Shown: positions 1-51,204 of the stretch, in pieces
How the letters are laid out: every line of letters begins with the position of its first letter
How positions within the stretch are numbered: the stretch's first letter is position 1
From: Bacteroidota bacterium
GTDB taxonomy: Bacteria > Bacteroidota > Bacteroidia > SXHM01
Assembly (NCBI GenBank): GCA_947479755.1
Contig: CANKAM010000026.1
Coordinates: 1-51,204 of the forward strand
Direction of reading: 5' to 3'
Length of the DNA stretch: 51,204 nt
The notes under the pieces: generated by a model
Seen by the model: only the letters and a program-made list of their open reading frames with translations
The model's database searches: none
Told to the model about the DNA's origin: nothing
Made by a program: the position numbers and the translations under genes

Positions 1-2281
1 GCATACGTCTGCGTTTGGGTAAATCCAGCTTTGCACGTTTGTTCTTATCCCCTATTTCATAGCCGTTATTATATCCAAAACCGGGTAAAATATCTCCGTT
101 ATTAAAGAACGTTCCGTTTTGTGTAAGCTGCGTAAAGCTTACTTCGTTTTCAAAGCCTTTGTTTAATTTCCAGAACTCAACTTTAACAAGAATTGAATCG
201 TTGGGCTTTAGGGGAGTATCTAAACTGTAAATGCGATAGTTTAAGTCTTTATCGTTTAACTTCAGCTTGCTGTTGCCTATGATTAGTTTTACGCTGTCAG
301 AAATAAGCGGCATGGTAAAATGCAATTCACTTATTGTTTCACCTGAAATGTTTCGCGCCCAGGCCTCTATGCTGCCCGACATACTTCTGTCGTAAGGCAG
401 GATATCAATGATGTAATTGAATTTGTAAAAGCGGGGCTGCGCCATGCCTTCATACTTCTTATACGTTTTTTCATACGCCACCTGTTTGTCTTCCTGCTCC
501 TGTGGCGAATCGTATTTATTAACCACCTGCGTATTGTAATACACAAAACCGGTGCATACAATAAACAAAACCACAAAGGATGAAAACGCGAGTTTATTCC
601 TGCCCGTTAGGTAAAGCGCGTTTTTTAACCGCGACACAAATCCCAGTTCATTTCCTCTTACATAAAAGCCATAAATAAGAAAGCAAATAATGATGCAGAA
701 TAAGAGCCAGTAGGTATTGAAAGCAATCAGCGAAGGAATAAAGGGCCCAAAACCATTCAGGTCTGAAAAGGTAACGCTGGGTGTTCCTCCAAACTTGAGC
801 ATGTTGGTGTTTATTTCAAGAAGGCTCCAGATAAACTCATTCAGTATTACAAACATTACAAATACAAAATAGGCAATGTAGCGGTTGTTAATAAGGTAAT
901 GGAAGAACAAGGCTATTACCACCAGGTATGCAAATGAAAGCAGGTCAAGAACAAGCAACGATTTGATATACACATCCAACTGGAAGCGGGTATAGCCAAA
1001 GGCAGATTGCGCAGCTATGCCTATCAGTATGGTGCAGCACATAATCAGGGCTATTGCCGCTATAATGGCTATAAGCTTGGAGGTAAACAGCAGCCCTGTT
1101 TTTACCGGTGTTGCATCCTGTATCTCGTTTATTTTAGCATCGCGCTCTTTCCATACCACTGCTCCGGTATAGAAGGTAATAATGGCTATCAGGAAAATAT
1201 AAAACGAACCGCGGATGCTGTCAATAACATCATAGGTTACGGGATACTGGTCGGTGCCGTACCTGCCCGTAAAACTGGTAAGGCTGGCAATAAGCTGTAT
1301 TAAGCCTATTACAACAATGATAACAAAAGTGGGGTTTTTGATAACAGCCTTGGTTTCAAACTTTATAAGGTACCAGAGTGCTGTAAACGAAAAAATATTG
1401 GCAACAGAGGGTTGATAGGTCTTCCCTGAAACAACTGCCTTTAGTTCATCTGTTTGTCCTGCTTTTTCTTTTTTAACCTTTTCCTTTTTAGCGTTAAATG
1501 AGAATTTGAAATACGAAGCAAACAGAATTACAAAAGCAATACTCATCCACAGTATTCGGTTGGCAAGGAAAGCCCCTTCCAGCGGAACCCCGTGCAGGTT
1601 CTTTTCATCTACGGTTAAGTATTTGGCAATAATATTCTCTGGGCGGAAACCAAACGGGTCAAGGATATTGGCCAGCCATTCTTTTTCAATATCACTGGTA
1701 AAACCTGATGAAACCCCGTACAGCACCAGAATAAGAATAGCACCTACAAACGAAACAATGTTACTGCGGAAAATAATAGCCAGTGAATAGACCATAACAC
1801 CTACTATAATGGTATTGGGTATACCAAAAGCAAATAAGCCCAACAAATGGCCCGACCATATAACCTCACCATATCGTTCGGGCTGTACCCAGGGCATAAG
1901 CGGACCAAGTAAAGCGCCTATGGAGACACCCAGCAGCGGAATAACAGCAATGGTAACAGCACCAATAAATTTCCCGAAATAGTAATCACGCTTTTTGATG
2001 GGCGAAGAAAAAATAAGCTGATAGATATTGTACTGAAAGTCGCGGTTAGCGGTAGCATTCATAAATGCCGTGGTCATCAGCAAACAGATAAGCGACATTA
2101 AGCCGTAATAGGTTTGTATGATGTAAGGCGCATTTTTATGCACACTGCCTACACCACCGCCTATAGTAACATTGTCGGAAGAAACAGCACCAAACACCAG
2201 CAAGGCGTTGATGAACAAAAATATCCAGATCATTGGTGAAGTCAACCAATACTTCCATTCGAGTTTTATAAATTTCCACAT
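1..2281 (-). CDS. ABC-2 type permease fused to M1-peptidase-like domain (3' end outside window)
   Basis: The frame is open from an ATG at 2281 to the window edge, giving 760 residues with no stop. It starts MWKFIKLEWKYWLTSPMIW, typical of ABC-2 permeases of the GldG/NosY type. Many hydrophobic segments follow in two blocks of about six (roughly residues 10-260 and 310-570), so it looks like two permease halves in one chain. From about residue 600 the protein becomes soluble and beta-rich (GSIEAWARNISGETISELHF). Known Bacteroidota proteins with this layout continue into an M1 aminopeptidase domain; that HExxH part would lie left of the window, so the peptidase assignment is inference. The ATPase gene starts upstream with only 6 bp between them, so the two form one exporter operon. 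Substrate unknown. Confidence 0.8.
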   Translation of the reverse strand, partial: MWKFIKLEWKYWLTSPMIWIFLFINALLVFGAVSSDNVTIGGGVGSVHKNAPYIIQTYYGLMSLICLLMTTAFMNATANRDFQYNIYQLIFSSPIKKRDYYFGKFIGAVTIAVIPLLGVSIGALLGPLMPWVQPERYGEVIWSGHLLGLFAFGIPNTIIVGVMVYSLAIIFRSNIVSFVGAILILVLYGVSSGFTSDIEKEWLANILDPFGFRPENIIAKYLTVDEKNLHGVPLEGAFLANRILWMSIAFVILFASYFKFSFNAKKEKVKKEKAGQTDELKAVVSGKTYQPSVANIFSFTALWYLIKFETKAVIKNPTFVIIVVIGLIQLIASLTSFTGRYGTDQYPVTYDVIDSIRGSFYIFLIAIITFYTGAVVWKERDAKINEIQDATPVKTGLLFTSKLIAIIAAIALIMCCTILIGIAAQSAFGYTRFQLDVYIKSLLVLDLLSFAYLVVIALFFHYLINNRYIAYFVFVMFVILNEFIWSLLEINTNMLKFGGTPSVTFSDLNGFGPFIPSLIAFNTYWLLFCIIICFLIYGFYVRGNELGFVSRLKNALYLTGRNKLAFSSFVVLFIVCTGFVYYNTQVVNKYDSPQEQEDKQVAYEKTYKKYEGMAQPRFYKFNYIIDILPYDRSMSGSIEAWARNISGETISELHFTMPLISDSVKLIIGNSKLKLNDKDLNYRIYSLDTPLKPNDSILVKVEFWKLNKGFENEVSFTQLTQNGTFFNNGDILPGFGYNNGYEIGDKNKRAKLDLPKRRRM

Positions 2282-2287
2282 GGCGGC

Positions 2288-3160
2288 TTAGGCAAGTTCG
2301 TTTAGTTTGGCAAAAAATACATCTTCCAGCGTTTCTTCGGCACGACTAAAACCATCGGATAATTCTGTGACTGAGAACGCATGGATAAGTGGCTTCCCTC
2401 CTACCAGCTTGCTTGAAATAATTTTATAGCCGTTCTGGTAAGCAGGTAACTCTGCTTTGTCAACTTTCTTTTCCCATACTTTGCCCTTTATCTGGCTAAG
2501 CGCATCATCGGTGTTGCCGCTGAAGAGCAGTTTGCCTTTATCCATAATGGCCATCTGAATACACAGTTCGCGCACATCCTGCACAATGTGGGTGGAGAGA
2601 ATAACAATGATGTTCTCACCTATTTCACTCAGGATATTGTAAAAGCGGTTGCGTTCTCCGGGGTCTAATCCCGCAGTTGGTTCATCCACAATAACCAGTT
2701 TGGGGTTACCAATCAGGCACTGGGCAATACCAAAGCGCTGGCGCATACCTCCGCTGTAGCTGCTTACTGCCTTTTTGCGGTGCTCAAACAAGTTCACTTT
2801 GTTCAGCAACTGCTCTACTATTTCTTTACGCTCGCTGCGGTTGCCAAAACCTTTGAGCAATGCCAGGTGGTCCAGCAAATCAACTGCCGAGGTGCGGGGA
2901 TACACCCCAAACTCCTGTGGCAGATAGCCCAATACTTTGCGCACGGCATCTTTATCTTTCAGCACATCAATATCACCCAGCATAACGCTGCCGCTGTCGG
3001 CATCCTGCAGGGTGGCCAGGGTGCGCATAAGCGATGATTTACCGGCTCCGTTGGGGCCCAGCAAACCAAACATTCCCTTGTTGATGGTAAGTGATACATC
3101 ATTGAGTGCATGCACTCCGTTGCTGTATTGTTTATTTAAATTATTGATTTGTAAAAGCAT
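2288..3160 (-). CDS. ABC transporter ATP-binding protein
   Basis: A 290-aa ABC ATPase that powers the permease encoded 6 bp downstream. All nucleotide-binding motifs are present: Walker A GPNGAGKSS (residues 35-43), Q-loop Q82, signature YSGGMRQR (135-142), Walker B LVIVDEP (155-161) and the switch His191. The 80 residues after the H-loop form the usual variable C-terminal region of the CcmA/multidrug branch of ABC-2 exporters. The ATG at 3160 is preceded by a possible TATATTTA promoter element and by an 11-bp inverted repeat at 3239-3265, which may be an operator. No regulator gene lies next to it. The role as exporter ATPase is certain; the cargo is not known. Confidence 0.92.
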   Translation of the reverse strand: MLLQINNLNKQYSNGVHALNDVSLTINKGMFGLLGPNGAGKSSLMRTLATLQDADSGSVMLGDIDVLKDKDAVRKVLGYLPQEFGVYPRTSAVDLLDHLALLKGFGNRSERKEIVEQLLNKVNLFEHRKKAVSSYSGGMRQRFGIAQCLIGNPKLVIVDEPTAGLDPGERNRFYNILSEIGENIIVILSTHIVQDVRELCIQMAIMDKGKLLFSGNTDDALSQIKGKVWEKKVDKAELPAYQNGYKIISSKLVGGKPLIHAFSVTELSDGFSRAEETLEDVFFAKLNELA

Positions 3161-3206
3161 AATTACCTATGATAAGAAGTTTAAAATGTATTGTGTTTCC
3201 AAGGGG

Positions 3207-3215
3207 CTAAATATA
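3207..3215 (-). promoter_or_regulatory. Possible -7 element of the ABC exporter operon
   Basis: On the minus strand the bases read TATATTTAG, one mismatch from the Bacteroidota TAnnTTTG element, 46 bp before the ATPase start codon. It lies between that start and the inverted repeat at 3239-3265. Confidence 0.45.
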
Positions 3216-3238
3216 GGAATGTGTTTTGTTTTCCATTA

Positions 3239-3265
3239 AATGTATTGGTGTGTTACCAATACATT
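3239..3265. promoter_or_regulatory. Perfect 11-bp inverted repeat, candidate operator
   Basis: AATGTATTGGT and its exact complement ACCAATACATT are separated by 5 bp. No T-run follows on either strand, so a terminator is unlikely. The repeat sits 24 bp upstream of the putative -7 box of the ABC operon, overlapping where the -33 region should be. A dimeric repressor of the GntR or TetR type would fit, but none is encoded nearby. Confidence 0.5.
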
Positions 3266-3346
3266 ATCCTGATAAGGTAAAATCAGCCAAAGCGATTGGG
3301 CTTCTTGAATTCAAAAAGTTGACATATTCTTTTTCCGCTTCTTAAA

Positions 3347-5326
3347 CTACTGCGCCAGAAAATACTTCTTCATTTCCTTGTTCCACACCAGCGTAATACC
3401 ATCGCTGCAGCTCAGTTTATCAGGGCCGCCAAAATCGCTCTTGATAATTTTATACACCTGTCCGTTAAGGTTAATCTCTAAGGTGGCAAATGTATTTACC
3501 TGCTTAAGTTCAGGATTAGAAGGAGAAGTAACCTTAATGTCTTTTAATGCCGGATAGATCAGCACCTTTCCATCCTCAGCTTTAAGTCCTAATAATTCCT
3601 TTTCTTTATAAAAGGCATAGGTTAACATTTTGTCGCGGTCAATTATCTTCTGCATAATAACGTTACGGTCTTGCAATACTTCAGCAGACTGCTTATCAAC
3701 CTGCTTTTCGGGAACAACCTCTTTTATAGCTTTCAGTTCGGCTGCACGCTTTGCCTGCTCGGCTTCTGCAGCGCGCTTTGCTTCTTCTTTTGCCCGTTGT
3801 TCAGCAGCTAATCGCTCTTTCTCCTGAACTTCTTTTAATGTTTTTTCTACAGCTGCTTTAATATCTGCTTCTTTTTTAGCTTTCTCTGCTTCTGCAAAAA
3901 CCTTTGCTTCGTCCTTTGCCTTTTGTTCTGCTACTTCTGCAGCTCGCTTAGCTTCTTCTGCGGCCTTTTGTTTTGACTCTTCAATTGATTTTTGCTCTGC
4001 AGCTATTCTGGCTTTTTCTTCGGCTTCTTTCTGCGCTTTCAAAGCCGCCTGTTTCTGGGCCTCCTCTGCTTTAGCCTTGGCTGACGCTTTTACCTGCTCT
4101 GCTTCAGCAATGCGTTGGGCATCTTCTTTTGCTTTTTGTTCTGATGCTATTCGTTCTTTTTCTTCAGCTTCTTTTGAGGCTTTAAATGCAACCATTTCCT
4201 TCTCTTCCTCGGCTTTAGCTTTGTCTTCGGCTTCTTTAATTGCTTTGGCAACCGCAGCTTTAATATCTGCTGCTTCTTTTGCCTTTTTTGCTGCTGCTTC
4301 TGCTGCTCGCTTAGCTTCTTCTGCTGCCTTTTGTTTTGCCTCTTCAATTGCTTTTTGTTCTGCAGCTACTCTCGCTTTTTCTTCGGCTTCTTTTTGGGCT
4401 TTTAGTGCAGCCTGTTTCTCTGCTTCCTCGGCTTTAGCCCTTGCCTCTGCTGCAAGCTTTGCCTGCTCAGCTTCTGCAATGCGTTTAGCATCTTCCTTTA
4501 CTTTTTGCTCGGCTGCTAATCTTTCTTTTTCTTCGGCTTCCCTCATTGCCTTTGCAACCGCAGCTTTAATATCTGCTGCTTCTTTTGCCTTTTGTGCTGC
4601 TGCTTCTGCAGCTCGCTTAGCTTCTTCTGCTGACTTTTGTTTTGCCTCTTCAATTGATTTTTGTTCTGCAGCTATTCTGGCTTTTTCCTCGGCTTCTTTC
4701 AATGCCTTAAGAGCATTGTTTTTTTGCTCTTCTTCCACTTTTGCTTTTAGTTCAGCTGTTTGTCTTGCCTTTTCTTCAGCAGCCAGCTGTGCTTTCAGCG
4801 CAGCTATTTCCTGCGCTGCTGCATCTGCTTTTTGTTTGGCTTCTGCTGCCAGCTGTTCTTTTTCTCTGGTTGCTTCGGCTTCCGCCAATGCTTTAGCAAC
4901 AGCAGCCTTTATTTCAGCTTCCTTTTTTACTTTTTGTTCTGCTTCTTCCTTTGCGGCATTATTAGCCACCACTTCAGGTTTCTTTTCTTCTTTTACTACC
5001 GGTTCCTGCTTTTTCTCAACTTGCGCAGTAGCGGGTTGTTCTTTTACAACAGGCTGAGTGTATGCCACCACATTGCCCGAAAGCTCATGCCCCACCACAT
5101 TAAACCGTTGTTTAACACCCTGCACTTCGGTTATAAAATTGAACGCAGCCAGAACAGTATCGCGCACAACTTCCAGTTTGTCAAACGCGGAGGAGTTGTA
5201 ATAAATGGTTGTGTTTTTATTATAGAAATCACCTTCGTAATACCATTTCCATTGGTTGTCCGTTTTCAGGGTAAGCACCACATCGCTTTTTTCAAGGTTT
5301 ACTTTCTCTGGTAAAAATTCTGTCAC
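3347..5326 (-). CDS. TolA-like Ala/Lys/Glu-rich coiled-coil protein (probably 3' part of a frameshifted gene)
   Basis: A 659-residue frame opened here at a GTG, though it is already open from 5341. Residues 1-95 form a small folded region rich in aromatics (QWKWYYEGDFYNKNTTIYY). Residues ~100-550 are almost only A, K, E and Q, a very long predicted helix or coiled coil. Three long internal copies start with KEAEEKAR and contain AAEEAKRAAE, repeating about every 105-120 residues. A C-terminal globular domain (~560-659) ends CSDGITLVWNKEMKKYFLAQ. There is no signal peptide, although the composition suggests a periplasm-spanning role. The 122-aa frame just upstream has a signal peptide and ends 9 bp before this start, so I suspect one ~785-residue exported protein broken by a 1-base shift. 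No known function; TolA-like describes composition only. Confidence 0.7.
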   Translation of the reverse strand: MTEFLPEKVNLEKSDVVLTLKTDNQWKWYYEGDFYNKNTTIYYNSSAFDKLEVVRDTVLAAFNFITEVQGVKQRFNVVGHELSGNVVAYTQPVVKEQPATAQVEKKQEPVVKEEKKPEVVANNAAKEEAEQKVKKEAEIKAAVAKALAEAEATREKEQLAAEAKQKADAAAQEIAALKAQLAAEEKARQTAELKAKVEEEQKNNALKALKEAEEKARIAAEQKSIEEAKQKSAEEAKRAAEAAAQKAKEAADIKAAVAKAMREAEEKERLAAEQKVKEDAKRIAEAEQAKLAAEARAKAEEAEKQAALKAQKEAEEKARVAAEQKAIEEAKQKAAEEAKRAAEAAAKKAKEAADIKAAVAKAIKEAEDKAKAEEEKEMVAFKASKEAEEKERIASEQKAKEDAQRIAEAEQVKASAKAKAEEAQKQAALKAQKEAEEKARIAAEQKSIEESKQKAAEEAKRAAEVAEQKAKDEAKVFAEAEKAKKEADIKAAVEKTLKEVQEKERLAAEQRAKEEAKRAAEAEQAKRAAELKAIKEVVPEKQVDKQSAEVLQDRNVIMQKIIDRDKMLTYAFYKEKELLGLKAEDGKVLIYPALKDIKVTSPSNPELKQVNTFATLEINLNGQVYKIIKSDFGGPDKLSCSDGITLVWNKEMKKYFLAQ

Positions 5327-5334
5327 ATTGCTTC

Positions 5335-5703
5335 CTAAATCTCACCCGAAAGGGTAAACATATCCACCTTAGCTCCTCTTGTGCCAACCATATACTGAAA
5401 GCGCGGACCATAGCTCCAGCGTTCGAACTTATCATATAATGGCAAGGCAAGCCAGTTATTATTTAAGAGGGTGTCAACACGGGAGTTGTAGTGAAAATTG
5501 CGTTTCAGGTACTTGATGGCTAACGCGGGTTCATACACCTCTTTAAATTTCAAACCCCATTTGCTGCTGCTTTCTGCAAGTTCAAAAGGATAGATATCAA
5601 ACTCGAAAAACTTCTGGTCAATACTTTTCTTGTCAGTCTGTGCCTGCGAAGCGCAAACAGAAAAGAGAAGGATTAAAACTGACGAAGAGAACTTATTTAA
5701 CAC
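5335..5703 (-). CDS. Exported protein, 122 aa (probable 5' part of the frameshifted coiled-coil gene)
   Basis: It begins with a clear Sec signal peptide (MLNKFSSSVLILLFSVCASQAQ) of 21-22 residues, followed by about 100 residues with scattered aromatics and no motif I recognise. It ends FTLSGEI, then TAG. Reading the other frame from the same place gives DLGSNVTEFLPEKV and runs directly into the downstream gene, so joining the two by a -1 shift near 5341 gives a continuous protein. A TAAATTTG -7 element lies at 5721-5728. If it is really separate, it is a small secreted protein translationally coupled to the next gene. Confidence 0.65.
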   Translation of the reverse strand: MLNKFSSSVLILLFSVCASQAQTDKKSIDQKFFEFDIYPFELAESSSKWGLKFKEVYEPALAIKYLKRNFHYNSRVDTLLNNNWLALPLYDKFERWSYGPRFQYMVGTRGAKVDMFTLSGEI

Positions 5704-5720
5704 TGAAAATATATTTGCGG

Positions 5721-5728
5721 CAAATTTA
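5721..5728 (-). promoter_or_regulatory. -7 promoter element (TAAATTTG)
   Basis: Perfect TAnnTTTG on the minus strand, 17 bp before the ATG at 5703. It overlaps the stop codon of the GH5 gene, which is transcribed in the same direction, so the coiled-coil gene may have its own promoter. Confidence 0.55.
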
Positions 5729-7009
5729 TTGTTTCAGCAGTTTTAGCCGCGAGTTTTTATTTCCGTCAGAGATAAAAAGTGTGTAATAACCGGGCTTTAG
5801 AAATGAAGCATTAATGCGTGCGCTGTTATTTCCCTGATAAACCAATTTGCCTGTGGCATCAGTTATTACCAATTGTGCATCAGAAGAAATTCCGGAAATT
5901 GTAAACATTTCCGAAACAGGATTAGGATAAACATAAACATTGTTATAATTCTCAGGAACTTCAATTCCCGAAACAGTATCACTGTAAAGATGCAGTGCGT
6001 ATTTATAGCAGGGAATAATACTGTCTTCCGAAATCACATGTCCGTTAAACATGCTGAAATCCCAGCGCCAGTCCCAGTAAAACCAGGGAATATCCATCGA
6101 ATCTGTTTTGTGTGCAAGGAACTCAATCCAACGGCAACGGCTTTCGGCAGGAGCATGTTCGCTCACACCAAACTCACCCAGAAAAACAGGCATATCAAAT
6201 GAATCTTTCCAATGAATAACACGCTTAACACCTTCAAATAAAAACTGCTCGTAAAACGGATCGCCCTGTGTTGGAAATTCATTTCCGGCAGGATAATACG
6301 GGTCATTCCACACCAAGCCCTGATGCGAGAAATTAAGGGCATCATAGCAATGCCAGGTATAAATAAGATTGGTGTCGTTCAGCGGGCGGTATAAATCATA
6401 AGCCATTCCCCAACTGCCCAGCGGTGGTGAAGTAATAACAGTATGTTCCGTAGTGTATTTCCGTATGGAGTCAATGGCTGTATTGAACAATAAATTCAGC
6501 GAATCCATATCATTAAAAGCCATAGGCGGCTCGTTCAGTAGTTCAAAGAAATAATGTTCCGGGTCTAAATACTGATACTTTTTTGCAACTGTTCCCCACA
6601 GTTTGGCAAAGCGGTCTTTGTGACTGCGCCAGTTTGCGTTAGTTAATGTCCAGCCGTGATGATTGTCAATAATCAGGTTCATACTCAATTCATCGGCCCA
6701 CTTAATAACAGTGTCTATCCGCTGAAACAAAACGTGCGCTGTATCTACATCAAAAGGATAAACCGTATCGCTTATCTCCGCAAAATTGATTGGTAGTCGC
6801 AGCGATTTTATTCCTGCATCTTTCATTAATTGCAAATCAGCTTTGGTATAGCCTGTTTCGGTGGGCCAATCGGTTTGCCAGGGCGCTTCCAGCCAGTTGC
6901 TGATGTTCATGCCGCGCTCAAATGCAGCGCAGCGCTGGTGTGCAACTGTTTGCGCAAACAGGTTATCAATACTAACGAGCAGAATAATAATGAGTATTAA
7001 TTTCTTCAT
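5726..7009 (-). CDS. Secreted GH5-family glycoside hydrolase with T9SS sorting domain
   Basis: A 427-aa secreted endoglucanase/mannanase-like enzyme. The signal peptide ends near residue 19 (DNLFAQ). The GH5 fold spans ~25-345, with the early RGMNISNWLE and RLPINF motifs, acid/base Glu160 in FELLNEPP, HCY at 220-222 and the nucleophile Glu279 in FLGEFGV. Residues ~356-427 are a type A T9SS C-terminal domain (VYVYPNPVSEMFTI), so the protein should cross the outer membrane through type IX secretion and be cell-attached or released. The substrate cannot be told from sequence; beta-1,4-glucan or mannan is usual for the family. It ends 22 bp before the signal-peptide gene at 5703. Confidence 0.9.
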   Translation of the reverse strand: MKKLILIIILLVSIDNLFAQTVAHQRCAAFERGMNISNWLEAPWQTDWPTETGYTKADLQLMKDAGIKSLRLPINFAEISDTVYPFDVDTAHVLFQRIDTVIKWADELSMNLIIDNHHGWTLTNANWRSHKDRFAKLWGTVAKKYQYLDPEHYFFELLNEPPMAFNDMDSLNLLFNTAIDSIRKYTTEHTVITSPPLGSWGMAYDLYRPLNDTNLIYTWHCYDALNFSHQGLVWNDPYYPAGNEFPTQGDPFYEQFLFEGVKRVIHWKDSFDMPVFLGEFGVSEHAPAESRCRWIEFLAHKTDSMDIPWFYWDWRWDFSMFNGHVISEDSIIPCYKYALHLYSDTVSGIEVPENYNNVYVYPNPVSEMFTISGISSDAQLVITDATGKLVYQGNNSARINASFLKPGYYTLFISDGNKNSRLKLLKQ

Positions 7010-7012
7010 ATT

Positions 7013-7048
7013 TTCTATTTGCTATTTTCTATTAACTATTTGCTATAG
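7013..7048. repeat. Dispersed A/T-rich repeat of CTATTTGCTATTTTC type
   Basis: Repeated words CTATTTGCTATTTTCTATT and AACTATTTGCTATA fill the space between the GH5 start and the stop of the DUF3089 gene; the stop codon lies inside the repeat. The same words recur at 10588-10683. Confidence 0.6.
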
Positions 7049-8034
7049 GCCGCAATCCTGTCTTTTACATTCTTCCGTATATCATACCAGAACAGGTTGT
7101 AGTCAATAATATGCATGTTGTTCAGCAAGCGTAGCAAAGGAACTTTTGTTTTTACCCACAGAATAGTTCCTCCACGCTTGTTATCATGTATCTCGGCACT
7201 GGTGCGGTTTAAAAATTTCTTGCCGAATTTTATTCCCACCGATCCTAAACTTTTCTCTTTCCCCACCATGGCTTTGTCCGTTGTCCATGTAAGTGGGTTA
7301 ACACTTTGAGCCAGCATGCTGAATACTCCGGTAGGTTCATAGCCTTTTTTAAAACTCATCCACGAAATAAAACAGCCGGTTTCTGTGGGCGAATTGCATA
7401 TTTTCAAATCGGTGTACATGCTTTCGGTTATGGTATAACCGATTGCATAAGCTGCCACTAATTGTTTGCTCAGTTCCTTGCCGTCAAAGTAATCTTTCAG
7501 CAACCTGCGCGAGTGGCAAGTGCCCTGACTGTGCGAAGCAATGATAATAGGGCGACCGTTGTTATAATGTTTCAGGTAATACTCAAAAGATGCTTTCACA
7601 TCTTCATAGGCAAGGTCAAGGGCTTTTTCACCGTCAGCGGTTTCGTTGTAAAACACATCAACAATGGCCTGACGGTAGCGCGGTGCATACACGCGGCAAC
7701 TTTCATTAAAAGCTGTTGCCTGATAATGCACCGGCTTATTATCTACTTTCTTGTTTAGCTTTTTATCTGCTACATCTGCATTCCATTTTTTGCCTTTGCC
7801 ATACATCGTTGGGTGTATGTAAAACACATCCACCGTTTTCAGCGAATCGCTTATCCATATTTGCCCCTTGGGAATTTCATCAGCCGCATCGGTGCGGAAA
7901 GGCAATGCCGACCAGTTCTGTTCCAGCGAATAATAGGGCGCAGGATAATGTGTTTCGGTATCAAATGGTTTTAAGGCTTGAGAAAGTGCAATTGCAGGAA
8001 TGCAAAACACAAAAAGAAGTAAACGAAGTTTCAC
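7036..8034 (-). CDS. DUF3089 alpha/beta-hydrolase-like exported protein
   Basis: A 332-aa protein with a signal peptide (MKLRLLLFVFCIPAIALSQA). It matches the DUF3089 pattern: an early VDVFYIHPT strand (69-76), then VYAPRYRQA (115-123) and the nucleophile elbow SHSQG with Ser169 (167-171), and a later ETGCFISWMSF region. Family members are predicted serine esterases or lipases of the periplasm or envelope, with no defined substrate. The Nudix gene lies 12 bp upstream and the GH5 gene follows, so all three may be cotranscribed. The C-terminal residues (AAYSK) come from a dispersed A/T-rich repeat, hinting that the original end was altered. Confidence 0.85.
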   Translation of the reverse strand: MKLRLLLFVFCIPAIALSQALKPFDTETHYPAPYYSLEQNWSALPFRTDAADEIPKGQIWISDSLKTVDVFYIHPTMYGKGKKWNADVADKKLNKKVDNKPVHYQATAFNESCRVYAPRYRQAIVDVFYNETADGEKALDLAYEDVKASFEYYLKHYNNGRPIIIASHSQGTCHSRRLLKDYFDGKELSKQLVAAYAIGYTITESMYTDLKICNSPTETGCFISWMSFKKGYEPTGVFSMLAQSVNPLTWTTDKAMVGKEKSLGSVGIKFGKKFLNRTSAEIHDNKRGGTILWVKTKVPLLRLLNNMHIIDYNLFWYDIRKNVKDRIAAYSK

Positions 8035-8046
8035 TATTGAAAAAAT

Positions 8047-8478
8047 TTATGCGCGCGAAGGTAATGAAAGCAAGCGCACAACGGTCTTGTCCGATTCAAA
8101 TGTCACATCATTTTCATCCAACGCAAAAAGCGAAACCCATTTAAATGTGATGTTATCGGTTTGTTTGCCGATTATGATTTGTTCGGTTGCAGCACAACTA
8201 ACCCGATAATAAATTCCTATAAACTGATGTTCGGGATTAATAAGTGATTGTATAAAAAAGTGAGTGGTATATAAATGAGCAACCACTTCAACCTCCTGCC
8301 CTGTTTCTTCACGAAACTCACGCACCAAACAGTCAGCAGGACCTTCACCCAACTCCAGACCACCACCCGGAAATTTGGTGAGATGTCTGCCGTTGACCAC
8401 TTCATCCGCTAAAAGCACTTCGCTTTTATCATTTATAAGAATGCCGTAAACGCGGATGGTGAATTTGGTGGGTTGCAT
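8047..8478 (-). CDS. Nudix hydrolase
   Basis: The Nudix box GX5EX7REUXEEXG is complete: PGGGLELGEGPADC followed by VREFREETG. I start at the second Met (MQPTKFTIRVYGILIND), giving 143 aa; the longer frame from 8520 would add a hydrophobic 14-residue leader that is not typical of Nudix enzymes. It hydrolyses a nucleoside diphosphate linked to another group, presumably in the cytoplasm; the exact substrate cannot be predicted. It is first of a possible three-gene minus-strand operon with the DUF3089 and GH5 genes. Confidence 0.87.
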   Translation of the reverse strand: MQPTKFTIRVYGILINDKSEVLLADEVVNGRHLTKFPGGGLELGEGPADCLVREFREETGQEVEVVAHLYTTHFFIQSLINPEHQFIGIYYRVSCAATEQIIIGKQTDNITFKWVSLFALDENDVTFESDKTVVRLLSLPSRA

Positions 8479-8649
8479 AGAGAAGGGTAAATATAAGAAC
8501 AAGAAAGTAATGTTTGGCATCCTGTTAAGCTATTGCGCATAGATGCTTATGAAATTCTTTACGTAAGGCAACACCTGCTTCACATTCACTTTTCTGTATT
8601 AAACACTCATAAAATGGCCTTTTGAAGCCAAGAAATCGTTTCTAATCAC

Positions 8650-8915
8650 CTTGGCGTGTCAGGAAATAAGGAAACACGCAACTTGATTCCCAAAACCTCA
8701 ACAAGTTGTATAGAAACGACCGTTTCTATACAATTCTACGCGCCCGGGTGGAAAGAAACAACCCACACCTATTCACCCCTTCACGTGGCTTTATATACAC
8801 TTACCCTATTTCGATGCGTATCCATACGCCAAGGTGAACGGAACAGACCGTTTCTATGCAAAGCCACGCGTCAGGGTGAGTAGAAACACCTGTTTCTATT
8901 CACCTCCTCAGCCAC
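8650..8915. repeat. Degenerate tandem array, ~42-bp period, six units
   Basis: Units carrying a core like GGTGAGTAGAAAC begin at about 8663, 8705, 8747, 8789, 8833 and 8875, a spacing of 42-44 bp. Several units contain palindromic TAGAAACGACCGTTTCTA-type arms (best at 8710-8729 and 8880-8900). The units differ by many substitutions. The open frame across it has no coding character. Confidence 0.6.
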
Positions 8916-9013
8916 CATGATATCAAAACGGTATTTTAAAACAAATAACACTTCACAACACATTAAATATCAACAACTAAACACTATAATTTAATGTCTT
9001 GAATTCGTTTATT

Positions 9014-9073
9014 GTTACTTCGAGTATAGCCAAGAAGTCATAATTAAACTTCTCGACTGCGCTCGAAGTGACA
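9014..9073. repeat. Dispersed inverted repeat (TTCGAG / CTCGAA type)
   Basis: GTTACTTCGAG at 9014-9024 pairs with CTCGAAGTGAC at 9062-9072 with one mismatch; the inner part contains ACTTCTCGACTGCG. Elements of this wording recur in many Bacteroidota chromosomes. No protein is encoded. Confidence 0.6.
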
Positions 9074-9118
9074 GAACGCAATAATAAAATCAAAACTTCT
9101 CCGTTAATAGTGAAAACC

Positions 9119-9126
9119 TATCTTTG
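9119..9126 (+). promoter_or_regulatory. -7 promoter element (TATCTTTG)
   Basis: Perfect TAnnTTTG ending 7 bp before the ATG at 9134. Transcription would start at or next to the start codon, so the message may be leaderless. It supports choosing 9134 over the upstream in-frame ATG at 9068. Confidence 0.7.
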
Positions 9127-9133
9127 CAAACCC

Positions 9134-10588
9134 ATGAACAAAACCCGCATTTTATTTCTTTTTGTTTCTATTGCTGCATTGCTCTTCGCCTGCCGCAAAG
9201 ACATGCTTACAACCGACCCTTCAGACAAATTAACCTTCTCAGCCGATACAGTAATTTTTGATACTGTTTTTACAACCATTGGTTCAACTACAAAACGTTT
9301 ATTGATTTATAACCCCAGCGATAAGCGCATCGTTATTTCTTCCATTATGCTTGCAGGTGGTTCTGCATCAAAATTCAGATTGAATGTAGATGGTATTCCC
9401 GGAATTTCGCACCACGATATTGAGATACAAGGCAAAGACAGCATGTTTCTTTTTGTGGAAGTTACGCTTGATGCCAGCGGTCAAAATAATCCGCTGATTG
9501 TTTCCGATTCTATTCTGTTTATGACCAACGGAAACCTGCAGGATGTGGATTTGGTGGCCTGGGGACAGGATGCGTATTTTTATTATCCTACTAATTATAG
9601 TCAGAGTCTCGGAGGATATTCCATTGTTGATTGCGATGATGTGTGGACCAACGAGAAACCTTATGTGGTTTATGGATTATTAGTTGTGGATTCTGCTTGC
9701 TCATTGGATATTATGGAAGGTGTGAAAGTTTATTTCCATAAAAATTCAGGGATGCTGGTTTACCGTGACGGAACGCTGCGCATAAACGGACAACCCGGAA
9801 ACCCGGTGATGATGGAGGGAGACAGACTTGAACCTTTTTACCAGAATGTTCCCGGTCAGTGGGATCGCATCTGGTTTTACAATGGAAGTAAAAACAACAC
9901 GATTAATCACGCCATCATTAAAAACGGAACAATAGGTGTTCATGCCGATACAGTTGCCAATTCTAACCCAACTGTTACCATCAATAACACACAAATTTTT
10001 CAGATGTCGGGCGCCTGCCTGCTTGCACAAGGCGCACATATTACAGCAGAAAACTCTGTCTTTGGAAACGGAGGACAGTTCTGTGCAGCGCTTGTTTTAG
10101 GAGGAAATTATGATTTCCGCCACTGCACGTTCGGCAGTTATTACCAATACGGCAACCGCCAGACACCTGCCCTTTTGCTCAATAATTATTACGAAGATGT
10201 TGACGGCAATATTCAACTCCGTGATTTAGACAATGCCTATTTTGGAAACTGCATTATAACAGGCAACCTTGAAAACGAAATTGGTTTTGATAACGTGCCG
10301 GGAGCAGCATTTACTTACCGGTTCCACCATACTCTTTTGCGCATTGACCCCGAAGTGAATACTTCAGACATCAACTTCTTCGATAACATAATTAAAACCC
10401 AAAGCGATACCTTCTTCATTGACCAGGTAAACAATGATTTTCACCTTGATGCATCTTCACCCGCGATAGATGCAGGAAGTTACAATGTGATATTAGATGC
10501 TGCTAATCCAACAAATCTTTATAATGACTTAGATGGCAAGGGAAGAAAACTAAATCCTGATATGGGAGCCTACGAAAGTCAGGATTGA
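9134..10588 (+). CDS. Lipoprotein with right-handed beta-helix / choice-of-anchor Q-like region
   Basis: 484 aa from the ATG at 9134. The N-terminus is a lipoprotein signal with lipobox LFAC (Cys20), so the protein is anchored to a membrane. Residues ~30-160 look like a beta-sandwich (FDTVFTTIGSTTKRLLIYN). Residues ~190-460 show the irregular beta-helix pattern (IRINGQPGNPVMMEGDRL is a typical turn), and the end DGKGRKLNPDMGAYE is the signature of the choice-of-anchor Q group found on bacterial surface proteins. The frame extends upstream to 9068, but that would bury the signal peptide and run through the promoter. Function beyond a surface or adhesion role is unknown. Confidence 0.85.
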   Translation: MNKTRILFLFVSIAALLFACRKDMLTTDPSDKLTFSADTVIFDTVFTTIGSTTKRLLIYNPSDKRIVISSIMLAGGSASKFRLNVDGIPGISHHDIEIQGKDSMFLFVEVTLDASGQNNPLIVSDSILFMTNGNLQDVDLVAWGQDAYFYYPTNYSQSLGGYSIVDCDDVWTNEKPYVVYGLLVVDSACSLDIMEGVKVYFHKNSGMLVYRDGTLRINGQPGNPVMMEGDRLEPFYQNVPGQWDRIWFYNGSKNNTINHAIIKNGTIGVHADTVANSNPTVTINNTQIFQMSGACLLAQGAHITAENSVFGNGGQFCAALVLGGNYDFRHCTFGSYYQYGNRQTPALLLNNYYEDVDGNIQLRDLDNAYFGNCIITGNLENEIGFDNVPGAAFTYRFHHTLLRIDPEVNTSDINFFDNIIKTQSDTFFIDQVNNDFHLDASSPAIDAGSYNVILDAANPTNLYNDLDGKGRKLNPDMGAYESQD

Positions 10589-10683
10589 TAGAAAATAGAT
10601 GATAGCAAATAGAAAAAAGAAAATATAACGCAATTACGCTTGTTAACTATTTTCTATTTCATATATTCTATTTGCTATTTTCT
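10588..10683. repeat. Dispersed A/T-rich inverted repeat
   Basis: GATAGCAAATAGAAAA near 10599 and TATTCTATTTGCTATTTTCT near 10662 form a long imperfect inverted repeat directly after the lipoprotein stop. The words match the repeat at 7013-7048. Confidence 0.55.
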
Positions 10684-10696
10684 TTAAAAGAAAAAT

Positions 10697-10792
10697 GGGT
10701 AAGTCCCGATATCGCACCGCTACAACCGCCTACCCTTGCTACCTTCCGGTCCTGGGGGAGTTCAGCAGGAGCTGGTCGTATAGAACTTACCC
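10697..10792 (-). ncRNA. ffs: Small signal recognition particle RNA (4.5S type)
   Basis: Read on the minus strand, the segment contains the universal SRP domain IV loop CAGGACCGGAAGGTAGCA (about 10736-10753), the site bound by the Ffh M domain. The ends GGGTAAGT (10697-10704) and ACTTACCC (10785-10792) pair perfectly and close the long hairpin, giving about 96 nt, the size of the small bacterial SRP RNA. A perfect TATCTTTG promoter element ends 5 bp before the 5' end. The RNA works with Ffh (encoded at 17988) to bring nascent membrane and secreted proteins to the inner membrane. It is transcribed against the flanking protein genes. Confidence 0.93.
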
Positions 10793-10796
10793 GCTG

Positions 10797-10804
10797 CAAA
10801 GATA
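10797..10804 (-). promoter_or_regulatory. -7 promoter element of the SRP RNA (TATCTTTG)
   Basis: Perfect TAnnTTTG on the minus strand, placed so that transcription begins at the first paired base of the SRP RNA. Confidence 0.75.
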
Positions 10805-10860
10805 CATTTGAAATCCGAAACAGGAAATTTGAAAGAGAAAAAATCTTTCAGACAAAAATC

Positions 10861-10868
10861 TATCTTTG
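10861..10868 (+). promoter_or_regulatory. -7 promoter element (TATCTTTG)
   Basis: Perfect TAnnTTTG 23 bp upstream of the DUF4199 start codon at 10892; it is divergent from the SRP RNA promoter 56 bp away. Confidence 0.7.
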
Positions 10869-10891
10869 CCGCAACCTAAAACCCAACAACT

Positions 10892-11437
10892 ATGGAAGAG
10901 AAACCAACTCCCTACAAAACCGCGATGAATTTTGGAGCACTCCTTGGATTGGTGCTGATTGCCTACTCTGCTTTATTATATGCGTTTGACCAAACTACCA
11001 ATCAGGCTTTAAGCTGGCTCAGTTATGTTTTTCTTGCCGGTGGAATTATTTTGGGCACAAAAACTTACCGTGATAAAAGTCTTGGTGGCTACATTACCTA
11101 CAATCAGGCTTTGTGGACAGGCACATTGATTGTGTTTTTTGCAAGTTTCCTTTCAGCTTTCTACACCTTTATTTTCACCAAGTTCATTGACCCGGGAATG
11201 ATTACCAAAATTCTGGAAGAAACAGAAATGAAAATGCTGGAAGAACAAAACATGGGTGAAGAAGAAGTGGAAGTGGCTATGAAATACACCCGCATGTTTG
11301 TAACGCCTGAAATAATGACCATTACAGTAGTCTTTGCTACTACAATAATGGGCTTTATTATTTCACTGATTACTTCTGCTATTCTGAAAAAAGAGAATCC
11401 TAATCAGTCGTTTGAGAACGTAATTGATAACACATAG
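10892..11437 (+). CDS. DUF4199 family membrane protein
   Basis: 181 aa with four hydrophobic segments (about 13-31, 40-56, 75-98 and 141-165), an acidic stretch rich in Glu and Met between the third and fourth (EETEMKMLEEQNMGEEEVE), and a short cytoplasmic tail. The N-terminal pattern (YKTAMNFGALLGL, GGIILGTKTYRDK, YNQALWTG) fits DUF4199, a Bacteroidota inner-membrane family of unknown function. In many genomes it precedes a DPM1-like glycosyltransferase, and here the stop is 2 bp before such a gene, so the two are surely cotranscribed. Confidence 0.85.
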   Translation: MEEKPTPYKTAMNFGALLGLVLIAYSALLYAFDQTTNQALSWLSYVFLAGGIILGTKTYRDKSLGGYITYNQALWTGTLIVFFASFLSAFYTFIFTKFIDPGMITKILEETEMKMLEEQNMGEEEVEVAMKYTRMFVTPEIMTITVVFATTIMGFIISLITSAILKKENPNQSFENVIDNT

Positions 11438-11439
11438 AC

Positions 11440-12384
11440 GTGGATATTTCAATCGTAATACCTCTTTACAACGAAGAAGAATCACTTGCCGAACTGTCGG
11501 CATGGATTGTTGCTGCGCTTAAAAGCAGTAATTATTCTTACGAAGTTATTTTCGTGGATGACGGCAGCACTGATGCATCCTGGAAGAAAGTGCAGGAAAT
11601 TTCATCAAACGATTCGCGTTTTAAAGGCGTGAAGTTTCGCAGAAACTATGGCAAATCTGCCGGTCTCAATGTTGGTTTTGCAGAAGCGCAGGGCGATGTG
11701 GTAATTACTATGGATGCCGATTTACAGGATAGTCCCGAAGAAATTCCGGCACTTTACAAAATGATAATCGAAGAAGGATACGACCTTGTTTCGGGATGGA
11801 AAAAGAAGCGTTACGACCCGATTACCAAAACCATTCCAACCAAGTTATTCAACTGGGCAACACGCAGAATGTCGGGAATAGAATTGCACGATTTCAACTG
11901 CGGACTTAAAGCCTACCGTAAAGATTTGATTAAAACGATTGATGTGTATGGCGAAATGCACCGTTATATTCCGGTGATTTCAAAATGGGCGGGCTTCCGC
12001 AAAATTGGTGAAAAAGAAGTACAGCACCAGAAGCGCAAATACGGAACTACTAAATTCGGTTTAGAACGTTTCATTAATGGTTTCCTTGATTTATTGGTCA
12101 TCACCTTTGTTTCGCGTTTTGGTAAAAAGCCGATGCACCTTTTCGGAACGCTGGGTACACTTAGCTTCTTAGGCGGTTTTATGATTGCCGTTTATCTTGC
12201 TGTTGCAAAATTTGCTTTCCACGAATATAAAATGACCGAGCGCCCCCTCTTTTATTTCGGACTGTTGGCAATGGTTATCGGCACACAACTATTCCTCACT
12301 GGATTTCTTGCCGAAATGGTTTCGCGCTCTGCCGCTGATAAAAACCATTACTTAGTAGAGAGAAAAACAGGTTTGGGTGTTTAG
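11440..12384 (+). CDS. GT2 glycosyltransferase, GtrB/DPM1-like, with C-terminal membrane anchor
   Basis: 314 aa starting at a GTG two bases after the DUF4199 stop. The GT-A fold shows IVIPLYNEEESL at the N-terminus, VDDGSTDASW (39-48), the metal-binding DADLQD (92-97) and FNCGLKAYR. Two membrane helices (about 232-258 and 272-296) follow near the end. Enzymes of this class move a sugar from a nucleotide donor to polyprenyl phosphate on the cytoplasmic face; donor and acceptor here are not determined. It is coupled to the DUF4199 gene. Confidence 0.9.
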   Translation: MDISIVIPLYNEEESLAELSAWIVAALKSSNYSYEVIFVDDGSTDASWKKVQEISSNDSRFKGVKFRRNYGKSAGLNVGFAEAQGDVVITMDADLQDSPEEIPALYKMIIEEGYDLVSGWKKKRYDPITKTIPTKLFNWATRRMSGIELHDFNCGLKAYRKDLIKTIDVYGEMHRYIPVISKWAGFRKIGEKEVQHQKRKYGTTKFGLERFINGFLDLLVITFVSRFGKKPMHLFGTLGTLSFLGGFMIAVYLAVAKFAFHEYKMTERPLFYFGLLAMVIGTQLFLTGFLAEMVSRSAADKNHYLVERKTGLGV

Positions 12385-12389
12385 TATTT

Positions 12390-12417
12390 CACCGCAAAGA
12401 CGCTAAGGGCGCAAAGA
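12390..12417 (+). repeat. Dispersed repeat CACCGCAAAGACGC type, abutting a start codon
   Basis: The sequence ACCGCAAAGACGCTAAGG followed by GCGCAAAGA ends exactly at the ATG of the CtlX gene, so its AAAGA supplies the ribosome-binding region. Related copies lie at 17167-17192 and, inverted, at 17232-17256. Confidence 0.65.
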
Positions 12418-13352
12418 TGAAAATCCAAAGTCAATGCACTACTGCTGTTTTAATGATTCGTCCTGCTTCATTTGGTTATAATGAAGAAACTGCTGTCAAT
12501 AATGTTTACCAGCAAAAGCCTGTAATTACTGACATCGCAACCATTCAACAACAAGCTTTATACGAGTTTGACGCCTTTGCACAAAAACTAACCGATGCAG
12601 GTGTGAATGTTATTATGGTATCCGACACACCTGAACCACAAAAACCGGATGCACTATTCCCCAACAACTGGATTTCGTTTCATGAGGACGGGACGGTTGT
12701 GCTTTATCCCATGTACGCCAAAAGCCGGAGAACAGAGCGAAGGAACGAGATTTTAGAATTACTTGAAAAGCAACACGGGCTTAGAACAACCAACGTAATT
12801 GATTTAACGTACTTTGAAAATGAAGGTAAATTCCTGGAAGGCACAGGCAGTTTGGTTTTAGATAGAGTAAATAAAATTGCTTATGCCGCTGCTTCAGAAA
12901 GAACATCACCTGAACTTGTTGAAGAATTTAGCAGTCAATTAAACTACAAGCCGGTTATATTTAATGCAGTTGCAAACGGAGCTCCTGTTTACCATACTAA
13001 TGTTCTTTTATCTGTTTGCGACAAGTTTGTGGTTATCTGCCTTGATTACATTTCATCTGAAACTGAAAAGGAAGCACTGCTAAAAACAGTTGAACTAACT
13101 CAAAAGAAGGTTCTAAGTATCTCTGCCGAACAGGCTTCCTGTTTTGCCGGCAATATGCTGGAATTGAAATCAGAGAAAGAGGAAAGCCTGCTTGTAATGT
13201 CCACCAATGCTTATAATTCTCTGGATACAGAGCAACTATCTTTCCTGAACAAACACTACAAAATCATCCATTCTCCCCTCGATACAATTGAAAAATACGG
13301 AGGCGGAAGTGCAAGGTGTATGATTGCAGAAATATTCCTGCCCTGGAATTAA
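12417..13352 (+). CDS. ctlX: Citrulline hydrolase CtlX-like (arginine deiminase superfamily)
   Basis: 311 aa of the guanidine-modifying (amidinotransferase/deiminase) superfamily. Visible motifs are PDALFPNNW (77-85, substrate-binding Asp), LEGTGSLVLDR (140-150, catalytic Glu/Gly loop), YHTNVLLSV with His193, and the C-terminal nucleophile Cys301 in YGGGSARCMIAEIF. This pattern and length fit CtlX, reported to cleave citrulline to ornithine. The next gene is an arginine decarboxylase, so a role in arginine-polyamine metabolism is likely. No signal peptide. The ATG directly follows a dispersed repeat. Confidence 0.82.
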   Translation: MKIQSQCTTAVLMIRPASFGYNEETAVNNVYQQKPVITDIATIQQQALYEFDAFAQKLTDAGVNVIMVSDTPEPQKPDALFPNNWISFHEDGTVVLYPMYAKSRRTERRNEILELLEKQHGLRTTNVIDLTYFENEGKFLEGTGSLVLDRVNKIAYAAASERTSPELVEEFSSQLNYKPVIFNAVANGAPVYHTNVLLSVCDKFVVICLDYISSETEKEALLKTVELTQKKVLSISAEQASCFAGNMLELKSEKEESLLVMSTNAYNSLDTEQLSFLNKHYKIIHSPLDTIEKYGGGSARCMIAEIFLPWN

Positions 13353-13371
13353 AACTGAAATCCAAATCACT

Positions 13372-13379
13372 TACATTTG
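13372..13379 (+). promoter_or_regulatory. -7 promoter element (TACATTTG)
   Basis: Perfect TAnnTTTG 53 bp before the decarboxylase ATG, giving it a promoter of its own apart from ctlX. Confidence 0.65.
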
Positions 13380-13432
13380 CAAAAAAATAGCAAACCGCAT
13401 AACGCGGATTTATCATTTAACTATTATTCTAT

Positions 13433-14842
13433 ATGAAACAGGTTTCTAAAATGGAAAACACCTACTCCGACCTCATTAATCAAACATTTGAGTTTCCGCA
13501 GGAAGGATTCAAAGTGGAGGATAATGATCTTTACTTCCACGATATTAACCTGATGGATATTATCGAGCAGTATGGAACTCCTTTAAAAATAACCTATCTG
13601 CCTAAAATCAGCTCACAGATACAGAAAGCGAAAAGACTGTTTAATGTGGCAATGGCTAAGGTGGATTACAAAGGCAAATACACCTATTGCTATTGCACCA
13701 AAAGTTCACACTTCTCTTTTATTCTTGAAGAAGTGCTGAAAAACGATGTGCATTTGGAGACTTCTTCAGCTTTTGATATTCCTATTATTAAAAGCCTATA
13801 CAAAAGCGGCAAGATCAGTAAAGACGCTTACATTGTTTGCAACGGCTACAAACGCCCGGCTTACACCGAATATATTTCAGACCTGGTGAATTCTGGTTTT
13901 ACCAATGTTATTCCAGTTCTGGATAACATGAACGAACTGGAATACTATAAAAAGAGTTTTAAAAAGAAATGCCAGATTGGCATCCGCATTGCATCGGAAG
14001 AAGAGCCAACGTTTGAGTTTTATACTTCCCGCCTTGGTATCCGTTACCGCGACATTGTTCAGTATTACAAAGATCACATTGAGAGCAATCCAAAGTTTGA
14101 ACTCAAAATGTTACACTTTTTCATCAACTCAGGAATAAAGGACAATGCCTATTACTGGAGTGAATTGAATAAATGCCTGAGTGTATATTGTGAATTGAAA
14201 AAGATATGCCCTGAGTTAAATTCGCTGAACATTGGTGGCGGTTTTCCTATTCGTACTTCACTGAATTTTCATTACGATTATGAATACATGACCGAAGAAA
14301 TTGTATCTAAAATCAAAAGCTATTGCGAAGAAAACGATGTTGCCGAGCCAAACATATTTACCGAGTTCGGTTCATTTACAGTGAGCGAAAGTGGTGCTAC
14401 ACTCTACTCTATCATTGACCAGAAACTGCAAAATGATAATGAGTTGTGGTACATGATTGACAGCTCATTTATAACTACACTTCCAGACATCTGGGGAATA
14501 AGTCACCGCTTCTTAATGCTCTCACTTAATAAATGGGACAAGGAATATCAGCGCGTAAACCTTGGAGGCTTAACATGCGACAGTCTGGATTATTACAATT
14601 CTGAAGCACACGTAAATCAAGTGTTCCTGCCAAAAACAGACAAGCAGGAACCGCTTTACATCGGTTTTTTTCATACAGGTGCTTATCAGGAATCGCTTGC
14701 AGGTTATGGCGGAACACAACACTGTCTTATTCCTGCACCAAAGCACGTAATCATCAACCGCGATGAAGATGGAGAAATAACCACCAAGCTTTTTGCTAAA
14801 GAACAGAGCTATAAATCGATGTTAAAGATTTTGGGGTATTAG
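13433..14842 (+). CDS. speA: Arginine decarboxylase, fold-III PLP enzyme (short Bacteroidota type)
   Basis: 469 aa. It is a type III PLP-dependent decarboxylase: the lysine that binds PLP is Lys90 in YCYCTKSSHF, the phosphate-binding glycine loop is GGGFP (268-272), and the catalytic Cys382-Asp383 pair lies in LTCDSLD, followed by GAYQ (416-419). The enzyme converts arginine to agmatine, the first step of polyamine synthesis. It lacks the large insert of E. coli SpeA. Met1 and Met7 are both possible starts. It follows ctlX. Diaminopimelate decarboxylase is a related alternative, but Bacteroidota orthologues of this length and pattern are annotated as arginine decarboxylase. Confidence 0.82.
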   Translation: MKQVSKMENTYSDLINQTFEFPQEGFKVEDNDLYFHDINLMDIIEQYGTPLKITYLPKISSQIQKAKRLFNVAMAKVDYKGKYTYCYCTKSSHFSFILEEVLKNDVHLETSSAFDIPIIKSLYKSGKISKDAYIVCNGYKRPAYTEYISDLVNSGFTNVIPVLDNMNELEYYKKSFKKKCQIGIRIASEEEPTFEFYTSRLGIRYRDIVQYYKDHIESNPKFELKMLHFFINSGIKDNAYYWSELNKCLSVYCELKKICPELNSLNIGGGFPIRTSLNFHYDYEYMTEEIVSKIKSYCEENDVAEPNIFTEFGSFTVSESGATLYSIIDQKLQNDNELWYMIDSSFITTLPDIWGISHRFLMLSLNKWDKEYQRVNLGGLTCDSLDYYNSEAHVNQVFLPKTDKQEPLYIGFFHTGAYQESLAGYGGTQHCLIPAPKHVIINRDEDGEITTKLFAKEQSYKSMLKILGY

Positions 14843-14884
14843 TTTTAATTTTTTCTACTTTTAAACGCTGAAAAAATCAGTCCG

Positions 14885-14926
14885 TAGTCCACAGTCCATA
14901 GTTAATGGTCTATGGACTGTGGACTA
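14885..14926. repeat. Perfect 17-bp inverted repeat, 8-bp loop
   Basis: TAGTCCACAGTCCATAG at 14885-14901 is the exact complement of 14910-14926, with TTAATGGT between. It lies 13 bp upstream of the Fur-family ATG and 43 bp after the decarboxylase stop. Without a T-run it is not a normal terminator; it resembles dispersed palindromes, and in RNA it would form a strong hairpin just before the fur start codon. Confidence 0.75.
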
Positions 14927-14939
14927 TTGACTAACAAGA

Positions 14940-15425
14940 ATGGCTGTTGCGGAATTAAAAAATGAGAACAAGGAAGTGGTGAAAAAGATTTTCACTGACT
15001 ATCTTGAAAAACAAGGACACCGGAAAACTCCCGAGCGCTTTGCCATACTCAGTGAAATTTATTCGCAGAACGAACACTTTGATATTGAATCGCTTTACCT
15101 GAAGATGAAACAAAAGAATTACAGGGTAAGCCGCGCAACATTATACAACACCATTGAACTTCTGCTCGACTGCAAATTAGTAACCAAACACCAGTTCGGT
15201 AAAAACCTTGCACGCTTTGAAAAATCATACAAATACCGTCAGCACGACCATTTAATCTGTGAAGATTGCGGTAAAGTATTTGAATTCTGTGACCCTAGAA
15301 TTCAACAGATACAAAACATGGCAGGCGAAGTACTTAATTTCAACATCAGCCATCACTCGCTTAACTTTTACGGAAGCTGCAAATTGCTTGCAACAAAAGG
15401 CAAATGCGAACGAAACCAAAATTAA
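14940..15425 (+). CDS. Fur-family transcriptional regulator
   Basis: 161 aa. The N-terminal winged helix contains [12 protein letters not shown] and the recognition helix [19 protein letters not shown]. The metal region shows [15 protein letters not shown] (H102, H104, C107, C110) and a second Cys pair C147/C156, consistent with a structural zinc site plus a regulatory metal site. It represses metal-uptake or peroxide-stress genes when metallated; Fur, Zur and PerR cannot be told apart safely. A perfect hairpin repeat stands 13 bp before its start. The STAS gene follows after 29 bp. Confidence 0.9.
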
Positions 15426-15454
15426 TCCAAGCTTAACTTATAATCAAAATCACT

Positions 15455-15799
15455 ATGAGTTTTACCCACACTATTTCAGAAAAAGCAAACTATACACTAA
15501 TTTCAATTGGCGGACGACTGATTGAAAAAAGCGAAGCAGAAGGACTTATCACCGAAGTGGAAAACCTGATAGCCGGAGGAAAAAATAAATTCCTGATTGA
15601 TGGAAAAACGCTGGAATACATGAACAGCTCAGGGCTTGGTGTATTATTACACATACTAACAAAAGCACGCAATTCAGGCGGTGAAGCGGTGTTGTGCGAA
15701 CTTTCAAAAAAAGTAAAACAACTCTTTATCATTACCAAACTTACTTCCGTTTATTCGGTGGTGGACAGCTTAAGTGAAGCAGAACAGAAATTTAAATAA
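15455..15799 (+). CDS. STAS-domain anti-sigma-factor-antagonist-like protein
   Basis: 114 aa, one STAS domain. The phosphorylatable serine motif YMNSSGLGVL is at residues 55-64 (Ser58/Ser59), matching the DSSGLGV switch of SpoIIAA. Proteins of this type act with a HATPase-family serine kinase and a phosphatase. No kinase lies next to it, but a SiaB-type kinase is encoded at 29453-30079. It is close behind fur (29 bp) and ahead of purA (71 bp), possibly in one transcript. Confidence 0.88.
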   Translation: MSFTHTISEKANYTLISIGGRLIEKSEAEGLITEVENLIAGGKNKFLIDGKTLEYMNSSGLGVLLHILTKARNSGGEAVLCELSKKVKQLFIITKLTSVYSVVDSLSEAEQKFK

Positions 15800-15870
15800 A
15801 CTATTTATAAACCGGTACTTGTTTTTGGTTTTCCAATGACAATAAACCAATGACTATTGACCAAAATCAA

Positions 15871-17160
15871 ATGAAAGCAGACGTATTATTAGGTCTTCAA
15901 TGGGGAGACGAAGGGAAAGGAAAAATTGTTGACGTGCTTACACCACATTACGATGTGATTGCCCGTTTTCAGGGCGGCCCGAATGCAGGACACACGCTCA
16001 AGTTCAACGAAACAAAGCATGTGCTGCACACCATCCCCAGTGGCATTTTCAGGGAAAACTGCATCAACATTATCGGTAACGGTGTGGTGATTGACCCTGT
16101 GGTTTTTAAGAAAGAGATTGACGCGCTGGAGAAGTTCGGTTTCGACATCCGTAAACGTCTTTTTATTTCGCGCAAAGCTCATCTGATTCTTCCTACACAT
16201 AAGTTTCTGGATGCCGCTTCTGAAAGCTCAAAAGGCAAAGAAAAAATTGGTTCTACTTTGAAAGGAATTGGTCCTGCTTATATGGACAAAACAGGTCGCA
16301 ACGGTTTGCGTATGGGTGATATTGAAAGTCCTAAATTCAAAGAGAAATACACTTTTCTGAAAGATAAACACGCGCAGATCTTGAGTTTTTATGACTACGC
16401 CTATAATCTTGCAGAAGTAGAACCTGCATGGTTTGAAGGAATTGAATTACTGAAAAGTTTCACTCAAATCGATAGTGAAATTGTGATAAACCAATACCTG
16501 AACGAAGGCAAAAAAATATTGGCAGAAGGCGCACAGGGTTCATTGTTAGATATTGACTTTGGCTCCTACCCTTTTGTAACTTCATCTAATACCATTTGTG
16601 CGGGAGCCTGCACAGGTCTTGGCATTGCACCTAACCGCACAGGCGAAGTAATCGGTATTTTCAAAGCTTATTGCACACGTGTTGGCAGCGGGCCTTTTCC
16701 AACGGAACTGGAAAACGAAATTGGAGAAGAACTGCGCAAAGTAGGAATGGAATACGGTTCAACAACAGGACGCCCGAGACGTTGCGGCTGGTTGGATTTA
16801 CCTGCACTGAAATACGCTATCATGCTCAATGGTGCCACTCAGTTAATCATGATGAAAGCGGATGTAATGGATAGCTTTTCTACTATAAAAGTATGCACAA
16901 GCTACAACTACAAAGGCGAAAACATTAGCTATCTTCCTTATGATTTTTCACCTGAATTGCTACAACCGATTTATACTGAAATGCCGGGCTGGAATAAGCG
17001 ATTAGATGACATCACTTCTATCAATGATATTCCTGCAGCGCTTTTAGCTTATGTTGAATTTATTGAAAAGGAAACTGGTGTTCCTGTAAAAATAATTTCG
17101 GTTGGGCCTGACAGAGGGCAAACACTGTACAGAAACAACACCGAGAAGGTAGCAGTCTGA
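15871..17160 (+). CDS. purA: Adenylosuccinate synthase
   Basis: 429 aa from the ATG at 15871. The GTP-binding loop LQWGDEGKGK follows at once, as in all PurA proteins. Other motifs: GPNAGHT, GNGVVIDP, the IMP-binding STLKGIGPAYMDK, and TTGRPRRCGWLD. The enzyme joins IMP and aspartate with GTP in AMP synthesis. A longer frame from 15850 adds MTIDQNQ, encoded by a CCAATGAC-type dispersed repeat, so I prefer the second Met, which aligns with the family N-terminus. Start choice: 15871, moderate certainty; identity certain. Confidence 0.96.
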   Translation: MKADVLLGLQWGDEGKGKIVDVLTPHYDVIARFQGGPNAGHTLKFNETKHVLHTIPSGIFRENCINIIGNGVVIDPVVFKKEIDALEKFGFDIRKRLFISRKAHLILPTHKFLDAASESSKGKEKIGSTLKGIGPAYMDKTGRNGLRMGDIESPKFKEKYTFLKDKHAQILSFYDYAYNLAEVEPAWFEGIELLKSFTQIDSEIVINQYLNEGKKILAEGAQGSLLDIDFGSYPFVTSSNTICAGACTGLGIAPNRTGEVIGIFKAYCTRVGSGPFPTELENEIGEELRKVGMEYGSTTGRPRRCGWLDLPALKYAIMLNGATQLIMMKADVMDSFSTIKVCTSYNYKGENISYLPYDFSPELLQPIYTEMPGWNKRLDDITSINDIPAALLAYVEFIEKETGVPVKIISVGPDRGQTLYRNNTEKVAV

Positions 17161-17166
17161 AATCAT

Positions 17167-17256
17167 CACCGCTAAGACGCAAAGGCGCTAAGAAGTAACA
17201 ATGAACTATAAAAAAAACCGTATTGCTAAAACTTTGCGCCTTTGCGCCTCTGCGGT
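17167..17256. repeat. Pair of inverted dispersed repeats flanking a start codon
   Basis: CACCGCTAAGACGCAAAGG from 17167 and CTTTGCGCCTTTGCGCCTC from 17232 belong to the same repeat family in opposite orientation. The start codon at 17201 lies in the loop and the right arm encodes part of the signal peptide (LRLCASAV). Confidence 0.65.
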
Positions 17257-17983
17257 AAAAAACAGTGTTCTGCTCCTTCTCTTTGGGCCTCTTATTATCT
17301 CGTGCAAAAAAGAAAACATGGGCGATTGCTTTAAAAGCACAGGCGATATAGCCATAGAATACCGAACGCTTGCCGCTTTCGACACCATTCAATCGCACGA
17401 CAACATCAACGTATTTCTTACCACCGACACTTTTTTTGAAGTAAAGGTTGAAGCCGGTGAGAACCTGATTCCATTGATAACAACAGAAGTTAAAGATAAC
17501 AAGCTAATTATAAAAAATGACAACACCTGTAACTGGGTGCGCAGCTTTACAACTCCTGTGAATGTGCATATAACAATGCCTTCACCGGGCGGAATTATTA
17601 ATGAAGCAACAGCCAACATTAAAAGCATTAATGCTATAAAAGACCGCACGCTGCTTTTAAAAATGACCAGTTCGGGTGACGTTGATTTGCAATTAGACAT
17701 TCCTCACCTGCTTGGAAATCTTTCAGCATGTGAAGGCAATCTTTACCTTTCTGGAAACTGTACTCTTTTTGAAGTATTTTTTTTAGGAACAACTATTATT
17801 AAAGCAGAAAATCTATCAGTGGGAAAAGCATATATAAAAACAACAGGAACAGGAGATTTTCATCTGAATGTGTCTGAAGAAATAGGTGCCGACATTGGTT
17901 GGATTGGAAATGTATATTACAAAGGAAGTGCTGTTGAAGCCTATGCCAACTATACTTCCAGCGGACGAATAATTAAAAATTGA
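17201..17983 (+). CDS. GIN-domain (DUF2807) lipoprotein
   Basis: 260 aa. The lipoprotein signal has lipobox IISC with Cys35. After it comes the head-GIN domain: FDTIQSHDNINVFLTT, LIPLITTEVKDNKLIIKND and a run of short beta-strand repeats (SSGDVDLQL, GTGDFHLNVS) up to the end, typical of DUF2807 right-handed beta solenoids. The family is common and surface- or periplasm-bound in Bacteroidota, with no fixed function. The first 20 residues lie inside an inverted repeat and no other in-frame start exists downstream, so the repeat now forms the gene's 5' end. ffh follows after 4 bp. Confidence 0.85.
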   Translation: MNYKKNRIAKTLRLCASAVKNSVLLLLFGPLIISCKKENMGDCFKSTGDIAIEYRTLAAFDTIQSHDNINVFLTTDTFFEVKVEAGENLIPLITTEVKDNKLIIKNDNTCNWVRSFTTPVNVHITMPSPGGIINEATANIKSINAIKDRTLLLKMTSSGDVDLQLDIPHLLGNLSACEGNLYLSGNCTLFEVFFLGTTIIKAENLSVGKAYIKTTGTGDFHLNVSEEIGADIGWIGNVYYKGSAVEAYANYTSSGRIIKN

Positions 17984-17987
17984 AATC

Positions 17988-19325
17988 ATGTTTGAAAGTT
18001 TAAGTGAAAAAATTGACAGAGCCTTTAAGATTTTAAAAGGTCAGGGAAGTATTACAGAAATCAACGTTGCCGAAACGCTGAAAGAAGTTCGTAAAGCATT
18101 GTTAGATGCTGACGTTAACTTTAAAATAGCCAAAACTTTTACCGACACGGTAAAAGAAAAAGCCTTAGGACAAAACGTACTTACCGCAGTTTCGCCCTCG
18201 CAACTGATGGTAAAAATCACCCACGATGAGTTGGTGAAACTGATGGGAGGAAGTCGCACCGATATTAACATTGAGGGTAGTCCTGCTGTTATATTGGTTG
18301 CGGGTTTGCAGGGTTCGGGTAAAACAACTTTTACCGGAAAACTGGCGCTGCACCTCAAGAGCAAAAGACAAAAACATGTGTTGCTTACGGCCTGTGACAT
18401 TTACCGTCCTGCCGCTATTGACCAATTGAAAGTGTTGGGTGAACAAGTTGGTGTTGAAGTATACAGCGAACCTGAAAATAAAAATGCAGTACAGATTGCA
18501 TTGAACGCAATAAAATTCGCGAAAGAAAATCACAAGAACGTTGTTATCATCGACACCGCAGGCCGCCTTGCTGTTGATGAAGAAATGATGAAGGAGATTG
18601 AAGCGGTGAAGAAAGCTGTTAATCCTTCAGAGACTTTGTTTGTGGTAGATTCTATGACTGGACAAGATGCTGTGAACACTGCCAAAACCTTTAATGAGCG
18701 TTTGAATTTTGACGGTGTTGTGCTTACCAAATTAGATGGCGATACACGCGGTGGTGCTGCACTGAGCATTAGGCAGACAGTTGACAAGCCCATTAAGTTT
18801 GTTGGTTTGGGTGAGAAGATGGACGCGCTGGATATTTTCTATCCCGAGAGGATGGCTGACCGTATTCTGGGAATGGGTGATATTGTATCGCTTGTTGAGC
18901 GTGCACAGGAACAATTTGATGAAGAAAAAGCCAAAGCGCTTCAAAAAAAAATTGCAAAAGACACCTTTAACTTCAACGACTTTCTATCGCAGTTACAGCA
19001 GATAAAAAAGATGGGTAACATCAAAGACCTGGTGGGTATGATACCCGGCATGGGCAAAGCCATGAAAGATGTGGATATTGACGAAAATGCTTTTAAAGGT
19101 ATTGAAGCCATTATTCAATCCATGACCAAGGCAGAACGCGAGAACCCAGCATTAATAAACGGCAGCCGCAAAAACCGTATTGCTGCCGGAAGCGGAACTA
19201 ATGTTACCGAGGTTAACAAACTGATAAAGCAGTTTGAAGACACCCGCAAAATGATGAAGATGTTCCAGGACAAAAACGCAATGGCCAAAATGATGCGTAA
19301 CATGCCTGCGGGGATGAAGAAGTAA
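17988..19325 (+). CDS. ffh: Signal recognition particle GTPase Ffh
   Basis: 445 aa. N domain 1-~95, G domain with P-loop GLQGSGKTT (106-114), DTAGR, TKLDGD and GLGEK motifs, then the Met-rich M domain (~305-445) with GMIPGMGKAM and the RNA-binding helix-turn-helix around NPALINGSRKNRIAAGSG. It binds the SRP RNA encoded at 10697-10792 and delivers signal-sequence-bearing ribosomes to FtsY. It follows the GIN lipoprotein after 4 bp, and is closed by a dispersed inverted repeat and a strong hairpin terminator. Confidence 0.97.
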   Translation: MFESLSEKIDRAFKILKGQGSITEINVAETLKEVRKALLDADVNFKIAKTFTDTVKEKALGQNVLTAVSPSQLMVKITHDELVKLMGGSRTDINIEGSPAVILVAGLQGSGKTTFTGKLALHLKSKRQKHVLLTACDIYRPAAIDQLKVLGEQVGVEVYSEPENKNAVQIALNAIKFAKENHKNVVIIDTAGRLAVDEEMMKEIEAVKKAVNPSETLFVVDSMTGQDAVNTAKTFNERLNFDGVVLTKLDGDTRGGAALSIRQTVDKPIKFVGLGEKMDALDIFYPERMADRILGMGDIVSLVERAQEQFDEEKAKALQKKIAKDTFNFNDFLSQLQQIKKMGNIKDLVGMIPGMGKAMKDVDIDENAFKGIEAIIQSMTKAERENPALINGSRKNRIAAGSGTNVTEVNKLIKQFEDTRKMMKMFQDKNAMAKMMRNMPAGMKK

Positions 19326-19336
19326 GAGAGATTATT

Positions 19337-19391
19337 CGTCACCCTGAACTTGTTTCAGGGTCTGAGATGCTGAAACAGGTTTAGCATAACG
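19337..19391. repeat. Dispersed inverted repeat family (CCTGAACTTGTTTCAG), copy 1
   Basis: CGTCACCCTGAACTTGTTTC pairs with a nearby complement ending GCATAACG. It lies 11 bp after the ffh stop. Two close copies occur at 32765 and 35860, each also just after a stop codon. Confidence 0.8.
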
Positions 19392-19423
19392 TAACGACTA
19401 AGTTTTACAAAACATTACATACT

Positions 19424-19456
19424 AAAAAAGTCCCGCATTACTGCGGGACTTTTTTT
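19424..19456. terminator. Bidirectional intrinsic terminator
   Basis: AAAAAAGTCCCGC, a 6-base loop, then GCGGGACTTTTTTT. It sits between the convergent ffh and 19551 genes and has a T-run on both strands. Confidence 0.9.
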
Positions 19457-19550
19457 ATAAGCGCAACCTTTGTTACGTTTTTTTTGAGGCTGCTCTTATT
19501 ACTGTTGTTTGTTAACCAGGCAAACAACAGTATTACCTTTATGATACATG

Positions 19551-20540
19551 TTATTCTTCGGCTAAGATAATCTCAATTTCGTAATTCTGCAAATTCGGAC
19601 CCTGATTTTGCACATTATAGAATGCTTTGAATTCTGCAGCAGTAAGAGTAAACGTAATTTCCTGACCGGGATTTAGCTGATGCCCCATTCCTCCCCAGCC
19701 ATCACCTGCATTATTAGCAGCATAGAAAAACAAACCGCCAATGGCAGGACCCGTTGTTGTGTTTTTGATGCGCAATGTAACACCGGCAATGTATTGCGAT
19801 ACAGTTGCATTCAGCACATTAATAACCTGACCAGAATTAACCGGACCTTCAAAAATTAAATCTACAACATCACTAATATGTCCGCGCAGGGTTTCAAGAT
19901 CAAAGAAATCTGCAATCTGCGAAGCATTATCTTTAAAATGTTGCATCAATCCGCCCAACACATAATACATTGCTCGTGCACAGTTAACGCGTTCCAGTTC
20001 CAACTCAGCACTTAGAGTATCCACCTCCCCTTCTCTTGCCTGTTGCTGATTGCGGGCAGCTACAATAAGGTTATAAAAAACCAGAATATCTGCTTTTATA
20101 AGGGCAAGCGCAGGATCAACATCAATATTGCTAAGGAGGGTAGCAAGGGCTGTAATGCGTTCGTCAATTTCCCCTTTTTGAAACGGTTCGCGCAAATCGG
20201 GAAACAGGTTAATGTATTGCGGAGTTCCTCTGCGGTATATCACTTGTATTCTGATATCAAACTCTTCAATTTTATCGCCACTCAATTGAGCAAGTAGCTG
20301 ATAAACATATTCCGTGGCGCTTCGGTAAGCAGCTTTTTTACTTTTCCACTTCACGTAAGCCGCTAAATACAAGAGGCGAAAAACGTTGAAATAAGTAAAC
20401 AATGCTAATAGCGCAGGGATTGCCTGCTGACCGAACAGCTTGCTGTCGGTGTCAGCCGAAATGATGTTCATTTTTTTGTAGCTGCCTTTCGTGCCGTTGT
20501 CGAAAGGAATTTCTGTAAACGGCCAAACTGGTGTACTCAT
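19551..20540 (-). CDS. Hypothetical protein, 329 aa
   Basis: No family recognised. There is no signal peptide. Residues 40-66 contain one hydrophobic stretch (IPALLALFTYFNVFRLLYLAAYV). Residues ~70-235 are mainly helical with charged heptad-like pieces (REGEVDTLSAELELERVNCA). Residues ~245-329 look like a beta-sandwich: NGTVSQY-like strands, then TLRIKNTTTGPAIGGLFFYA, GDGWGGMGHQLNPGQEITFT and a final strand ending EIEIILAEE. A helical part followed by a small beta-sandwich suggests a binding or structural protein. It stands alone, convergent with ffh and bordered on the other side by repeats. Coding is likely from its length, clean start and terminator. Confidence 0.65.
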   Translation of the reverse strand: MSTPVWPFTEIPFDNGTKGSYKKMNIISADTDSKLFGQQAIPALLALFTYFNVFRLLYLAAYVKWKSKKAAYRSATEYVYQLLAQLSGDKIEEFDIRIQVIYRRGTPQYINLFPDLREPFQKGEIDERITALATLLSNIDVDPALALIKADILVFYNLIVAARNQQQAREGEVDTLSAELELERVNCARAMYYVLGGLMQHFKDNASQIADFFDLETLRGHISDVVDLIFEGPVNSGQVINVLNATVSQYIAGVTLRIKNTTTGPAIGGLFFYAANNAGDGWGGMGHQLNPGQEITFTLTAAEFKAFYNVQNQGPNLQNYEIEIILAEE

Positions 20541-20672
20541 GTTTTTAATTTGTTTATTTGTTTATGTTAGAATTACAGGGTTCTGGTTAAACCTTTGCAT
20601 ATAGATGCAGGGTAGAAACAAATTCCATAAAAGTTTATGAAATTATTTTTCAGGCATCCTACTTCGGTTAAT

Positions 20673-20822
20673 GAGATCCCTCATTTCGCTGTGCTGCATT
20701 CGGGATGACAGGGCTGTAAGTTGGGGGTTGGTTTAGTGGAGGCGGGTGCGCTTTGCGTACCCGCCTCCACTAAACTCCTTCTATATAATAGCCCTGTCAT
20801 TCCGACCGAAGGGAGGAATCTC
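20673..20822. repeat. Nested palindromic element
   Basis: Outer arms GAGATCCCTC...GACAGGGCT (20673-20716) and AGCCCTGTCA...GAATCTC (20790-20822) are complementary over much of their length. Inside, a 20-bp arm starting GTTTAGTGGAGGCGGG (20731-20750) pairs with 20756-20775 with a single mismatch and a 5-base loop. The whole unit behaves like a compact mobile palindrome without coding capacity. Confidence 0.75.
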
Positions 20823-20847
20823 ATAGTGGAAGTAGTAATGAAAATTT

Positions 20848-21216
20848 CCCCAGCGTCAATCCCATCCTTCTGATTTTGGTTGGGGTTTCCCCAACATCAA
20901 TCCCATCGTTCTGCAAATGGTTGGGATTTCCCCAACGTAAATCGGAACGTTCCCCAACTCGATGGGATTTCCCCAACGTAAATCCCATCGTTCCGCAAAT
21001 GGTTGGGGTTTCCCCAACGCTAATCCGAACGTTCCAAAACTCATTGGGGTTTCCCCAACGCTAATCCCATCGTTCGGGAAATGGTTGGGGTTTTGCCAAT
21101 GATATTCGGATAAAGGAGATTAGGGTTGGGGAAATGCCAACGTTAATTGCATTGTTGGCTGAAGTGTTGGGGTTTCCCCAACGTAAACGGGAACGTTCAA
21201 GAAATGGTTGGGGAAA
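20848..21216. repeat. Tandem array of nine units with an exact 41-bp period
   Basis: Units start at 20848, 20889, 20930, 20971, 21012, 21053, 21094, 21135 and 21176, with no insertion or deletion in any unit. Each begins CCCCAACG (or TGCCAACG) and ends GGTTGGGGTTT (or GGGGAAA), so each junction is a palindrome. The middle alternates between AATCCCATCGTTC and ATCGGAACGTTCC forms. Substitutions between units are frequent. The array ends 208 bp before the GmrSD start codon. Confidence 0.88.
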
Positions 21217-21424
21217 TGCCAGAGGGGGATGGGGAGAATAGCTAATGATAATAAAGAAGAAAAATGATTATTACAAAGAAAAATTTATACTTTAGGGCGT
21301 TGAAACAGAATTAATCTGGAAAGAATACAACATATAGCTAAAGTTAAAATGCATCATTCCCGATGAGATATGAATTATAGCAACTCACAGAAGAAATTTA
21401 AACTACAATTAAAGAACAGAGCGA

Positions 21425-23932
21425 ATGAAAGCAAGCGAATTACAAATTAATTACTTCTTACAAGCACCAAATGTCCAGTTTGTAATTCCAGTTTATCAGC
21501 GGAATTATGATTGGTCAAATACAGAATGCAAGGAATTATTGAACGATATTATTTCAGTAGAACAAGAGAATAGAGGAACACATTTTATTGGGAGCATTGT
21601 TTTTGTTCATGAGGGAACATACAGCACAAGCGAAGTGAAAGAATTGGTAATAATAGATGGACAACAGAGATTAACCACCATCAATATTTTGTATGTGGCT
21701 CTTTACCGATTTGCTAAAGACAATAATAGGCCTTTGGATTCAGAGAGACTATACAACATGTTTTTAACCAATCAATATGTTCAAAAAGAATCAAATAAAC
21801 TAAAGTTAAAACAGACTGATACTAATTCTTTAGCATTTAGGGCTATTATGCTAGGAACAGAGAAAGAGCATGGCTCTTTCTCAAATGTAATAGAGAACTA
21901 TAATTTTTTTAGAGGCGTGATTAATGACACATCTTTTGATTTAATTTTAAGAGGATTAAATCGTTTGATTTTTGTAGAAATCTCTTTAGAGAGAGACAAA
22001 GACGACCCGCAGCGCATATTTGAAAGTTTAAATTCTACTGGCTTAGACCTTTCGCAGTCTGATTTAATCAGGAATTTCATTTTAATGGATTTGCCACCAA
22101 AAGATCAAAATAGAATTTTTGAAACTATTTGGAATCCAATAGAAGAAAATGCAAAAGATTTAGTGAAGCAAAGTTCATTAGTTTCAGATTACATCAGAGA
22201 TTACTTAACACTAAGAAATAAAAAGATACCTAATAAAAACAAGGTTTACGCAGAGTTTAAAAATTTATATTCCAATAAAAAGAATGAAGCTTATAAGCAG
22301 GAATTAGAAAATATTAAATCTCTTTCAGTTCATTATAAAAAGTTTGTAAATCCTTCTGTTGTTTCAGATTTAGAGATTAGAAAAGAGTTAGAATACATTA
22401 ATCGTTTAGAAATAAATGTTGCCTACCCTTTTTTGCTTCAGGTATTCGAAGATGCTGAAAATGGCCTGATTGGAAAAAATGAATTAATTAAATTATTACA
22501 GCTCATTCAAAGTTATGCATGGAGAAGATTTATCGTAGGCTTGCCTACCAATGCCTTAAATAAAATATTTATGTCATTATATGCCGATGTAGACACTGAG
22601 GAGTATTATGACTCTATTGCGAGAGTATTATTAAAAAAGAAAGGTAGCGCAAAATTCCCCAGCAACGAGGATTTAAAAACTGCTTTAAGAGATAAGGATT
22701 TGTATAATACTCAACCGAAGAACAGAAATTATCTTTTTGAATTACTCGAGAACTTCAACAATAGAGAATTTGTTGATACTGCTAATGAATACATTACCAT
22801 AGAACATATTTTTCCTAGAAATCCTAATGAAGATTGGAATTCTGCCTTATCCCCAGAAGACTACTTCCTTTTTAAAGAAAAACATTTAAACACGATAGGT
22901 AATCTAACACTTTCAGGCAATAATAGTGCATTAGGCAATAAGTCATTCTTGTCGAAAAAAGAAATGAATATCAATGGCAATAAGCAAGGGTATCGATATA
23001 GTAGATTATGGTTAAATGCTTTCTTGCAATCTATTGACACTTGGAATATTTCGAAATATGAAGAACGCCTAAATATTATTTATGAACGTTTTATAAAAAT
23101 ATGGGGGTATCCTGATGTAATAATTGAAGATGTGGATGAAGCAGAAGAGCAAAATATTTTTGACGCAGAAAATCCTACCCATAAGAAATTAGAATATTTC
23201 ATTTTTGAAAATACAAAAGTTGAGGAAGATACGATAGCCCAGATGTATTTTTATGTGATTAAGAATCTCTATGAAAAAAACTCACAACTATTAGTAAGCA
23301 GTCAGGATGTTTTAAAAATAACTAGAAATGCTTCTGACTTCAGAGCCTCTCAGGAAGTGATAAATGGCTGGTTTGTTGAATCTAATATTGACAGTAATTC
23401 TAAGTTCAGTATTTTAAAGAAACTACTTTCTGTATTTGAAATGGAAGATGATTTATCTATAAAATATTTACCAAGTTCTGAAAACAAATCAGAGCCTAAT
23501 CGTTTTGGTGTTAGGAAAAATTATTGGCAACAATTATTGCCTTTAATAAATAACACTCGTTTATTTGAAAATGTCAATCCTACTAAAGATCATTGGTTAG
23601 GTGCAGGAGCTGGTATTGGTGGGATATCTTATACTTTTGTTGTAACCAAATCTCACACTAGAATTGAATTGACTATTTCCACTTCAAGCAAAGAGACAAA
23701 TAAATTGTATTTCAATAAACTTCTGAAAAATAAACAAGCAATCGAAGAAGCATTTGGAAGAGAATTAGTTTGGGAAGAATTACCTGACAACAAAATGAGC
23801 CGGATAAAAATAGAGGACCCCAGCGTTAATTTATTTAACGACAAACATTGGGAAAAGATGAATGCATTTATTATTTCAAATATCCCGAAGTTTGAGGTGG
23901 CATTTCAGCCGTTTATTAAAAACTTGAAATAG
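21425..23932 (+). CDS. GmrSD-type restriction enzyme (DUF262 + DUF1524 HNH, DUF4268-like C-terminus)
   Basis: 835 aa. The N-terminal DUF262 (GmrS/ParB-like NTPase) motifs are IPVYQRNYDW (21-30), IIDGQQRLTT (76-85) and FESLNSTGLDLSQSDLIRN (199-217). DUF1524 (GmrD, HNH nuclease) follows with EHIFPRNPN (460-468) and HLNTIGNLTLSGNNSALGN. Residues ~690-835 resemble DUF4268 (IEEAFGRELVWEELPDNK). Enzymes of this family cut phage DNA carrying modified (often glucosylated hydroxymethyl) cytosines, driven by NTP. The gene is visibly richer in A/T than its neighbours, stands alone, follows a repeat island and ends at the remnant of another gene, all signs of horizontal gain. Both signature domains are intact, so it is probably active. 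Confidence 0.92.
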   Translation: MKASELQINYFLQAPNVQFVIPVYQRNYDWSNTECKELLNDIISVEQENRGTHFIGSIVFVHEGTYSTSEVKELVIIDGQQRLTTINILYVALYRFAKDNNRPLDSERLYNMFLTNQYVQKESNKLKLKQTDTNSLAFRAIMLGTEKEHGSFSNVIENYNFFRGVINDTSFDLILRGLNRLIFVEISLERDKDDPQRIFESLNSTGLDLSQSDLIRNFILMDLPPKDQNRIFETIWNPIEENAKDLVKQSSLVSDYIRDYLTLRNKKIPNKNKVYAEFKNLYSNKKNEAYKQELENIKSLSVHYKKFVNPSVVSDLEIRKELEYINRLEINVAYPFLLQVFEDAENGLIGKNELIKLLQLIQSYAWRRFIVGLPTNALNKIFMSLYADVDTEEYYDSIARVLLKKKGSAKFPSNEDLKTALRDKDLYNTQPKNRNYLFELLENFNNREFVDTANEYITIEHIFPRNPNEDWNSALSPEDYFLFKEKHLNTIGNLTLSGNNSALGNKSFLSKKEMNINGNKQGYRYSRLWLNAFLQSIDTWNISKYEERLNIIYERFIKIWGYPDVIIEDVDEAEEQNIFDAENPTHKKLEYFIFENTKVEEDTIAQMYFYVIKNLYEKNSQLLVSSQDVLKITRNASDFRASQEVINGWFVESNIDSNSKFSILKKLLSVFEMEDDLSIKYLPSSENKSEPNRFGVRKNYWQQLLPLINNTRLFENVNPTKDHWLGAGAGIGGISYTFVVTKSHTRIELTISTSSKETNKLYFNKLLKNKQAIEEAFGRELVWEELPDNKMSRIKIEDPSVNLFNDKHWEKMNAFIISNIPKFEVAFQPFIKNLK

Positions 23933-23997
23933 AAATACTGCAATTGTTTGATGCCAAAGGTGAGTTAGTAAAAACGGAGAAAGTGCTGAAGGAGTAA
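23933..23997 (+). pseudogene. Remnant of a T9SS C-terminal sorting domain
   Basis: Right after the GmrSD stop the bases read ILQLFDAKGELVKTEKVLKE then TAA. This matches the last beta-strands of T9SS type A domains; the end of the protein at 44274 (QPDGKLLHSEKIVKE) aligns with it. There is no start or body of such a gene upstream, so it is the 3' stump of a secreted-protein gene whose remainder was replaced by the island with the GmrSD gene. Confidence 0.65.
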
Positions 23998-24045
23998 ACA
24001 CAACCCTTCAATACCAGTATATTCGCAACTTCGTATTCTATACTA

Positions 24046-25908
24046 ATGAAGTGCAGCGTTAAGTTTATTGTCTTTCTTTTTTTAATCACTGTATCACATA
24101 AAGCCTTTACCCAAACCTGGGTTGATTCGCTTGATGCATATGCCCGCGAAAAATACCTGCCCGCCAATCATTATAAATGGGACTGGCAGAATGCATCGCT
24201 GTTAAAAGTAATGGTGATGGAATATGAGCTAAGTCCAGAACCGCAAAAACAAATCTATTTCAACTACATTAAAAAAGCCATGGACAAAAACTATGGTTTT
24301 GCAAACGGCAAAACACCTAATGCCGTGGCTTCTGCTTTAGGCATGGCCTTTTTGTATAAGACCACAGGCGAGCTGAAGTATTTGAGGAAGTGTGAAAAGA
24401 TATTTGATGATTATAAAAATATCCGCAGAACAAAGGAAGGTGGCGTTTCGCACCTCATGCTTTTTACCGAGCTGTGGGATGATACCGGTTTTATGGTGGG
24501 ACAGTTTTTACTGGCGATGTATGAAGCAACTCATGATGAACAATATTTAGATGAACTGGTTCTTCAACTAAGCGTGCATCGCGAGAAACTGCGTGATGAG
24601 CAATGGGGATTATGGCGACATGGCTGGGATGCCGACACAAAAAATCATTTGTGTCTTTGCAGTAAACCTCATTGGCAAACAAAAGACGACAGAAAAAGTG
24701 CAGAGATTTGGGGCAGAGGAAACGGTTGGATTGTTGTAACGCTTTCTGATATTTTAGAAACACTGCCTCGCAGCAATCCGCACTGGAATGAGTTTGCAGA
24801 ATACCTGAAAGAAATGATTGTGCATCTCCCCGAATTGCAGGATGCAAAGACAGGACATTGGTTTCAGTTGCCCGTAAGAAAAGATGACCCGAATAATTTT
24901 ATTGAAAGTTCAGCTACTGCCATGTTTGCTTATGGTATTGGCGCGGCTCTGCGTTTGGGTTTGGTTACAGGAAACAACTATTCCGATGCAGTGGACAAAG
25001 CCTACTACGGCCTAAGAGCGCACAGCATTGTTACCAAAGGAAAAAACTACCTCACTACTAAAAACATTTGCATCGGCACCTGCATTGGCGATAAAGATTA
25101 CTACCTGAAAAGAGGCGTGCAGCAAGGCAGACCTTTTGGTCTGGGAAGTTTTATTCAATTCGGATTACGGTATGAAATGGACAAAGGAATGCGACCTGAT
25201 TATGGAGTAAAGAAAACAACACCTGTTGCTACTATATTAGAGGGCGTTTATCCCGAAATGATATTTGTTGAGGGCGGTGAATATGAAATGGGAAGTGATG
25301 ATAAAACAAGAGGTGGTAGTCCGCGACACAGTGTTATATTGAACAGTTTCCACATCGGCAAATATGAAGTAAAACAGGATCTATGGCAAGCTGTGATGGG
25401 AAGTAATCCAAGCTTTTTCAAATGCGAAGATTGTCCGGTTGAAGAAATAACACTGAAAGAAATTGATGCCTTTCTGGTTAAGTTATTTCAGTTGACAGGC
25501 AAACATTTTCGATTACCCACCGAGGCAGAATGGGAATACGCTGCTTTAGGCGGAAAGCTAAGCAAAGGCTATACCTACAGCGGCAGCAATGCAGTGGATG
25601 AAGTAGCGTGGTTTGCAGATAATGCCGAAAACAAAACGCACCCAGTCGGGCAAAAGAAACCAAACGAATTAGGATTGTACGACATGAGCGGAAATGCATG
25701 GGAAGTTTGCAGTGATGATTTCAATCTTGGTTTTTACAAACACAGCCCGAAACTAAATCCAAGAAATACGAAGAAAGGAACGTTCCGTGTTGCCAGAGGA
25801 GGCTCATGGCGCAGTGATGAGTTGCGCTGCCAAAATAAAGCCCGCAACCGCTTTGCACCCGACCATCATAAAGAAAATGGGTGCTTTCGTTTAGTGCTGG
25901 ATAAGTAG
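24046..25908 (+). CDS. GH105-like hydrolase fused to SUMF1/FGE-sulfatase domain
   Basis: 620 aa, exported (signal peptide ends near FTQ, residue 23). Residues ~25-385 are an (alpha/alpha)6 barrel of GH88/GH105 type (unsaturated rhamnogalacturonyl hydrolase): candidate catalytic Asp in ELWDDTGFM (142-150), RHGWD (191-195), WGRGNGW (222-228), ESSATAMFAYG (287-297) and RPFGLGSFIQF. Residues ~400-620 are a formylglycine-generating-enzyme-like domain: FVEGGEYEMGS (407-417), RLPTEAEWEYAA (489-500), GLYDMSGNAWEV (543-554), RGGSW (584-588). Such SUMF1 modules often bind sugars rather than oxidise sulfatases. The fusion suggests pectin side-chain hydrolysis with a binding module. It follows the T9SS remnant. 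Confidence 0.85.
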   Translation: MKCSVKFIVFLFLITVSHKAFTQTWVDSLDAYAREKYLPANHYKWDWQNASLLKVMVMEYELSPEPQKQIYFNYIKKAMDKNYGFANGKTPNAVASALGMAFLYKTTGELKYLRKCEKIFDDYKNIRRTKEGGVSHLMLFTELWDDTGFMVGQFLLAMYEATHDEQYLDELVLQLSVHREKLRDEQWGLWRHGWDADTKNHLCLCSKPHWQTKDDRKSAEIWGRGNGWIVVTLSDILETLPRSNPHWNEFAEYLKEMIVHLPELQDAKTGHWFQLPVRKDDPNNFIESSATAMFAYGIGAALRLGLVTGNNYSDAVDKAYYGLRAHSIVTKGKNYLTTKNICIGTCIGDKDYYLKRGVQQGRPFGLGSFIQFGLRYEMDKGMRPDYGVKKTTPVATILEGVYPEMIFVEGGEYEMGSDDKTRGGSPRHSVILNSFHIGKYEVKQDLWQAVMGSNPSFFKCEDCPVEEITLKEIDAFLVKLFQLTGKHFRLPTEAEWEYAALGGKLSKGYTYSGSNAVDEVAWFADNAENKTHPVGQKKPNELGLYDMSGNAWEVCSDDFNLGFYKHSPKLNPRNTKKGTFRVARGGSWRSDELRCQNKARNRFAPDHHKENGCFRLVLDK

Positions 25909-25911
25909 ATA

Positions 25912-26454
25912 TTAGTGTTTTGCAAAACTCGCAAACAGTTCTGTCTTCTCTTCCTCGGTTAAGTGTCGCCACCCCCCTACCTTTAATTTGCCAAGAGTAA
26001 TATTCATAATGCGCACACGCTGCAACTTCAAAACCTGATAACCAAACACATTACACATTCTGCGTATCTGACGGTTAATGCCTTGTTTAAGTATAATGCG
26101 AAAGATGCGTCTGCTTCCCGGTTCGGAAGTTATTTTGCAAGGATTGGTAACACCAATGCCGATATCCATTCCTTCTGCAACTGCTTTTGTAAAGCGTGTC
26201 ATTAGCGGCAGGTTAAGTGTAACAACATATTCCTTTTCATGCTCAAACTCAGGATGCGTTATCTTATTCATAATCGCTCCGTCATTGGTCATTAATATCA
26301 ATCCTTCTGAAGCTTTGTCCAATCTGCCAACAGGCAAAATGCGTTTGGGATATTGGATGGCATCAATGATATTACCTTCAATTTTTTCGGTGGTGCAAAC
26401 AATACCAACAGGTTTGTTGTAGGCAAGGTAAATAAAGTTATTGGGCGTTTTCAT
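25912..26454 (-). CDS. Pseudouridine synthase, RsuA/RluE/RluF family
   Basis: 180 aa from the ATG at 26454. The catalytic motif GRLDKASEGL carries the Asp that attacks the uracil (Asp46 from this start). Also present are YLAYNKPVGIVCTT, EKEYVVTL and GINRQIRRMCNVFGY, typical of enzymes that modify rRNA or tRNA. It lacks the N-terminal S4 RNA-binding domain, as RluE does. A perfect TACCTTTG promoter element overlaps the upstream TTG that would start a longer frame, so 26454 is the start. It is divergent from the small secreted protein at 26500, and its stop is 3 bp from the convergent GH105 stop. Confidence 0.88.
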   Translation of the reverse strand: MKTPNNFIYLAYNKPVGIVCTTEKIEGNIIDAIQYPKRILPVGRLDKASEGLILMTNDGAIMNKITHPEFEHEKEYVVTLNLPLMTRFTKAVAEGMDIGIGVTNPCKITSEPGSRRIFRIILKQGINRQIRRMCNVFGYQVLKLQRVRIMNITLGKLKVGGWRHLTEEEKTELFASFAKH

Positions 26455-26463
26455 GCTTTGCGG

Positions 26464-26471
26464 CAAAGGTA
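26464..26471 (-). promoter_or_regulatory. -7 promoter element (TACCTTTG)
   Basis: Perfect TAnnTTTG on the minus strand, 9 bp before the pseudouridine synthase ATG; only 4 bp separate it from the opposing -7 box at 26476-26483. Confidence 0.7.
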
Positions 26472-26475
26472 TCTG

Positions 26476-26483
26476 TATCTTTG
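26476..26483 (+). promoter_or_regulatory. -7 promoter element (TATCTTTG)
   Basis: Perfect TAnnTTTG 16 bp before the ATG at 26500, back to back with the minus-strand element at 26464-26471. Confidence 0.7.
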
Positions 26484-26499
26484 CATAACAAAACAGATA

Positions 26500-26802
26500 A
26501 TGCTTAAAAACCTTTTTCTTTCACTCGTTTCCGTATTTATTATTTCGCCCGCTTTTGCGCAGGTGCTGAAAGTGAGTTATGCTCCAAAGGTTAATCTGCA
26601 AAAAACCAACTCATTCAATAGTATTGATGTTCGTTCTGTAAAACCGGAACAAATCAATGGCTTAAATTCAATAAACAAAGGCATTCATTACACCGCCCTA
26701 TTTTGCCGGATGGAAAACAAGGTTCACAAACAACTGAATATGTGGGTAAAACTAAGAGCCGGTAATGATGACGATTACAGAAAGCTTTGTGGTCAGCGAT
26801 AA
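26500..26802 (+). CDS. Small secreted protein, 100 aa
   Basis: The start at 26500 gives a clear signal peptide (MLKNLFLSLVSVFIISPAFA, cut before QVLK). The mature part is about 80 residues, basic, with one line of interest: KPEQINGLNSINKGIHYTALFCRMENK then a polar tail with two Cys. I recognise no family. A longer frame from 26353 runs through the divergent promoter and is not used. It has its own promoter and is followed by another secreted protein with a separate promoter. Confidence 0.7.
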   Translation: MLKNLFLSLVSVFIISPAFAQVLKVSYAPKVNLQKTNSFNSIDVRSVKPEQINGLNSINKGIHYTALFCRMENKVHKQLNMWVKLRAGNDDDYRKLCGQR

Positions 26803-26836
26803 GCAAAGGACAAACGAATCACAATCCCTTATTTTG

Positions 26837-26844
26837 TACTTTTG
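26837..26844 (+). promoter_or_regulatory. -7 promoter element (TACTTTTG)
   Basis: Perfect TAnnTTTG ending 6 bp before the ATG at 26851, so the transcript should start at or beside the start codon. It rules out the TTG at 26842, which lies inside the element. Confidence 0.7.
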
Positions 26845-26850
26845 CGCTTG

Positions 26851-27816
26851 ATGTTCAGAATTATAAATCTCCTTCTTTTCACACTGCTTTCAGTGTGTTG
26901 CTTTTCACAAACTACAACGCAATCAAAACGGATAACCAAGCCTGTTACCGTTGACGGTAACTATAAGGAATGGGTTACCCCGTTTAATTTGTATGAAGCA
27001 AAAACACAACTGATGTTTTCAATCGCTAATAATGATAGCACACTTTACCTTTGCTTTCAATGTCCCGACCCCGTAAACCAGGATAAAATAATGCAGGCGG
27101 GTATGCAAGTGAGCATTAGCACCAAAGGAAAAAATAAAATAAACACTGCGATTCAGTTTCCGCTAAAGAAAGATAAGAACAGTAAAGAACAAGAACTGAT
27201 ACTTGAAAACCAAAACGGAATAGAAGGAATAAAAGCCGGTTTTTTGTTAAATAATTATGTGATGCTTACAGAAGGCTTTGTTACCCAGAACGGAATTGCT
27301 ACTGTTAAAGAAAGTCGGAATATTATGATAGCCATGCACTGGGACAGCATAAACACACTTGTATATGAACTGTCCATACCATTTAAAGAACTTTTCGGCA
27401 ATAGCTATGTTGCTGCTGACCTTGCAAAAGAACTAACACTTGGTGTTGAGATATTTGCTGTTGACCGCCCTGCCGACATGGATAACGCTAACCTTAGCAG
27501 TTTAAATACAAACAATGGCGGCAGTGTGGTAAATGGTGGCGGTATGCAAACCTACGGAGGCATGGGCAACGGAACAGGTGGTGGCATGCAGAATACAGGT
27601 TCTATGGGCGGAATGAATGGAATGAACAGCATGAATGGAATGAATGGTATGGGCAGCATGGCTGGATATCCCAACAACAGCATGGCAGGCATGAGTGGCA
27701 TGCAAAATAACGGTGCCGGATGGGATGGCAGCACAGTACCTCAATACCACGACATCAGCGGCCTGTTTGAAAAAGCTGAAATGAAGCAGAAGTTTTTGCT
27801 TACGATAACTCCGTAA
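26851..27816 (+). CDS. Secreted CBM9-like protein with Gly/Met/Asn-rich region
   Basis: 321 aa with a signal peptide (LLLFTLLSVCCFSQ). Residues ~25-205 resemble a carbohydrate-binding family 9/DOMON-like sandwich: ITKPVTVDGNYKEW, LYLCFQCPDPV, then VYELSIPFKELFG. Residues ~225-295 are low complexity, built from GGM, GMN and GM units (GGMNGMNSMNGMNGMGSM) with 14 or more Met. The C-terminus ends FEKAEMKQKFLLTITP. The Met-rich part could bind Cu(I) or give a flexible sticky surface, but that is conjecture. The Pro/His-rich frames on the opposite strand are shadows of this region. Confidence 0.7.
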   Translation: MFRIINLLLFTLLSVCCFSQTTTQSKRITKPVTVDGNYKEWVTPFNLYEAKTQLMFSIANNDSTLYLCFQCPDPVNQDKIMQAGMQVSISTKGKNKINTAIQFPLKKDKNSKEQELILENQNGIEGIKAGFLLNNYVMLTEGFVTQNGIATVKESRNIMIAMHWDSINTLVYELSIPFKELFGNSYVAADLAKELTLGVEIFAVDRPADMDNANLSSLNTNNGGSVVNGGGMQTYGGMGNGTGGGMQNTGSMGGMNGMNSMNGMNGMGSMAGYPNNSMAGMSGMQNNGAGWDGSTVPQYHDISGLFEKAEMKQKFLLTITP

Positions 27817-27863
27817 GCTACGCAGCACGGGAAAGACTTTTTCTAAACCGACACCTATTTTTC

Positions 27864-27871
27864 TACTTTTG
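27864..27871 (+). promoter_or_regulatory. -7 promoter element (TACTTTTG)
   Basis: Perfect TAnnTTTG 23 bp before the folD ATG. Confidence 0.7.
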
Positions 27872-27894
27872 CAACAAACGATTTTATTGCGCTA

Positions 27895-28782
27895 ATGATA
27901 GTAATTGACGGCAAACAAACAGCAGAAACAATAAAGGCAGAACTTGCCGTTGAAGTAGAGAACATCATTAAAAATGGTGGTAAAAGACCTCACCTTGCTG
28001 CTATACTGGTTGGAAACGATGGAGCCAGTGAAACCTATATCGCCTCAAAAGTAAAAGCCTGTAAGAAAGTAGGTTTTAACAGCACACTTATTCGTTTTCC
28101 GGCAGATACAACAGAAGAAGAACTGCTTGAGGAAGTAAAAAACATTAATAACAACGAAGACATTGACGGGCTGATTGTTCAGCTACCGCTGCCCAAACAC
28201 ATTTCAGAGAAAAAGGTAACAGAAACCATTGTTCCTGAAAAGGATGTGGATGGTTTCCATCCGCTAAATGTGGGTAAACTGGCTCTTAACCTGCCCGCCT
28301 TTATTTCAGCTACACCTTATGGCATCATGCAGCTGCTGGAACGCTATAAAATTGAAACGGCAGGCAAACATTGTGTTGTTATCGGCAGAAGCAACATTGT
28401 GGGCTCGCCTGTAAGTATTTTATTATCAAGAAATACCTACCCCGGAAACTGCACTGTAACACTTTGCCACAGCCGCACTCCCGACATAGAAAAATATACC
28501 CGCGAGGCCGATATTTTAGTAGTTGCTTTAGGCAAACCCTGTTTTGTGAAAGCCAATATGGTAAAGCAGGGGGTGGTTGTTATAGATGTGGGTATCACAC
28601 GGGTAGATGCACCTGAAACCGAGAAGGGTTACCGCATCATGGGGGATGTTGATTTTGATGAGGTGGCACCAAAAAGCAGTTACATCACTCCTGTACCCGG
28701 AGGTGTTGGTCCGATGACAATTGTTGCTTTATTGAAAAATACTTTATTATCTTTGAGCAACAAATTGAGTATTAACCACTAA
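27895..28782 (+). CDS. folD: Bifunctional methylenetetrahydrofolate dehydrogenase / cyclohydrolase
   Basis: 295 aa. The diagnostic motifs are [13 protein letters not shown] with the catalytic Lys, [25 protein letters not shown] (Rossmann loop) and [10 protein letters not shown] near the end. It interconverts 5,10-methylene- and 10-formyl-tetrahydrofolate through methenyl-THF, using NADP or NAD, and feeds one-carbon units to purines. It has its own promoter. The AP2-domain gene starts 12 bp after its stop and is probably cotranscribed. Confidence 0.96.
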
Positions 28783-28794
28783 CACCCCCACAAC

Positions 28795-29403
28795 ATGAGT
28801 TACAAAATCAAACTAAAAAACGTTAAGAACGAAAGCGCTATTCTTGATGACAAAGGTTACAAAGCTGTTAAAGGCGATAAAAAGCTTTCATCAGTTAATT
28901 TTATGGATAACCTGCGTGCCCATTCCAGTGGCTACCCTATTTTTCAGCGCTGCATAACAACCAAAAAAAATCTGGTATATGAAACCATTTACCTGCATCG
29001 ATGGATTGCTGAGAAATTTTTAAAAAAGCCAAAGAGTAACCGCAAATTATTTCTGAGCTTTAAAAACGGAAATGTTCAGGATTGCCGCGTGGAAAATTTG
29101 CAATATGTAACAATGAGTGATTTGCGCAGATCTAACAGCAACACAAATAATAGCAGCGGTTATCGCGGTGTTACAAAAGAAAACAAACGTTTTCGCGCAA
29201 ATCTGTATCATAAAAAAGTAAACTATAATCTGGGGTTTTTCAAAACTGCCGAAGAAGCGGCAAAGGCTTACAACAAAAAATCGCGTGAGCTATTTGGCGA
29301 AACCAACAGTTTAAATAAAATCAAACCGGCCGGTGCAAAAGCCAAATCAAAACCTGCTGCTGCCAAAACCAAGCCTAAAGCCAAAACCAAAAAGAAAAAA
29401 TAA
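28795..29403 (+). CDS. HNH-derived AP2-domain protein with Lys/Ala-rich tail
   Basis: 202 aa in three parts. Residues ~60-108 match the HNH_3/NUMOD-like homing endonuclease core: LHRWIAEKF (His68), KNGNVQDCRVENLQYVT (Asn101); but the His normally found in the HxdGN strand is a Ser here (LSFKNGN), so cleavage is doubtful. Residues ~121-170 are an AP2/ERF domain (SGYRGVTKENKRFRANL, then FFKTAEEAAKAYNKKS). Residues ~177-202 are histone-H1-like (PAAAKTKPKAKTKKKK). It should bind DNA, likely nucleoid- or regulator-like rather than as a nuclease. It follows folD by 12 bp and is closed by a strong terminator. Confidence 0.82.
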   Translation: MSYKIKLKNVKNESAILDDKGYKAVKGDKKLSSVNFMDNLRAHSSGYPIFQRCITTKKNLVYETIYLHRWIAEKFLKKPKSNRKLFLSFKNGNVQDCRVENLQYVTMSDLRRSNSNTNNSSGYRGVTKENKRFRANLYHKKVNYNLGFFKTAEEAAKAYNKKSRELFGETNSLNKIKPAGAKAKSKPAAAKTKPKAKTKKKK

Positions 29404-29424
29404 AACGCTGCTTAATAAAAGCGG

Positions 29425-29464
29425 AAAAGGCTAAGACATCTGAAAAGATGTGTTAGCCTTTTTT
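29425..29464. terminator. Bidirectional intrinsic terminator
   Basis: AAAAGGCTAAGACATCT, 4-base loop, then AGATGTGTTAGCCTTTTTT. It serves the AP2 gene and the convergent SiaB gene, whose stop codon lies inside the right arm. Confidence 0.9.
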
Positions 29465-30079
29465 GTTAACCACCGCTTGATCTTCAACTAAAGCAAGTTC
29501 GAATGATATGTTTACCTTGAATGAAAAATAAGAGAAGTTATCATCCACAGGACGAAAATCATATTCCAATTTTCTTCCGCTCCTGCGCGAAATATCCAGC
29601 AAACCAAGACCAGCACCACCTTTAGCCGAGAACTCTGCTACTTTCATCTTTTCGGTATAATAATCCCTTATCACTTCAGGACTTAAGCCATTAATAAGAT
29701 CAATAATTTCTTTCAGCGTTTCAATCCGCTCATTGCGTATCAGGTTTCCCGTTATAACAAAATAGTGGTCAATGCCTTTTCCAATAACAAGTATGGCAGC
29801 TTGATTTAATTTTTTAACCGGTGAAACATCAGCATGATTAACAATGTTCTGAACGCATTCAACCAATACATTAAACACTCTGCGTATGAGTTTTTTCTCA
29901 CCGCTGGCTCCTTTCATTTTTATTTCTGCAATAGCTAATAGATCATGAACGGTATCATTGGTCATTTCGTCACGAAAAACAAGTAACAACTCTTTTTCAG
30001 TCATTATCCGGTCAAAACCGAAAAGCTGATAAATAAGGTCTAAGTGTTTCGAGTCGTCAAACAGTCGGGCTTCAGTCAT
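29453..30079 (-). CDS. SiaB-family protein kinase (HATPase fold)
   Basis: 208 aa. The GHKL/HATPase signature is visible as VLVECVQNIVNHA (Glu74, Asn78) and GGAGLGLLDI (154-163), with the long linker DYYTEKMKVAEFS between. This matches the SiaB/DUF6272 group, serine kinases that phosphorylate a partner (SiaC or a STAS protein) opposed by the SiaA phosphatase in a switch linked to biofilm and cyclic-di-GMP signalling in Pseudomonas. No partner gene lies next door; the STAS gene at 15455 is the nearest candidate. It sits alone, convergent with the AP2 gene and divergent from queE. Confidence 0.78.
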   Translation of the reverse strand: MTEARLFDDSKHLDLIYQLFGFDRIMTEKELLLVFRDEMTNDTVHDLLAIAEIKMKGASGEKKLIRRVFNVLVECVQNIVNHADVSPVKKLNQAAILVIGKGIDHYFVITGNLIRNERIETLKEIIDLINGLSPEVIRDYYTEKMKVAEFSAKGGAGLGLLDISRRSGRKLEYDFRPVDDNFSYFSFKVNISFELALVEDQAVVNKKG

Positions 30080-30171
30080 ACTCAGGATAGTTAATTGCTG
30101 ATTTATACCGCTGGATGTACTTTAATGTTCATAAGTCTCGACAAACGACATGCCTGAATAAGTAAAAGAAT

Positions 30172-30179
30172 TAATTTTG
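30172..30179 (+). promoter_or_regulatory. -7 promoter element (TAATTTTG)
   Basis: Perfect TAnnTTTG 23 bp before the TTG at 30203; it supports a start near there for queE. Confidence 0.6.
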
Positions 30180-30202
30180 AAGCCTTATTAAAAAACACGC
30201 TT

Positions 30203-30835
30203 TTGCAGGTAAAAGATGATACATTGTTAAAGAACGGTAAAAATCTTCCGTTGATGGAAGAATTTTACACGATTCAGGGCGAAGGTTTTCACAGCGGAAA
30301 ACCTGCCTGGTTTATTCGTGTAGGTGGCTGTGATGTGGGGTGCCACTGGTGCGATGTTAAGGAATCATGGGATGCTTCGCTTCATCCGCTGACAAATACG
30401 GATACCATTGTAGCAAATGCACTTAACAATCCTTCAAAAGCAGTAGTAATTACCGGAGGAGAACCACTTACCTACAATCTTGATTACATCTGCGCAGAAC
30501 TGAAAGGAAACGGAATAACAATTTACTTAGAAACTTCCGGGGCTTATCCTTTGAGCGGTAATTTTGACTGGATTTGTCTTTCACCAAAAAAAACGGCATC
30601 ACCTTTGCCTGAAGTATTTGCAAAAGCACACGAACTGAAGGTGATTATCCACAACAAAAACGATTTTGAATGGGCAGAGAAAAATGCTGAACAGGCAAAT
30701 AAGGATTGCATCCTTTTTCTGCAACCCGAATGGAGCAAGGCAAAAGAAATGATGCCATTAATTACTGAATATGTAATGCAACATCCGAAATGGAACATTT
30801 CGTTGCAAACGCACAAATACATGAACATTCCCTGA
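30203..30835 (+). CDS. queE: 7-carboxy-7-deazaguanine synthase QueE
   Basis: 210 aa from a TTG start; the first ATG (30254) would leave only MEEFYTIQGEG at the N-terminus, also possible. The radical-SAM cluster motif is CDVGCHWC (Cys43, Cys47, Cys50), preceded by FYTIQGEGFHSGKPAWFIRVGG and followed by VITGGEPL. It converts 6-carboxytetrahydropterin to CDG in the queuosine/preQ0 pathway. Other queuosine genes are not in the window. The stop overlaps the start of the PorE-like gene (ATGA), so the two are translated together. Confidence 0.93.
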   Translation: MQVKDDTLLKNGKNLPLMEEFYTIQGEGFHSGKPAWFIRVGGCDVGCHWCDVKESWDASLHPLTNTDTIVANALNNPSKAVVITGGEPLTYNLDYICAELKGNGITIYLETSGAYPLSGNFDWICLSPKKTASPLPEVFAKAHELKVIIHNKNDFEWAEKNAEQANKDCILFLQPEWSKAKEMMPLITEYVMQHPKWNISLQTHKYMNIP

Positions 30836-32760
30836 TGAAAAAATTACTCTTCTTACTTCTGGTATCCTGCTTCCTGCATCTTGCTTCTTTTGCGCAACCA
30901 AAGAAATACACTTCTGAATCAAAACGCGCCATCAACCTATACGAAACTGCGTTGGATTACTATAATGCACGACAGGATGAACTAGCAAGAACCACACTGC
31001 TAAAAGCCCTTGATTCTGATGATAAATTTCTGGAAGCACGCATTATGCTTGCCGATATTTATACAGAAATGGAAGAGTACGAGCAGGCTATTGCACAATA
31101 CAGAAAAGTTATAACAACGAACCCTGACTTCTTTCCCAATGCTTTTTTTATACTCGGAAACATTCAAATGATGGTGGGAAAATACGATGATGCAAAAACC
31201 AGTCTTCAACGATTTTTAGAATACAAAGGCACACGGCCCGAAACACGTGAAAAGGCAAAGAAAAACCTGCTTACTGCCGAGTTTGGCAGCGAAGCAATAA
31301 AAAAACCTGTTCCTTTTGACCCGAAGAATTTAGGTGCCGGGGTAAATACTGCTGACGCTGAATATTTTCCAGCGCTTACTGCCGATGAGCAAACCATTGT
31401 TATTACGCGCAACAGCCGTCCTGCGGGTGGCGGACACGGACAGGAAGATTTTTATGAAAGCCGTCTGGCTGATGGTGAATGGGTTACTGCCCGCAATTTA
31501 GGTGCACCATTGAATACACCGGATAATGAAGGCGCTCAAACCATTTCTCCTGACGGACAACTGATGTTTTTTACCGGCTGCAACCGACCGGAAGGTTTGG
31601 GCGGTTGTGATATTTATTTCTCACGCAAAGTGGGCAACAACTGGACAGAGCCTCAAAATATCCGCAACCCTATTAACAGCAGTAAATGGGAATCTCAACC
31701 ATCACTTTCACCTGACAAGAAAACAGTTTATTTCTCCAGCAGCCGTGCAGGTGGAAAAGGTGATAAAGATTTATGGAGCAGCACGCTTACTGAACAAGGT
31801 GTGTGGGGCGTTCCTGTTAATCTGGGCAGTGTTATAAATACTCCTGAACAGGAAGAAAGTCCGTTTATTCACCCCGATAATCAAACGTTATATTTCTCTT
31901 CTGACGGACTTACGGGCATGGGCAGAAAAGACATTTTCTATTCGCGCAAAGATGCAACAGGCAACTGGACAACGCCTGTAAACCTTGGCTACCCGATTAA
32001 TACCTGGAATAATGATGATAGCTTTATTGTAGGCGCTACCGGTAAAGTAGCCTATTTTGCTTCTGACCGCAAAGGCGGTTTCGGTAGTCTTGATTTGTAT
32101 TCATTTGAGTTATATGAATCTGCACGACCAACGATGGTAACCTATGTAAAAGGAAGTGTATTTGCCAGTGACACCAAGAAACCTTTGGTTGCAAAATTTG
32201 AGTTGATTGATTTGGAAACGAACAAGGTTGTGGTTGAATCAAGCTCCAACAGCGAGAAAGGCGAATTTCTTGTCAGCCTTCCGGTAAATAAAAACTATGC
32301 ACTCAATGTTTCAAAAGAAGGGTACCTGTTTTACTCCGAGAACTTTTCATTGAAAGATATTAAAGACATTACTAAACCTTATCAACTGAATGTAGGCTTA
32401 CAACCAGTGAAGACAGGTGAAAAGGTGATTTTGAAAAATATTTTCTTTGAAACCAATTCATTTCAGTTGAAAGAAGAATCAACTGCCGAATTACAGAAAC
32501 TGCTTGCCCTGCTGCAGAACAACAAAAATTTAAAAATTGAAATTGGCGGACATACCGACAATGTAGGCGATGATAAAAGCAATCAACTGCTTTCAGAAAA
32601 TCGCGCTAAATCTGTTTACGAATACTTAACAACCAACGGTATTCTTGCTGAAAGGCTGAGATACAAAGGCTTTGGCGAAACCGCTCCTATTGCCACCAAT
32701 GATACCGAAGAAGGTCGCGCGCAGAACAGGAGAACGGAGTTTACTGTAATAGGGAATTAA
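30835..32760 (+). CDS. PorE-like OmpA-family protein (TPR, PD40 propeller, CRD, OmpA_C)
   Basis: 641 aa from the ATG overlapping the queE stop; the signal peptide ends at SFAQ (residue 21). Domain order: TPR helices (~25-130), a PD40 beta-propeller with repeats such as YFSSDGLTGMGRKDIFYSRK and YFASDRKGGFGSLDLYSF (~165-415), a carboxypeptidase-regulatory-like fold (~435-515) and an OmpA C-terminal peptidoglycan-binding domain (GGHTDNVGDDKSNQLLSENR, ~525-641). This order is that of PorE, the T9SS protein thought to tie the apparatus to peptidoglycan. Bacteroidota have several paralogues of this type, so the T9SS role is inferred. There is no lipobox. A dispersed repeat follows the stop. Confidence 0.85.
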   Translation: MKKLLFLLLVSCFLHLASFAQPKKYTSESKRAINLYETALDYYNARQDELARTTLLKALDSDDKFLEARIMLADIYTEMEEYEQAIAQYRKVITTNPDFFPNAFFILGNIQMMVGKYDDAKTSLQRFLEYKGTRPETREKAKKNLLTAEFGSEAIKKPVPFDPKNLGAGVNTADAEYFPALTADEQTIVITRNSRPAGGGHGQEDFYESRLADGEWVTARNLGAPLNTPDNEGAQTISPDGQLMFFTGCNRPEGLGGCDIYFSRKVGNNWTEPQNIRNPINSSKWESQPSLSPDKKTVYFSSSRAGGKGDKDLWSSTLTEQGVWGVPVNLGSVINTPEQEESPFIHPDNQTLYFSSDGLTGMGRKDIFYSRKDATGNWTTPVNLGYPINTWNNDDSFIVGATGKVAYFASDRKGGFGSLDLYSFELYESARPTMVTYVKGSVFASDTKKPLVAKFELIDLETNKVVVESSSNSEKGEFLVSLPVNKNYALNVSKEGYLFYSENFSLKDIKDITKPYQLNVGLQPVKTGEKVILKNIFFETNSFQLKEESTAELQKLLALLQNNKNLKIEIGGHTDNVGDDKSNQLLSENRAKSVYEYLTTNGILAERLRYKGFGETAPIATNDTEEGRAQNRRTEFTVIGN

Positions 32761-32764
32761 CCAA

Positions 32765-32821
32765 CGTCACCCTGAACTTGTTTCAGTGTCTCTGAGATGC
32801 TGAAACAAGTTCAGCATGACG
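32765..32821. repeat. Dispersed inverted repeat family, copy 2
   Basis: Begins CGTCACCCTGAACTTGTTTC and ends GTTCAGCATGACG; arms of 22 bp with two mismatches. It lies between the convergent PorE-like and alkB genes, 5 bp from each stop. Confidence 0.85.
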
Positions 32822-32826
32822 CTGCA

Positions 32827-33897
32827 TTAAGCCAGCGCAGCTCCTTCCGGCAACTGCTTTCTGTATTCGTCAATCTGCTTGTGCATAACCGAAAACCACA
32901 AAGGTGGAACCAATGCCATCAAAACCATAGCAGGATATCCTAAAGGCATTTGCGGTGCTTCTTCAAAGTGGCGCAACACCTGGTATTTGCGGCTAGCTTT
33001 GTAATGATGATCACTGTGGCGGGTAAGTTCAAAAAGCACAATGCGGCCAACGGGATGGTTAGAGTTCCATGAATGAACAGGCAATACTTTTTCAAAACTA
33101 TCGGGGCCTATTTTTTTTCTGCGCAAACCGTAATGCTCTACATAGTTGATGGTTTCTAATAACAATATGCCGATGAGCGATGCTACCAGAAAATAAAGTA
33201 ACGGCATTAATCCAAAAACAAAATAGATAAGCGTCAGCAAAGCCAGCTGTATCATCTGAAAACGTATCATTTCATTATGAATGGAGAAAAAGGCATGTCC
33301 GTTTTTTTTCAGTTTCTCAGACTCTAAATGCCATGCAGAAATGTAACTGAGCACAATGGATTTGATCCAGAAGAAATACACCACTTCTCCCCTGTCGGCT
33401 GATGCAGGATCTTTCTCTGTTGACACATTCTTATGATGTCCGCGGTTGTGTTCTATAAAGAAGTGCATGTACATTGTTGTAAGTAACAACGCTTTTGACA
33501 TAGCACGCTCATACCCGTTAATACGATGACCTAATTCATGTGCCAGATTAATTCCAATCACTCCGCAACCAATGCCCATGGTTACTACTCTTCCCCAAAC
33601 TTCAAAACTGCTGAGACCTGGTTCTTTTACCTGAAACAGAAAAATAATCAGGAAAATATACTGCAAGGGAACAAGGGCGTATAACATCCAATCGTAATAC
33701 GGATCATTAAGCGCCATTTCTTCTTCGGCTTCGTTCATGTTGGCTTTGCTTTGTTTACCAAACGCATCACCAAGGGGAATCATTACAAAGGCATAAATGA
33801 CCAGCGACCAGGTCCACCAGCCGTGGCCGTAGAATGCAAGAAGACTTACTAAAGGTGCAGTAAAAACGGTGAGGTATTTCAGTTGCCTTGTTTTCAT
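32827..33897 (-). CDS. alkB: Alkane 1-monooxygenase (AlkB-type di-iron hydroxylase)
   Basis: 356 aa integral membrane di-iron enzyme. All histidine boxes are present: HELGH (120-124), EHNRGHH (149-155), NYVEHYGL (251-258) and LTRHSDHHY (291-299). Hydrophobic helices fill ~10-45, 68-92, 100-118, 175-195 and 215-250. It hydroxylates terminal carbons of alkanes or fatty acyl chains and needs rubredoxin and its reductase, which are not in the window. Some Bacteroidota members act on other lipids, so alkane use is not proven. It is divergent from a TetR gene; a 34-bp palindromic operator covers both promoters. Confidence 0.93.
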   Translation of the reverse strand: MKTRQLKYLTVFTAPLVSLLAFYGHGWWTWSLVIYAFVMIPLGDAFGKQSKANMNEAEEEMALNDPYYDWMLYALVPLQYIFLIIFLFQVKEPGLSSFEVWGRVVTMGIGCGVIGINLAHELGHRINGYERAMSKALLLTTMYMHFFIEHNRGHHKNVSTEKDPASADRGEVVYFFWIKSIVLSYISAWHLESEKLKKNGHAFFSIHNEMIRFQMIQLALLTLIYFVFGLMPLLYFLVASLIGILLLETINYVEHYGLRRKKIGPDSFEKVLPVHSWNSNHPVGRIVLFELTRHSDHHYKASRKYQVLRHFEEAPQMPLGYPAMVLMALVPPLWFSVMHKQIDEYRKQLPEGAALA

Positions 33898-33947
33898 AAT
33901 GAATGAGTTTTTAAGTTTTTAATGCTTCAAAAATAGAAAATGTTTTT

Positions 33948-33955
33948 CAAAAGTA
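33948..33955 (-). promoter_or_regulatory. -7 promoter element of alkB (TACTTTTG)
   Basis: Perfect TAnnTTTG on the minus strand. It lies inside the left arm of the operator, 50 bp before the alkB ATG. Confidence 0.7.
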
Positions 33956-33983
33956 AACTATTTATTTAAAAATAGTTTACTTT
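33950..33983. promoter_or_regulatory. TetR operator, perfect 14-bp inverted repeat
   Basis: AAAGTAAACTATTT at 33950-33963 and its exact complement AAATAGTTTACTTT at 33970-33983, with 6 bp between. It covers the -7 boxes of both the alkB and TetR promoters, so repressor binding would shut both. Confidence 0.8.
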
Positions 33984-33984
33984 G
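33977..33984 (+). promoter_or_regulatory. -7 promoter element of the TetR gene (TTACTTTG)
   Basis: One mismatch to TAnnTTTG, inside the right operator arm, 9 bp before the ATG at 33994. The same TTTACTTTG form precedes the PorQ-like gene. Confidence 0.55.
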
Positions 33985-33993
33985 CACATAATT

Positions 33994-34590
33994 ATGGGAA
34001 GAAAGTCAAGTGATAAAATCCGAAAAGACAATCCTGAAAAAAGAGATGAACTGCTACAACGCATAATTCCTTTTTTACTCGAAAAGGGTTTGCAAGGCGT
34101 TACCATGGATAAAATGGCGGAGGCTATGAACATCAGCAAAGCCACGGTTTACAAGTATTTTCAATCGCGCGAAGAAATACTTGCTGCAACCATAGCAGTT
34201 AAGTTAGACGAGATAAAACATTTTGATGCTTATCTGAATGACAAGGAAGTAGAATACCTTGACCGCTACAAAAATGCTGTTCAATATTTATCAGAACATA
34301 TTTCAGACATCACCAACCTTTTCCTTGCCGACCTTAAAACATTTTTTCCGCATCTTTGGCAACTGATTGATGCCTTTAAAGAGTATTGCATGAATTCATT
34401 AAAAGCATATTACAATGAGGGAATCCGAAAAGGCTATTTCAACAAAATAAACCCTGAAATAATGGTAATGACTGATCAGTTCTTCTTAGACAAATTGACT
34501 GACCCAGATTTTCTTGTTGCACATAAACTCACCATCAAACAAGCATTTGATGAGTATTTCAGGATGAAGTTTTACGGGATAATGAAGTAG
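33994..34590 (+). CDS. TetR-family regulator, divergent from alkB
   Basis: 198 aa from the ATG at 33994; a TTG at 33982 lies inside the promoter and is rejected. The helix-turn-helix is VTMDKMAEAMNISKATVYKYF (residues about 34-54), followed by QSREEIL. The ligand-binding half (~65-198) is helical with several aromatics, fitting a fatty-acid- or hydrocarbon-like effector. It most likely represses itself and alkB through the palindrome between them. The stop codon lies at the edge of the 25-bp inverted repeat that follows. Confidence 0.92.
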   Translation: MGRKSSDKIRKDNPEKRDELLQRIIPFLLEKGLQGVTMDKMAEAMNISKATVYKYFQSREEILAATIAVKLDEIKHFDAYLNDKEVEYLDRYKNAVQYLSEHISDITNLFLADLKTFFPHLWQLIDAFKEYCMNSLKAYYNEGIRKGYFNKINPEIMVMTDQFFLDKLTDPDFLVAHKLTIKQAFDEYFRMKFYGIMK

Positions 34591-34677
34591 ATGGCACGCA
34601 GATTTTTATGATTCTGATGATTAACGCTTATAAAATCTTATCTAATCTTAACAATCATAAAAATCTGCGTGCCATCT
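34589..34677. repeat. Dispersed element with perfect 25-bp inverted ends
   Basis: The arm AGATGGCACGCAGATTTTTA and five more bases (34589-34613) is the exact complement of 34653-34677, with 39 bp between. It overlaps the TetR stop codon and encodes the first 22 residues of the next gene. Confidence 0.85.
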
Positions 34678-35852
34678 TTTATGTTTTTGCATTTCTTCTT
34701 CCAGCACCAGTATTGGCGCAAAGCGACAGCACCCGCACCGAACTACCGCTCCCAAAAAAGTGCATTGTTATTGAACCCGGAATCAGAATAGGAAAAATTA
34801 TAAAAAATTTTCCTGATTTTCCTGAGCGCTGCCCTGCCGTTCTTTCCGAAATAAATATCGGACAGCAATGTAGCGGAAATAAAAAATGGCATCAGTTGTA
34901 TGGTTATCCCACAGCGGGTGTCGCCTTCATTTACGGCATCATGGGAAATGACGATATAATAGGAAGAAGCTTTACAATTCTTCCCAACCTTAGTTTTACC
35001 ACCAAAAAATACCGCAGGTGGGGTTTTCAATGGAAAGTAGGAATGGGCTTTGCATTCTTCTCAAAAAAATATGACCGCGTTACCAACCCCGACAACAGGC
35101 TTATAGGAACCACCATGACTAATATGGCAATGGGCAGCGTTGATTTTCGCTATGATATTTCTAAATATTACACCATCCTGTTAGGTGTTTCAGGCATACA
35201 TTATTCTGATGCACATTATCAACTTCCTAATATCGGTATCAACTTTCCTGCAGTTAATCTTTCATTGAAATATTTTCCATCAGGGCGACCAAATCTTTAT
35301 AAAAACGACAGCCTTCCCGATTTCGCAAATAAAATTCTTTTCAATGTAAGACTTGGTTTTGGTGCTAATGAATTCGGTGGCTCATTGCATCCTACTGGCG
35401 GTGCAAAATATCCTATTTATACCGGTTCGCTTTTTTTATCAAAACGTTACAGCCACAAAAACAATGTGCAACTGGGAATTCATATAAATTACCATACTGC
35501 TTTTTATGATTTTATTATTCAACAGGAAATATATGACAGCCACCAACGCATCCGTGCATTTACCGGACAGATTTTTCTGGGACACGAATTCATTATCGGA
35601 CACTTCGGACTAATTACTCAACTTGGCATTTATTTCTACAATCCTTTTTTCGGAAAATTGCAGGAAATACAGGGCTACTCAACTGGTTTTAGCAATTGGA
35701 TAAAACGCTATAACAGCAATAAGCTTGGTGTAAATTATTATTTTACGAACCCTTTGAAAACCACTAAAAACAATGTATATATTGGTATTGCTCTGAAAGC
35801 AAATTTCGGCCAAGCCGATTTTCCGGAATTAAGTATCGGATGTGCGTTTTAA
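34608..35852 (+). CDS. Acyloxyacyl hydrolase / PagL-like outer-membrane protein
   Basis: Up to 414 aa. Residues 23-37 (IFYVFAFLLPAPVLA) are the hydrophobic core of a signal peptide, but residues 1-22 come from the dispersed inverted repeat at 34589-34677, which also provides the only start codons (ATG 34608 or 34617). The mature part is a beta-barrel with alternating aromatic strands, including the QLYGYPTAGVAFIYG region and the FNVRLGFGANEFGGSLHPTGG pattern of acyloxyacyl hydrolase-related (lipid A deacylase-like) proteins, and ends in F. The family can remove lipid A acyl chains; catalytic His and Ser are suggested by GIHINYHTAFYDF but not proven. Confidence 0.75.
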   Translation: MILMINAYKILSNLNNHKNLRAIFYVFAFLLPAPVLAQSDSTRTELPLPKKCIVIEPGIRIGKIIKNFPDFPERCPAVLSEINIGQQCSGNKKWHQLYGYPTAGVAFIYGIMGNDDIIGRSFTILPNLSFTTKKYRRWGFQWKVGMGFAFFSKKYDRVTNPDNRLIGTTMTNMAMGSVDFRYDISKYYTILLGVSGIHYSDAHYQLPNIGINFPAVNLSLKYFPSGRPNLYKNDSLPDFANKILFNVRLGFGANEFGGSLHPTGGAKYPIYTGSLFLSKRYSHKNNVQLGIHINYHTAFYDFIIQQEIYDSHQRIRAFTGQIFLGHEFIIGHFGLITQLGIYFYNPFFGKLQEIQGYSTGFSNWIKRYNSNKLGVNYYFTNPLKTTKNNVYIGIALKANFGQADFPELSIGCAF

Positions 35853-35859
35853 ATCTGCT

Positions 35860-35922
35860 CGTCACCCTGAACTTGTTTCAGTGTCTTAACAATTCAGATG
35901 CTGAAACAAGTTCAGCATGACG
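35860..35922. repeat. Dispersed inverted repeat family, copy 3
   Basis: CGTCACCCTGAACTTGTTTC to GTTCAGCATGACG with a slightly longer loop than copy 2. It begins 7 bp after the barrel-protein stop. Confidence 0.85.
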
Positions 35923-35992
35923 GCAGCTAAAAAAATATTTTCACAGTCGAATACTAAAACCCTACGGTTACCGTTATGAGAATAAAAAATCT

Positions 35993-36000
35993 TTACTTTG
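35993..36000 (+). promoter_or_regulatory. -7 promoter element (TTACTTTG)
   Basis: One mismatch to TAnnTTTG, ending 5 bp before the PorQ-like ATG at 36006. The transcript would be leaderless or nearly so, and the longer frame from 35976 is ruled out. Confidence 0.55.
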
Positions 36001-36005
36001 CGCTG

Positions 36006-37082
36006 ATGATAAAACACTTTTCTTCCTCTCTTCTGCTCATGTTTATTTCTGTTTTTGCATTTGCACAAACGGGTGGACAAAGCACCTATGATTTTCTGAA
36101 CCTGAACGCCAATGCTCGTATTGCAGCAATGGGTGGAAATCTGATTTCGGTGAAAGATGATGACTTGAATCTTTTCTCACAAAACCCTGCAGCGCTTAAT
36201 CCGAGGATGAATAATCAGCTTGCACTTAATTATGTACCTTACTTCTCAAAAGTAAATTATGGCTATGCCGCATTTGCAAAAAACTTCGACAGTATTCCCG
36301 GAACATTTGCAGTAGGTGTACACTATGTTAACTATGGAACATTTACCCGTGCTGACGAAACAGGCCAAGTGCTTGGAGAATTTTCTGCCGGTGAATTTGC
36401 GCTCAATTTAGGCTATGCACATCAGTTCGGGAAAGACTCTATTTTTTCCGTTGGCGGAAATCTGAAAACAATAATTTCTTCCATGGAATCTTATAGTTCA
36501 TGGGGCATGGGACTTGACCTTGCCGGAATGTACCAAGGCAAAAAAGGATTTACCGCTTCCGTTGTTTTAAAAAATATTGGAGCACAATTTCAGTCTTACA
36601 CCAAAGGAAATCCTGAAGCATTGCCATTTGAAATTCAGGTTGGAGTGTCGCAGCAGTTTGCTCATTTGCCTTTCAAAATTTCCATCATAGCTCACAATCT
36701 TCAAAAACCGGTTCTGCGTTATGATGACCCAAATAATCAAGAGCCAACAGTTGACCCATTAACAGGCGAAGAAATAAAACAGAAGAAATACATTGGCGAT
36801 AACATTATGCGCCACTTTATTTTTGGTGGTGAGTTTGCGCCAGGTAAACGCAAAATTTTCAGCCTACGAATTGGCTATAATTACATGCGCAGACAGGAAT
36901 TGAAAGTGGACACCAGACCAGGAACGATGGGGCTTTCATGGGGTATTGGGCTTAAAATTTCAAAATTCAGATTTAGCTATGCACGTGCGGCTTATCATTT
37001 AGCGGGAGCATCTAACCACATCAGCATCAGTACCAACATCAGCGATTTCCACAAAAAGGAAAAGCCTGCTCCTAATGAATAG
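36006..37082 (+). CDS. porQ: Type IX secretion system protein PorQ-like
   Basis: 358 aa from the ATG at 36006, with a signal peptide ending FAFAQ. It has the PorQ signature GGQSTYDFLNLNANARIAAMGGN followed by FSQNPAALNPRMNNQLALNY, then a beta-barrel of 14 or so amphipathic strands (FSLRIGYNYMRRQEL, RFSYARAAYHLAGASNHISI). PorQ is part of the T9SS attachment complex at the outer membrane. The gene overlaps cmk by 8 bp, a gene pair known from Bacteroidota. Older databases call this family penicillin-binding protein. Confidence 0.85.
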   Translation: MIKHFSSSLLLMFISVFAFAQTGGQSTYDFLNLNANARIAAMGGNLISVKDDDLNLFSQNPAALNPRMNNQLALNYVPYFSKVNYGYAAFAKNFDSIPGTFAVGVHYVNYGTFTRADETGQVLGEFSAGEFALNLGYAHQFGKDSIFSVGGNLKTIISSMESYSSWGMGLDLAGMYQGKKGFTASVVLKNIGAQFQSYTKGNPEALPFEIQVGVSQQFAHLPFKISIIAHNLQKPVLRYDDPNNQEPTVDPLTGEEIKQKKYIGDNIMRHFIFGGEFAPGKRKIFSLRIGYNYMRRQELKVDTRPGTMGLSWGIGLKISKFRFSYARAAYHLAGASNHISISTNISDFHKKEKPAPNE

Positions 37083-37773
37083 AATTACCATTGCCATTGA
37101 CGGATATTCATCCTGCGGAAAAAGCACATTGGCAAAGCAACTGGCAAAAAAGTTAAGTTGCTCTTATATTGATTCAGGAGCCATGTATCGCGCGGTTGCA
37201 TTGTGGTGCCTTGAAAACAATGCAATAGAAAACGGAGTCCCTGATACCGAAAAAATAATTTCTAATCTGGATAACATCAAAATAGAATTTCGTTTTCACC
37301 CCGAAATTCAGTCATCGCAAACTTATCTGAACGGAAGAAACATTGAGAAAGAAATCCGCGGCATGGCGGTTTCAGAAATTGTAAGCAAAATAAGCAGCAT
37401 AAAAGAAGTGCGTCAGAAAATGGTAGCGCTGCAACGGAAATTTGGTGAAGACAAAGGAGTGGTAATGGACGGGCGAGACATCGGCAGCATTGTTTTCCCG
37501 AATGCCGAACTGAAATTGTTTATGACTGCCGATCCCGCCATTCGCGCCAAACGCAGGTACGATGAGTTGAAGGCCAAAGGAACTGAAGTAAGTATGGAGC
37601 AAATAGCGGAAAACCTTCGCCTGCGAGACTATGAAGATACCACGCGCAAAGAAAATCCACTTATTCAGGCTACCGATGCAGTGGTTCTGGATAACTCAAA
37701 TCTTACGCCCGAAGAACAATTTGAAATTGCCCTGAGATTAGCAAATGAACGCATAACTTTATCCGGCAACTGA
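37075..37773 (+). CDS. cmk: Cytidylate kinase
   Basis: 232 aa. The P-loop GYSSCGKST is at residues 10-18. Other motifs are YIDSGAMYRAVALWCL, VVMDGRDIGSIVFPNAELK, TADPAIRAKRRYDELK and RLRDYEDTTRKENPL, which binds the nucleotides. It phosphorylates CMP and dCMP. The start overlaps the porQ stop, so it is translated with it. Confidence 0.96.
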   Translation: MNRITIAIDGYSSCGKSTLAKQLAKKLSCSYIDSGAMYRAVALWCLENNAIENGVPDTEKIISNLDNIKIEFRFHPEIQSSQTYLNGRNIEKEIRGMAVSEIVSKISSIKEVRQKMVALQRKFGEDKGVVMDGRDIGSIVFPNAELKLFMTADPAIRAKRRYDELKAKGTEVSMEQIAENLRLRDYEDTTRKENPLIQATDAVVLDNSNLTPEEQFEIALRLANERITLSGN

Positions 37774-37879
37774 ACGGAACAAATTTCAGCGCTGATTGTT
37801 AATTAAAAAATACGCGGATTTCTTTTTTCTTCATCAATAAATTCTCTAATATCGTGTCCGCAAAAAACCAACAGAAACC

Positions 37880-39166
37880 ATGAGCGAAAAAGCAACACTT
37901 ATTTTAGAAGGAAAAAACTTCGAATTACCTGTTATCACTGGCACAGAGAACGAAAAAGCTATTGACATAACAAAGCTGCGCGACCTTACCGGATACATCA
38001 CACTCGATTCCGGTTACAAAAACACAGGAGCTACACAAAGCCAGATTACATTTCTGGATGGCGAAACCGGAATACTGCGTTACCGCGGCTATCCGATTGA
38101 GCAACTGGCCGAGCAATCAAGTTTCCTTGAAGTAGCTTACCTCCTGATTTATGGAGCACTTCCAAGCACTGATCAGTTTGATGATTTTTCAAAAAAAATA
38201 GTTCGCCATACACTCATTCACGAGGATATGAAACGCTTTTATGAAGCGTTTCCTAAAAAAGCACATCCGATGGCTGTATTGGCTTCCATGCTCTGCACGC
38301 TTTCAACTTTTTATCCGGAGTCGCAGCAAACAAACCGCCCGTGGGAAGAAGTAGAAACTACAGTGCACCGCTTACTTGCAAAAATTTCTACTATCTCTGC
38401 TTGGGCTTACAAAAACTCTGTTGGACATCCTGTGGTTTATCCTCAGAACAAATACAATTACGTTGAGAATTTTCTGAACATGATGTTCTCGATGCCTACT
38501 GAGCAATATGAAATTGATCCGGTAATTGTTCAGGCACTTGACAAACTTTTAATCCTTCATGCGGATCACGAACAAAACTGTTCAGCCTCTACAGTCCGCA
38601 TGGTAGGCTCATCACACGCCAACTTATATTCTTCAGTTTCTGCCGGAGCAATTGCACTTTGGGGTCCGCTCCACGGTGGAGCAAATCAGGAAGTAATTGA
38701 AATGCTTCAAAAAATTCAGGCTGACGGTGGCAACTACAAAAAATGGGTTGACAAAGCAAAAGACAAAAGCGACCCTTTTAAACTGATGGGCTTTGGACAC
38801 AGAGTTTACAAAAACTTTGATCCGCGTGCTAAAATCATTAAAAAAGCATGTGATGATGTATTAAATAAACTCGGTATCAACGATCCTATTCTTGATCTTG
38901 CAAAACATCTGGAAGAAGTTGCTCTGAATGATGAATATTTTGTTGAACGCAAACTATACCCTAACGTAGATTTCTACTCAGGTATTATTTACAAAGCAAT
39001 TGGTATTCCAACCGAAATGTTTACCGTGATGTTTGCCCTTGGCCGCTTACCGGGTTGGATTGCACAATGGAAAGAAATGATTGCTGCAAAAGAACCTATC
39101 GGAAGACCAAGACAGATTTACACAGGAGAAACAGAACGTAATTACGTTCCGATTGCGAAGAGATAA
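37880..39166 (+). CDS. gltA: Citrate synthase
   Basis: 428 aa, hexameric Gram-negative type. Visible motifs are GILRYRGYPIEQLAEQSSFLEVAYLL (substrate-proximal), HADHEQNCSAST with the catalytic His, WGPLHGGANQ, and GFGHRVYKNFDPRAK with the second catalytic His, then YPNVDFYSG with the catalytic Asp. It condenses acetyl-CoA and oxaloacetate at the start of the TCA cycle. No TAnnTTTG box was found before it. It is convergent with gapA, 9 bp apart. Confidence 0.96.
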   Translation: MSEKATLILEGKNFELPVITGTENEKAIDITKLRDLTGYITLDSGYKNTGATQSQITFLDGETGILRYRGYPIEQLAEQSSFLEVAYLLIYGALPSTDQFDDFSKKIVRHTLIHEDMKRFYEAFPKKAHPMAVLASMLCTLSTFYPESQQTNRPWEEVETTVHRLLAKISTISAWAYKNSVGHPVVYPQNKYNYVENFLNMMFSMPTEQYEIDPVIVQALDKLLILHADHEQNCSASTVRMVGSSHANLYSSVSAGAIALWGPLHGGANQEVIEMLQKIQADGGNYKKWVDKAKDKSDPFKLMGFGHRVYKNFDPRAKIIKKACDDVLNKLGINDPILDLAKHLEEVALNDEYFVERKLYPNVDFYSGIIYKAIGIPTEMFTVMFALGRLPGWIAQWKEMIAAKEPIGRPRQIYTGETERNYVPIAKR

Positions 39167-39175
39167 TTTCTTCCT

Positions 39176-40162
39176 TTAAAGTCTTTCCACTAAATCAGCG
39201 AGCCGGTTACTATAGCCGGCTTCGTTGTCATACCACCCTATCACTTTCACCATATGTCCAACTACGGAAGTAAGTTCTGCATCTAAAATGCAGGAGTGTG
39301 GATTGCCCACTATATCAATAGAAACCAACGGCTCAGTTGAATACTCCAAAATGCCTTTCATGCTGGTTTCTGAAGCTTTCTTAAAAGCTGCATTTATTTC
39401 TTCTACAGTTGCATCTTTTTTCAACGTGCAGGTAATGTCTGTCAGCGAGCCATCTGCAACTGGAACACGAAAACCGCACCCCCCCATTTTGCCTTCCAGG
39501 TGAGGAAAGATTTTGGTAATGGCTTTTGCCGCTCCTGTTGTAGTGGGTATGATGGAAACAGTTGCTGCCCTTGCCCTGCGCAAGTCTTTGTGCGGTGCAT
39601 CGTGCAAACGCTGGTCGCCTGTGTACGAGTGAACGGTTGATATATAACAGCTTTCAACGCCCCAGTTATCATCTAATACTTTTATCATGGGAGCACCGCA
39701 GTTGGTAGTACAGGATGCATTAGATAGTATTTGTTCAGTGCCATCAAGAATGTTTTCGTTCACGCCAAGAACTACTGTTTTAACATCATCACCGCTTGCA
39801 GGAGCAGAAATAATTACACGCTTTGCGCCTGCTGTAAGATGTGTTGACGCTTCTGAACTCTTTGTAAATTTTCCGGTTGACTCAATTACAAAATCAATAT
39901 CCAATTCTTTCCAGGGAAGGTTTGCAGGGTCTTTCTCTGCAAATACTTTTATCTTTTTTCCATTAATGAAAATAAAATTTTCACCTGCTTCAACACTGCC
40001 GTTGAATTTACGGTGGACTGAATCATATTTAAAAAGATGTGCAAGCGTTTTGGTATCGGTTAAATCATTGATGGCAACTACTTCCACTTTATTCCTTTCC
40101 AATAAAGCTCGCAGCGTTATTCTTCCTATTCTTCCAAAACCGTTGATGGCTATTTTTTTCAT
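39176..40162 (-). CDS. gapA: Glyceraldehyde-3-phosphate dehydrogenase, type I
   Basis: 328 aa. The NAD-binding loop is NGFGRIGR (7-14), with Asp33 selecting NAD. The catalytic Cys151 lies in SNASCTTNCGAP, and WYDNEAGYSNRLADLV closes the protein. It oxidises G3P to 1,3-bisphosphoglycerate in glycolysis. A perfect TATCTTTG promoter element lies at 40186-40193. Confidence 0.97.
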   Translation of the reverse strand: MKKIAINGFGRIGRITLRALLERNKVEVVAINDLTDTKTLAHLFKYDSVHRKFNGSVEAGENFIFINGKKIKVFAEKDPANLPWKELDIDFVIESTGKFTKSSEASTHLTAGAKRVIISAPASGDDVKTVVLGVNENILDGTEQILSNASCTTNCGAPMIKVLDDNWGVESCYISTVHSYTGDQRLHDAPHKDLRRARAATVSIIPTTTGAAKAITKIFPHLEGKMGGCGFRVPVADGSLTDITCTLKKDATVEEINAAFKKASETSMKGILEYSTEPLVSIDIVGNPHSCILDAELTSVVGHMVKVIGWYDNEAGYSNRLADLVERL

Positions 40163-40185
40163 GTGAGATATAAAATATGAGTGGG

Positions 40186-40193
40186 CAAAGATA
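40186..40193 (-). promoter_or_regulatory. -7 promoter element of gapA (TATCTTTG)
   Basis: Perfect TAnnTTTG on the minus strand, 23 bp before the gapA ATG and just after the terminator of the upstream gene. Confidence 0.75.
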
Positions 40194-40203
40194 CTGCATA
40201 AAA

Positions 40204-40240
40204 CAAAAAAGCCTCCGCGATTGTCGCGAAGGCTTTTTTT
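40204..40240 (-). terminator. Intrinsic terminator of the M43 protease gene
   Basis: AAAAAAGCCTCCGCGA, 3-base loop, TCGCGAAGGCTTTTTTT, placed after the protease stop on the minus strand and ahead of the gapA promoter. Confidence 0.9.
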
Positions 40241-40258
40241 GTAAAAACTATAAGGTTA

Positions 40259-42415
40259 TTATTGAACGATCAACTTAACCGCAGTTGTTTTATCGTTGTA
40301 GTTAATCTGCAAGAAATAAATTCCGGCATCAATGTTATTTACATCAACACTGTAAACCTGCTCACCTGCACTTACAGTTCCGTTGTAAACGCTTGCAACG
40401 GTTCTTCCAAGTACATCAACCAAGTTGAGCGACAATTTTCCGCTTTCAGGTGTGTTCATAGAAATGCGGGTTAAACCGTTTGAAGGATTTGGATAGACCT
40501 GAATGCCTAGCATAGAATTTAATTCTTCAACACCTGTTGTGTTTTCAATGCGGATTGCATCTAAATAAAAATTATTACCCAAACCTGTTCCAACTTCGTA
40601 AACAAATTTAAACTTTACATTATCTGAATTTGCTGCTCCGGCAGGCACGTTAGTTTGCTTCTCATTCCAGATACTTTGTGCATTTGGAACATATGAATCT
40701 GAATACAACCCTGCGTTTATAAGATTATCGCCTGACAATGCAAGTTGCGGAATTTGAGTCCAGCTTGTTCCGCAATTGGTTGAATAATATACTTTAAAGG
40801 CATCGCCATCAACAGTAAATTCAAATGGTATAGTGTGGTCACCTAAAAACGTAGTGCTTGCTCCCGAGTACTGATATTTTATAACAAGCGGAGCTTGCAG
40901 ATTACTCAGGTTGTAAGATGGAGAAATGGCTTCTTCATACTCGAAAGTGGTATTTCCAATATTACGAACTCTTAATACACCTCCACCTGATGGGGTAATT
41001 AGATTTCCTGCAACCTCCCATTTATTTTGAGTGTTGTCAGGGTTAATAACAACCCAATTATTGTCAAAATCTGACTGGCTTTCAAAATCTTCAAAATAGG
41101 TATAATTAGCGGTAACAGATGGTGCGTCTGCAGCAATGTGAATGTAACCGGTTTTTGTAACGCTGCCAGCACCTGCGCTGCTGTTAGCTGTTAACGTAAC
41201 TTCATATACTCCGGGTGCTGCATAGCTAACATTAGGTGAAGCTGCATTAGAAGCATCGGGGCTTCCACCGGGGAATGACCATGTGCGACCTGTTACAGTA
41301 GCGTTATAAGAAATATCATCAAAATTGATAGTAACACCTATGCAGGCAAATCTTTTATTTGCAGTAAAATCTGCAATTGGTGAACAAGCAACATCCGTAT
41401 AATCATCATGCGTTCCTGTTGCCCAAAGGTTGGCCTCTGACCACATGTATGAGCGAATTCCGTTTGTTCCTGTTGTTCCACTTAAAGTATAATCCATTAC
41501 ATCACATTGACCAAGCGTAAACATAGTCTGACACTGATCAGATGAGTAGTCCATATAGTTTACCATCATTTCTCCGTTGATGCTATCCGTTCCTGCACAA
41601 AGCGTGTCAGGTATATAAGGGAAATCATTAATACAAACCCCATAGTTCGCTCTGCGTGCATTAGGTGTATCATCAATAGCATCTGTTCCGCAAATTTCAT
41701 CACCCCATATATGGCGCAAACCCAACCAGTGACCAGCTTCGTGAACCAGCGTATTTCCTGCACCTACTGCGCCTCCTATACTTCCAACCCATTTGTAATC
41801 CAGCACAACTCCGTCTGTTCCGCATAAACCGCCAGCAGGAAATTGGGCATAACCTATAACTCCTGATTGACCTACGTTAATACTTTTTACTATCCAAACA
41901 TTAAAATATTGATAGCAATTCCAATCAATTACATCTTTAACACCATTACCATCAGAGGCCTGATTTGTTTTATTTGAAAAAGTTCTGGTAATACCTTCTG
42001 TGCAATTACCCAAAGGATCAAGTTGTGCAAGGCGGAATTCAATGTCCAGATCTCCTGCAACAGCAAGAAAAGGTGAAGGCGTACTAGCTCTGCTGTCATT
42101 TTCACCTCTGAATCCTTCATTAAGAATTCTTAACTGATCCAAAATCTGTGCTTTTGAAACATTTTCGCTGCCACCTTCATGTATTACGTGAAATACAATA
42201 GGAATAATGTATTTCTCACCCTCTCTGAAACCGATAGGTTTATTCACTTTCCAATCGGTCAAGCCCCTCTCAAATTCTTCGTGCTGAGTACCAATCTGGG
42301 CATTTTTTGTCATTTTTTGTTTCAATAGTATATCGGCTCCGCACTTATCCTGTTGAGCAAAAGACGTTGAAAAGGTAGCTGTTAAAATTAAGGCAGTAGT
42401 GACTAGTTTCTTCAT
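40259..42415 (-). CDS. Secreted M43-family metalloprotease with PKD and T9SS domains
   Basis: 718 aa. Signal peptide cut near SFAQQ (residue 20). The M43 (cytophagalysin/pappalysin-like) peptidase covers ~65-330, with zinc motif HEAGHWLGLRH (225-235) and the Met-turn NYMDYS (Met288). A PKD domain follows (~345-425, NVSYAAPGVYEVTLTA), then a MAM-like or jelly-roll region with FEDFESQSDFDNNW (~440-620) and a type A T9SS sorting domain (~635-718, IQVYPNPSNGLTRI). It is a secreted protease that should be placed on or released from the cell surface. It has its own promoter and terminator. Confidence 0.92.
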   Translation of the reverse strand: MKKLVTTALILTATFSTSFAQQDKCGADILLKQKMTKNAQIGTQHEEFERGLTDWKVNKPIGFREGEKYIIPIVFHVIHEGGSENVSKAQILDQLRILNEGFRGENDSRASTPSPFLAVAGDLDIEFRLAQLDPLGNCTEGITRTFSNKTNQASDGNGVKDVIDWNCYQYFNVWIVKSINVGQSGVIGYAQFPAGGLCGTDGVVLDYKWVGSIGGAVGAGNTLVHEAGHWLGLRHIWGDEICGTDAIDDTPNARRANYGVCINDFPYIPDTLCAGTDSINGEMMVNYMDYSSDQCQTMFTLGQCDVMDYTLSGTTGTNGIRSYMWSEANLWATGTHDDYTDVACSPIADFTANKRFACIGVTINFDDISYNATVTGRTWSFPGGSPDASNAASPNVSYAAPGVYEVTLTANSSAGAGSVTKTGYIHIAADAPSVTANYTYFEDFESQSDFDNNWVVINPDNTQNKWEVAGNLITPSGGGVLRVRNIGNTTFEYEEAISPSYNLSNLQAPLVIKYQYSGASTTFLGDHTIPFEFTVDGDAFKVYYSTNCGTSWTQIPQLALSGDNLINAGLYSDSYVPNAQSIWNEKQTNVPAGAANSDNVKFKFVYEVGTGLGNNFYLDAIRIENTTGVEELNSMLGIQVYPNPSNGLTRISMNTPESGKLSLNLVDVLGRTVASVYNGTVSAGEQVYSVDVNNIDAGIYFLQINYNDKTTAVKLIVQ

Positions 42416-42435
42416 TTTATTAAATTTATGGAACG

Positions 42436-42443
42436 CAAATATA
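42436..42443 (-). promoter_or_regulatory. -7 promoter element (TATATTTG)
   Basis: Perfect TAnnTTTG on the minus strand, 20 bp before the M43 protease ATG. Confidence 0.7.
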
Positions 42444-42515
42444 TTCGCTTGCTATGAATAAACCAAAACAAGTTTTTCGATTATTATACAAGTCAAACAA
42501 ATAATTAAGGAATAT

Positions 42516-43370
42516 TTAGAACAAATGCTTCTCGGCATGATAGGAAGAACGCACCAGCGGACCGCTCTCAACATAACGGAAACCCTTTGCCAGTCCTGCT
42601 TTTTTATATAGCTCAAAGGTAGCAGGTTTTACAAATTCAACTACAGGCAAATGCTTGCGGGTAGGTTGTAAGTACTGCCCTATGGTCAGCACATCCAGAC
42701 CTACATTAATTAAATCGTCCATGGTTTCCAGCACCTCTTCTTCCTTTTCACCGAGTCCAACCATAATTCCTGATTTGGTTCGCATACCTCCCTGCTTCAA
42801 TCGTTTTAGCACTTCAAGACTGCGGTCGTACTTTGCCTGAATGCGCACTTCTTTAGTTAGCCTTCGTACGGTTTCCATATTATGAGAAACAATTTCAGGC
42901 GCCACATCAATAATGCGTTGCAGGTTTTCCCAGTCGCCACGAAAATCAGGAATCAGTGTTTCTAAAGTTGTTGCGGGGCTTTCTTTTCTTATTTCTTTAA
43001 TGGTTTCGGCCCAGATAACAGAGCCGCCATCTTTTAGTTCATCGCGGTCAACCGAAGTTATAACACAATGCTTTACGCCCATCAGCTTTACTGATTCAGC
43101 AACACGTTTGGGTTCTCCCAAATCAACAGACAAAGGTCTTCCTGTTGCAACGGCACAAAATCCGCACGAGCGGGTGCAGATGTTGCCCAATATCATAAAG
43201 GTTGCTGTTCCTGCTCCCCAGCATTCGCCCATATTCGGACAATTGCCGCTCTGACAAATGGTATGCAACTTATGTTTACTTACTATTTCGCGTACCTTAA
43301 GATAACTTTCTCCGGTGGGAAGTTTTACCCGAAGCCAGTCTGGCTTTTTTACTCTTTCTTCTGTGATCAT
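42516..43370 (-). CDS. lipA: Lipoyl synthase
   Basis: 284 aa. Both iron-sulfur motifs are complete: auxiliary cluster [12 protein letters not shown] (Cys39, Cys44, Cys50) and radical-SAM cluster CTRSCGFC (Cys65, Cys69, Cys72). The C-terminal [11 protein letters not shown] carries the RSSYHA motif with the Ser that binds the auxiliary cluster. It inserts two sulfurs into protein-bound octanoyl groups to make lipoyl cofactors of the 2-oxoacid dehydrogenases. It is 8 bp downstream of the outer-membrane protein gene and in one transcript with it. Confidence 0.97.
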
Positions 43371-43378
43371 TTATAAAA

Positions 43379-44158
43379 TCAATACCACTTTTTCCCGAAA
43401 TTAATTCCGATATAAAGTGAAACAAAATAAGGGTGATTATCGGCAAAAGCCATAATAGGAATTTGTTTGTAATAGCCATCCACCACAATGCCTGCTTCAA
43501 TGGCTTTTATATTATCCTGACGCGATGCGTATTCAAAACTCATTCCTGCTTTAATATACAAGCCCGGATATACTTTTAATTCATCCAGCCCTTTGGTAAA
43601 AGGTGCTTTGCCGTAGATATTATCAATGTAATGTTTATCGGGATTATACTTTTCAGTAGAAAGACTGAACTCAAAAGGAACATTAGTAGGTACCAAAATT
43701 TCAAGGTAAACGGGTTTTGCAAAACCTAGTGAAAGTCCGCCGTAAACATGGGCACGGATTTCAACTCCACCTCCCCTCCTGTCCTGGCGGTGAACCACTA
43801 CCCACTGCCCTCCATATCCTATTCTTCCGATTGTAAAGGTGTTCATTTTACCATAAACAAATCCTTTTGAATTTTCGAAATACGGGTTTACTGATTTAAA
43901 TTCTTTAGGATGTTTCATGCTCACAATATCCAGTTCCAGCATGCGTTTGAGCTTGGCAGTTTTGTGTTTGCCTCTGCGAATATTTATTCCCCAGCCATTG
44001 CTGTGCAGCAAGGCACCAAAGGTAAACTCATGCTTCATCAGAATTTCTTTGTCACCCAGATTAGCAGTATCGGCAGGCGGTTCCATTTTATCAAGCTGCG
44101 CAAAAACTGTTGACGCAGTAAAAAGAAATAAAAGTATAACCTGAATTTTTCTGAGCAT
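43379..44158 (-). CDS. Outer-membrane beta-barrel-like hypothetical protein, upstream of lipA
   Basis: 259 aa with a signal peptide (MLRKIQVILLFLFTASTVFAQ). Mature residues show short amphipathic strands (FTFGALLHSNGWGINIRRGK, YGGQWVVVHRQDRRGGGVE, YFVSLYIGINFGKKWY) and end in an aromatic residue, as outer-membrane barrels do. I do not know its function. The promoter is a perfect TACCTTTG at 44180-44187; lipA follows after 8 bp. A surface protein with a cofactor enzyme in one operon is odd, and may reflect only shared transcription. Confidence 0.75.
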   Translation of the reverse strand: MLRKIQVILLFLFTASTVFAQLDKMEPPADTANLGDKEILMKHEFTFGALLHSNGWGINIRRGKHKTAKLKRMLELDIVSMKHPKEFKSVNPYFENSKGFVYGKMNTFTIGRIGYGGQWVVVHRQDRRGGGVEIRAHVYGGLSLGFAKPVYLEILVPTNVPFEFSLSTEKYNPDKHYIDNIYGKAPFTKGLDELKVYPGLYIKAGMSFEYASRQDNIKAIEAGIVVDGYYKQIPIMAFADNHPYFVSLYIGINFGKKWY

Positions 44159-44179
44159 GGAAATTTGCTGTGAGGATTA

Positions 44180-44187
44180 CAAAGGTA
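44180..44187 (-). promoter_or_regulatory. -7 promoter element (TACCTTTG)
   Basis: Perfect TAnnTTTG on the minus strand, 21 bp before the ATG at 44158; promoter of the barrel-lipA operon. Confidence 0.75.
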
Positions 44188-44217
44188 AAAAGAATTAATT
44201 CAAGATTTGAAAAGAAT

Positions 44218-44253
44218 AAAAAAGCCGTCCGGCATCACGCTGAACGGCTTTTT
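44218..44253 (-). terminator. Intrinsic terminator of the large Asp-box protein gene
   Basis: AAAAAAGCCGT, a loop of about 14 bases, ACGGCTTTTT. It follows the stop of the 44274-48038 gene. Confidence 0.85.
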
Positions 44254-44273
44254 AATGATTCAATACATTCGGA

Positions 44274-47200
44274 TTATTCCTTTACAATCTTCTCGCTGTG
44301 GAGCAGTTTGCCGTCAGGTTGAGTAATTTTAACAATGTACATTCCATGGGCAAGACTTTGCAAATCAAGTGTTGTAAACATTTCGGTAATAATTTCTGAA
44401 TAAATCATTCTTCCATTGATATCAAAGAGTGTTAAATCCTTGCGGCTGTTATCTCCAATCATATAAACAGTAAGATTATCTGCAACCGGGTTAGGGAAAA
44501 GCTGGACACTGAATTCAGGTTGAGGATCTGTTGCTGTGGCAACTTCAGGATCTATGATGCCTGGCAATTCCTGTTCTGTTGCTGTTCCTAACGCAACTTT
44601 CAATGTATAACAGCTTGATGCATTATAGGTGCTACTATTTCTTCCTTTTACTCTTGCGTAATAAGTTCCTGCAGTATAGGTCCTTGAAATAGTTTCGTTG
44701 CTGTTTCCGCTGTTGGTAGAACTTGCAAGCTGCGTAGTTCCGTTAGCGCTGTATAAATACAAATGATAATTTGCAGGCAAGTTTGTTAACGTTATTGTTG
44801 CTGTACCCCCTGTGGTAATTACAAATTTATAATAATCATTATCATTTGAAACGTTAATTAGTCCGTAAACATCAGTGTTAAACGGAATAAGTGCAGCACC
44901 GCTATATGTTCCGTTGGTGCTAACATCATAAGCACCCGGACAGGTAGTTGCAGCCGCTGTTGTAAACTGCGCCTGAGTGTATCCGCTACCAGAACCGTTG
45001 CAATTGGTTTTAACCCTCCAATCGTAAAGTGAACTTGCTGAAAGACCGGTAATATTTCTTGAAGTAACAGTTGTTCCTGTAATTGAATTTGTCCAGGTTC
45101 CGTTGCTCGTTAATTTATAGTCAACATCGTAGCTGACTGCTCCGCTAACTGCTGCCCAGCTTACTGTTGCGCTGCTAGATGTAATTGCACTTGAAGCTAA
45201 ACCTGAAGGTGCATTGCATACAAAAGGTGCCGCTGTAGTAAACTGCGCCTGGCTGTATCCGCTGCCTGAACCGTTGCAATTGGTTATAACCCTCCAGTCA
45301 TATACCGAACTTGCTGCAAGTCCGCTGATGCTTGAAGATGTACTAGTTGTTCCGGTTACTGCATTTATCCAGGTTCCGTCAGTTGATAATTTATAGTCAA
45401 CATCATAGCTTATTGCTCCGCTAACTGCTGTCCAAATTACTGTTGCACTGTTTGCGGTAATTGCACTAGAAGCAAGACCTGATGGTGCATTACATACAAA
45501 AGGTGCAGTGGTTGTAAATTGAGACTGTGCATATTCACCAGTTGCACCTGAGCAATTTGCTCTTACACGGTAGTCGTATAAACTGCCTTGCGATAATCCG
45601 GTAAGTGCAACCGAAAGACTTGTTGTTGCAGTTGCAGCATTTGACCAGATTGATGAACTGTTCAATTTATAATCCACATCGTAGTTTAATGCACCTGTTA
45701 ATGCCGACCAGCCAAGAGTTGCAACATTGTCTCCAATTGAAGAAGCATTGAGTCCGGCAACAGTTCCGCATGTAGGACCTACGGTAAGTGTTGCAGTAAA
45801 AATTCCTCTTCCATGCGTTGCTGCTGCTATAGTTGCATCTGTACTTGCATACTGCAGCATATCTACACGCACGTTTGGAAAAGATGTTTCCGGCTCCCAA
45901 ATGGTTGATGCTCCGTTCAGTAATGCTGTTTGCCATATTCCGGTTTCGGTTGCAATAATGGCTTTGGTGTTATCACCTGGATAAAACATTGCCCAGCGCA
46001 CAGGCATATCAGGCAAACTGCCGTCAACTGCTGTCCATGACGAACCGCCATTAGTTGTTACAAACACATTATTTACTCCGTAGTTTGAATAGACTACAAT
46101 TATGTTTTGCTCATTCGTTCCCAATTCTATGCACGAGATATTTGCGCTTGCTGTGGTCATTCCCGAGCCTATAATGCTGGTGAAAGTTGGTGTCGCATTT
46201 GCATTAGTAGCTTTAATTAAAGACGGTGTTACACCGCTACCACCTCCGCCAAAGTAAACAGTGTTAGAAGTGTAAGGCGAGACCTTTACTGCTGAAACCT
46301 TTCCCGAACCTAAACCGCTCATGGTAACTGCTGTAAAGGTTGAGCCGCTTTGTGCATCGCTCCAACGCACATACTGACCTGCATTTCCGCTGCAATACAT
46401 GATGTTATTTACATCATCATAATCGGTAGGATTAATGAATTTTCCCGCTGAAGAAGAGTAATTTATTGATGACCATGAACCACCTGTGTTAGTGCTTCTG
46501 CGATACTGATTATAAACATAAGACCCCCACTGATACTGTGGCTGATTCTGGTCAATGTGCACAAAAGCTCCATCACCTCCTGTTACTTCTACTGAGGTGG
46601 AAAGACCTACACCATTCATCTGGTGCACTCCATTATCCTGCGCACCTGCCAGAAAGTAATTAGTTGATGAAGGATTGATGGCTACTGAGTAAAACTGTTT
46701 TATTCTCAGTCCCTGATTACGGTCTGTAAAAGTTGTTCCGCCATCGGCTGAATAATGCACACCGCCATCACAACCAACAAGCACACGGTTTGCAGTGTTC
46801 CAAAGAATTATCTGCTGATCGGCATGCACGTATTGTCCAGTGGTGCCTACCCAGTTGCTGATTTTTGTCCAGCTGGTTCCGCCATTGGTTGTTTTGTAGC
46901 AATCCAACGCACCCACAATTACATTGTTGGCATTGTTAGGATCTATGCCTACAGCCATGTTGTACCAAGATTGTCCGCTGGTAAAAGCAGGTGTGGTAAT
47001 AGCCGACCAGTTAGCTCCTCCATTGGTAGATTTATAAATAGAAGTAACTTCCCATGCTGAAGTAGAAGGCAAAGCATAAAGTGTGTTGCCGTTGCTTGCT
47101 AGATCAACATTATATTGTGTGGTAAAAGTTGTTGCAGGACTTGTCCATGATGAACTTGTAACGCTTGAAGGGTTATCGGTGTAGCGATATCCTGAGCTCG

Positions 47201-48038
47201 CGGATGCCGTATTGTAATATCCACATGTAACATGCAATCTTCCGGTGCTACTTAGCTCTATATCAGGAACACGTGGATCAAGACCTGAAGGGGTGATGTT
47301 GGTCCATGTTCCTGTTGATTTGGTATAACGCTGCAAGCCTGAATTATTTGAAATTGAATTGCAGGCTACGTATAGGTTTCCGCTAGCATCGCATATAACT
47401 TTGCTCACATTCCAGAAGTTAGATGTACCATTCATCACAGCCCAGGTAACACCGTGGTCTGTGCTTACCCAAACGCCTGCACCTCTGACAGCATCGGCAT
47501 TTATTGCTTTCTCGCCTGTTCCGAAATACATAATGTTATAATCGCTTGGATCCTGACAAATGCTGCCGATAGAAAGATTACCGAAAAAATCGTTGATAGG
47601 AGTCCATGTTGCAGGGTTTGAACTGATGTTGGTGGTCTTCCATAAACCGCCATCAATACCACCTACCCAAACAGTATTTGCATCACTCAAATCTTCCCAT
47701 ATGGCTCTTACCCTTCCTGAAGTTTTTCCGCTGCCGGGTCTGGTATTACCGTTGCTTGGCCCTACTGCATCTGAATAAGGACCGCGCTCAACCCATGCAA
47801 AACCGGAGCGTGTTTGCTGTGCATTAAATACATCAAATCTGTCATTGCGGATGCGGTAAGCATCAAACAATCTGTCTTTTGGAACATAACCCAGTGCAGG
47901 GTCTTTGGTCATATCTATCTCGTGTTGTAGTCTTCTTGAAATACCCGTCTGATTTTCGGTTACCATCTGCACCTGCCCGAAAGCAAGTATTGCTATAAAA
48001 CTTAAGAGTAGTGAAAGTGTGAGTTTTGTTCTTAGCAT
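44274..48038 (-). CDS. Large secreted Asp-box propeller protein with three FN3, PPC and T9SS domains
   Basis: 1254 aa. Signal peptide ends ILAFGQ. Residues ~80-755 form a sortilin/GH74-like beta-propeller with Asp-box motifs (STDHGVTW, STNGGANW, TTNGGTSW, SADGGTTF, TTNGGSSW). Three FN3 domains follow (~758-848, 849-940, 941-1032); the last two start CNAPSGLASSAIT and are nearly identical, also in DNA. A PPC-like domain (~1033-1150, NDYYKFVITTGGTATITL) precedes a T9SS sorting domain (1176-1254, VQLFPNPVADNL). No glycosidase active site can be pointed out, so an adhesin or polymer-binding role is as likely as enzymatic. It is a single-gene unit with promoter and terminator. Confidence 0.88.
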   Translation of the reverse strand: MLRTKLTLSLLLSFIAILAFGQVQMVTENQTGISRRLQHEIDMTKDPALGYVPKDRLFDAYRIRNDRFDVFNAQQTRSGFAWVERGPYSDAVGPSNGNTRPGSGKTSGRVRAIWEDLSDANTVWVGGIDGGLWKTTNISSNPATWTPINDFFGNLSIGSICQDPSDYNIMYFGTGEKAINADAVRGAGVWVSTDHGVTWAVMNGTSNFWNVSKVICDASGNLYVACNSISNNSGLQRYTKSTGTWTNITPSGLDPRVPDIELSSTGRLHVTCGYYNTASASSGYRYTDNPSSVTSSSWTSPATTFTTQYNVDLASNGNTLYALPSTSAWEVTSIYKSTNGGANWSAITTPAFTSGQSWYNMAVGIDPNNANNVIVGALDCYKTTNGGTSWTKISNWVGTTGQYVHADQQIILWNTANRVLVGCDGGVHYSADGGTTFTDRNQGLRIKQFYSVAINPSSTNYFLAGAQDNGVHQMNGVGLSTSVEVTGGDGAFVHIDQNQPQYQWGSYVYNQYRRSTNTGGSWSSINYSSSAGKFINPTDYDDVNNIMYCSGNAGQYVRWSDAQSGSTFTAVTMSGLGSGKVSAVKVSPYTSNTVYFGGGGSGVTPSLIKATNANATPTFTSIIGSGMTTASANISCIELGTNEQNIIVVYSNYGVNNVFVTTNGGSSWTAVDGSLPDMPVRWAMFYPGDNTKAIIATETGIWQTALLNGASTIWEPETSFPNVRVDMLQYASTDATIAAATHGRGIFTATLTVGPTCGTVAGLNASSIGDNVATLGWSALTGALNYDVDYKLNSSSIWSNAATATTSLSVALTGLSQGSLYDYRVRANCSGATGEYAQSQFTTTAPFVCNAPSGLASSAITANSATVIWTAVSGAISYDVDYKLSTDGTWINAVTGTTSTSSSISGLAASSVYDWRVITNCNGSGSGYSQAQFTTAAPFVCNAPSGLASSAITSSSATVSWAAVSGAVSYDVDYKLTSNGTWTNSITGTTVTSRNITGLSASSLYDWRVKTNCNGSGSGYTQAQFTTAAATTCPGAYDVSTNGTYSGAALIPFNTDVYGLINVSNDNDYYKFVITTGGTATITLTNLPANYHLYLYSANGTTQLASSTNSGNSNETISRTYTAGTYYARVKGRNSSTYNASSCYTLKVALGTATEQELPGIIDPEVATATDPQPEFSVQLFPNPVADNLTVYMIGDNSRKDLTLFDINGRMIYSEIITEMFTTLDLQSLAHGMYIVKITQPDGKLLHSEKIVKE

Positions 48039-48318
48039 AATAGGGGTTGATTATTATTAATGGAATGAATATTAATGCATTGCAAACCTAGTTATTATTC
48101 TATTTATGGCGACATTTTCGGCAGAAGAATTTAACATTTTTTTCTGCAAATTAAATTCTTCAATTCATCGGCTGTTTGATGAATTACAAGGCAATAACAT
48201 TATTGCTTTTTTATATCTATTAAACACATTTCATTTCAAGGTCGGCACTTGCATTAGATGATTAGAGGTATGTCTAAGTTAAAGCCATTGAAGTAGAACC
48301 TTATTAAGTAAACACCCT
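48039..48318. other. Intergenic region before the large secreted protein gene
   Basis: 280 bp with the TAGGTTTG promoter element (48083-48090) and A/T-rich sequence. It would be where the missing catalytic domain of the 48319 gene should lie, but no pseudouridine-synthase coding is seen in any minus-strand frame. Confidence 0.6.
48083..48090 (-). promoter_or_regulatory. -7 promoter element (TAGGTTTG)
   Basis: Perfect TAnnTTTG on the minus strand, 44 bp before the ATG at 48038. Confidence 0.65.
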
Positions 48319-49089
48319 TTATTGTCGGGCACTTCCAAACATATACTCCAGTATAGGTCTGCATTTATCCTCGCAGGCAGGATAAAACTCACCATGTTGT
48401 TTATCACCTGAATTCGAAGGTTTGCCCCACCAGAATTCCGCAATGGATATTGGCTGCAGCCCTTGCTCAAAGGCATAGTGAAGTAGTTTGGGTGCAGCAC
48501 ATTCTCCGGCACCCGATGGAGGGATTTTATTAGGCGTAGCTTCAAAAATAGCGCACACGTTTTTCAGAACTCCATCTTTATTCAGAAAATTATAACTCTC
48601 AAATAATTGCTGTTGTAACAGGACCGACTTGGCTTTCCGCTCTTCTTTCAATCCTTCAATTTCCTGTAAATTATTTGTTGCTACATCCTCCTCCAGTGCT
48701 TTTATTTTAGTGCCAATAGCAGCCAGTTCCACCATTCCTTTGCTGATAAAATTATCATTAGTAGCTATATCAAAAAGTGAAGGCACAAAAACCGGATGAT
48801 GAGGTTCGTCAACCATTTTGCCCGAGAAAGTGCAAAGATAGCCTAGTTTGCCTTCTTTATTTTTCACCACCAGAACCCCAAACATTTTACCTTTTGCGAT
48901 ACCCTGTTTTTCGTTATCCGTGCCAAAATTATGCAACCAAGTAGCCTGATTTTGAGTAATAAATTCCTGCAACTGCGCTGCAGCCTGTTTACATAACTCA
49001 GGTGTGTTTACATCAAAAGGATTGTTGAACTGCTCGGGTATAAGCGAGGCAGAAGGCTCAACAATAAAAGGTATAAAACAGCTATGCAT
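48319..49089 (-). CDS. Stand-alone N-terminal domain of RluA-like pseudouridine synthase family
   Basis: 256 aa. The sequence matches the N-terminal half found on some long (about 550-aa) RluA-type pseudouridine synthases of Bacteroidota and Vibrio: GKMFGVLVVKNKEGKLGYLCTFSGK, FVPSLFDIA, a coiled-coil linker (AIGTKIKALEEDVA), then PSGAGECAAPKLLHYAFEQG and EFWWGKPS with HGEFYPACEDKCRPIL. The catalytic RLDxxTSG domain is missing; the protein stops after EYMFGSARQ. Either it is a truncated gene or a functional stand-alone domain with possible zinc-binding Cys/His residues. No signal peptide. Confidence 0.72.
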   Translation of the reverse strand: MHSCFIPFIVEPSASLIPEQFNNPFDVNTPELCKQAAAQLQEFITQNQATWLHNFGTDNEKQGIAKGKMFGVLVVKNKEGKLGYLCTFSGKMVDEPHHPVFVPSLFDIATNDNFISKGMVELAAIGTKIKALEEDVATNNLQEIEGLKEERKAKSVLLQQQLFESYNFLNKDGVLKNVCAIFEATPNKIPPSGAGECAAPKLLHYAFEQGLQPISIAEFWWGKPSNSGDKQHGEFYPACEDKCRPILEYMFGSARQ

Positions 49090-49118
49090 CAGAGATGCAA
49101 GGGTACAGCTATTTAACT

Positions 49119-49126
49119 TAATTTTG
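49119..49126 (+). promoter_or_regulatory. -7 promoter element (TAATTTTG)
   Basis: Perfect TAnnTTTG 27 bp before the ATG at 49154. Confidence 0.7.
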
Positions 49127-49153
49127 CACGCTTAAATCCATCACTAATCCAAA

Positions 49154-50077
49154 ATGAAAAAAAGCATTACATTTTTATTATCCTTCCTGTTGACGGCTAC
49201 CATTCAAACTATTCACGCTCAAACGCTGTTGCCGGAACATATTGTTACCGGAATTGAATTGCTTGGTGGAATTCCGCCCTGCTACAACCTGACCGAAAGT
49301 GCTTCCGTGTGCAATGGAGAAGTTTATACATTTCCTGATGGAAGCTTCCAGACAATAACCGCACATGTAGTGCATACAAGCACATTGCAAACTGTAGGCG
49401 CGCCCTGCGACAGCATTATTATTACAACGGTTGACGCACTTCCAACCTACCACTTATCTCAATCATTTTTCAATATCTGCACCGGTGTGGATTACACCTT
49501 CCCTGACGGAACTACTCAGACAATTCTGGCTCATACAGAGTACACCAGTAATCTTCAAACGGTAGGTTCGCTATGCGATAGCATTATTGAAACCATATTA
49601 AATACCACCGATATCAGTCTTTCAGTATCGGTAGCTGGCAATATAATTACAGCACAGCAAGGAAATGCGGGATATCAATGGGTGGATTGTGATAATGGAT
49701 TTGCACCCATCAATGAAGCAAATAATCAGTTTTATTCTGCTCCTTTCGGAAATTTTGCCGTTATCATTTATAAAGGTAATTGTACCGACACTTCAGCCTG
49801 CACACAGATTGGAACAGTGGGTATAGATGATGTGAATGCAACTACTGTTTCTATTTATCCGAACCCAACCAATGGTATGTTTAAGGTAAATCTGGGTGGT
49901 GACTATCGTGAGTTGAATGTGATAATCCGAACCATAACCGGACAACAGATACAAAGACAAACGCTGCGTAATGTAAGCATGTTTGATGCTTACATTGAAG
50001 TGGCTGCAGGGATGTATTTTATGGAGTTGCAGGGCTCAAACGGACTGCATCTTATTTATAAGATGGTGAAGGAATAG
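49154..50077 (+). CDS. Secreted protein with two repeat modules and a T9SS sorting domain
   Basis: 307 aa with a signal peptide (FLLTATIQTIHAQ). Two homologous modules of about 55 residues follow: SVCNGEVYTFPDGSFQTI...TLQTVGAPCDSIIITT and NICTGVDYTFPDGTTQTI...NLQTVGSLCDSIIETI, each with two Cys. Next is a short Ig-like piece with GYQWVDCDNGFAPI, then a type A T9SS domain (~228-307, VSIYPNPTNGMFKV). It is a small surface or released protein, type IX exported; function unknown. Confidence 0.85.
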   Translation: MKKSITFLLSFLLTATIQTIHAQTLLPEHIVTGIELLGGIPPCYNLTESASVCNGEVYTFPDGSFQTITAHVVHTSTLQTVGAPCDSIIITTVDALPTYHLSQSFFNICTGVDYTFPDGTTQTILAHTEYTSNLQTVGSLCDSIIETILNTTDISLSVSVAGNIITAQQGNAGYQWVDCDNGFAPINEANNQFYSAPFGNFAVIIYKGNCTDTSACTQIGTVGIDDVNATTVSIYPNPTNGMFKVNLGGDYRELNVIIRTITGQQIQRQTLRNVSMFDAYIEVAAGMYFMELQGSNGLHLIYKMVKE

Positions 50078-50135
50078 GATTTGTCTTGTACTGATAAAAA
50101 ACAGTGCAAGACCTACCCCGGGCAGCCTCAGAAAC

Positions 50136-50897
50136 TCAGCATTCAATATGCTCGTTCTTTAAAATGTCTTCAATCTTTTTTAAATCCTCTTCCGGATTTC
50201 TGATAATTCTATGAGCACTGTCGCAATTGAAGATATCATAAGACAGTTCAATCAGTTTAATGCAGTTTAAGGGAAGTTTTTCCGCTCTGCGTTGGTCGTA
50301 TATTTTTCGTTGTTCTCCTCTGCTTACTCCACTTACTGTTTTAACATTTGTTTTATCGAAAAATTCATTGGCTTCACTGTGCTGCGATTCTTTATATTCA
50401 ATTACCAGATTTAAGGGTTGGTAATAAGCATCCACCGGCAATTGGGTTCTTGTTATTCCGTCTTTATGAAAATCGCCTAAAAGAAAAGGAAACCGTTTTT
50501 GGCGGTCGGCTTTTTGTTTTAGTACTGTATCACATAAATCTATTACATACGTTTCATCACTAAGCAAACGGGCTTGTTCATCAGTCTGCTTTGTAGTTGA
50601 AACGGGTTCCTGTTTATATAAAGTAGTGGGTTTTGGAGCGTCTTTAGGAATAAAATACCAATAGGTATCTATTCCTTTTTTCTCTGCATGCACGTAGGGA
50701 ATTAATTGCAGTTGCTCTCTCTCGTTCAGACCTCTTAGAATATCTCTTATCGGCTTACCGTTTTTAATGTCTTTCCTGAAAATACCGGCAGCAATAAACT
50801 CGGGCATTAATGCTTTGGCAGGTATTATTTCAGTAGTTGTATTTTTTATAAAATACGCTTCAATTACGCTGTTGATGGTATCAATTTCTTTTATCAT
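50136..50897 (-). CDS. PD-(D/E)XK-like nuclease candidate, 253 aa
   Basis: No signal peptide. Residues 1-95 are helical with a winged-helix feel (ILRGLNEREQLQLIPYVHAE, then TYWYFIP). Residues ~115-225 show the order expected for a PD-(D/E)XK endonuclease: FPFLLGDFHKDGITRTQLPVDAYY with Asp156, LNLVIEYKESQH with Glu167 and Lys169, then IYDQRRAEKLPLNCIKLIELSY, similar to Vsr-like and restriction nucleases. No methylase or other partner is next to it. The family assignment rests on the D...ExK spacing and following QH/R patterns, so it is a good guess, not proof. Confidence 0.6.
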   Translation of the reverse strand: MIKEIDTINSVIEAYFIKNTTTEIIPAKALMPEFIAAGIFRKDIKNGKPIRDILRGLNEREQLQLIPYVHAEKKGIDTYWYFIPKDAPKPTTLYKQEPVSTTKQTDEQARLLSDETYVIDLCDTVLKQKADRQKRFPFLLGDFHKDGITRTQLPVDAYYQPLNLVIEYKESQHSEANEFFDKTNVKTVSGVSRGEQRKIYDQRRAEKLPLNCIKLIELSYDIFNCDSAHRIIRNPEEDLKKIEDILKNEHIEC

Positions 50898-50937
50898 AGT
50901 TACTCATATTTTAGTTACTGAGCGGCTACAAAGAAAA

Positions 50938-51204
50938 TCAATTTACGCGGTCTGCAATTTCTTTGCTTATGCTCACAACAATCTCGTTTCTGCGAAACAG
51001 AAAATCCCAGGGAGCATTGTAACCCAGGTAACGGAAATTTCCGTTGTCGGTTATACCTGCCTGTTTCAGCAGATTTTGCAATTCATTTTTAGCTTCCTCA
51101 ATTTTTTCATCCGATGCATAGCCGCCAAATCTCAATGCCACCGTATATTCTTCAGGTGTTTCGTGCAAGTCAATTTCTTTGCTTTCGGGCAATGGTAAAT
51201 TTGA
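50938..51204 (-). CDS. SOUL heme-binding family protein (5' end outside window)
   Basis: Open to the right window edge; only the C-terminal 88 residues are present. The sequence LPLPESKEIDLHETPEEYTV then ALRFGGYASDEKIEEAKNEL and YLGYNAPWDFLFRRNEIVV is the C-terminal half of the SOUL domain, with the conserved YNxPW and RRNE motifs. SOUL proteins bind heme or related tetrapyrroles, and in bacteria their role is poorly known. A TTG at 51192 is not the start because the family similarity continues upstream of it. Confidence 0.85.
   Translation of the reverse strand, partial: SNLPLPESKEIDLHETPEEYTVALRFGGYASDEKIEEAKNELQNLLKQAGITDNGNFRYLGYNAPWDFLFRRNEIVVSISKEIADRVN

Follow-up and report, generated by a model that had tools for sequence, protein, structure and literature searches.

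The nine-unit tandem array in the window (the whole 51,204-nucleotide stretch of DNA analyzed here) has, by our estimate, about an even chance (roughly 0.5) of being the cis array in a chromosomal system of two parts, the other part being the adjacent gene, here called gene X, with a phased dyad/stem-loop structure that would be read by the gene X product. Arrays of the same few periods precede most copies of this gene in the Bacteroidia genomes where it is found, even though the unit sequences of different arrays are unrelated. The features of the locus are collected in Table 1.

Table 1. Features of the array locus in the window
Feature	Position	Strand	Description
Gene X	19551..20540	minus	329 aa, uncharacterized family; array on 5' side, 304 bp before ATG
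Leader/intergenic, gene X to array	20541..20847	.	
Fold-back (MITE-like) element	20671..20824	.	terminal inverted repeats ATGAGATCCCTC / GAGGAATCTCAT; abuts array
Cap sequence	20825..20847	.	..AGTAGTAATGAAAATTT; common to array copy at locus 2
Tandem array	20848..21216	.	nine 41-bp units; junctions stem-loop/dyad; TTGG-N7-CCAA core

Results

Nine exactly spaced units in the window

The preliminary description had reported nine 41-bp repeats without an indel, and both TRF (period 41, indels 0%, score 255) and autocorrelation bear this out. The units start at 20848 + 41n, the last base is 21216, and the autocorrelation is 0.69, 0.70, and 0.67 at lags of 41, 82, and 123, respectively, with the next best lag at ≤0.41. 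The 82-bp peak arises because two unit types, ..AATCCCATCG.. and ..AATCCGAACG.., alternate along the array. The spacing had also been described as exactly invariant, which holds for all nine window units but not for three relatives (L119, L121, and L122), each of which has one unit of 42 bp with an extra T. The junctions read GTTGGGG-TTT-CCCCAAC or variants thereof, with TTGG and CCAA almost invariant; the palindrome previously ascribed to every junction is real, but it is imperfect at two of the eight (GGGGTTTTGCC and GGGGAAATGCC). Predicted folding of the array is far stronger than that of shuffled sequence (z of -6.8 and -8.5, one per strand), and in a 200-kb Markov control, zero arrays reached the scan threshold. 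A coding repeat was rejected because the frames are interrupted repeatedly by TAA stops and a 41-bp step is not divisible by three, and the array is noncoding as had been claimed. A known RNA was likewise rejected after an Rfam search yielded nothing near the gathering score, as was a bidirectional terminator, given that the flanking genes are divergent here and convergent at locus 2.

A further array of ~42-bp units had been placed at 8650-8915. We found merely a weak trace there, with a lag-42 score of 18, two long palindromes, and no TRF call, and this segment is perhaps a decayed array. Its palindromes, at 8706-8733 and 8875-8904, are perfect or near-perfect, while the 42-bp lag is weak.

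The suspected link with the neighboring GmrSD gene did not survive comparison. The unit of the window array is missing beside GmrSD homologues at all 52 loci with GmrSD relatives (0/52), the syntenic array of G005 adjoins an M19 peptidase gene, and in G004 the syntenic array is followed by sequence other than GmrSD. The partner of the window array is not GmrSD but the unnamed gene at its opposite end. A 604-kb scan around GmrSD relatives found 21/42-bp arrays in one MAG only (L063, the Bacteroidota MAG Umea3_bin-1094). In this MAG, 42/21-bp arrays at L063:1944-2271 and L063:4791-5017 flank the GmrSD gene, and the scanned stretch contains no gene X relative.

Between gene X and the array, the fold-back element has short copies dispersed in the genus, several of which adjoin gene X paralogues. 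When G000 and G004 are compared, there are five differences in its ~20-bp stem, all of them compensated, despite ~99% identity of the gene beside it. The cap is also present at the locus 2 copy and is therefore part of the duplicated stretch. Elsewhere in the window, the segment 12750-17750 is 100% identical to contig C83 of G004, another species of the genus, while its flanks are 90-94% identical, and judging from this comparison it has the look of a tract that recombined recently. A tract resembling it covers the C20/C109 array.

Arrays accompany gene X

Gene X (329 aa) belongs to no Pfam, NCBIfam, PHROG, or PADLOC family and has no relative in the PDB. Among gene X representatives, no Rep domain was found, and five of them had no transposase match in Pfam, NCBIfam, or PHROG. 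An AF2 model from the single sequence (pLDDT 42) was too poor to read. There are ~19 paralogues in the source genome (about 20 copies in all), and a profile search found the gene in 22/395 sampled Bacteroidia genomes representing nine genera. Both the array and the gene X protein are absent from phage and plasmid collections; a phage or plasmid origin was rejected, and the lone match to a viral contig is a chance single site.

We counted the gene X copies of G000 and G002 that have at least 400 bp on both sides (n=28) and found an upstream array at 26/28, one of them a weak 78-bp match, and a downstream array at 0/28. We then took and scanned 55 gene X copies from eight other families, nearly all of which have a 41- or 42-bp array 0-280 bp from the start codon. 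When all copies with enough flanking sequence were pooled, 70/78 had an upstream array and 6/78 a downstream one (discordant 67:3, p about 1e-16), and among the other-family loci, an array lies ≤500 bp upstream of gene X in 41/46 cases vs 6/89 for neighboring genes (p = 1.4e-22), both p-values overstating independence in that the copies share ancestry, both inside a genome and from one genome to another. The contrast of upstream with downstream and with neighbor genes does not depend on this kinship. The array typically sits about 90 bp before the gene X ATG, the two are vertically co-inherited, and the array stays 5' of the gene. Copies of the 396-aa subfamily, along with a few others, have no array upstream, and three of the copies that lack it carry an array just downstream. 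Downstream 41/42-bp arrays (93-169 bp) were seen at G188 C2, G188 C1 (1863818), and G280 C41 (loci L404, L413, and L375). Between array and ATG, the Bacteroidota -7 motif occurs in 5/68 cases, which is not above shuffles, and the full -33/-7 pattern in 3/73 vs a shuffled mean of 0.2, which is too small a number of cases to rely on.

The period is kept while unit sequences diverge

In a scan of lags 8-130, 67/70 upstream periods were 21, 41, or 42 bp; the full distribution was 42 (42 copies), 41 (17), 21 (8), and 43, 78, and 83 (1 each). Phase was coherent over three periods in every array of at least 4.5 units (62/62), and TRF on three test loci returned periods of 42, 42, and 41 with indels of 0%. 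An ungapped scan over the same lags of ~851 kb of G000 and G002 yielded noncoding arrays of 21, 41, or 42 bp or multiples of these, and in 340 kb that came almost entirely from 19 other Bacteroidia families, there was one weak lag-41 match but no clear array of 21/42. Period also follows protein subfamily within f1, with 41 bp for the MSTP-type, 42 bp for the METIW-type, 21 bp for the 403/404-aa proteins, and no array for the 396-aa proteins. On the tree of the gene X N-terminal domain, the 41/42 label requires 7 changes vs a shuffled mean of 13.8 and minimum of 9. Steps of 21, 41, or 42 bp correspond to two or four turns of B-DNA, and dozens of sequence-unrelated arrays from nine genera, all with steps of 41/42 or 21 bp, lend strong support to the proposal that it is the spacing, at about four helical turns, that is kept.

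Between arrays, unit consensus sequences are 0.43 identical, vs 0.41 after shuffling, and only 7/1,099 pairs reach 0.7, whereas neighboring units of one array are ~0.8 identical. Repeated unit conversion, which had been offered as an explanation of the constant spacing, does contribute according to this pattern of likeness inside arrays and unrelatedness between them. If conversion could also spread one-base length changes, drift of the period would be expected, but none is seen, and array phase therefore appears to be under selection or dictated by a ruler.

A common reflection pattern runs through the 41/42-bp arrays: complementarity is seen 2-7 bp out from one axis and falls off at 10-13 bp, and another axis, of lower strength, is offset by half a unit. 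Their median fold z is about -4 to -5 on both strands, compared with about 0 to -1 for column-permuted controls, while the 21-bp arrays have neither dyad nor fold signal. Compensatory pairs inside arrays number 28 vs 19.1 +/- 3.2 shuffled, a modest excess. Among 66 distinct units, positions 18/24 pair as GC in 27, CG in 26, and UA in 1; C48-type units (TTGGCAAAATGCCAA) differ from those of the window (TTGGGGTTTCCCCAA) by a paired change; and there are single units with both sides changed, one to TTGGT..ACCAA and another to GCTGGGG..CCCCAGC. Fixed steps combined with unrelated units suggest that what is preserved is spacing and base-pairing geometry rather than sequence.

Duplication and replacement within the genus

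The source genome has two further arrays of the same family as that of the window (C20 and C48), and five of the seven sampled genomes of the source genus, which is the sole genus of its order in our genome sample, together hold twelve, mostly with the 8-11 units seen among the relatives of the window array. Units of this family occur only within these twelve arrays and never singly, and 388 other Bacteroidia genomes gave no credible match. A wider spread of the unit was rejected, as the two lone matches elsewhere are not in arrays and look like chance.

At the C48 locus, an eight-unit array is common to four species in the same order. Among CCCC-type arrays at different loci, many units find their best match in the unit of the same index, and whole arrays have therefore been duplicated. 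Solo array copies occupy sites that are empty in sister species. Locus 2 has the array in G000 C20 and G004 C109, a direct gene-to-terminator junction in G002, and a 21-bp array in G006. Locus 5 has it in G002 C1, a 24-bp spacer in G004 and G006, and in G000 (C35) a different array, CCGTAACCGTTACGGCAAGACTTCGGATTGTCGGATTACCT, again of exactly 41 bp. At locus 4, three species have three different 21-bp arrays, one of which adjoins a 41-bp array. Thus, arrays are replaced in sequence but persist in period class. One 21-bp array, at L119:9329-9652 just before a 41-bp array, is an open frame with heptad-like repeats, and ORFs of this kind may be annotated as small proteins. Separately, L125:10149-10189 and L125:8391-8423 (33-41 bp) have dozens of near-identical copies across the genomes of the genus.

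Discussion

In the mechanism that we propose, the array step would be held to either four turns of the helix (41/42 bp) or two (21 bp), such that every step would present a stem-loop or dyad on the same helix face. The reader would recognize the phased structure, not the sequence, and is most likely gene X's own product, whose binding to the array would control gene X through autoregulation; the same recognition may also let the array be copied elsewhere. RAYT proteins, for comparison, are thought to copy REP sequences elsewhere. Unit conversion would keep the units of one array alike while sequences turn over fast, and selection on phase and pairing would hold the period. The hairpin itself is not universal, because the 21-bp arrays are without dyad or fold signal. 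Sequence reading, with the units as co-evolving dimer sites, is less favored than structure reading because base identity is free, whereas complementarity and phase are kept. The close link of array and gene makes the gene X product the first candidate reader; counting against it as a DNA reader, the protein has no recognized DNA-acting domain and no PDB relative. We put forward more tentatively, and at odds clearly below even, that gene X proteins read DNA geometry, control themselves, and seed array copies, and would thus form a new array-plus-protein class in Bacteroidia.

We found no description of such arrays in the open-access literature (full texts only), and several known systems are similar in part. 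REPtrons, in which REP/BIME palindromic repeats adjoin the REP-associated tyrosine transposase gene thought to act on them, likewise combine intergenic palindromic stem-loop units beside a gene with solo copies elsewhere (PMC3733652). However, gene X has no HUH tyrosine-transposase (Y1) or other domain match, and its arrays are strictly tandem and period-locked, only a few occur per genome, and every one has a unit sequence of its own. Unlike REPs, the units are not dispersed singly or in pairs in tens to hundreds, and their consensus is without a GTAG or CGTC tag. Plasmid iterons are direct repeats about two helical turns apart that precede the gene whose product binds them, and our arrays resemble them in lying upstream of a gene at integral helical turns and on one helical face. 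They differ from iterons in that gene X is chromosomal, has about 20 copies, and matches neither a Rep domain nor a plasmid, while the units diverge within an array and the predominant step spans four turns and has a dyad. Phased repeats upstream of a gene are also shared with partition centromeres (parC/ParR and tubC/TubR), where they precede an operon for a repeat-binding, autoregulating protein; in contrast, no filament or ATPase partner gene was seen beside gene X, and its many paralogous copies are chromosomal. Fast sequence turnover at a fixed unit length recalls eukaryotic satellite DNA (by analogy only), but the present arrays are bacterial, short, and tied to one gene family. Unlike CRISPR, the diverged units are contiguous without spacers, and no Cas was found among the flanking genes examined, and unlike integron attC sites, there are no cassettes between units and no integrase among those same genes.

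Whether the gene X product is the reader has to be weighed against a general protein, nucleoid-type or a global regulator, around which DNA wraps in steps of 21 bp, with the gene X members as mere targets (surface or phase-regulated proteins, for example). A sequence-tolerant, phase-sensitive binder of this sort would account for unrelated units with one period, for arrays that lie upstream at their typical distance from the ATG, and for the arrays that exist without gene X. We nevertheless consider it rather doubtful, as it leaves unexplained both the preference for gene X over its neighbors and the tracking of the protein tree by 41 vs 42 bp, and promoter-like motifs are rare between array and ATG. 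A selfish satellite, whose step is imposed by the machinery that copies it (by a ruler or by hairpin-templated slippage), gene X being its enzyme or a hitch-hiker without regulatory role, seems improbable given that the C48 locus is stable in unit number and order in four species (8 units each) and that arrays are inherited with the gene and stay 5' of it, even if empty sites, solo copies that include the common cap, and an unchanged 41-bp step with different sequence at an orthologous locus (G000 C35 vs G002 C1) would all fit such an element and hairpins could template unit copying. We give little credence to a transcribed leader of tandem hairpins that controls the gene X mRNA: the predicted folding is strong on both strands, but it is equal on both, steps of 21/41/42 are not accounted for by A-form RNA with its turn of about 11 bp, folding is absent from the 21-bp arrays, Rfam has no matching family, and the array is downstream in some copies. 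Any genome yields tandem repeats of some period, yet an ordinary, functionless VNTR is scarcely credible here, as replication slippage does not fix independent arrays at 21/41/42 bp or place them before one family, and the 340 kb from mostly other families held no clear array of this type.

A large unnamed protein family is thus marked by a nearby array of which the step is conserved and the sequence is not, and the array gives the gene X family its first functional handle. The ~70 natural arrays constitute a series for testing how a bacterial protein reads helical phase and base-pairing, and they illustrate that a tandem repeat which might readily be written off as a VNTR can constitute a defined genetic element.
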